NCBI GenBank assembly: GCA_030037665.1 | Contig: JASHQG010000754.1 | Coordinates: forward strand, 1-37,798 | DNA: 37,798 nucleotides | Source: Acetobacteraceae bacterium | GTDB lineage: Bacteria; Pseudomonadota; Alphaproteobacteria; Acetobacterales; Acetobacteraceae | Direction of reading: 5' to 3' | In this document: positions 1-37,798 of the stretch, piece after piece | How positions within the stretch are numbered: the first letter of the stretch is position 1 | How the letters are laid out: every line of letters starts with the position of its first letter | The notes under the pieces: generated by a model | The model's input: the letters and a program-made list of their open reading frames with translations, nothing else | Database searches by the model: none | Told to the model about the DNA's origin: nothing | Program-made: the position numbers and the translations under genes

Positions 1-317
1 GAGCCAAGGACCGTCATGTCGAGACCAAACACTTTTCCGCCGTCAACCGGCATCCAGCTGATCGGCCGCGATCTCCCGATGCTCCGGGACGTTTCGGCCG
101 CACCGTCGCCGCCGGCCATCTCACGGCCGCCAAGACGGAAGACGAAGACCTCGGCGCGGTCCGGGCGCCTGGCTGCTGCTGCCCGCATCGAGGCGGCAGC
201 CGCAGGGCCCTCCGGCGGCATGACGACGGCGAGGGGCGGTCCGGGCCGCGTGAGCGCCCCTTCGCGGGGGCGGCCGGCATCCGGAACGTTTGGCGGCAAG
301 CCGGAAATCCCCCGGCT
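1..317 (-). CDS. Partial open frame running off the left edge, unknown product, possibly a degraded gene
   Basis: Reading the minus strand in the frame whose codons have lowest coordinates 3, 6, 9 and so on gives an open stretch ...LPPNVPDAGRPREGALTRPGPPLAVVMPPEG...RAEVFVFRLGGREMAGGDGAAETSRS...SWMPVDGGKVFGLDMTVLG. It is open from a TGA at 318-320 to the window edge. No ATG start lies near its beginning and the frame is not in the ORF list. Confidence 0.3.
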
Positions 318-446
318 TCAGTCCGAGGCGCCATCAAGCAAGCGGGATCGCAGCCGCGGGATCACTATGATTGCTGAGGCGCGCCGGCACACCAAAGAGG
401 CCAGCAGCCGAACCTGTCGAATTTGTCGGCACAAGCCGCTGTGCGC

Positions 447-2801
447 TTACTCCGCGGCCAGCACCTTGCGTGGCGGCGTCTGCACCACCGGCGCCAACTC
501 TGGCGCGTTGAACGACGACGACCGCCGGTCGTTGGACACCCGTCGGTACAGCGTGTCGCGCTGCATCGGCACCCGGCCGATGCCGCTGATCAGCGCTTCC
601 ATCGCCTCAGGCGGATACTCCTGGCCATGCTGGGTGCCGGCGGCGCGCGAGATGCTTTCGTTCATCAGCGTGCCGCCCATGTCGTTAGCGCCGGCGTTCA
701 GGCACATCGCCGCCCCCTCCGGTCCCATCTTCACCCACGAGGTCTGGATGTTGGTGATCAGCGGATGCAGTACCAAGCGCCCGACGGCGTGCATCAGCAC
801 GGCCTCACGCAGCGTTGGTCCTTTGCGTGCCAAGCCGCGCAGATACATAGGCGCTTCCATGTGCACGAAAGGCAGCGGTACGAATTCGGTGAAGCCGCCG
901 GTCTCTGCCTGCAGATCGCGCAGCACCAGCAGATGTCGCGCCCAGTTCAGCGGAGATTCGACGTGGCCGTACATGATCGTGGATGTCGTGCGCAGACCCA
1001 GTGCATGCGCCGCTCGCGCCACTGCGATCCATTGCGCGGTGTTGATCTTGTCCGGGCAGATGATGGCGCGGATCTCGTCGTCGAGGATTTCCGCAGCCGT
1101 CCCTGGCAAGGTTCCGAGACCGGCGGCCCTCAACTCGGCAAGAAACTCCGATAGTGACCGCCCGATCGTCGCCGCGCCCTGCGTCACTTCCAGTGGCGAG
1201 AATGCGTGTATATGCATCCCCGGCACAGCCGCCTTTATCGCCTTGCAGATGCCGATATAGGTCGCGCCGGTGTAGTCGGGGTGGATGCCCCCCTGCAGGC
1301 ACACTTCCGTGGCGCCGCGATCCCAGGCTTCCTGTGCGCGGCGCACGATCTCGTCCCAGTCGAGATCATATGGCGTACCGCGTAGCGCTTCGTGCGTCCT
1401 GCCTTTGGAAAACGCACAGAACTTGCAACGGTAGTAACAGATGTTGGTGTAGTTGATGTTACGGTTCACCACGTAGCGCACAACGTCGCCGCTAACCGCC
1501 TGGCGAAGTTCGTCGGCAGCCGTCGTGACGCGGTGATAGTCGGCGTCGCGTGCTGAGAACAGACGCACGATCTCCGCTTCGTTCAGCCTACGTCCGGCCG
1601 CGGCCTTAGCGATCGTCGCTTCGATCAGTGGATCGACGCTGTCGAGCAGTGCGGGCTTCGGCTGCGGCGCGATCGGGACACCCGGCGCCCAGACATCATC
1701 CCGTGCCCAGCCTTGGCTGTCGGCAAGCTGCCGCACACGGGTTGCGACCGCGGGCGCAAACCAGCGTTCCGGCTGCGCCACGGCGCGGGGGTAGGCCGGC
1801 AGCCGCGCCACCAGGATCTTGCCCATCGCTGCGGTGCGGCGGGCGAGGTCGTCCAGATGCGGCCATGGGGCCTCGGGGTTCACGTGGTCCGGCGTGATCG
1901 GCGACACGCCGCCCCAGTCATCGATGCCTGCCGAGATCAGTTTTTCATAGACGCCGCGTGAAAGATTCGGCGGGGCCTGCACGTGTACGTCGTCCGGCAG
2001 GATCAGTCGCGTAACGGCAACGCTCCAGAGCAGGTCGTCGAGATCCGGATCGGGCGCGCTCGCACGTTTCGTGTTCGGCTTGGCGCGAAAGTTCTGCACG
2101 ATCACTTCGCCGATATGGCCGTGGCGTTCGTGCAATTCACGAATCGCCAGCAGCGATTCCAGACGTTCGGCGCGCGTCTCGCCGATGCCGATCAGGATTC
2201 CTGTGGTGAAAGGCACTGCGAGCTCGCCGGCCAGCGCGATGGTCGCCAGCCGCGCTGCAGGGGCCTTGTCCGGGGAGCCATAATGCACCTGACCCGGTTC
2301 ACACAGCCGCGCACTCGAGGATTCCAGCATCACGCCCATGCTGGCGGAGACCTCGCGCAATGACTCGATCTCGTCCCGCGTCATAACGCCCGGATTAACG
2401 TGCGGCAGCAGGCTGGTCTGCTTCAGCACCAGCGCGCACATCTCACGTAGATAGCTGATGGTGGTTTCGTGTCCGAGGGCGCCAAGCGCTTCGCGCGCGG
2501 CCCGGTAGCGGAGTTCCGGCTTGTCGCCAAGCGTGAATAAGGCCTCAGTACACCCCGCGGCGGCGCCGGCGCGCGCGATGGCAAGCACGTCGTCGGCGGA
2601 TAGATACGCGGGATGACCGGCGCGCGGCCGCTCGGCAAACGTGCAGTAGTGGCACACGTCTCGGCACAGCTTGGTCAGAGGGATGAATACCTTGCGCGAA
2701 TAGGACACCAGCCGCCCGAACGCGGCGTCGCGTTTCGCGGTAGCCTGCGCCATCAGCTCGGGTAGCGGCGCATGTTCCAACCAGGTCCGATCGGTGCTCA
2801 T
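447..2801 (-). CDS. fbiC: Bifunctional FO synthase (7,8-didemethyl-8-hydroxy-5-deazariboflavin synthase), fused CofG/CofH
   Basis: The protein has two radical-SAM CX3CX2C motifs, CRDVCHYC in the N-terminal half and CYYRCKFC in the C-terminal half. CofH-like segments include TEVCLQGGIHPDYTG, PGTAAEILDDEIR and CPDKINTAQW. Start taken at MSTDRTW (ATG 2801-2799), which overlaps the upstream stop. Confidence 0.95.
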   Translation of the reverse strand: MSTDRTWLEHAPLPELMAQATAKRDAAFGRLVSYSRKVFIPLTKLCRDVCHYCTFAERPRAGHPAYLSADDVLAIARAGAAAGCTEALFTLGDKPELRYRAAREALGALGHETTISYLREMCALVLKQTSLLPHVNPGVMTRDEIESLREVSASMGVMLESSSARLCEPGQVHYGSPDKAPAARLATIALAGELAVPFTTGILIGIGETRAERLESLLAIRELHERHGHIGEVIVQNFRAKPNTKRASAPDPDLDDLLWSVAVTRLILPDDVHVQAPPNLSRGVYEKLISAGIDDWGGVSPITPDHVNPEAPWPHLDDLARRTAAMGKILVARLPAYPRAVAQPERWFAPAVATRVRQLADSQGWARDDVWAPGVPIAPQPKPALLDSVDPLIEATIAKAAAGRRLNEAEIVRLFSARDADYHRVTTAADELRQAVSGDVVRYVVNRNINYTNICYYRCKFCAFSKGRTHEALRGTPYDLDWDEIVRRAQEAWDRGATEVCLQGGIHPDYTGATYIGICKAIKAAVPGMHIHAFSPLEVTQGAATIGRSLSEFLAELRAAGLGTLPGTAAEILDDEIRAIICPDKINTAQWIAVARAAHALGLRTTSTIMYGHVESPLNWARHLLVLRDLQAETGGFTEFVPLPFVHMEAPMYLRGLARKGPTLREAVLMHAVGRLVLHPLITNIQTSWVKMGPEGAAMCLNAGANDMGGTLMNESISRAAGTQHGQEYPPEAMEALISGIGRVPMQRDTLYRRVSNDRRSSSFNAPELAPVVQTPPRKVLAAE

Positions 2802-3757
2802 ACCGTGCATATGACCTCTTCGGCGAAACGCTGCATGACCTCGAGCGTCTCCTCGAGCGTCGAGCGTTGCAGGTACAAAATTACGTGCCGCGCCCCGGCC
2901 TCCTCCAGTGCTGCAGCGTCCTCCAGCATGTCAGCACTGCTGCCCGAGAACAACTGCCGGGGGGCCCCGGGGGCGCGCTCGGGGTGGAAAACCGGCGGAC
3001 CGAACCACAAATAGCCGATATCGAGCGACGCCGGATCGCGCCTCGCTTGTTCGGCGGCGCGATGCAGTGTGGCGACTCCGGCCTGCAGGCGGTCCGGTGT
3101 GTCCAGCCGCACGCTCTGATTGTTGGAGACGGGATACCATCCATCGCCAAGCTGCACCGCGCGGCGCATCGCCGCCGCGCTCTCGCCTCCAACCCAAATG
3201 GGCGGGTGTGGCTCCGATGCAGGCTTCGGCGCGAATACCACGTTGTCGAAATTCGTGTACTTTCCGCGAAACGCCGGGCGCTGCTGTGTCCACAGCGCTT
3301 TCCACGCGCGCACATATTCGTCGGTGACGGCGCCGCGATCCTCGAAAGGAGGGGTCCCGAGCGCTGCAAATTCCTCGCGCATCCAACCGGAGCCGACGCC
3401 CGCAATAACACGTCCGCCAGACAGCACGTCGGCGGTCAGCAACAGTTTGGCGGCGAGTACGGCGGGACGATACGGGACGACGACCACAGAAGTCAGCAAT
3501 TTGATGCGCTGCGTGCAGCCGGCAAGGAAGGCGAGCGTGGCGATCGCATCGAAACACTCACCGGTGGCCCATCCAGGCCATACACCATCGGTGGTGTAGG
3601 CATAGCGATCGCCGTGCTTCGGCGGTACCACCAGATGATCGGCAACGCCAAGATACGCGTAGCCCAGCGCCTCGGCGCGCTGCGCAATCGTCACGACGTT
3701 CTCGCGTGCGACGAAGCAGCCGCGCGTGCCCAGATGAATGCCGAAATCCATTGACAC
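2798..3757 (-). CDS. LLM-class (luciferase-like) oxidoreductase, probably F420-dependent
   Basis: Luciferase-like TIM-barrel motifs: LGYAYLGVADHLVVP, LLTSVVVVPYRPAVLAAKLL, GGRVIAGVGSGWMREEFAALG, PPIWVGGESAAAMRRAV. It overlaps fbiC by ATGA. Confidence 0.9.
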   Translation of the reverse strand: MSMDFGIHLGTRGCFVARENVVTIAQRAEALGYAYLGVADHLVVPPKHGDRYAYTTDGVWPGWATGECFDAIATLAFLAGCTQRIKLLTSVVVVPYRPAVLAAKLLLTADVLSGGRVIAGVGSGWMREEFAALGTPPFEDRGAVTDEYVRAWKALWTQQRPAFRGKYTNFDNVVFAPKPASEPHPPIWVGGESAAAMRRAVQLGDGWYPVSNNQSVRLDTPDRLQAGVATLHRAAEQARRDPASLDIGYLWFGPPVFHPERAPGAPRQLFSGSSADMLEDAAALEEAGARHVILYLQRSTLEETLEVMQRFAEEVICTV

Positions 3758-3827
3758 CCCCGATTGCGCCGGTCCACGGCATCGTGTGCTATCGGCTCAG
3801 GCAGAGCAATTCAAGCAGGAGGAACAA

Positions 3828-4784
3828 ATGCAGATCGGATGCAGCGCGCCCACGAGCGGCCCACTGATCGAACCCGACAGCTTGCTGCGTATTGCCACCG
3901 AGGCCGAGATGCTGGGCTTCGACTATGTCACGGTCAGCGACCATATCATGATACCCACCAGCATCGCGTCGCGTTATCCGTATTCCGAGTCGGGCGAGTT
4001 TCCCTCCGGTGCCGCCGCGCCGCGACTGGAGCAACTGACGGCGGCGACGTTTATCGCGGCTGCGACCTCGAAGCTGCGCATCGTCACCTCGGTGATGGTG
4101 GTGCCGCACCGGCCGGCGGTGCTGACGGCGAAGATCCTGGCGACGCTTGATTACCTGTCAAAAGGCCGCCTGACCCTGGGAATCGGTGCCGGCTGGTGCA
4201 AAGAGGAATTTGAGGCCATCGGTGCACCGCCGTTCGATGACCGCGGCCACGTCACCGACGAATGGATGATGGTCTGCAAGGAGCTCTGGAGCAGCGAGAA
4301 GCCGAAGTTTGACGGTAAATATGTCAAGTTTTCAGACGTCCTCTTTCCGCCGAAGCCGGTGCAGAAGTCCATCCCGATCTGGATCGGCGGTGAAAGTGGC
4401 CCGGCAATGCGTCGCACGGCGAAATATGGCGACGCCTGGTATCCGATCGGCACCAATCCACAATTCCCGATGGACACGCTCACCCGTTACAAAGCGGGTG
4501 TTGCGAAACTACGCGCCATGGCAGAGAAGGCGGACCGCAAAGCGTCGGACGTCACGTTGGCGTATCGGGTCTCCTCGAACCCCGACGCTCAGCCCAAGGG
4601 CACGGTCGATGGGGAGCGTAAACTCTTCACCGGTAGCGCGGCCGATTATGCCGGCGATATCCGTACGTTGTCGGAAGTTGGCGTCACCGCGTTCGACTTC
4701 GGTATGTTCGGCCCGACTCTGGCGGCCACGATCGACAACATGCGCCGCTTCCGCGACGAGGTGGCGGCAAAGGTGCGCTCGTAA
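3828..4784 (+). CDS. LLM-class oxidoreductase, probably F420-dependent
   Basis: MQIGCSAPTSGPLIEPDSLL...GFDYVTVSDHIMIP...GRLTLGIGAGWCKEEFEAIG...IPIWIGGESGPAMRR. AGGAGG-type SD just upstream of ATG 3828, which is preferred over the longer ORF start at 3738. Confidence 0.9.
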   Translation: MQIGCSAPTSGPLIEPDSLLRIATEAEMLGFDYVTVSDHIMIPTSIASRYPYSESGEFPSGAAAPRLEQLTAATFIAAATSKLRIVTSVMVVPHRPAVLTAKILATLDYLSKGRLTLGIGAGWCKEEFEAIGAPPFDDRGHVTDEWMMVCKELWSSEKPKFDGKYVKFSDVLFPPKPVQKSIPIWIGGESGPAMRRTAKYGDAWYPIGTNPQFPMDTLTRYKAGVAKLRAMAEKADRKASDVTLAYRVSSNPDAQPKGTVDGERKLFTGSAADYAGDIRTLSEVGVTAFDFGMFGPTLAATIDNMRRFRDEVAAKVRS

Positions 4785-4896
4785 CGTCCCTGCCGGTTGT
4801 GAAAGGCGGTAGGGGAGGGCGCCACCGTGCGGCACGCTGCGTTGTCCTCTGACGCCTCTCACGCAGCGGGATGGGAAGTGCGGAGGGAGAACGCCC

Positions 4897-5853
4897 ATGC
4901 AGTTCGGCTTCAACGCCCCAACATCAGGCCCCATGATCGATCCCGACAGCCTGGTGCAGATCATCGCCGAAGGCGAAGCACTCGGGTTCGACTATGTGAC
5001 GGTCAGCGACCACATCATGGTGCCGCGAAACCTGGGGTCGAAATATCCCTACACCGACACGGGCGAGTTTCCGGCCGGTCCGACCGCGCCCTGGCTCGAG
5101 CAACTCGCCACGACCGCGTTCATCGCGGGGATCACGCAGAAGCTGCGGTTCGTCATGTCGGTCATGGTGGTACCGTACCGGCCGGCCGTGCTGACCGCGA
5201 AGATTCTCGCTACCATCGATCATCTGTCCAAAGGCCGCCTGACTCTCGGCATCGGTGTCGGCTGGTGCCGTGAGGAATTCGACGCCATCAACGCTGCGCC
5301 GTTCGACGACCGCGGCCACGTCACCGACGAATGGATGGCGGTCTGCAAGGAACTGTGGACCGCCGGCGAACCGCGGTTCGAAGGCAAATACGTTAACTTC
5401 GCCGACGTGGTGTTCGCGCCGAAACCACCACAGCAGCCGATCCCGATCTGGGTTGGCGGCGAGAGCGGCCCGGCTCTGCGACGCACCGTCCGTTATGCCG
5501 ACTGCTGGTATCCCGTCGGCACCAATCCGCACCTGCCGATGAACACGGTCGAGCGATTCAGAACGGGTATGGCGAGGCTGCGCGAGGTGGCGGAGAAAGC
5601 TGGCCGCGATCCATCCTCCATAGCCGTTGCCCTCCGCGTTCTGGCAGGCCCGAGCGAAGTGCGACCTCGCCGCAGCATCGACGGCGCGGGCGAAATGTTT
5701 ACCGGCGGCGCAGCCCATTACGCCGACGACATCCGTGCGTTGAAGGACCTCGGCGTTGCTGCAGTCGATGTGCGACTGTTCGGGTCGACCATCAGCGCGA
5801 CGATCGACAATATGCGCCGCTTCCGCGACGACGTCATAGCGAAGGTCCGTTAG
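4897..5853 (+). CDS. LLM-class oxidoreductase, probably F420-dependent, tandem paralogue of the preceding gene
   Basis: MQFGFNAPTSGPMIDPDSLVQI...GFDYVTVSDHIMVP...GRLTLGIGVGWCREEFDAIN...IPIWVGGESGPALRR. Collinear with the 3828-4784 product over its full length. GGAGGGAG SD. Confidence 0.92.
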   Translation: MQFGFNAPTSGPMIDPDSLVQIIAEGEALGFDYVTVSDHIMVPRNLGSKYPYTDTGEFPAGPTAPWLEQLATTAFIAGITQKLRFVMSVMVVPYRPAVLTAKILATIDHLSKGRLTLGIGVGWCREEFDAINAAPFDDRGHVTDEWMAVCKELWTAGEPRFEGKYVNFADVVFAPKPPQQPIPIWVGGESGPALRRTVRYADCWYPVGTNPHLPMNTVERFRTGMARLREVAEKAGRDPSSIAVALRVLAGPSEVRPRRSIDGAGEMFTGGAAHYADDIRALKDLGVAAVDVRLFGSTISATIDNMRRFRDDVIAKVR

Positions 5854-5868
5854 AAAAGGAAAGACAAC

Positions 5869-6909
5869 ATGCGCCTGGGCATCACTGTTGATATGTCGGG
5901 TTCTGCCCCGAAGTTGAACATGGAGCGCGTGCTGGAAGCGGAGCGCCTGGGCTTCGAACAGGCCTGGACCGGTGAGGCCTATGGTACCGACGCCGTCACA
6001 CCCGCGACCTGGATGCTCGCGCGCACCACGCGGCTGAAAGTTGGCACCGGGATCATGCAAATTCCCGCACGGACGCCGGCCTGCGCCGCGATGACAGCGA
6101 TGACGCTACAGCACATGTCTGGCGGGCGCTTTCTCTGCGGCCTGGGCGTATCTGGCCCTCAGGTCATCGAAGGCTGACATGGCGTGCGTTTCGGCAAGCC
6201 GATGACACGAACGAAGGAATACATTGCGATCATCAAGCAGATTCTGGAACGCAAGGCGCCGCTGAGCTTCAAAGGCGAGGAATACGAAATCCCCTACTCC
6301 GGACCTGCAGCGACGGGCCTGGGCAAGCCTCTCCGCAGCATCACCCACGGTGATCCGTCGCTGCGGTTCTATTTGGCGTCCATCACGCCGGCCGGTTTGC
6401 GGACCGCCGGTGAATGCGCCGACGGCGTGTTGCCCATCTTCTATTCACCAAGTCAGCCGCGAATTGTCTCCGATCCCCTGCTGGACGGCATGAAGAAAGC
6501 TGGTCGCCCTGTCACACTGGAGAATTTCGATGTCGCGCCGTACGTGCGTGCCAAGATGGGCCCCGACGTGGCGGCCTGCCGGGACCAGATCCGGCCGGAA
6601 CTCGCATTGTATATCGGCGGGATGGGCGCGCGGACAAAGAATTACTACAACGACGTGGCGATCAAGCTGGGCTACGAGGGTGAGGCCAGGACCATTCAGG
6701 ACCTGTATCTCGACGGCAAAAAGAACGAGGCTGCCACTGCCGTGCCTGACAAGCTGATCGATGAAATTTCACTGGTAGGGCCCGCGGAAAGGATCAAGGA
6801 CCGGCTTGCCGCCTGGATGGATGTGGCGAATTCCGGAAATCTCGGCACTATGGTCCTGAAGGGCGCCAACGTCGATGTGATGCGTGTGGTAGCAGAGACG
6901 GTGCTCTAG
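5869..6909 (+). pseudogene. LLM-class F420-dependent oxidoreductase interrupted by one in-frame TGA (6175-6177)
   Basis: The ORFs 5869-6177 and 6184-6909 are in the same frame. The joined product reads ...[14 protein letters not shown][TGA]HGVRFGKPMTRTKEYIAIIKQIL..., a continuous LLM protein with no other stop. Confidence 0.85.
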
Positions 6910-6956
6910 GCGATGAGCAGCCGCCTGTTCCGCATTCCTCTCGCCACCGCGCCAAC

Positions 6957-7586
6957 ATGATCCTGATCGGTCAGTACGATTCGCCGTTCGTACGGCGCGT
7001 TGCGGTTGCGCTTCGCCTCTATGAACTGCCGTTCGAGCACCGCCCGTGGTCGACCTTCAGCGACGGAGACCTTATCGCCCAATTCAACCCGTTGCGTCGT
7101 GTGCCCACGCTCGTGTTGGACAATGGCGAGGTGCTGATCGAGAGTGGTGCCATCCTCGATTATCTGGACGAAACGGCAGGGCCGTCGCGCGCGTTGATCG
7201 CGCGTGGTGGCGAGCTTCGTCGGCACGCGCTGAAGGTTTGTGCGCTCGCGACCGGTCTTGCCGACAAGGCCGTCAGTCTGGTCTACGAACAAGTGCTGCA
7301 TCAGACGACATCGGTCCATTGGGTAGAGCGGTGCCAGGCGCAGATTTCCGCCGCAATGAACGTGCTGGAAGCCGATCGTGCGGGCAGGGGCAGTTCCTTT
7401 TGGGCTGGAGATTCTATTGGCCACGCTGATATCGCCGTTGCCTGCGCCTTGCGTTTTATCGGCGACGCGCATGCTGGCCTGTTCGATCCGGGGCGCTGGC
7501 CGGCATTGGCCGCGCATCTTGCGACCTGCGAGCGGCTTCCGGTGTTTCAGGAGATCGCCCAGCCGTTCAATCCACCTCGCCGTTGA
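6957..7586 (+). CDS. Glutathione S-transferase family protein
   Basis: MILIGQYDSPFVRRVAVALRLYELPFEHRPW...FNPLRRVPTLVLDNGEVLIESGAILDYLDE, a typical N-terminal thioredoxin-fold GST domain, with GHADIAVACALRF in the C-terminal domain. Confidence 0.92.
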   Translation: MILIGQYDSPFVRRVAVALRLYELPFEHRPWSTFSDGDLIAQFNPLRRVPTLVLDNGEVLIESGAILDYLDETAGPSRALIARGGELRRHALKVCALATGLADKAVSLVYEQVLHQTTSVHWVERCQAQISAAMNVLEADRAGRGSSFWAGDSIGHADIAVACALRFIGDAHAGLFDPGRWPALAAHLATCERLPVFQEIAQPFNPPRR

Positions 7587-7596
7587 GGTTGTCGTC

Positions 7597-8253
7597 ATGC
7601 CCTCGACATTCAACGCCCACAATGCCGCAGCCTATGAGCAAGCAATGGGGCGCTGGAGCCGGCGCCTCGCTCCATTGCTGATCGGCTTTGTGGGGGTGGC
7701 GGACGGCGAACGCATCCTCGATTTCGGCTGTGGCACCGGCAGTCTGACATTTGCATTGCCACGCGCTGCCAACGTCGCGTCGGTGACCGGAATCGATTTT
7801 GCCCGGCCTTATGTGGAGCATGCGCTCGCCGTTAACACCGATCCGCGCATCACACTTTAGCAGGGTGACGCTTGTGCCATGACGTTCGAGGCGGCGCGCT
7901 TCGACCGCGCTATGGCCATGCTATCATTGCAGTTCATGCCACACCCGGATCATGCAGTGGCGGAGATGCGGCGCGTCGTGCAGCCCGGAGGGCTTGGCAC
8001 GCTCTGGCGTTGTGCTGGCCTCGCGGATGTTGGCGAAACTTCGCCGCTGATCCGGATGGATTACGCGGATTTCAATGATTACTGGCAGCCGATTGCCTCG
8101 GGCAAGGGGTCGCTCGGACAGTATCACGCCTCGCTGGATGCGGCGTCGCAGTCGGGGCTGCGCGAGCGCGTGCGTGCAGCATTTCTGGGTGGTGCCGAGG
8201 ACGGGCCGCGCAGCTTTGCGGCGGTGGCGCTGGCGTGTCGCCGCGTGGTGTGA
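7597..8253 (+). pseudogene. Class I SAM-dependent methyltransferase interrupted by one in-frame TAG (7858-7860)
   Basis: MPSTFNAHNAAAYEQAMGRWSRRLAP...ERILDFGCGTGSLTFALP...DPRITL[TAG]QGDACAMTFEAARFDRAMAMLSLQFMPHPDHAVAEMRRVVQPGG...ACRRVV. Both halves are in one frame and together cover the expected domain. Confidence 0.85.
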
Positions 8254-8550
8254 GATCCACAAAGAATCCGCTGCCATCATGCCCCGAAAATGCGTCGGTT
8301 CTCCGGAGATCTCCCGCCAGGATCGATGCCTCCAGCCGTGCACGGCCAGAGCCCACCATGACGGTCGTCTGTTGTTTGTTCGTTGCCAGGCTTGGTCGCG
8401 CGCAACGCGAGGAGAACTCCGCGCTGAGCGATACCACGGCACTGACACGATATCAGTCCCCTGGCATGAGGATCAGCACCGGGCTGTCCACCCCCCCCCG
8501 CGCGTGGATGGGTCCGGCGATGCCACGTCCGCTGGCAGGCCGCTCGAGGA

Positions 8551-9777
8551 TCAGCCGTGCCACTGCACAATATACAGCCCGGCGTCGTAGTCCGTGAGAT
8601 AGACCAGTCCGTCCTGTGCCGCAAACAGATCCGCGGTGTGGCGAATCTTCGCCCGACCACGCATTGGCTCCATCCAATGCGTAGGTTTCGGCGGGACGAA
8701 GTAGCCGATCTCCTCGGGTCGGTACGGATCGGCTATGTCGAACACCCGCAGTCCGGCGCTCTGCCAGGTGGCGAAAATCGTCGTGGAGGACTGAAAAGAA
8801 CCGGGCCGGTTCTCGTGCAGGTTATGTGGGCCGAACTGGCCGCCGAGCTTCAGATAATCCTGGTCGGACGGAACCGGCATGGTGGCGATGCTGACCGGAT
8901 TGCTCTTGTCGCGGACGTCGAACACCCAGGTGCGCTTGTGCTGGCCTTCGACATCGATGTTCAGCACTGCCTCGTCGGCCACTACCAGCAGGTCGCGGTC
9001 GTGCAGTGGCAGCGCGCTATGCGTGCCGCCGCCATAGGGCGGGCACCAGTTGCGATGCGCGATCAGCTTCGGCGCCGATTTGTCCTTGACGTCCAGAATG
9101 GTCAGCCCGCCGTCGCGCCAGCTGCCATAAGCGACGTCATCAGCGACCACTGCGTGGTGCAGCGCCCAGCGGTTCTTCCAACCCGGCGTCTCGCCGCCAG
9201 CAGCGTGCATGCCGGGTATCCACCAGCGCCCGACTTCGCGCGGGCGCGACGGTTCGTTCATGTCGATAATGATCAGGATGTGGTCGGTGTAACCGTCCAG
9301 CAGTGCCGATGCGTAGGCATAACGTCCGCCGGTCCACCAGATGCGGTGCAGGCCCAGTCCCTCTACCTCCATGAAACCGATGGAGCGCGGATTGGCCGGA
9401 TCGGAAATGTCATAAACCCGCATGCCGGCCGAGAAATCCTCGCCTCGCTTGCCATACCGCGATGAGTCCACCTGATTCGACTGGCTGTAGTATTCCTTCT
9501 GTGACAGCAGAGCCTTCAGATCGAGCTCCTCAATACACAGCAGCAGGTCGTTGGCGGCCTGCAGATGCATGCACCAGGAATTCGGATGGATCGGCGCGAA
9601 GTTCACCGGTCTGGGGTTTCGCGGGTCCCGCACGTCGGTGACCATGACGCCGCGGCTGACCCGCGTGCCGATGTATGCATGACCACGCGAAACCATCACC
9701 TGTACTCCGTCGCCACGTCCGCCCTGGCCGGTGTGGCCGACGAAACGGACATTGCGCGCGCCCTCTGGGACGATCAT
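8551..9777 (-). CDS. LVIVD-repeat beta-propeller-type protein
   Basis: Repeated [AG]x(V/L)D(I/V)xDPxxPxxx units: RGVMVTDVRDPRNPRPV, GMRVYDISDPANPRSIG, GLTILDVKDKSAPKLI, RTWVFDVRDKSNPVSIA, GLRVFDIADPYRPEEIG. Confidence 0.88.
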   Translation of the reverse strand: MIVPEGARNVRFVGHTGQGGRGDGVQVMVSRGHAYIGTRVSRGVMVTDVRDPRNPRPVNFAPIHPNSWCMHLQAANDLLLCIEELDLKALLSQKEYYSQSNQVDSSRYGKRGEDFSAGMRVYDISDPANPRSIGFMEVEGLGLHRIWWTGGRYAYASALLDGYTDHILIIIDMNEPSRPREVGRWWIPGMHAAGGETPGWKNRWALHHAVVADDVAYGSWRDGGLTILDVKDKSAPKLIAHRNWCPPYGGGTHSALPLHDRDLLVVADEAVLNIDVEGQHKRTWVFDVRDKSNPVSIATMPVPSDQDYLKLGGQFGPHNLHENRPGSFQSSTTIFATWQSAGLRVFDIADPYRPEEIGYFVPPKPTHWMEPMRGRAKIRHTADLFAAQDGLVYLTDYDAGLYIVQWHG

Positions 9778-9839
9778 GGCTCTTGCCTCCCTGTGGTTTC
9801 CGTCCTCAGACTACCTCAGGTTGAGAAAGGATGTGAGCC

Positions 9840-10133
9840 ATGCCGACCTATGTCATGCTGGCCAACTGGACCGACCAGGGTGTCCGCACCATCGATGAGA
9901 GCCCCCGCCGTGTCGATGCGGCGCGCAAAAACCTGGAGGAAATGGGCGGCCGTTTCCTGTCCTTGTTCATGACGATGGGCGAATACGACCTGATCATCAC
10001 TTATGATGCGCCGGACGATGCCGTGTCGGCGCGGTTCACACTGCTGCTCGGGAAGCTCGGTAACGTTCGTACAAGGACGCTCAAGGCGTTTCCCGAGGAG
10101 GCTTACCGGCAGATCATCAACTCGCTGAGATAG
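9840..10133 (+). CDS. GYD domain-containing protein
   Basis: 97 aa, MPTYVMLANWTDQGVRTIDESPRR...GGRFLSLFMTMGEYDLIITYDAPDDA. GEYDL signature and GAAAGGA SD. Confidence 0.9.
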   Translation: MPTYVMLANWTDQGVRTIDESPRRVDAARKNLEEMGGRFLSLFMTMGEYDLIITYDAPDDAVSARFTLLLGKLGNVRTRTLKAFPEEAYRQIINSLR

Positions 10134-10137
10134 TTCA

Positions 10138-11004
10138 ATGAACATCGACGATCTGGTCGCGATCGACGTCCACACTCACGCCGAAGTCTCTTGCCGTCAG
10201 CCGGCCGATGCGCTGTGGCAACCGTACGAAGATGCCGCCAGCAAGTATTTCAGGGTCGGCAAGCGTCCGACCATCGCCGAAACCATCGCGTATTATCGGG
10301 AACGCAAGATCGGCTTGGTGATGTTCACCGTCGATTCCGAGTTCGAGGTCGGTAACAGGCGTGTTCCAAACCAGGAAGTGGCCGATGCTGCGGCCGAGAA
10401 TGCGGACATCATGACGGCCTTTGCCAGCATCGATCCGCATAAGGGCCGCATGGGTGCGCGCGAAGCGGAGTCGCTGATCAGGGACGGCGTGATCCGTGGC
10501 TTCAAGTTCCACCCGACGATGCAGGGGTTCTACCCGAATGACCGCATGGCCTACCGGCTATACGAAGTGATCGCGAAGCACAGACTGCCGGCGATCTTTC
10601 ACAGTGGTCATTCCGGCATCGGCACGGGTATGCCAGGTGGCGGCGGGCTTCGGCTGAAATATTCCAACCCGATGTATTTGGATGACGTTGCGGTGGATTT
10701 CCCCGACATGACCATCATCATCGCGCACCCCTCATGGCCGTGGCAGGACGAGGCACTGTCGGTCTGCCTCCACAAGCCGAACGTGTATATCGACCTGTCA
10801 GGCTGGTCGCCGAAGTACTTTCCGCCTCAGCTCGTGCAGTACTCGAATGGGCCCTTGCGTAATAAAATCCTGTTCGGTTCCGATTGGCCGCTGATTGCGC
10901 CGGACCGTTGGATCAACGAATTCAAGGCGGCTGGCTTCAAGCCCGAAGTGCACGATCTGATCATGAAGACGAATGCCATCCGGGCACTCCGACTGGCGGG
11001 CTGA
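10138..11004 (+). CDS. Amidohydrolase family protein (amidohydrolase-2 type)
   Basis: AIDVHTHAEVSC (HxH), GFKFHPTMQGFYPND, PAIFHSGHSGIG, IIIAHPSWPW, KILFGSDWPLIAPDRWI. Starts 4 nt after the GYD stop. Confidence 0.92.
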   Translation: MNIDDLVAIDVHTHAEVSCRQPADALWQPYEDAASKYFRVGKRPTIAETIAYYRERKIGLVMFTVDSEFEVGNRRVPNQEVADAAAENADIMTAFASIDPHKGRMGAREAESLIRDGVIRGFKFHPTMQGFYPNDRMAYRLYEVIAKHRLPAIFHSGHSGIGTGMPGGGGLRLKYSNPMYLDDVAVDFPDMTIIIAHPSWPWQDEALSVCLHKPNVYIDLSGWSPKYFPPQLVQYSNGPLRNKILFGSDWPLIAPDRWINEFKAAGFKPEVHDLIMKTNAIRALRLAG

Positions 11005-11101
11005 TTCTGCCTGCCAGCATTGTGAGGGGCGAAGCGTCGGGCTCTGTGCCGGCGGAAGGTTGCCTGGTTGCTTCACTCCTCGAAACCGCGGCTTCCCTGT
11101 G

Positions 11102-12259
11102 TCACCACCCCGGATCCATCGGGCGTAATCCCATCAGCACCTTGCCAGCGCTTTCATAGTGGCCCGGCAGCCCCGCCGCGTGCTGCACGGCCACATGCAC
11201 GTCGCGGAAATACCGTTCCAGCGGATTGCGGCTGTACACGGCGTTGGTGCCCGCTGCATGGAAGACGAGATCGACTGCGCGGACCGCTTCATGCATCGCA
11301 TGCACGATCGCCAGCCGCGCGTCGGCCACCATCGGCCCGGGATCCTCAATGCCATTCCTGACCGTGGCCCAGGCGCGCCCGACCGCCGAGAACACGTAGG
11401 CGCGTGCGGCGTGCACGATTGCCGCCGCCTCCGCCACGCGCGTCTGCACCAGTGGACGGTCGCGCAGCCGAGTGGTTGACATCGTTGAGCTCACGTGTCC
11501 GGCGAGGTCGACGAGCGCATCGATCGCGCCGTGCGCAATACCGAGCGCGTTCGCCGCCGTCGGTGTCCACAGCGAGATTAACAGCATGCGCGGATGGTAC
11601 AACGTGCCCGTTTCGCGCGGCGGCTCCGCCAGCGAATAGCTATGCGCGGCCGGCACGAAAACGTCGTGCACCGCAAAGTCGTGACTGCCGGTCGCACGCA
11701 ACCCGACCACGGACCAGGTGTCCAGGATCGTCGCGGCGGTGGCTGGCACCCACATTGTGCGCGTCACTGGCGTCCCGGCAGCGTTCAACTGCGGTGCGTC
11801 GCCAGCCATCACCACGCAGGTGCAGTTCAGCCATCGGGCGTGGTGCAGACCGCTGGCGAAGTCCCACTGCCCGTGCACCAGCCAGCCGCCCTCCACCGGA
11901 CGGGCACGCCCCATCGCTCGCACCGAGCCAGCCCCCCGGAAATCCGGTGGATTTCCAGCGAAAAACGGCCCTAGTTCAGCGGGCATCCAGCCCATGAATG
12001 CTGACAGGCTGGAGGCGATCATTGCGCACCAGCCGGTGGACCCGTCGGCACGCGAGAGTGTCTCGATTGCGCCGAACGCGGTCAGCGGCGGGTACTCCGG
12101 CCCGCCCATCGACTTCGGCAAATACATCTGCAGCAGCCCGGCAGCCGCGAGCGCCTCCGCCACTTTTGGCGGCTGACGGCGTAGGTCCTCGGCGTCAGCC
12201 CGATGTGCCCGAATCAGCGGGACGAGCTCATTTGCCGCGGCAACAACATCGGCCTCCAT
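11102..12259 (-). CDS. Acyl-CoA dehydrogenase-fold flavoprotein (HsaA/hydroxylase-like)
   Basis: LQMYLPKSMGGPEYPPLTAFGAIETLSRADGSTGWCAM, VHGQWDFASGLHHARWL, GLRATGSHDFAVHDVFVPA, DVHVAVQHA. Acyl-CoA dehydrogenase-like architecture typical of group D flavin monooxygenases. Confidence 0.88.
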   Translation of the reverse strand: MEADVVAAANELVPLIRAHRADAEDLRRQPPKVAEALAAAGLLQMYLPKSMGGPEYPPLTAFGAIETLSRADGSTGWCAMIASSLSAFMGWMPAELGPFFAGNPPDFRGAGSVRAMGRARPVEGGWLVHGQWDFASGLHHARWLNCTCVVMAGDAPQLNAAGTPVTRTMWVPATAATILDTWSVVGLRATGSHDFAVHDVFVPAAHSYSLAEPPRETGTLYHPRMLLISLWTPTAANALGIAHGAIDALVDLAGHVSSTMSTTRLRDRPLVQTRVAEAAAIVHAARAYVFSAVGRAWATVRNGIEDPGPMVADARLAIVHAMHEAVRAVDLVFHAAGTNAVYSRNPLERYFRDVHVAVQHAAGLPGHYESAGKVLMGLRPMDPGW

Positions 12260-12310
12260 GCTTTACTTCCCCTTCTTGGCGCGACCCGACCCGGCCCGCA
12301 TACTTGACCA

Positions 12311-13129
12311 ATGGATGACAGCGAAGCACCCGACTCGTCCACCGGTCTGGAGGACGTGCTCAACCAATGGGACGTGCGTCTGGCGCAGCTGGAACACGAG
12401 GCGGCGGCAACGCTGCGTGCTGCGAAGCGCCTGCGCCGGGCGGCGCAGGAGGGCGCGGTCGCCCGCTTTCCCGATGCGGTCGCCGACCTGCAGGATTGTG
12501 CCGCGAAGCTGCACGTTTCCGTGCACCATGCTGCGCATCCGCCAGCCATCGACCTGGCGGAGGCCTTCGCTGACGGCAGCTTCCTGGCCGAGTTGGCCCG
12601 CGCCGCCGCGGCCGCCAACGTGACCTTGGTGGAGCGTGACGGACGCGTCACCGCTTACCCCGTCGTGCTGCGCCTGGAGCCGCGTGCGCAGGGCGTGCGA
12701 ATCGGCCGGAGGCTGGAGCGCCGCATCCGTCCGAGCTTCCTTGCCCGCCATCTGCGCGCGCTGCAGCAGCGCCCCGGCCGCTTCAATCCCCGCACCTTCC
12801 TCGAGCGCGTGTTCCTCGGCTACGCCGTGCTGGCGCCAGCCCGCGCCGCGGATTGGCAGCCAAACCGTCGGGGGGAGGGGCCTCTGGTGCCGCTCGCGGA
12901 CCTGCACAACGTGTTGACGCTGCTGCCGGCCGCTGCTGCCGAATGCCCGCTGGAGGAGTTCCTGGTCGATCTTCTCCGACTCAATCGCCATCCCGATACG
13001 CGGACCGGCCGTGGCCACCGCTTCGAGCTCGGCGGCTCGACCGGCACCAAGGGTGCCAAGCGGCTGTCGGCATTTGACGAAACCGGCGCACGGCACGATT
13101 TTTACGCGGTTCGTTTCACCCTGGAGTAG
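12311..13129 (+). CDS. Hypothetical protein, first gene of a three-gene ATPase operon
   Basis: 272 aa, MDDSEAPDSSTGLEDVLNQWDVRLAQLEHEAAATLRAAKRLRRAA..., predicted helical or coiled-coil N-terminus by inspection. No family recognised. Three bp separate its TAG from the TTG at 13133; the ATG at 13136 is 6 bp downstream. Confidence 0.8.
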   Translation: MDDSEAPDSSTGLEDVLNQWDVRLAQLEHEAAATLRAAKRLRRAAQEGAVARFPDAVADLQDCAAKLHVSVHHAAHPPAIDLAEAFADGSFLAELARAAAAANVTLVERDGRVTAYPVVLRLEPRAQGVRIGRRLERRIRPSFLARHLRALQQRPGRFNPRTFLERVFLGYAVLAPARAADWQPNRRGEGPLVPLADLHNVLTLLPAAAAECPLEEFLVDLLRLNRHPDTRTGRGHRFELGGSTGTKGAKRLSAFDETGARHDFYAVRFTLE

Positions 13130-13135
13130 CACTTG

Positions 13136-14098
13136 ATGGACGTAATCGACGTCCAGGCCCTGCCCGCCGCACGGTGGCTGCAGGTCGTCGAGCCGGAGTA
13201 TTTCGCCCACTTTCTGCCATCCGGTGGGGCGGCGGCGAAATTCGTGGTCGCGGACGATAGCGGCATCAGGCGCCTGCGCCAGGCTGTGGCGGCGCTGGCG
13301 CAGCGGCACGGCATGCTGGCCGCGCATGTCGATGCCGGCGAGACCCGCCTTCATATGCTGCACGACGTGTTCTTCGCCGCTGCCCGCGCCTTGCCCTGGG
13401 ACGATTTGATCCAGGGCTTTATTGAGGGCATGTTCAACCGCAACGGTCATCCCTGGCCGCAGCCTCGCGTTGCGCTGACCATGGCCGAATTGGCACAGCG
13501 TCTCGGCATGGACGACGAGGAGCTGGCCCGCAATCGCAACCGGTGGCTGAGCCGTGAATTGTGGGAGGACGCCGCGCTGGCACAAGACTTCCGCATCGCC
13601 ATGTTGCGGCTGTGTCTCGCCCGGCTGGACCCGGATGTATACGACAGCCCCGATTTGCCGGTGCTGCCGTGGCTGCGGGGAGAGAAGCTGGGTTTGGGCG
13701 ATCTCCGCCGGTACGATATCGCCGCGCGCATCAACCGAAACAATGCGCGCGCGATGTTGGTCTCGCTCTGCCATTTCGTGCGCAAGGCGGGGCGGCACGG
13801 CTTGCTGCTGACGTTGGACTTGCGTCGTGCGCTGCACCCGCCCGGACCGGACGCGGCCGGGCTGCACTATTCCGCCAGCGCTCTGATGGATCTCTTCGAA
13901 GTCTTGCGTGAATTGGTCGACGACATCGAGCACCTCGCCGGCATGTTCCTGCTGGTCCTGGCGGACCAGGGGCTGGTGTCCGGGGAACATCGCCGGACTC
14001 TCGACAATTACAAGGCGCTGGAGATGCGGATCTGGCCCGACGTGCGGCCTGGTGACCAGCAGAACCCGCTGGCGCCGCTGGTGACGGTGAGCGCATGA
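13136..14098 (+). CDS. Probable degenerate P-loop (BrxC/BrxD, DUF2791-like) pseudo-ATPase
   Basis: SGGAAAKFVVADDSGIRRLRQAVAALAQRHGMLAAHVDAGETRLHMLHDVFFAAARALPW sits where a BrxD-type P-loop region would be, but without GKS/T. GRHGLLLTLDLRRAL resembles a Walker B strand without the catalytic Glu. The C-terminal HRRTLDNYKALEMRIWPDVR is also ATPase-family-like. Its stop overlaps the next start (ATGA). Confidence 0.6.
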   Translation: MDVIDVQALPAARWLQVVEPEYFAHFLPSGGAAAKFVVADDSGIRRLRQAVAALAQRHGMLAAHVDAGETRLHMLHDVFFAAARALPWDDLIQGFIEGMFNRNGHPWPQPRVALTMAELAQRLGMDDEELARNRNRWLSRELWEDAALAQDFRIAMLRLCLARLDPDVYDSPDLPVLPWLRGEKLGLGDLRRYDIAARINRNNARAMLVSLCHFVRKAGRHGLLLTLDLRRALHPPGPDAAGLHYSASALMDLFEVLRELVDDIEHLAGMFLLVLADQGLVSGEHRRTLDNYKALEMRIWPDVRPGDQQNPLAPLVTVSA

Positions 14099-15309
14099 AT
14101 CTGGAATCCCGCACCGCAATCGAAGCCTTGCGTGCCGGCGTGCCGAACCGTGCCGTCGTGCGCCTGATGGGAGCCGGCAACGTCGATCTGGAGAAGGATT
14201 TCCGCGCTTTGCTGGACGCGGCCGGTACACGTCCCGGCATGGGATTTGCCGGCGGATTTGGCACGGGAAAGTCGCACACGCTGACATCGCTCGCCGAAGT
14301 CGCGCGCGACCGGCGCTTCGTCGTAAGCCGCGTGGTGATCAGCAAGGAGACGCCACTCGCTGATTTTGGCCGCGTCTTCGAGGCCGCCATGCGCAGTGCC
14401 GCGTTGCCGGACCGCAATGACGATGCGCTCTCGGCTTCCCTGGCTGCATTGCGCGCGGCGCCGGACCAGCTGACGGCGTTGCATGAGGCCGTCAGCCGAC
14501 CGGATTCCGGCCTTTCCGGTATTTTCGCCGCCATACTCTTCCTGTTGCGCCAGCCGTCACAAGCGCCCGAGGTGGTGCGGCGTTGCGAACGTTTCCTCGC
14601 CGGCGGAAAGATGCCCAGCAGCGTGTTCCGCAAGGCACTGGTGCAACATCACGTGTCGCGCAAGTTCAATCTGCGGCAGCCGTCGGCTGCGGAGCTGGCT
14701 GCGCAGCGCATCCGCTTCGCCAGTCTGTTGTTCCGCGCGGCCGGTTACGCGGGCTGGTGTGTTGCGTTCGACGAAGTGGAGCTGATTGGCCGCTATTCGC
14801 CGATGCAACGCGCGCTGGCCTATGCCTCACTGGCGGTGTGGCTTGGGCTCGATAACACGATACGGTTTGCGGGGATCGCCGTTGTCTACGCGATCACGGA
14901 TGACTTCGTCGCCGCTGTGGTGGAGCACCGTCACGACCAAGATGAGGCGCCGGAGCGGCTGCGTCTAAAGGGGCGCGATGCGGACGCAATGCGCGCCCTG
15001 ACCGGCATCCGGCATATCAAGGATGCAGTGCAGAACCACCGCCTGGCCACGCCGAACGAGGAGGAATTGCGCAGAGATGGACAGCTCCTGCGCGAGATCT
15101 ACGCGGGAGCTTACGATTGGAGCACACCTCAACTGCCGGCGATCGAGCGTACCGCAACGCGCACGATGCGGCAGTATATCAAGGCATGGATCACCCAGTG
15201 GGACATGCTGAGGGTGGCGGGGACTGCTGTGTCAGTCGTGGAACGGCCACTCGGCAGCAATTACGCACAGGACCAAACGCTGGGTGCGGCGGAGGAAGAC
15301 ACAGAGTAG
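14095..15309 (+). CDS. P-loop ATP-binding protein resembling BREX BrxC/BrxD (DUF2791 class)
   Basis: Walker A GGFGTGKSHTL, Walker B GWCVAFDEVELIGRY, Arg-rich RLRLKGRDADAMRAL. VVISKETPLADFGRVFEAAM resembles the BrxD-type region after the P-loop. Confidence 0.75.
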   Translation: MNLESRTAIEALRAGVPNRAVVRLMGAGNVDLEKDFRALLDAAGTRPGMGFAGGFGTGKSHTLTSLAEVARDRRFVVSRVVISKETPLADFGRVFEAAMRSAALPDRNDDALSASLAALRAAPDQLTALHEAVSRPDSGLSGIFAAILFLLRQPSQAPEVVRRCERFLAGGKMPSSVFRKALVQHHVSRKFNLRQPSAAELAAQRIRFASLLFRAAGYAGWCVAFDEVELIGRYSPMQRALAYASLAVWLGLDNTIRFAGIAVVYAITDDFVAAVVEHRHDQDEAPERLRLKGRDADAMRALTGIRHIKDAVQNHRLATPNEEELRRDGQLLREIYAGAYDWSTPQLPAIERTATRTMRQYIKAWITQWDMLRVAGTAVSVVERPLGSNYAQDQTLGAAEEDTE

Positions 15310-15323
15310 CCGCTTTTGCGGCT
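15308..15323 (+). terminator. Hairpin at the 3' end of the three-gene operon
   Basis: Perfect AGCCGC-TTTT-GCGGCT stem-loop overlapping and immediately following the stop codon. No U-tract, so intrinsic termination is uncertain. Confidence 0.4.
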
Positions 15324-15791
15324 GCACTCACTCCCGTCATGACGAGGAGCGGAGCATCGAGGCAGCTGTTGCTTGGCGACGATAAGCAGGATTGCCGCGT
15401 TTTTTCCGGGACGTGCCCGTGAGCGAGTCGGTCATCCTACTCATTCTTTGATAGTCGATACTGTTTATGCTCTTGTGCGCCGCAGCCGCTCGATACCTCG
15501 GATGCCCCCGCATCAACCCGGCACACCCACCGCGCGTGCTGAGTCCGGTCCTATTCTGACCCCTCGCGTCACCATGCTGCCGAGCATAGCCCATGGTTAT
15601 CTCATGCTCGTTGCCGGAACCGAAATCGGTTGAGGGACGCGGTGCCGCTCAATGCCGGAATCTGACGCTTCGTTCCGCAAAACCTCTGCTCTCCCTGCGT
15701 CTCTGCGTTGGACTGATCGTTGGACCGATCGTCCCTTGCCCCTGTGCCACGCCGCGCCGACACTCGGCCTTCAACCGGATAGGAGTCGATC

Positions 15792-16577
15792 ATGGTCACT
15801 GGCGCCCGTACACCCCTGACCGTCGATCTCAGTGGTCTGCGCGTTGCGATCACCGCCGGAGCAAACGGCATAGGCCGCGTGATGGCCGACAGCTTTGTCG
15901 ATTGTGGTGCACGCGTATTTGTCTCTGACGTGGACGAAGACGCGCTGATAGCAGCCGGCCATCCCGGCATGCGTGCCGACGCTGGTGTCCCGGCGGACTG
16001 CGAGGCGTTCGTCGATGCCGCAGCGACGAACCTGGGCGGTCTCGACGTCCTGGTGAACAATGCCGGCATCGCTGGACCAACCGCGCTGGTAGAACATGTG
16101 ACTCCGGAAGCGCTCGACGCGACGCTGCGCATCGACCTTGCGTCGATGTTCCATTGTTCGCGCCGGGCAATTCCGGCATTGCGTGCGGCCGGCGGCGGGT
16201 CGATCGTCAATCTCAGTTCAGCGGCAGGGCGATTTGGATTTCCCCTGCGGGCGCCTTATTCCGCCGCGAAATGGGGCGTCATCGGCTTCACCAAGTCGCT
16301 GTCGATCGAGCTCGGTCCCGACGGGATACGCGTCAACGCCATTCTGCCCGGACCGGTGGATGGGCCGCGCATCCGCGCAGTGATCAAGGCGAAGGCCGAA
16401 GCGGCGGGTATTTCCGAGAACGAGATGACCGAGCGTACCGTTTCCACCACGTCATTGCGCTGCTTCGTCACGCAACAGGATATCGCCAACATGGCGCTGT
16501 ATCTCGTCAGCCGGTTCGGTGCGACGATCAGCGGCCAAGCGCTCAGCGTCGATGGCGATATGCAGACAACAATGTAG
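15792..16577 (+). CDS. SDR-family NAD(P)-dependent oxidoreductase
   Basis: ITAGANGIGRVMAD (TGxxxGIG-like), LVNNAGIAGP (NNAG), YSAAKWG (YxxxK), GIRVNAILPGPVDGPRI. Confidence 0.95.
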   Translation: MVTGARTPLTVDLSGLRVAITAGANGIGRVMADSFVDCGARVFVSDVDEDALIAAGHPGMRADAGVPADCEAFVDAAATNLGGLDVLVNNAGIAGPTALVEHVTPEALDATLRIDLASMFHCSRRAIPALRAAGGGSIVNLSSAAGRFGFPLRAPYSAAKWGVIGFTKSLSIELGPDGIRVNAILPGPVDGPRIRAVIKAKAEAAGISENEMTERTVSTTSLRCFVTQQDIANMALYLVSRFGATISGQALSVDGDMQTTM

Positions 16578-16588
16578 GGAGGCTCCGG

Positions 16589-17620
16589 ATGCGCGTCGCC
16601 GTCTTCCGCCACGAAGGTTCGCCGCTTGGCATCGAGGATCGCCAGACTCCGACTGCGCGGCCGGGTGAGCTCGTCGTGCAGGTCGCATACTGCGGGATCT
16701 GCGGCACCGATCTGCACGCAACAGAAAAGAGCGCCGTTTCGCTGGAGGCCGGGACGGTGCTCGGTCACGAATTCTCGGGTGTCGTTGCAGAGTCCGCGGC
16801 ACCCGGCTGGCGGCGCGGCGAGCGTATCATCGGGTTGCCGCTCTATGAGTGCGACGAATGCCGCCCGCTCGGTGGCTGCCGTGACCGGCTCGGCATTCTG
16901 TGCGGGCGCACCAAGGTCATCGGTCTGGCGGCAGACGTGCCGGGTGGCTATGGGGAGTACCTCACCCTGCCGGCGCACAATGCGCTGCGCGTGCCCGATT
17001 CATTGGACCTGCGCGATGCGGCGCTGAGCGAGCCGCTATCGGTCGGTGCACATGCCGTGCGTCTGGCCGGTGCGTTGCTGGGCGGGCGCGTGCTGGTGAT
17101 CGGCGCGGGGCCGATCGGGTTGGCGGTGACAGTATTTGCGCGCTTAGCCGGTGCGCGGCATCTGATCGTGAGCGAATTGGATCCGGTGCGGCGAAATCGC
17201 GCGGGCACGATTGGAGCCAGTGCCGTCCTCGATCCGGAGGCGGAACCTGTCGCCGCGGCGTTCGCCCGCATGACCGGCGGCCCACCGGAGGTGATTTTCG
17301 AGTGTGTCGGGGCGCCGGGCCTGCTGCGCCATGTGATCGATCTGGCCCCGGTGCATGGGCGGATTGTCGTGGTCGGCGTATGCCGCCATGAGGATTCGAT
17401 CCTGCCGCGCATCGCAATCCGCAAGGAGCTGACCGTGCGGTTCGTGCTCGGTTACACGCGCGAGGAGTTTGAGCTGGTGCTGGACCTGCTGGCGGCGCGG
17501 CGCATCGATGCCAATAAGCTGGTATCCGATGTGATCGGGCTGGACGCGCTGCCCGAGCTTTTCGAAAGCCTCCGCCGGCCGAATCCGCGGGCGAAGGTAT
17601 TGATTGATCCGAGAGGCTAA
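16589..17620 (+). CDS. Zinc-dependent alcohol/polyol dehydrogenase (MDR family)
   Basis: MRVAVFRHEGSPLGIEDRQTPTARPGELVVQVAYCGICGTDLHA, GHEFSGVV, VLVIGAGPIGLAVTVFARLAGARHLIVSE. GGAGG SD 12 bp after the SDR stop. Confidence 0.93.
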   Translation: MRVAVFRHEGSPLGIEDRQTPTARPGELVVQVAYCGICGTDLHATEKSAVSLEAGTVLGHEFSGVVAESAAPGWRRGERIIGLPLYECDECRPLGGCRDRLGILCGRTKVIGLAADVPGGYGEYLTLPAHNALRVPDSLDLRDAALSEPLSVGAHAVRLAGALLGGRVLVIGAGPIGLAVTVFARLAGARHLIVSELDPVRRNRAGTIGASAVLDPEAEPVAAAFARMTGGPPEVIFECVGAPGLLRHVIDLAPVHGRIVVVGVCRHEDSILPRIAIRKELTVRFVLGYTREEFELVLDLLAARRIDANKLVSDVIGLDALPELFESLRRPNPRAKVLIDPRG

Positions 17621-17694
17621 CGCGCTCCGGCCGGGTGAGAGTACTGCGACGAACCCATCATGCACTGGTATCGTTTTGTGCCACCCTCCGCCGG

Positions 17695-17716
17695 CCTCTC
17701 CCGTACGCGGGAGGGG
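17695..17716. repeat. Palindromic intergenic hairpin (REP-like or terminator)
   Basis: CCTCTCCCG-TACG-CGGGAGGGG, 9-bp stem with one G-T wobble, between the ADH stop and the aminotransferase start. Confidence 0.5.
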
Positions 17717-17789
17717 GCAATCGGGTCCTCTGGTCTCACGCGCCCGTCCCGCCTACCTTCGGCCCGACCATAGCGGAGGAAACAGATCG

Positions 17790-19022
17790 ATGAGTACCGG
17801 CTTCGATTACAGCAAGCTCTACAGCGCCGACATTCTGCCGCCAGCGCCGCGCTGGGCGCCGTTTCCGAAATACTATTTCGTCGGCGGCAACAACGACCCC
17901 GAGCGAATCCCCATCGAGGGCCTGATCGAAGCCGCTGCATCCGTGCTGCGCCGCGAAGGATCGAAGCTGGCGATCTACAATCTGGGCCTCGGGCCGCAGG
18001 GGTATCCCGGCTTGCGCCAGTTTGTTGCCGACAAGTCGAAGCGGCATCGCGGTATCGACGTGTCGATCGACGACATCTCGATCGTCACCGGATCCGGCCA
18101 GGGTATCGACATGATCAGCAAACTGTTGCTCGACCCGGGCGACACAGTCCTGGCCGAGGAGTTCTGCTACCAGGGCGCTCTCAATCGGTTCCGCAAGCTG
18201 GGCGCCAAAATTGAGGCAATGAAGCTCGACGCCAACGGCATTGTCATCGAAGCGCTGGCATCGCAGCTTGCCGGGCTGAAAGCCAAGGGCGTCAGCCCGA
18301 AGTTCATCTATACGATCCCCACAATCCAGAACCCCACGGCGAGCATATTACCGCTCGATCGCCGCCACGTGCTGCTCAAGCTCGCGCACGAATATAATGT
18401 CGCGATCTTCGAGGACGAATGCTACGCCGACTTGCTATGGCAAGGCGTGGAAGCGCCGCCTGCGTTATACGCGCTTGATCCCGATGCCGTGATCCACCTC
18501 GGCTCGTTCTCCAAGTCGCTCGCGCCAGCGCTGCGGCTTGGTTATATCATTGCGCCATGGGATATCATGAGTCGTCTGCTGCCATTGAAGGGCGATAGCG
18601 GCACCGGCGCGCTGGACCAGATGATCGTCGCCGAATATTTCTCGAAGAATTTCGACAAGCACCTCCCGCATCTGAACAGTGTACTGAAGGATAAGCTTGA
18701 CGCGATGGTCGAATCGGTAGAGCGCGAGTTCGGAAGCGCCGCCGAATGCTGGATTCCGAAGGGGGGGATCTTTCTTTGGATCAAGCTGCCGGATGAAGTG
18801 GACGTGCGTACGTTGCTGAAGCCGGCGGCTGAGGCCGGCATAATCTTCAACGAGGGGCCGGCTTGGGCAGTCAGTGCCAATAACTCGAAATCTCATCTGC
18901 GGCTGTGTTTCGCGATGCCGAGCAAGCAGACCATCCGCGATGGTGTCGCTGCGCTGGCCAAGGTATGCTACGAACACACGGGAATACCGAAGCAGAGCGG
19001 CAACATCCGGCGCGCTGGTTAG
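17790..19022 (+). CDS. PLP-dependent aminotransferase (fold type I, MocR/2-aminoadipate aminotransferase-like catalytic domain)
   Basis: IYNLGLGPQGYPGLRQFVADK, TGSGQGIDMISKLLLDPGDTVLAEEFCYQGALN, PTIQNPTASILPLDRR, GSFSKSLAPALRLGYI (Schiff-base Lys). SD GGAGGA before ATG 17790. Confidence 0.93.
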   Translation: MSTGFDYSKLYSADILPPAPRWAPFPKYYFVGGNNDPERIPIEGLIEAAASVLRREGSKLAIYNLGLGPQGYPGLRQFVADKSKRHRGIDVSIDDISIVTGSGQGIDMISKLLLDPGDTVLAEEFCYQGALNRFRKLGAKIEAMKLDANGIVIEALASQLAGLKAKGVSPKFIYTIPTIQNPTASILPLDRRHVLLKLAHEYNVAIFEDECYADLLWQGVEAPPALYALDPDAVIHLGSFSKSLAPALRLGYIIAPWDIMSRLLPLKGDSGTGALDQMIVAEYFSKNFDKHLPHLNSVLKDKLDAMVESVEREFGSAAECWIPKGGIFLWIKLPDEVDVRTLLKPAAEAGIIFNEGPAWAVSANNSKSHLRLCFAMPSKQTIRDGVAALAKVCYEHTGIPKQSGNIRRAG

Positions 19023-19035
19023 AGGAGCACTCGAC

Positions 19036-19920
19036 ATGATGGATCCGATGCGCGGCAACAATGGACCTCGCTATAAGCACAAGCCGGGAAATGAAGCGCC
19101 GTACGATACGATCCAGGTGGACAAGCTGACGCCGATTATCGGTGCAGAGATTGCCGGCATCGACCTCGGCAGGCCATTGTCGAACCATCAGATGGAAGAA
19201 GTTCACCGCGCTCTCGCCGAGAATCTGGTGGTTTTTTTCCGCGACCAACACCTGTCGCCTGAGCAGCATATCGCGTTTGGGCGAAATTTCGGCGAGTTGC
19301 ATATTCATCCGGCCGCACCATCCTACCAGAATCACCCGGAACTGATGGTTATTCATGCGGACAAGAACTCGCCACGTGCCAACGGTGAAGGCTGGCACAG
19401 CGACGTGTCCTGCGATCCAACGCCGCCAATGGGTAGCATCCTCTACATCAAGACCTGCCCGCCCAAGGGTGGCGACACACTTTTCGCGTCTATGTACGCC
19501 GCGTACGAAGCGCTGTCGGATCGCATGAAGGCGTATCTCCACGGGATGACGGCGATGCACGACGGTGAGGAGAATTACCGAGGCACTTACAAATATGCCG
19601 GCGTTGAGGATAAGGCGACCTATCCGCGTGCTGAACACCCGGTGATCCGCACGCACCCCGTCACCGGCCAAAAGGCGTTGTACGTGAATCGCGGCTTTAC
19701 CCGTCGGCTGCTTGGCGTGCCGCGCGACGAGAGCTACCACATCCTGAACTACCTCTACACGCACGCGGAAAATCCGCTGTTTCAGTGCCGTTTCCGCTGG
19801 CAGCCGAACTCCGTCGCTTTCTGGGATAACCGTTGCGTCCAGCACCGCGCGATGTGGGACTACTGGCCGCACACCCGGTCGGGATTCAGGGTGACTGTGG
19901 CCGGCGACCGGCCATACTGA
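19036..19920 (+). CDS. TauD/TfdA-family Fe(II)/2-oxoglutarate-dependent dioxygenase
   Basis: GAEIAGIDLGRPLSNHQ, GWHSDVSCDPTPPMGSILY (HxD), GGDTLFASMYAAYEAL, DNRCVQHRAMWDYWPHTRSGFRVTVAGDRP (distal His and Arg). Confidence 0.95.
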   Translation: MMDPMRGNNGPRYKHKPGNEAPYDTIQVDKLTPIIGAEIAGIDLGRPLSNHQMEEVHRALAENLVVFFRDQHLSPEQHIAFGRNFGELHIHPAAPSYQNHPELMVIHADKNSPRANGEGWHSDVSCDPTPPMGSILYIKTCPPKGGDTLFASMYAAYEALSDRMKAYLHGMTAMHDGEENYRGTYKYAGVEDKATYPRAEHPVIRTHPVTGQKALYVNRGFTRRLLGVPRDESYHILNYLYTHAENPLFQCRFRWQPNSVAFWDNRCVQHRAMWDYWPHTRSGFRVTVAGDRPY

Positions 19921-20011
19921 ACCGGTCGACCGTCATTGCAAGGCAGGACGGCGCAGCTGACGTCCACTTGACCACATCGGTGCGGAGCCGAGCCTGCGGG
20001 TGTTCGGATCC

Positions 20012-20737
20012 CTAGCTTTGTCGGGGGGACGCCCGAGGCCGTGCGCTTGAAAAGCCGGCAACAAACGCCGCCATGACGCCCACCAGAAACACCCCGTCGA
20101 AAGTACCTGCCCCGCCAATCGACGCGACCGGTGCGCCCAGGTCCTGCACGTCGCCCAGGTTCGAGAGATCGGCGCCAAGCAGAGTACCGAGGCTCCCACC
20201 GATGTAGGCAAGCGGGGCTGCATGCCGGCGCGACAGCAGCAGTGCGACTATCGCGGCGGCGACCGACGGCACGAACACCGGAAGCGCGATGCCAACCCCG
20301 TATACGGGATGTGCGAGAACGTGGCACAGCATACCGACGCACGCGACGGCCAGCACGCCTTGGGTCCAAAGCCAATAGCGCACCAGGAGGAACAATGACA
20401 TGATTGTCGGGATCAGGGCGCCTCCGACATTCACCGCGATGATTGTTCCAGGCCAGTTGACGACGACCGGCACCACATAGCGCATGCCGAAGTAGCTGAT
20501 CTGCGCGCCATGCATGACCTGTTGATCTGGCAATTCCGCCACGGGGATGTTGAAGTAGCTTCCAATGAGCGACGCCAGCAGCACCAGCATAGCGCCACGC
20601 GAGCTCAGGCCGATCCGCATATAAGTGAAGCGGAGCGCCCCGAGCTCCAGGAGAACCACGACCAACAGGAACAGCGCCGCCAGGATGGAAAAGAAGGGGA
20701 GAGTGAGCGGCAGATAGTGCGGCTGGCTGGGTGACAT
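20012..20737 (-). CDS. DUF1614-type integral membrane protein
   Basis: Multiple hydrophobic segments, SSRGAMLVLLASLIGSYFNIPVAEL, NVGGALIPTIMSLFLL, YIGGSLGTLLGADLSNL, ASIGGAGTFDGVFLVGVMAAF. Confidence 0.8.
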   Translation of the reverse strand: MSPSQPHYLPLTLPFFSILAALFLLVVVLLELGALRFTYMRIGLSSRGAMLVLLASLIGSYFNIPVAELPDQQVMHGAQISYFGMRYVVPVVVNWPGTIIAVNVGGALIPTIMSLFLLVRYWLWTQGVLAVACVGMLCHVLAHPVYGVGIALPVFVPSVAAAIVALLLSRRHAAPLAYIGGSLGTLLGADLSNLGDVQDLGAPVASIGGAGTFDGVFLVGVMAAFVAGFSSARPRASPRQS

Positions 20738-21236
20738 GGCCTGGCTACCGTTTGTCAGATTGGCTGAAGCCTAGCCGGGTGGCCCTCTGTGGCACCAGTC
20801 CGCCCTCGTTCCGCATGACTCACTCGGCTGTACTGTGCGCGACGCCTATGCCATCTACAGTCCCGCGGCAGATTCGCTCGCAATGTCCCGGTGCAACCGG
20901 GTGTGCCTCCCGCCGAACTTTGCGTGCTGCTGCCTTTGGGGCGAGGCGGTCACGCCTACGTCGTCTGCGCGCTCTTGGTTCTCAGGTCCTCTCAACGACG
21001 GGTGGAAATTCTAAGACCTATTGGCCTCGGCGTCCTGGTGGCAACGATCGAGATACAGTCCCCGGCGCCTATCGCCGGCAGTGTCGTGGTTCTGAACGGC
21101 GGAGCGCTCCGTCCCCACCGCCGGACTTCTCCGTTGATTCCAATCGGAAATGCGATACGTCAAAGCACACCAGCCAGACAGGCGCTGGCGTGAAGCACCA
21201 ACCCTTGACCGGGGTCACGTTCGCGCGAGCGGGATA

Positions 21237-21695
21237 ATGAACGCATGGCCGGGAACGCTCGCTGCGCTGGTCGCCATGTCAACATTCTCCAGTCTTGCCG
21301 GAACGCTATGCTCCCTCGTCTCCCGTGGAGAAGATGCGCATGACTGGTCCGCTCCCCGCGCCAGCGAAACCAGGTGGCTCGAGATGATTGGCGGGCCGAT
21401 TATTGAACTCGTGAGCCCTGATCTGTCCCGCGCGGTGTGCAAGCCGGTCAAGGTTGATATGCGGTTCCGCGCGCCGCCGGGCGTGAGTGTGATTATGAAC
21501 ACGCTCCGGGTAAGCTAAGGGCGGCCTGGAATAGACATCATCCGTTGGCTGTTGCGACATGCCACTGTGACCAAAAATAGGATCTTCGCGACCGGTGCGG
21601 ACATTCCCAAGGCTCGGCACAGCCGGACCGTGTCGGTTGAGGACAGCGCGGCCCGGCCTGGCCCGAGGACCTTCGTGATACCCGTTGTCCGGTAG
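21237..21695 (+). pseudogene. Small secreted Ig-like-fold-type hypothetical protein interrupted by in-frame TAA (21516-21518)
   Basis: MNAWPGTLAALVAMSTFSSLAGTLC...GGPIIELVSPDLSRAVCKPVKVDMRFRAPPGVSVIMNTLRVS[TAA]GRPGIDIIRWLLRHATVTKNRIFATGADIPKARHSRTVSVEDSAARPGPRTFVIPVVR*. The frame stays open and protein-like for 58 codons after the TAA. Only the 5' part is in the ORF track. Confidence 0.65.
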
Positions 21696-22606
21696 CGGGC
21701 CACCGGCCGCGATGGCCGTCGAGGCTGCGGCGGGCGACGAGGGTCGCGACGTACCTTGTAGCCGGGGGGCGGGCGTGGGTTCCGATCCTGCTCGAGAAAT
21801 ACCGCCCCTCGACTTGCTCCCGCTACAGAGCAGTGGCCTGGTTCCGCCTGCGCAGGGCCAGGTCGCGCCGACGATGTCACCTACCGAGCCTGAGGGTCGC
21901 CCCGAAAATGGTTTCGATGCCTCGAGACTGACGTGAACATTCGCCTCCTGAGGCCACGATTGATCGTCCCGCAAATCCGTATCGCCCACCCCGATCCTGA
22001 TGGAGGCGACGGTACGGCAGATGCCAAACCGACGTCTGCAGAATGGGCGGCGAGACTCACGACGACGTCGGATCCTCTTTGCTGAGACAGCTCCACTTCG
22101 CATTTTCGGAATACTCGTCGTTGCGGGGCAAGAGCGGACCGTGCACGCGGCGCAGTCGTTCGAATCGCCTGCCCTGAGGCCCAGGCCACAAGGTCGAAGC
22201 TGGACGTCCCCCTGATTTCGCGATCGCTGTCCGGCGCCGCGACCTCGCGGACACCCACCCCGGGGAGTTGGTATATGCGACAACGATGACCTGCGACACT
22301 CACCGAGGGTCCGATTTGCAACGGTCATATACGGCTGGCGCTCTCGACCCCATGCGATCAGTTCAAATCGTACAACGGCTGCCGGATGACGGCATCCTGC
22401 GCGTGCGGTCCGAAACCCGAAACGGCCCCGACGGATGGCCGAAGATGGTTCTGGCCGGGGCGCAGGGCTGATAAATGTGTCTGCAGTCGTGGCCCTTGTT
22501 CGGTAGCATTCGTGAACGAAAATCATCATTACAAAATGCGGGCCGATAGTACCGCCGCTTGACATTTATTCTGCAATTTGCAACCAGTCTGACCTTAACG
22601 ACAAAG

Positions 22607-22639
22607 GCGCGGGCTCGACCCCCGTTTGTCGGCCCGCGC
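22607..22639. promoter_or_regulatory. Strong hairpin in the 5' leader of the amidohydrolase gene
   Basis: GCGCGGGC-T-CGAC / GTCG-GCCCGCGC, 12 bp with one bulged T and an 8-nt loop, 37 nt upstream of ATG 22677. Confidence 0.55.
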
Positions 22640-22676
22640 TGTGGATGCTGAGCGTTCATAAGCAAGGGAGGAAACC

Positions 22677-24188
22677 ATGGGTAGCTTTCTGAGCCAACGA
22701 GAACTCGACAAGCTGACGCAGGTTGACGCGTCGGCCTTCCCATCTCCTGTGCCGCTGCAAATGGTCTCGAACGGCGAGTTCAATCCGCTGCCGCAGACCG
22801 TCGACCAACGCAAAGTAGAGGGAAGGCTCAGGACGATCGCCGACGAAGCCGGACGTCGGCTCGGCATGGATCGGCGTCAGTTTCTGCGCTCCAGTTGTGG
22901 TATGGCGGCTGCATTTGTCGCTATGAACGAGGTGTTCGGCCCACTCTTCAAGGTCGATGCCGCGGAAGCGAAAGAACCCGACTTAGCCGCGGCGCGTGCG
23001 AATGCCTTGTCCAAACAGTTCATCTTCGACGACCAGCTGCACTTCGTGCGCGACGACTACAAGTTCGAAGGTCTCCTGGGCCTTGCGCAATATGCCGCGG
23101 AGCACTGGAACCCGGCGATGAACAAGGAAGCCGTTGGCATGACCCTCGACCGCTATAAATTTGGGAACTTTCTCAAGGAGGTGTACTTCGACAGCGACAC
23201 AACGATTGGCCTGCTGAGTGGCGCTCCGTTCGACGATCCGTCGCACTGGTTCCTGACGAACGACCAGATCAAGGAGGCCGCTGAAACCGTGAACAGCATC
23301 GCTGGTTCACGACGGTTGCTCTTCCACTCAGTCATCACGCCAAGGCAGCCAGGTTGGATGGATGAAGTCGATCGCGTGATCGATGTGGTTCGGCCAACAA
23401 GCTGGAAGGGTTACACCATTGGAGATCCGCTGTCTCCTCAGACAACGAAATATCCATGGCGGCTGGACGATGAGAAGCTGATGTACCCGTTCTACGAAAA
23501 GGCGGTGAAGGCCGGAATCACTAATATCTGCATCCATAAAGGTCTGCTGCCGAAGGACTACGAAACCTCGATTCCAGGCGGTGCATGGCGCTACGCGGAT
23601 GCTGACGACATCCCAAAGGCTGCCAAGGATTGGCCGCAGATGAACTTCATCATCTACCATTCCGCGCTGCGGGCCTTCCAGGAGAACCCGGTCGACGATC
23701 TGGCTGAGTTCGAACGTACGGGCTATGTCCGGTGGACTTCCGATCTTGCCGCAATTCCTGAGAAGCATGGAGTCAGCAACGTATATGCCGATACGGGGAC
23801 TTGCTTCGCGGTGTCTGCGGTCACCAATCCACGCTTCTGTGCGGCGATGATGGGTACGCTGGTCAAGGGGTTAGGGCACGACCATATCTTATGGGGGACC
23901 GACTCAGTCTGGTACGGCTCGCCCCAGTGGCAGATCGAGGCGTTCCGGCGTCTCGAGATTCCGGAAGACATGCAGAAGAAGCACGGCTTCACCCCGCTTG
24001 GCGCAGCGAATGGCCCGGTGAAGAGCGCCATCCTGGGCTACAACGGTGCGCGTCACTATCAGCTCGACCTGCGTGCAGCTGCCAACGATCTTCCGCTGGA
24101 TGGTATTTCTCAGCGGAAGACCGCCTATCTCCAGAACGGAGGCAGTCCCAGCAACGCTGCCTACGGCTACATCGTCAAGCCAGGCTGA
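22677..24188 (+). CDS. Amidohydrolase family protein with internal Tat-like signal
   Basis: MDRRQFLRSSCGMAAAFVAMNEVFG, FIFDDQLHFVRDDYKFEGL, NICIHKGLLP, NFIIYHSALRAF, DHILWGTDSVWYGSPQWQIEAFRRLEIPE. GGGAGGAAACC SD. Confidence 0.93.
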   Translation: MGSFLSQRELDKLTQVDASAFPSPVPLQMVSNGEFNPLPQTVDQRKVEGRLRTIADEAGRRLGMDRRQFLRSSCGMAAAFVAMNEVFGPLFKVDAAEAKEPDLAAARANALSKQFIFDDQLHFVRDDYKFEGLLGLAQYAAEHWNPAMNKEAVGMTLDRYKFGNFLKEVYFDSDTTIGLLSGAPFDDPSHWFLTNDQIKEAAETVNSIAGSRRLLFHSVITPRQPGWMDEVDRVIDVVRPTSWKGYTIGDPLSPQTTKYPWRLDDEKLMYPFYEKAVKAGITNICIHKGLLPKDYETSIPGGAWRYADADDIPKAAKDWPQMNFIIYHSALRAFQENPVDDLAEFERTGYVRWTSDLAAIPEKHGVSNVYADTGTCFAVSAVTNPRFCAAMMGTLVKGLGHDHILWGTDSVWYGSPQWQIEAFRRLEIPEDMQKKHGFTPLGAANGPVKSAILGYNGARHYQLDLRAAANDLPLDGISQRKTAYLQNGGSPSNAAYGYIVKPG

Positions 24189-24404
24189 TCAGAGGGGCAT
24201 CGCGCACGCCGGGGTTGCGCTGGCGACCGAGAGTTGTGGTCCTGATGGAGGGATTTCCAGTGGGACTGTCTGCCGAGGTCCGCCGGCGCAGCGCCTGCAT
24301 GCCGTCGAATTCCTCGTCCTCCAGGACGTGAACGGGCCGGCTGGCCACGTCGCGCGGGGTGCGCTCGATATTCGGTCCAGGAGATCGCCAGGGTAGCGCC
24401 CGGA

Positions 24405-25643
24405 ATGACCAATACACTCGCGCCCGCTCGCAGCGTGGAGACACGCCGATCCTGGGTCGTCGCCACCGTGGCGTTGTGCATCCTCGGCCTGTCGTATGGC
24501 GCACCTCTCGTGACCGTGGTGGCCCTGGAACCCATCGCGAAATCACTTGGCACCGACCGCTCTGCGCCTGCGCTAGCGGTGGCCATGACCTATATTGGCG
24601 CTGGCGGCGGCGGCATCTTCATGGGCTGGCTGTCGCAACGCATCGGTGTACGTGCCATCGTGATGGCGTGCGGCACCATAATTGGCGCCGGTATGGTCGT
24701 CGCATCCTCCGGAGGAATTTGGCAGCTCTGTCTGGGCAATCTGCTGCTGGTCGGCCTGCTCGGCGCCTCCGGTATGTTCGCGCCTCTGATGACTTACGTC
24801 AGCATGTGGTTCGACAAGCGGCGTGGCTCCGCCATCGCCCTGATCTCGTCCGGCCAGTATATCGCCGGTGCAGTATGGCCGGGTGTATTCGAGCTTGGCG
24901 TGCGGCGCTACGGCTGGCGGCAGACGATGTTCGGCTTTGGCTGCTTGCTTGCCTGCTCGATCGTGCCGCTTGCTGCAATCTTTCTACGTCGTCCACCCGA
25001 ATTGCCATCCCTCAGTCCGGCTCATGCCGGACCGTCCGCCAGCCTGCGCAGGCTTGACCTGCCGCCGAATGTGATCTGCGCCTTGCTCGGCGTCGCTGTG
25101 TTCTGCTGCTGCGTAGCGATGTCGATCCCGATGGCGCACATGGTCGCCTTCTGTACCGACATCGGGCTGGGGCCGACGACCGGCGCGGCAATGCTGTCCG
25201 TCTTGCTTGGTACGGCGTTCTTCGCGCGGCAGTTCTGGGGCTGGCTCGCGGACCGGATCGGCGGATTGCAGATGATCCTCTGGGCCTCTGCCGGACAGGC
25301 AACGGCGATGGCCGGCTTCCTGTTCACGCAGAACGAAATCGCGCTGTACACGGTGTCGGCCGCCTTTGGTCTCGGCTTCTCCGGACTGGTCCCCGGTTAC
25401 GTGCTTGCGGTACGGGAACTGTTCCCGGCAATTGAAGCGGGCTGGCGTATTCCCCTGGTGCTGTTCCCCGGCTCACTCGGCATGGCGGCCGGCGGGTGGC
25501 TGGCCGGGGTCATCTACGACCACGTCGCCTATTACGAGCCGGCGTTTGCAACTGGCGTGTTGTTCAATGTGTTCAATCTCGTGGTGATCGGCTCGTTGGT
25601 GCTGCGCGGGCGGAGCTTGCGGATGGCGGCGACGGTAGGGTGA
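24405..25643 (+). CDS. Major facilitator superfamily (MFS) transporter
   Basis: 412 aa with about 12 hydrophobic segments. GGIFMGWLSQRIGVRAIVMACG and FARQFWGWLADRIGGLQMI are MFS loop signatures. Confidence 0.93.
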   Translation: MTNTLAPARSVETRRSWVVATVALCILGLSYGAPLVTVVALEPIAKSLGTDRSAPALAVAMTYIGAGGGGIFMGWLSQRIGVRAIVMACGTIIGAGMVVASSGGIWQLCLGNLLLVGLLGASGMFAPLMTYVSMWFDKRRGSAIALISSGQYIAGAVWPGVFELGVRRYGWRQTMFGFGCLLACSIVPLAAIFLRRPPELPSLSPAHAGPSASLRRLDLPPNVICALLGVAVFCCCVAMSIPMAHMVAFCTDIGLGPTTGAAMLSVLLGTAFFARQFWGWLADRIGGLQMILWASAGQATAMAGFLFTQNEIALYTVSAAFGLGFSGLVPGYVLAVRELFPAIEAGWRIPLVLFPGSLGMAAGGWLAGVIYDHVAYYEPAFATGVLFNVFNLVVIGSLVLRGRSLRMAATVG

Positions 25644-25760
25644 CAACAAAGAGGTCTCCCGAGCGGCAAAGCGGAACGGTAGAGGGAGGCTTCGCGCACC
25701 GATGGTGGGGTACTGCGGCTCTCCACCCTCATCCTCGGCGCTGCGTACCGCCAAGCCTCC

Positions 25761-25789
25761 CCCGCCGCAGGCGGGAAAGGGGGCCTTTT
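25761..25789 (+). terminator. Intrinsic terminator-like hairpin between convergent MFS and acyl-CoA dehydrogenase-like genes
   Basis: CCCGCC-GCA-GGCGGG stem followed by AAAGGGGGCCTTTT, located just before the convergent stop at 25792. Confidence 0.5.
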
Positions 25790-25791
25790 CG

Positions 25792-26985
25792 TCAGACCCA
25801 CCGCATGCCGGGGGTCAGTCCCAGCATGTGCTGCCCAACGGTCTCGAAATGCGACCGCCGTCCCTGCAGCTGCTGCGACACGGCGTTGATGTCGCGCAGT
25901 CGGCGCTCGAACGGCTGGTTGTCGAACACCGCGGTTGATCCGGCCTCGTGATAGATCGCCGTCACTACGTCGCGCGCCTCGTGGATCGCGTACGTCCCCG
26001 CCTGTCGTACCGCGATGCGCTGGTCGACTGAGATGTTCTGCCCGGTTGCCGCAACGTCGGCATAAACCTGGTGCATGACATGGATCAGGTACTGCCGCGC
26101 CGCTTTCAGCCGCACATCGGAAAGCCCGATGATGTGCTGGATATAGTTGTTGTCGCGCAGCAGCCCCGCCGATGCCGCGGGCGTCTTGGCGTGAGCCATC
26201 GTCATGAAGTCGTCGAGCACTTGTCGCGCAATACCCAACCCGACACACGCGAAACCGGCTGCGTAGAGCTGCATCTGTGCGAACTTGTAGAGCGGTCCCG
26301 GTTCGCGCCGCTCAGCTGGTGAGTCGCGCGTGACCACGAACCCGTCGTCGACGAATAAATCCTTCACTGTGTAGCTGTCGCTGCCGGTACCGCGCAGGCC
26401 CAGCACGAACCAGTCGTCGATAATCGTCGCCTGTCCGCGCGGGAACAGAGCAGTACGTTCCCACGGCGTGCCGTTCGGGCCGGGCAGCGGTGAACCGTCC
26501 GGATTGATGCACTGGCAATGCGCACCGAGCCACGTCGCGTGTCGGCTGCCGCTCGCGAACGACCATTTGCCGGTCACGCGCCATCCGCCATCGACCCGCA
26601 TGGCCCGGCCGTTCGGGCCATAGCCCCAGGCCAGCACGTCGCGATCGCCACCGAATGCCTCTAGCGCCTGCGGCAGATTCATGTAGGCCGCGGCCATCAG
26701 GCTGACGGAGCCCTGGTTCATGCACCAGGCGGTGCTGGCATCGCCCATCGCGATCGCCTCGACGCACTGGATGTAGGTGGCGGGGTCGATCTCCAGCCCG
26801 TTACACGAACGCGGTACCAGCAGGCGGAACATCTTGGCAGCGTGCATGCCGTCCAGTACGTCGGGTGGAAGCTCACGCGCCGCGTCGATCCGCTTGGCCG
26901 CTGACTGCAGCAGAGGGATCAGGCTGCGGGCGCGCGCAATGTGGTCGGTGGCGGCGTCGCCTCGCCTGACCGGCTGGTCGTCCAT
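25792..26985 (-). CDS. Acyl-CoA dehydrogenase-fold flavoprotein (HsaA/hydroxylase-like), second paralogue
   Basis: MFRLLVPRSCNGLEIDPATYIQCVEAIAMGDASTAWCMNQGS, VTGKWSFASGSRHATWLGA, GLRGTGSDSYTVKDLFVDDGF, RRLRDINAVSQQLQGR. Confidence 0.9.
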   Translation of the reverse strand: MDDQPVRRGDAATDHIARARSLIPLLQSAAKRIDAARELPPDVLDGMHAAKMFRLLVPRSCNGLEIDPATYIQCVEAIAMGDASTAWCMNQGSVSLMAAAYMNLPQALEAFGGDRDVLAWGYGPNGRAMRVDGGWRVTGKWSFASGSRHATWLGAHCQCINPDGSPLPGPNGTPWERTALFPRGQATIIDDWFVLGLRGTGSDSYTVKDLFVDDGFVVTRDSPAERREPGPLYKFAQMQLYAAGFACVGLGIARQVLDDFMTMAHAKTPAASAGLLRDNNYIQHIIGLSDVRLKAARQYLIHVMHQVYADVAATGQNISVDQRIAVRQAGTYAIHEARDVVTAIYHEAGSTAVFDNQPFERRLRDINAVSQQLQGRRSHFETVGQHMLGLTPGMRWV

Positions 26986-27071
26986 CGAGTGTTCCCCTCT
27001 CGTCTCTCCGTCGGTAGCGGAGGTTACTACACGGTTGACGTCACACGGGAAACCGCTGCGGAGTGAGGTCC

Positions 27072-27752
27072 ATGAGGGCAGAGCGCGACGCGCTGATCGC
27101 AGAGATCGAGGCCGAGGCAGTGGAGACCGCGGGCTGGACCGGGCGCGATCGGTTTGCGCCGCGCGTCATCGAGACGCTCCGCAAGGTGCGCCGCGAACGT
27201 TTCGTGCCGGATCGTGAGGTCGTGCGCGCTTACATCAACGCGCCGCTGCCGATCGGCTCTGGCCAGACCATCTCGCAGCCATTCATCGTCGCACTGATGA
27301 CCGATCTGCTTGATTTGCGGCCCGAGGATCGTGTGCTGGAAGTTGGCACCGGTTCCGGCTACCAGGCTGCGGTGCTGGCCGAGCTTGCGGGTGCGGTTTT
27401 CTCGATTGAGGTCATTCCCGAACTCGCGGACATCGCGAAACGCGCGCTGGCTCGGGAAGGATATGGAGACGTCGCGTTGCGCGTTGGCGATGGCGGACAT
27501 GGATGGCCCGAACATGCGCCATTCGACGCGATCATCGTGACGGCCGCCGCGCGGGACGTCCCGCCGGCGCTGGTGGAGCAACTGCGCCCTGGCGGGCGGT
27601 TGGTCATCCCTGTCGGTGCGCCCTGCGGCGATCAGGAACTGCGCGTGCTGTGCAAAGGCCGCGATGGGAGAGTTACGTCGCGTCGAGTCCTGCCAGTTGC
27701 GTTCGTACCGCTGACCGGAGCTTCTGCGGAGTCGCATGGTCGGGACAGATGA
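27072..27752 (+). CDS. pcm: Protein-L-isoaspartate O-methyltransferase family protein
   Basis: VRRERFVPDREVVRAYINAPLPIGSGQTISQPFIVALMTDLLDLRPEDRVLEVGTGSGYQAAVLAELAGAVFSIEV...FDAIIVTAAARDVPPALVEQLRPGGRLVIPVG. GTG 27063 is an alternative start. Confidence 0.95.
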   Translation: MRAERDALIAEIEAEAVETAGWTGRDRFAPRVIETLRKVRRERFVPDREVVRAYINAPLPIGSGQTISQPFIVALMTDLLDLRPEDRVLEVGTGSGYQAAVLAELAGAVFSIEVIPELADIAKRALAREGYGDVALRVGDGGHGWPEHAPFDAIIVTAAARDVPPALVEQLRPGGRLVIPVGAPCGDQELRVLCKGRDGRVTSRRVLPVAFVPLTGASAESHGRDR

Positions 27753-27831
27753 CTGCGCGCGCCGGCGTGACGGATAGCGCGACCGATCCGGAATACGCTG
27801 CGGCGATGGCGTGGCCGGGCTAACGGCACAT

Positions 27832-27849
27832 TCCGGGCTAAAGCCCGGA
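27832..27849. repeat. Short perfect palindromic hairpin downstream of pcm
   Basis: TCCGGGCT-AA-AGCCCGGA, 8-bp perfect stem. No T-tract. Confidence 0.5.
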
Positions 27850-27996
27850 CAACCCGCACAATATGGCAGCCTGCTGCAACTCGTACCAGACCGCGCTACT
27901 CCAGGCCGGAACGATCGGCCAGCGCAGGGCCGATTGGAACGAACGCCTGCGCCCGCAGCCCGATGCGCGGACCGTGCGACCCTTCGAGTTGCTCGG

Positions 27997-28026
27997 TTGA
28001 CATACTGAACAGACTGTCGCAATACT
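27997..28026 (+). promoter_or_regulatory. Candidate sigma70-type promoter upstream of the 28104 LLM gene
   Basis: TTGACA (27997-28002), 18-nt spacer, AATACT (28021-28026). Confidence 0.35.
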
Positions 28027-28103
28027 GATGAGTAGAACGCGCCGGGCTGCAGCCGCTCCTGATATCGTCTGCGCCGGGCGCGGCACCGCCCTGGAGGATG
28101 CCG

Positions 28104-29384
28104 ATGAAACTGATGTGGTTCCATCTGATGCCGTACACCGAGCTTCCGGACAATTTCCGTGAAGCCAACCCGTCGGTATGGGTGGACATCCATTCCTCCC
28201 TGTTCGATCCGCAGCGCGCTCACCTGATGTACAACGACTTCATGGATGAGCTCGAATTTGCCGCGCAGTGTGGCTTCGATGCGGTGTGTGTGAACGAACA
28301 TCACTCCAACGGCTACGGACTGATGCCGTCACCCAATTTGATCGCCTCGTCGCTGGCGCGCCGCACCACAGAGACGGCGATTTGCGTGATGGGCAATTCG
28401 CTGGCGTTGTACAATCCGCCGACGCGCGTCGCCGAAGAATTCGCAATGATCGACTGCATCTCCGGTGGACGGCTGATCGCCGGCTTCCCGGTCGGAACGC
28501 CCATGGATACCTGCTACGTTTACGGCACCAATCCGAGCCAGCTCCGTCAGCGCTATCATGAGGCGCACGACCTTGTGCTGCGCGCGTGGACCGAGCAGGA
28601 CACGTTCGCCTTCAACGGCCGCTTCAATCAGCAACGCTATGTGAACATCTGGCCGCGGCCGGTGCAGCGGCCACATCCGCCGATCTGGATTCCGGGTGGA
28701 GGTTCCGTCGAAACGTGGCGCTGGTGCGCCGAGATGGACTATGTCTACTGCTACCTGTCGTATTACGGCTACAAGGCTGGTCGTGCTACCATGGATGGCT
28801 TCTGGGCGGAGATGAAGCGGCTGGGCAAGGAGCCGAACCCGTACCACGCCGGCTTTCTGCAGTTCGTTGGGGTGGGCGAATCCCGCCAGCATGCCTTCGA
28901 CCTTTACGCCGAGGCTGCCGAGTACTTCTATGGTCGCTGCCTGCACGTGGACGCGCGCTGGGCCACGCCCCCAGGCTACACCAGCGAAGGCAGCCAACGC
29001 GCTGGCATCGAATCTCAGATCAAGCAGGCGGCGGATGCGAACGTGCGCGGCAAGTCCACCGGCGAGCGCTTCGCTTCGGTGGCGCGCGAGATGGATGCGA
29101 TCGTCGAAAAGGGCTATGTTATCATCGGCTCGCCTAGCGATGTCGCCGAGCAGTTGCGCGAAGTGGCGGTCAACCTGAACGTCGGTCACCTGATGCTGCT
29201 TTTGCAGTTCGGCAACATGAGCAAGGAGTTGTGCCGCTACAACACGCAGAGCTTCGCACGCGACGTGATGCCGAAGCTGAAGGGTCTGTTTTCTGAGTGG
29301 AACGACCGCTGGTGGCCGCAGCCGATGGAGGTGGCCCAGCGCGCCGAGGTACCGGCGTTCCTGCCGAAACTTGCAGCCGAATAA
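28104..29384 (+). CDS. LLM-class flavin-dependent oxidoreductase (bacterial luciferase-like)
   Basis: MKLMWFHLMPYTELPDNF, DELEFAAQCGFDAVCVNEHHSNGYGLMPSPNLIASSLARRT, GGRLIAGFPVGTPMDTCYVYG, HPPIWIPGGGSVETWRWCAE. GGAGG SD favours ATG 28104 over 28098. Confidence 0.92.
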   Translation: MKLMWFHLMPYTELPDNFREANPSVWVDIHSSLFDPQRAHLMYNDFMDELEFAAQCGFDAVCVNEHHSNGYGLMPSPNLIASSLARRTTETAICVMGNSLALYNPPTRVAEEFAMIDCISGGRLIAGFPVGTPMDTCYVYGTNPSQLRQRYHEAHDLVLRAWTEQDTFAFNGRFNQQRYVNIWPRPVQRPHPPIWIPGGGSVETWRWCAEMDYVYCYLSYYGYKAGRATMDGFWAEMKRLGKEPNPYHAGFLQFVGVGESRQHAFDLYAEAAEYFYGRCLHVDARWATPPGYTSEGSQRAGIESQIKQAADANVRGKSTGERFASVAREMDAIVEKGYVIIGSPSDVAEQLREVAVNLNVGHLMLLLQFGNMSKELCRYNTQSFARDVMPKLKGLFSEWNDRWWPQPMEVAQRAEVPAFLPKLAAE

Positions 29385-29396
29385 ACGGAGTTTGCC

Positions 29397-30179
29397 GTGA
29401 GCGATCTCGAGACGTTGACCGTTGACGTCAACGGCTTTCCCACCCGCATCTGGCGCAAGGGCAGCGGCCCGAAGATCGGCTTCCTTGCCGGCTTCGGCGG
29501 GTTACCGCGCTGGGTGCCGTTTCTCGACGAGCTGGCGAAGAGCCGCACCGTGATTGTACCGTCGCTGCCTGGTTTTCCCGGCGGCGATCGCGGGCACACG
29601 GTTCTGGATACGCATCTCGACTGGCTGCTGGCAGTGCGCGATCTGCTCGACAAGGCCGAACTGGACGGCACCGACCTTGCCGGCAGTTCAGTTGGTGCGT
29701 CGCTCGCGCTGGAGATGGCGGCGCTGTGGCCGGCGTCCGTTACGCGCCTCGCGTTGATCGCACCGTTTGGCTTATTTGAAGAGAAAGACCCGCCGACCGA
29801 TCCGTGGGCGCAACGCGGCGATGCGGTCGCGGGGCTGATGTGCGCCGACCCGGCGATCTGGACCGCATTGAAGTCGGTGCCGGAGGGGGCCAACTCCGTC
29901 GAATGGCCGATTGAACAAGTGCGCGCGAGCGAGGCTGCGGCGCGCATCTTCTGGCCGTTAGGCAATACGCGGCTCGAGAAGCGGCTGGGACTGGTGAAGG
30001 CGCCGACGCTGCTTCTGTGGGGCGCGGAGGATCGGATCATGCCCAGGTCCTATGCGGACCGGTTCTCTTCGGCCATTCACGGCAGGACCAACGTGAAGGT
30101 AATCGACGGGGCAGGGCACCTGGCGGAGCTCGACAAGCCGGCGGAAGTGGCAGCGGCTGTGCTCGCGTTCGCTGCGTAG
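29397..30179 (+). CDS. Alpha/beta hydrolase
   Basis: GPKIGFLAGFGGLPRWVPFLDELAKSRTVIVPSLPGFPGG, nucleophile elbow AGSSVGASLALEMA, LLLWGAEDRIMP, GAGHLAELDKP. GTG start. Confidence 0.93.
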   Translation: MSDLETLTVDVNGFPTRIWRKGSGPKIGFLAGFGGLPRWVPFLDELAKSRTVIVPSLPGFPGGDRGHTVLDTHLDWLLAVRDLLDKAELDGTDLAGSSVGASLALEMAALWPASVTRLALIAPFGLFEEKDPPTDPWAQRGDAVAGLMCADPAIWTALKSVPEGANSVEWPIEQVRASEAAARIFWPLGNTRLEKRLGLVKAPTLLLWGAEDRIMPRSYADRFSSAIHGRTNVKVIDGAGHLAELDKPAEVAAAVLAFAA

Positions 30180-30224
30180 CCATCCCTCATCTGACAGGGC
30201 TGAGGCGGTTGGCAGGGCGGGCAT

Positions 30225-30339
30225 CTTAACATAGGTTTCGGCAGAGGCCGCAGGGAGTTCCGCGAGGTGTTCTTCCTTGTGGAAGTCTGCGGGACAAGTG
30301 CGAGAACCAGGTGTTAAGGCAGCAACCCGGCCAACCGGG
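30225..30339. ncRNA. Candidate structured RNA or leader element upstream of the 30383 esterase gene
   Basis: Nested complementary arms: CTTAACA 30225-30231 with TGTTAAG 30312-30318; GGTTTCG 30234-30240 with CGAGAACC 30301-30308 (one bulge, one wobble); CCGCAG 30248-30253 with CTGCGG 30287-30292; CTTCC-TTGT-GGAAG 30272-30285. A separate hairpin CCCGG-CCAA-CCGGG lies at 30326-30339. Confidence 0.4.
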
Positions 30340-30382
30340 AACGCAGAGCCTCAGCTCGCAACCATAACGAGGACCGACCCGC

Positions 30383-31342
30383 ATGCCGCTCGATCCCGAC
30401 GCCCAGCTTGTCATCGACATGATCCGTGCGGCGGGCCGGCCGCCGTTCGAGACACTAACGCCGCCCGAAGCTCGGCAAGCCTACAGCAACAGCCGCAAGG
30501 TGTTGCAGCCCCGCCTGCAGGATGTGGCGGAGGTGCGTAACCTCAATGCGCCCGGACCTGCGGGCGACATTCCGTTGCGCATCTACCGTGGGCTTGGCGC
30601 CGATCCGGCAGAGAAACTCCCAGCTCTTGTCTACTTCCATGGCGGCGGATGGCTGCTCGGCGATCTCGATTCGCACGACGGTGTGTGCCGCCGGTTCGCC
30701 AATGTCGCCCGTTGCTGTGTCGTGTCGGTCGACTACCGTATGGCACCGGAGCATAAGTTTCCGGCAGCGGTTGATGACAGTGCGGCCGCAACGCGGTGGG
30801 TAATGAGCAACGCGGCGTCGCTGGGCATCGACGCGTCGCGGGTGGCAGTCGGCGGGGATTCTGCCGGCGGCAACCTCGCGGCGGTGATGGCGCTTATGGC
30901 GCGCGACGGTGGTTTGCCACCAGTTGTGTTCCAGTTGCTGATCTATCCGGCGACCGATATGCGCATGGTCACCGCATCGTCGCAAACCGTGACTGAAGGC
31001 GTACCCCTCACATCCGCGACAATGCGGTGGTTCATCAATCACTACATGCGCAGCGCAGAGGATGCGAACGACTGGCGGGCCTCGCCGTTGCGCGCGGCGG
31101 ACCTCTCGGGCACGGCGCAGGCTCTGGTACTGACCTGCGCCTATGATCCGCTGTGCGATGAGGGTATCGCCTATGCGCAGCGGTTGGACCGCGAGGGTGT
31201 GCGCGTGACGCGCCTGCACTTCTCCGACCAGCCCCACGGGTTCATGAGCATGGGTAGAATTGTCCACACGGCCGACGTGGCGATCGACATGATGGGTGCG
31301 GTTTTGAAGAAAGCTCTGTGGCCACCGGGACCGCCGGAATAG
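30383..31342 (+). CDS. Alpha/beta hydrolase, HSL-family carboxylesterase
   Basis: VYFHGGGWLLGDLDSHDGVCRRFAN (HGGGW), VDYRMAPEHKFPAAVDD, GGDSAGGNLAAVMAL (GDSAGG), YDPLCDEGIAYAQRL, HGFMSMG. Confidence 0.96.
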   Translation: MPLDPDAQLVIDMIRAAGRPPFETLTPPEARQAYSNSRKVLQPRLQDVAEVRNLNAPGPAGDIPLRIYRGLGADPAEKLPALVYFHGGGWLLGDLDSHDGVCRRFANVARCCVVSVDYRMAPEHKFPAAVDDSAAATRWVMSNAASLGIDASRVAVGGDSAGGNLAAVMALMARDGGLPPVVFQLLIYPATDMRMVTASSQTVTEGVPLTSATMRWFINHYMRSAEDANDWRASPLRAADLSGTAQALVLTCAYDPLCDEGIAYAQRLDREGVRVTRLHFSDQPHGFMSMGRIVHTADVAIDMMGAVLKKALWPPGPPE

Positions 31343-31346
31343 CGCG

Positions 31347-32297
31347 CTACGGTAACCTTTGCAGAAACTCGTCCAACGCGACGATGAAGCCCAGCGTGTT
31401 CTGCCCGTGGACGTTGTGACCGCAGTTCGGCACGGTCACGAGCGTTCCTTGCGGCAGTGCATCGCGGAAACGTTCCGCCGCGTCCGCAGTCAGAATTCCT
31501 GAATTGGCACCACGTACCAGTAGCACCGGCAGACGGAACCCGCGCGCTTCATCCAGTGTGATGTTTTCTGAGGGCCCCTGACCGCGCACCAGGCCGAGCC
31601 GCCGCGGTGTCGGGTCGCATTTGCTAACGAATTTCCCATCGGTGCGCTGCAGCATGTTGTATTTTACCGTGCGCTCGACATGTTCCAGGCTGCGATACGG
31701 ATCGTATTTGCGCACGTTTTCGATGAAGTGTTGCAGGTTGTCGAATTCCTGGTTTGCCTGGACGAAGCCGGCGATCACTGCGCGGCCGCGGTCCGACAGT
31801 TCCGGACCGACATCGACGATCACCAGAGCACGAAGGCGCGACGGATCGCGCCGGGTGAGCAGCATGGCATTCCGACCGCCCATCGAATGGCCGATCAGAG
31901 TGGGGCGCTGCAGACCAAGCGCATCAATGAACGCCTCGGCGTCGTATGACATCGCGTCATTGGTGTACTCCGCGTCGCGCGACCATTCGCTGTCGCCGTG
32001 GCCGCGCTGGTCCAGCGCGAAGACGCGGTAGTTCTGTGCGAGATGCAGCGACACCAGGTCCCAGGAATGTGCGGACTGATGGCCGCCATGGAGCAGCACG
32101 ATCGCCGGCGAATCCGGGTTTCCCCATTCCAGGTATTGGAAACGGAGCTGCCGCAGCACGATATTGTGCGATCGATACGGTACGGCGGGCGTGTGCGGAA
32201 TGCCGAGATCGGCAGCGCTGGAGAGCAGGCTGCGGAATTCGTCCGTGCCGGTCATGTCGAGTGGCTGAGCAGTCGACGCGAAAGTGTTCAGGAACAT
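31347..32297 (-). CDS. Alpha/beta hydrolase
   Basis: AIVLLHGGHQSAHSWDLVSLHLAQNYRVFALDQRGHGDSEW, LIGHSMGGRNAMLL (GHSMGG), LLVRGANSGILT, NCGHNVHGQN. Confidence 0.95.
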   Translation of the reverse strand: MFLNTFASTAQPLDMTGTDEFRSLLSSAADLGIPHTPAVPYRSHNIVLRQLRFQYLEWGNPDSPAIVLLHGGHQSAHSWDLVSLHLAQNYRVFALDQRGHGDSEWSRDAEYTNDAMSYDAEAFIDALGLQRPTLIGHSMGGRNAMLLTRRDPSRLRALVIVDVGPELSDRGRAVIAGFVQANQEFDNLQHFIENVRKYDPYRSLEHVERTVKYNMLQRTDGKFVSKCDPTPRRLGLVRGQGPSENITLDEARGFRLPVLLVRGANSGILTADAAERFRDALPQGTLVTVPNCGHNVHGQNTLGFIVALDEFLQRLP

Positions 32298-32440
32298 GGG
32301 GCCTCATCTAAACCTTTCCCGCGCCTCGCACGGAAAAGCTCAGCACGTACGGCGAGACGGGTAAGGGCGCCGCGGTTCTGCACGTAGCACCTTCACCCGC
32401 CTCACCGTCAGTCTCGACCTCTCCCGCTCGAGGGGCGAAG

Positions 32441-33313
32441 TCAGTTATTGACGTACTCGCACCTGAAACCGTCGCCCCAGCGCTTCACATACCCGCGCGA
32501 CGGCGTCGGGAAGTGCGCGAAGCAGCACAGGGTGTTGGTGTCGCAGTACGTCTCCAGAAACTTCTTGCGCGTCGCCGCGCCTTGCGCCGGATCGTAGTCG
32601 ACGCGCATCGCCAGTTCCGGATACCGCGCCTGCAGTGGCGAGTGGATCAGGTCGCCGGTGATCACCGCGTCCTTGCCACCACGGCCAAGTTGCACGGCGT
32701 AGTGATCAATCGTGTGACCTGGCGTGGGGAGCAACGACACCAAATCATCGACCGCGTGATCCGACGTGACGAGGTCGTGGCGCTTCGCCTCGACGATCGG
32801 GATGACGCTGTCGACGATTGGGGGCAGCGTCGTTTTGTCATTCTCCGCGAGCCAGTAGTCCAACTCGGTTTTCGAGAACAGGTAACGCGCTTTCGGAAAC
32901 GTCGGGACCCAGCGGCCATTCTCGAGGCGTGTGTTCCAGCCTACGTGGTCGACATGGAGGTGCGTGCACATGACGATGTCGATATCGTTCACCGTGAGTC
33001 CCAGGCCAGCCAGGCTCTTCATCCAAACGTCGTCCTGCTTCATGTGCCATAGCGGGCGCGCGGTGCGGTCCTTGTCATTGCCGATACAGCTGTCGACCAG
33101 GATGGTGTGCCGGCCGGTCTGCACGATGTAGGACTGGAAGCAAAGCACCAGGTTGTCGTTCGCATCCATCGCGCCGGGTGCCAGCCAGGACCGGTTCTCT
33201 GCCAGTACCTCGGGTTTCAGTTGTGGCAGGAACTCCAATGCGGGGGTGAAGCCGCATTCCATCTCGACAATGCGATGGATCGTAATCCCGCCGACGTTAA
33301 ACGTGTTCGCCAT
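32441..33313 (-). CDS. MBL-fold metallo-hydrolase
   Basis: MANTFNVGGITIHRIVEMECGF, VMCTHLHVDHVGWNTR (HxHxDH), LLPTPGHTIDHYAVQL, AVITGDLIHSP. Start at ATG 33313; the longer ORF to 33832 is probably spurious. Confidence 0.93.
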   Translation of the reverse strand: MANTFNVGGITIHRIVEMECGFTPALEFLPQLKPEVLAENRSWLAPGAMDANDNLVLCFQSYIVQTGRHTILVDSCIGNDKDRTARPLWHMKQDDVWMKSLAGLGLTVNDIDIVMCTHLHVDHVGWNTRLENGRWVPTFPKARYLFSKTELDYWLAENDKTTLPPIVDSVIPIVEAKRHDLVTSDHAVDDLVSLLPTPGHTIDHYAVQLGRGGKDAVITGDLIHSPLQARYPELAMRVDYDPAQGAATRKKFLETYCDTNTLCCFAHFPTPSRGYVKRWGDGFRCEYVNN

Positions 33314-33499
33314 GGGGTCCCCCCGTGGTTGTCCATCTGGCGATGCTAGCCGCAGTGTGTCCTGTCGACAAATCGGCCGCGCCTGGCCGCATTTCCGGTG
33401 GCGTGGCCGGCACCGTACAGCGTGCTCGCCAGGACGCCGCTTGTCACATGCCTTTTGGCTGATGTTAGCTGGCTGCCAGCCGAGAAATTGAGGGAAACC

Positions 33500-34018
33500 A
33501 TGAGCCATACGCAAGCCGCGGCGCTGAGTCCGGAAACGGTCACAGGGCAGATGAAGCAGAACGGTGTCACCGACATCATCTGGTTGCCCGACAGCGAAAC
33601 GAACTGGCTCTATTTGCGCATGCAGGCCGATCCGGATCTGCGCCTCGTCGGCGTCACGCGTGAGGGCCACGCATGTTCCATTGCCGCGGGGCTGTACGCG
33701 GGCGGCCGCAAACCGATGATCCTGATCCAAAACACGGGGATGATGGAGTCGGGCGATTCGATTCGCGGTTGGCTGAAGGGCCTGCAAGTGCCGATCGTGC
33801 TGATGGTTGGATATCGCGGCTACACCCGGCATGGCGTGAACACCGACACGGCGGCGACTTACACCGAGCGCTTCCTTATGGCGTTCAACATTCCGTTTTA
33901 TCTGGTGGAGGGCGATGCCGATGCGGACCGCATTTCAATTGCATTCGGCGAGGCAGAAAAGATAAAGCAGCCGGTCGTGGTGCTGGTCGGCGACGAGTTT
34001 CACGGGTTCAATCGTTAG
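33500..34018 (+). CDS. TPP-binding decarboxylase alpha-type subunit (sulfopyruvate/phosphonopyruvate decarboxylase-like PYR domain)
   Basis: GQMKQNGVTDIIWLPDSETNWLYLRMQADPDLRLVGVTREGHACSIAAGLYAGGRKPMILIQNTGMMESGDSIRGWLKGLQVPIVLMVGYRGYTRHG. Confidence 0.85.
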   Translation: MSHTQAAALSPETVTGQMKQNGVTDIIWLPDSETNWLYLRMQADPDLRLVGVTREGHACSIAAGLYAGGRKPMILIQNTGMMESGDSIRGWLKGLQVPIVLMVGYRGYTRHGVNTDTAATYTERFLMAFNIPFYLVEGDADADRISIAFGEAEKIKQPVVVLVGDEFHGFNR

Positions 34019-34030
34019 GAGTCTGGCGCG

Positions 34031-34612
34031 ATGATGCACATGACCGATGTGGTGCGGGCGTTTGCAGAGCACCGTGGAGACGCGATCGTCATTCCCGGAC
34101 GCAGTGGGCGCTACTGGGCACAGATCAGCGAGACGGTGTTTGACCTGCCTCTGGGCGATCCGGCGATGGGCGGGCATGCGGGCTTCGCGCTTGGGGTTGC
34201 GTTGGCGCAGCCAAAACGGCGTGTCGTGTTGTTCGATTCCGAAGGCGATGTGCTGATGAGCCTGGGCATGCTTCCAACGATCGCCGAACAGGCGCCGGCG
34301 AATTTCTATCATTTCGTGCTGGACAACGAATGCTACGCGACGACCGGCGGACAGCCGGTACCGAACGCGAAGAATGTCGCCTATGACGTGCTGGCGCGCG
34401 GGGCGGGTTATCCGCGGGCGCATGCTTTCGCGCAACTGGATGCTTTCAGGCGCGAACTGCCGGGCATTCTCGCGGCGAAGGGGCCGGTCCTGGTGGCAGC
34501 CAAGGTGCTGGCGGAGGTGGAGAACGAGCCGATCGGGCGGCGCGTCCGCTGGCGTAAGCGGACGGCAGATCAGGTGGTAAGGGAGCTGCGCGCATCCACC
34601 TCCCCGGCTTAG
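34031..34612 (+). CDS. TPP-binding decarboxylase beta-type subunit (sulfopyruvate/phosphonopyruvate decarboxylase-like PP domain)
   Basis: DLPLGDPAMGGHAGFALGVALAQPKRRVVLFDSEGDVLMSLGMLPTIAEQAPANFYHFVLDNECYATTGGQP. Starts 12 bp after the alpha-type gene. Confidence 0.85.
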   Translation: MMHMTDVVRAFAEHRGDAIVIPGRSGRYWAQISETVFDLPLGDPAMGGHAGFALGVALAQPKRRVVLFDSEGDVLMSLGMLPTIAEQAPANFYHFVLDNECYATTGGQPVPNAKNVAYDVLARGAGYPRAHAFAQLDAFRRELPGILAAKGPVLVAAKVLAEVENEPIGRRVRWRKRTADQVVRELRASTSPA

Positions 34613-34626
34613 CTGGACCGGCTATT

Positions 34627-35580
34627 TCACCCGCTCACCCAGCGTCGAAACACGGCCAGGTCGATATTACCGCCGCTCACCACCAGACCGACGCGCTTGC
34701 CCCGCATCGACTCGCGCTCGGACAGTAATGCGGCGAGCGGTGCGGCGCCGGCTCCTTCGACAAGGTTGTGCGTGTCAGTCCAATACGCGCGCACGGCCGC
34801 AGCGATCTCCGCATCCGTCACTGTGACGATGCGCGCCGCGCCGTTGCGGACAATTTCCAGCGCCGCCGGGTCAGGCTGCCGTACAGCGATCCCGTCAGCT
34901 TCTGTGTTCGATCGGTTCAGCGTCACCATGTGTCCGGCCGCCAACGACCGCGCGTAGGGGTCGGCGCCAGCCGCCTGCACACCGACAATTTCCGTTCGCA
35001 GGCCGAGCAGGTCGCGCGTCCGAATCGCGCCGCAGATTCCCGATCCGAGGCCGATCGGCACGTATATGGCATCCAGGTCAGGCACGACCGAGAACAACTC
35101 GAACGAATAGGTCGCCACGCCCTTAACCAGATCCGGTGCGAAGGACGGCGCGAATTCCAGCTCCTCGGCTGCCGCGATTCGCGTCGCCTCCTCGCGTGCC
35201 GCTTCGAAATCTTTGCCATGCTCTCTCAGCCTGGCACCGAACGCGCGCATCGCGGCGTTCTTCTCTCTGCTGTTGCCGACCGGCGCGACGATTGTCACCG
35301 GAATGCCATAGCGTCCTCCGGCATAAGCAAGCGATTGCCCATGATTGCCGCGTGTTGCCGAGACAATGCCGCGGACATACGGCCGTTCACGTGCCAAACG
35401 TTCGACGTAAACCAACCCGCCGCGCAATTTGAAAGCGCCGGTGGGCGTGTGATTCTCGTGTTTGACCCACACATCGACGCCGGTGCGCTCCCGCAGCAGC
35501 GGCCAGGCATATTGCGGGGTCCCAGGAAAGCTCGTGTGCACGAGACGCTGCGCGTCTTCCAGCTCAGCCAGGGAGAACAT
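34627..35580 (-). CDS. PLP-dependent threonine/serine dehydratase-like enzyme (fold type II)
   Basis: PQYAWPLLRERTGVDVWVKHENHTPTGAFKLRGG (PLP Lys in FKLRGG), SATRGNHGQSLAYAGG, PIGLGSGICGAIRTRD, VVSGGNIDL. Confidence 0.93.
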   Translation of the reverse strand: MFSLAELEDAQRLVHTSFPGTPQYAWPLLRERTGVDVWVKHENHTPTGAFKLRGGLVYVERLARERPYVRGIVSATRGNHGQSLAYAGGRYGIPVTIVAPVGNSREKNAAMRAFGARLREHGKDFEAAREEATRIAAAEELEFAPSFAPDLVKGVATYSFELFSVVPDLDAIYVPIGLGSGICGAIRTRDLLGLRTEIVGVQAAGADPYARSLAAGHMVTLNRSNTEADGIAVRQPDPAALEIVRNGAARIVTVTDAEIAAAVRAYWTDTHNLVEGAGAAPLAALLSERESMRGKRVGLVVSGGNIDLAVFRRWVSG

Positions 35581-35604
35581 CGGTCACCCGCACAATGCCA
35601 CAAA

Positions 35605-35636
35605 CCACCGCCCGGAGCGCTAACTCCGGGCGGTGG
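35605..35636 (-). terminator. Strong hairpin, probable transcription terminator of the cold-shock gene
   Basis: Perfect 13-bp stem CCACCGCCCGGAG-CGCTAA-CTCCGGGCGGTGG downstream of the minus-strand csp stop, followed on that strand by TTTG. Confidence 0.75.
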
Positions 35637-35661
35637 CTGTTAGCAGAGAAAGCGACAGAAG

Positions 35662-35865
35662 TCAGGCAAGCTTGAGATTGGTGGCCGCAGCCTTGCCGCG
35701 CTCCATTGCGATTTCGTAGCTGACCTTCTGGCCATCATTCAGACCCTTGAGTCCGGCCGCCTGGACGGCGGTGATGTGGACGAACACGTCCTTGCCGCCG
35801 TCCTGCGGCATGATGAAGCCGTAGCCTTTGGTTGCGTTGAACCATTTCACGGTGCCGATAGCCAT
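35662..35865 (-). CDS. Cold-shock protein, CspA family
   Basis: [52 protein letters not shown], with RNP1 (KGYGFI) and RNP2 (VFVHI) motifs. Confidence 0.97.
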   Translation of the reverse strand: MAIGTVKWFNATKGYGFIMPQDGGKDVFVHITAVQAAGLKGLNDGQKVSYEIAMERGKAAATNLKLA

Positions 35866-35951
35866 TCTGATCACTCCTTCCGGTGCGCGTCCCCTGTCGC
35901 GCTTTGGGGGATGGGAGATGGCAACGTGGCGCGGCCTCGTTCCTGCCAGTC

Positions 35952-36155
35952 TCAGGCAAGCTTGAGATTGGTCGCGGCAGCCTTGCCGCGCTCCATCGCA
36001 ATTTCGTAGCTGACCTTCTGACCTTCATTCAGACCGCGCAGGCCTGCGGCCTGCACAGCGGTGATATGGACGAACACGTCCTTCCCGCCATCCTGCGGAA
36101 CGATGAACCCAAAGCCTTTGGTGGTGTTGAACCACTTGACTGTGCCAATAGCCAT
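35952..36155 (-). CDS. Cold-shock protein, CspA family, tandem paralogue
   Basis: [67 protein letters not shown], nearly identical to the 35662-35865 product. Confidence 0.97.
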
Positions 36156-36263
36156 AGTCTGCGTCACTCCGTCTTCTGTACCTCGCAAAAGCGCGCGGCA
36201 CGTTCGACAACCGGGTCTTTGGACGTCTTGAGGGCACCCGATGACGGAGGCGCAGCAAGCCTA

Positions 36264-36315
36264 GCCAAATGCGATTGCGTTACACATTTGGCACAGAAAC
36301 CCTCCGCTCTGTCAA
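36264..36315 (-). promoter_or_regulatory. Candidate promoter/operator for the csp pair
   Basis: TTGACA on the minus strand (36315-36310), followed downstream by inverted repeat GCCAAATG-(13 nt)-CATTTGGC (36264-36292) in the expected -10 region. Confidence 0.4.
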
Positions 36316-36502
36316 TCACGGTCGCGTCAAGCGTCTGCGACTGCGAACGGCGAACGGCACAGTTCCGTTTGTAGCAAACCCCTCATCGGAGGGCTGCAAT
36401 GGCTGCGATTTGTCGCAATCTGCCGAATCCAATTCAAGAAAAAAGCAGACTGGCTAGCTTGATCCGCTTTTCTCGACGATTGGTGCGTCCCGATGTGTCT
36501 CA

Positions 36503-37798
36503 TTAGCCGCGCGCTGGCCGGCGCCGTATATCGGCCCGCACATGCCGAAAATTCAGAACCGCCGGATCAGCCACGACCGGCCCCGGTGCAATCGCTACGA
36601 TGATTCGTTCCGAAATCGGAGTGAAATCGGCGCGGAAATGCACCGATGATTTCAGCGCCAGAATCGGGCACGATGACGGCTCGACCCCGAAATGGCGGAT
36701 GATGGCCTGGTCCAGAGCCTGCATCTTCTGCGACACCACGACGACGCGCACGCCGTCGATGTCGATCAGTGCGCTCGGGCCGAGATTGCCCGGATTGCCG
36801 GCGCCCATCGGCCCGGTCAGGGTGAACCTGCCATCCGCCAGCTTGACAACCCGCGCCTTGCAGGTGAACGGCATGCCATCCGACTTTCCGCCGAGTGACA
36901 ATGAGATGGTGGCGCCTTCGCTTGCCGCATGACAGGCAGCCGCGCTCTCGGCATCGTTGATCAGGCAAAGCAGCGCGCCCTTCGCACCTTGTCGCACCAG
37001 CTCGGCGAGTAATCCGGTCGTGTCACCATGACCGCCGCCACCGGGATTGTCCTGCGTATCGGCCAGCACGATCGGCTTTTCGCCGCGCGCGGCGAGTCGC
37101 TTGGCCTCGGCGACGGCTTCGGCCGCCGGCAGCGTGTCCTGTACGAAATCCGACTCGCGCGCGGCCACGTACGCGACAAACGCGTCGGCCGCGGCATTGG
37201 CCTCGGCCCCTGAAGCGGCGAAAGCGGCACAGGCGACGCCGCAGCCTTCGAAATCCGCGTACGGAAAGCCAAAGCAGAAGGCGAGCTCTGCGACACCCAT
37301 ACGCTCGGCCATAGCGGTGCGCTCGGCCATGATCTCCCGCATCGGCGGCAGCAGCGTGCACTGGCTGCCGATCGGAATCCAGAAATCGAACGCACGGAAC
37401 GCCCGTGCCCAAGGCCTCCCACGCTCAATGCGGTGGAGCAACAGACGCATCGCCTGGCCGCCCGCTGCTTTCATGTCCACGTGCGGATAAGTGCGGAATG
37501 GCACCACGGCGTCGGCCAGTTCCACCGTGCGCGACGTCAGGTTTGCGTGCGGATCGAGGCTGATGGTCATCGGCAGGGCCGTGCCGACGATCGCACGGAC
37601 GCGGCGGAGCAGTTCGCTTTCCGCGTCCGGGAAGCTTTCCACCACGGCGGCGCCGTGAAGGTCGAGATAGATGCCGTCGAGCGGCGCCTGATCGAGCGCT
37701 GCTGACAACCTGGCGCAGATCGTCGCGGCGATGCGCTCGAATGCTTCGTCCTGCACCGGGCCGGCCGGGTTGGCAAAGCACCAGGCGAGCGGCACCAG
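36503..37798 (-). CDS. M81-family metallopeptidase (MlrC/microcystinase C-like), 5' end beyond the window
   Basis: DGIYLDLHGAAVVESFPDAESELLRRVRAIVG, MTISLDPHANLTSRTVELADAVVPFRTYPHVDMKAAGGQAMRLL, VLADTQDNPGGGGHGDTTGLL, RVVVVSQKMQALDQAIIRHFGVEP. Coding continues to the edge with no convincing start. Confidence 0.93.
   Translation of the reverse strand: MVPLAWCFANPAGPVQDEAFERIAATICARLSAALDQAPLDGIYLDLHGAAVVESFPDAESELLRRVRAIVGTALPMTISLDPHANLTSRTVELADAVVPFRTYPHVDMKAAGGQAMRLLLHRIERGRPWARAFRAFDFWIPIGSQCTLLPPMREIMAERTAMAERMGVAELAFCFGFPYADFEGCGVACAAFAASGAEANAAADAFVAYVAARESDFVQDTLPAAEAVAEAKRLAARGEKPIVLADTQDNPGGGGHGDTTGLLAELVRQGAKGALLCLINDAESAAACHAASEGATISLSLGGKSDGMPFTCKARVVKLADGRFTLTGPMGAGNPGNLGPSALIDIDGVRVVVVSQKMQALDQAIIRHFGVEPSSCPILALKSSVHFRADFTPISERIIVAIAPGPVVADPAVLNFRHVRADIRRRPARG

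Follow-up and report, generated by a model that had tools for sequence, protein, structure and literature searches.

A small operon pairing a BrxD-class ATPase with a putative inactive paralogue recurs in the Acetobacteraceae

What does an ATPase of the BrxC/BrxD type do when it stands in a compact three-gene operon among catabolic genes? The question is raised by a stretch of 37,798 nucleotides from an Acetobacteraceae bacterium (hereafter the window), in which the genes P1 (12311-13129, 272 aa), P2 (13136-14098, 320 aa) and P3 (14095-15309, 404 aa) follow each other on the plus strand. P1 and P2 are separated by 6 nt, while P2 and P3 overlap by 4 nt (ATGA); the mechanical ORF start of P2 is an alternative TTG at 13133. 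Genes were called with a codon-usage model trained on these genomes, longest-ORF calls being misleading in GC-rich DNA, and all three obtained strong coding scores. The frames, their spacing and these scores agree with the first-pass annotation, which had described three tightly packed genes at this place, and chance can be ruled out, since the locus is conserved in 28 further genomes of the family.

The flanking genes that were sampled encode acyl-CoA dehydrogenases, an SDR, amidohydrolases, luciferase-like monooxygenases, TauD and MFS proteins, in agreement with the earlier statement that the trio stands alone among catabolic genes. The accompanying claim that no nuclease, helicase, methylase or PglZ lies nearby also holds: a scan of the 20 larger neighbours in the window revealed none of these, nor a PglX/BrxX methylase or BrxC/PglY, and PglZ (PF08665) was not found anywhere in the draft genome assembly (803 contigs, about 97 % complete, 6 % contamination). 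Scans for promoters and terminators at the trio returned nothing, and no insertion repeats flank it, the repeats seen being short, imperfect and of the chance type. Elsewhere in the window, the stretch 447-6909 encodes a fusion of two radical-SAM parts whose C-terminal region is of the CofH type (FbiC-like, F420 cofactor synthesis), next to four luciferase-like monooxygenases, one of which aligns with no more than the C-terminal part of that family; a fifth lies at 28098-29384. Together they point to a genome with F420-type chemistry. On the minus strand, an ORF of 419 aa (21306-22565) matches nothing in Pfam and was passed over by the codon-model caller.

P3 is the active-type member of the trio. 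It matches PF10923 (BrxC/BrxD) with an E-value of 3.4e-16 and 59.6 bits, well above the Pfam gathering cut-off of 22.2, which confirms its earlier assignment as an ATPase of this type. Its Walker A (GGFGTGKSH) and Walker B (VAFDEVE) motifs are both intact; Walker A is present in 28/28 P3 members and D226-E227 of Walker B are invariant. In profile-profile comparisons P3 aligns with BrxD-type proteins from related genomes (E 1.8e-22) and with SngB of the Shango system (E 9e-13). Its score against the NCBIfam BrxD equivalog model NF033438, 37.8 bits, lies below the cut-off of 350, and PADLOC gives only weak BrxD and SngB matches (E 0.003 for SngB). Within the window's genome, PF10923 is confined to this locus. 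By these comparisons the closest kin of the module appear to be BrxD of BREX and SngB of Shango. The first-pass comparison was with BREX and overlooked Shango, which is as relevant.

The preceding gene encodes a relative of P3 that has lost its active site. P2 exceeds the PF10923 cut-off of 22.2 (26 bits, E 5.3e-6), and its previous description as P-loop-like with degenerate motifs was therefore correct, although its status as a PF10923 paralogue had escaped notice. Against NF033438 it reaches 25.6 bits, with the cut-off at 350. The GxxxxGK[ST] motif occurs in 0/25 P2 proteins, and in the 25 members checked the Asp of Walker B (D228) is kept and the following catalytic Glu is lost. In the profile-profile alignment, the P2 stretch GGAAAKFVVADDSGI stands opposite a BrxD stretch running into GEYGSGKTFF, which indicates that the P-loop has been lost in P2. 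Such comparisons relate P2 to BrxD (E 2e-18), SngB (E 2.6e-6) and P3 (E 5e-4). The AlphaFold2 model of P2 is confident (pLDDT 92); its fold matches in the PDB are weak and include the AAA+ proteins HslU, RdrA and ORC, none at E 0.001. Judged on sequence, P2 is a putative dead copy of the PF10923 ATPase and a candidate pseudo-ATPase partner of P3.

P1 remains the orphan it was first taken for, with no family match in Pfam, NCBIfam or PADLOC. Its AlphaFold2 model (pLDDT 89) predicts a long helical hairpin at about residues 13-75 (helices 13-47 and 50-75), followed by a compact C-terminal alpha/beta part in which the most conserved residues sit. The model has no match at E<=0.001 among PDB and viral structures, and a search of the PDB with the sequence profile returned only coiled-coil or designed-bundle matches. 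A relationship to TerB-like proteins or to SngA was considered and rejected (E 0.36 against the SngA profile; Pfam TerB in 0/24 P1 members).

How widespread is this arrangement? A P3 profile detects orthologs in 29/300 Acetobacteraceae genomes, including the window's, from many genera; 28 are full length and one is cut by a contig end. A scan of genome contigs with a single sequence yielded one relative. P1 is found in 28/300 genomes, and the two sets differ only where contigs end inside the module and by a partial P1 in genome G188. This fragment (G188:C158:3040-3447, profile positions 70-207), with no P3 detected in the same genome, may be a remnant or an effect of the contig. Wherever the contig allows, P1 and P2 adjoin P3 in the 29 genomes, and the order and overlaps of the trio are conserved across loci. 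The neighbourhood survey of the family thus bears out that the exact trio recurs in unrelated contexts. Outside the family, a complete P1-P2-P3 set followed by a fourth gene, P4, is present in a second family of the class (L151) and a P3-P4 pair at a contig edge in a third (L014), both in the class sample; a sample of 399 phylum genomes held no further full copy. Since four candidates were scored per genome in the class and phylum samples, these counts are lower bounds. Plasmid and phage collections contained no copies of the module, and the only match among viral contigs (L010, E 4e-4) is weak, partial and unconvincing.

P4 encodes an SNF2-type helicase of about 450 aa and is the variable part of the module. 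It directly follows P3 in 13/25 decidable family loci (L012, L013, L046, L048, L049, L052, L054, L056, L057, L059, L062, L064 and L065), often overlapping it by 14-20 nt, and is absent from the other 12 (the window, L011, L045, L047, L053, L055, L058, L060, L061, L063, L067 and L068); four loci at contig ends (L050, L051, L066 and L069) were left out of the count. In L056 and L057 the contig ends within P4. P4 also follows P3 in both copies outside the family, and in L151 (4006-5970) it is 654 aa long, owing to an N-terminal extension of about 200 residues that matches no Pfam family. The first-pass interpretation survives in part: BREX partners are missing and the trio recurs, but the idea that the trio is the whole minimal system finds no support in that form, a helicase coming next in about half of the relatives and in both outside copies. 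In the window, the corresponding site is the 482-nt gap at 15310-15791 (plus strand), where tblastn found no P4 remnant. A displaced P4 elsewhere in the window's genome was rejected, the best SNF2 protein there (about 908 aa, 38 % identity) scoring 282 bits as against 671-833 for true P4; similarly, in the genomes whose trio lacks an adjacent P4 the best other SNF2 protein reaches <=336 bits.

Mapped onto the P3 tree, presence or absence of the helicase requires no fewer than 6 changes, at least 4 of which are forced by well-supported branches. Short P4 remnants just downstream of P3 in L067 and L068 indicate that the gene was once present there and then decayed. Because such relics exist and both outside copies carry P4, repeated loss would be the simplest reading of a tree whose root is not fixed, and the window's copy would likewise have lost its helicase. 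Selection nevertheless acts on what is left. dN/dS lies mostly around 0.2-0.3 between helicase-less trios, two P1 pairs reaching 0.48 and 0.38, and at 0.16-0.28 between helicase-bearing ones (Nei-Gojobori, uncorrected for codon bias), so P1-P3 are under purifying selection also without P4. Nearly every copy has intact frames; in L066, P2 is split. Since 12 loci keep the trio without P4, the motor appears inessential to whatever function is selected.

Among described systems, BREX and Shango are the natural comparisons. Assigned to the ORC/Cdc6 class of AAA+ proteins, BrxD is encoded as a dyad with the helicase BrxHI, of which it has been proposed to be the loader or activator (PMC12839542). 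The module shares with the BrxD-BrxHI dyad of BREX type 2 a PF10923 ATPase of the ORC/Cdc6 class followed by a helicase. It differs in lacking BrxC/PglY, PglX, PglZ and PglW, in its doubled ATPase (one active and one inactive copy), in the addition of P1, and in a helicase that is optional and of the short SNF2 type, unlike the Ski2/Lhr-like BrxHI. It is not BREX, since the draft genome lacks PglZ, the scanned neighbours include neither a methylase nor BrxC, and the BrxD score stays far below the cut-off. Shango, which consists of SngA (TerB), SngB (ATPase) and SngC (helicase), blocks several phages (PMC10250203) and resembles the module in combining, within a small operon, an accessory protein and a helicase with a PF10923 ATPase, SngB being homologous to P3. 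Here P1 is unrelated to SngA/TerB, P3 scores weakly against SngB in PADLOC, a second, dead ATPase is added, and the optional helicase comes from another family than SngC; no SngC lies beside the window's P3, and relatives carry the SNF2 protein instead. Having no TerB protein and another type of helicase, the module is not Shango either.

P4 itself scores best against the SNF2 domains of ZorD (Zorya) and DpdE (Dpd) and shares the helicase type with these and with BrxHII (BREX type 3); unlike them, it is only about 450 aa, essentially a motor core without nuclease domain, and is absent from the window. Tandem PF10923 genes with a 4-nt overlap also occur in L138 (genome G722, 6601-9353; 430 and 487 aa). 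Both are closer to BrxD by Pfam score; a UvrD-like helicase of 809 aa is encoded upstream of them, homologues of P1 and P4 are missing, and they may represent a separate paired-ATPase system. The gene set studied here was found neither in PADLOC nor in the literature searched, whose coverage leaves out many journals. As the trio recurs in many related genomes with P4 adjoining in about half, it appears to be a minimal and so far undescribed relative of BREX and Shango, and we rate it as an uncatalogued variant of the systems that combine a BrxD-class ATPase with a helicase.

We give an even chance to the proposal that the trio is a horizontally moving DNA-remodelling module of ATPase and pseudo-ATPase with an optional SNF2 motor, whose most likely role is defence against phages or plasmids. 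P3, as a BrxD/SngB-class AAA+ ATPase, would combine with its inactive paralogue P2 into a mixed assembly able to load onto or remodel DNA. P1 may serve this assembly as a coiled-coil adaptor or sensor. P4 would be an SNF2-type DNA translocase that P2-P3 loads or activates, along the lines proposed for BrxD and BrxHI. What the sequences show is the list of parts, with their order, homology, recurrence and selection; formation of the complex, loading onto DNA and defence are inferred. Horizontal movement is suggested by the patchy presence of the module, by neighbours that differ from genus to genus (HisG, MlaA, Nramp, an M48 peptidase, alcohol dehydrogenases, SMC and PriA) and by genus g101, whose copies come from two distant branches of the P3 tree. 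In L012 (together with PriA), L046 and L048 a recombinase gene of the XerC type, recognized by motif only, adjoins the module or lies close to it, a possible sign of an insertion hotspot. Defence is suggested by the occurrence of PF10923 kin in BREX and Shango, and our best reading of the module is a probably defensive one. Counted against the proposal are that 12 loci keep the trio without the motor, that the module encodes no nuclease or other effector, that no convincing copy was found on phages, plasmids or viral contigs, and that it is not associated with defence islands, given that only a few of 120 flanking proteins match PADLOC at 1e-15. Besides SMC they include one HEC-07 and one type II nicking enzyme, and some are housekeeping proteins, SMC itself, for instance, matching mad3.

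The same surroundings lend themselves to a reading that we hold to be a genuine, if lesser, possibility, namely a module for DNA maintenance or stress on the chromosome, comparable to a helicase loader or to SMC or acting in repair, whose ATPase pair would remodel complexes of chromosomal DNA, the SNF2 protein being an accessory. It would fit a module embedded in ordinary metabolic or core genes with few defence genes near, not found in the plasmid and phage collections, kept intact without P4 under purifying selection in many genera and, in L013, located directly downstream of smc. A maintenance function is harder to reconcile with a trio carried by so small a part of the family next to changing neighbours, with the scattering of one genus over the P3 tree and with nearest named relatives that are parts of anti-phage systems.

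It is improbable, in our estimate, that P1-P2-P3-P4 is the complete system and that the copies without P4, the window's included, are defence cassettes on their way out. The P4 relics, the broken P2 of L066 and the presence of P4 in both copies outside the family speak for such decay, as does the broken P4 of L052, yet the trio of L052 is itself intact. Moreover, the trio is full length in almost every copy without P4, and purifying selection extends across well-separated species. A mere fragment of a BREX locus with its remaining genes elsewhere in the genome, as the scores of P2 and P3 against BREX BrxD models might suggest, is very hard to credit, for the assembly holds neither PglZ nor another PF10923 gene, no BREX gene adjoins any module locus examined, and the equivalog score of P3 is about a tenth of the cut-off.

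Defence by DNA remodelling stays our preferred reading. In its boldest form, to which we give rather little credence, the trio alone would be an active and new immune system, in which ATPase, pseudo-ATPase and coiled-coil sensor would deal with invading DNA using neither nuclease nor methylase, the SNF2 protein being dispensable.

To our knowledge, BrxD-class ATPases have so far been studied only within systems that contain other enzymes. A cassette stripped down to an active ATPase, its dead copy and a small partner, with or without a helicase, would allow the role of the ATPase to be tested directly. Since the trio is kept while the helicase is repeatedly absent, the family would also offer matched natural pairs for such tests.
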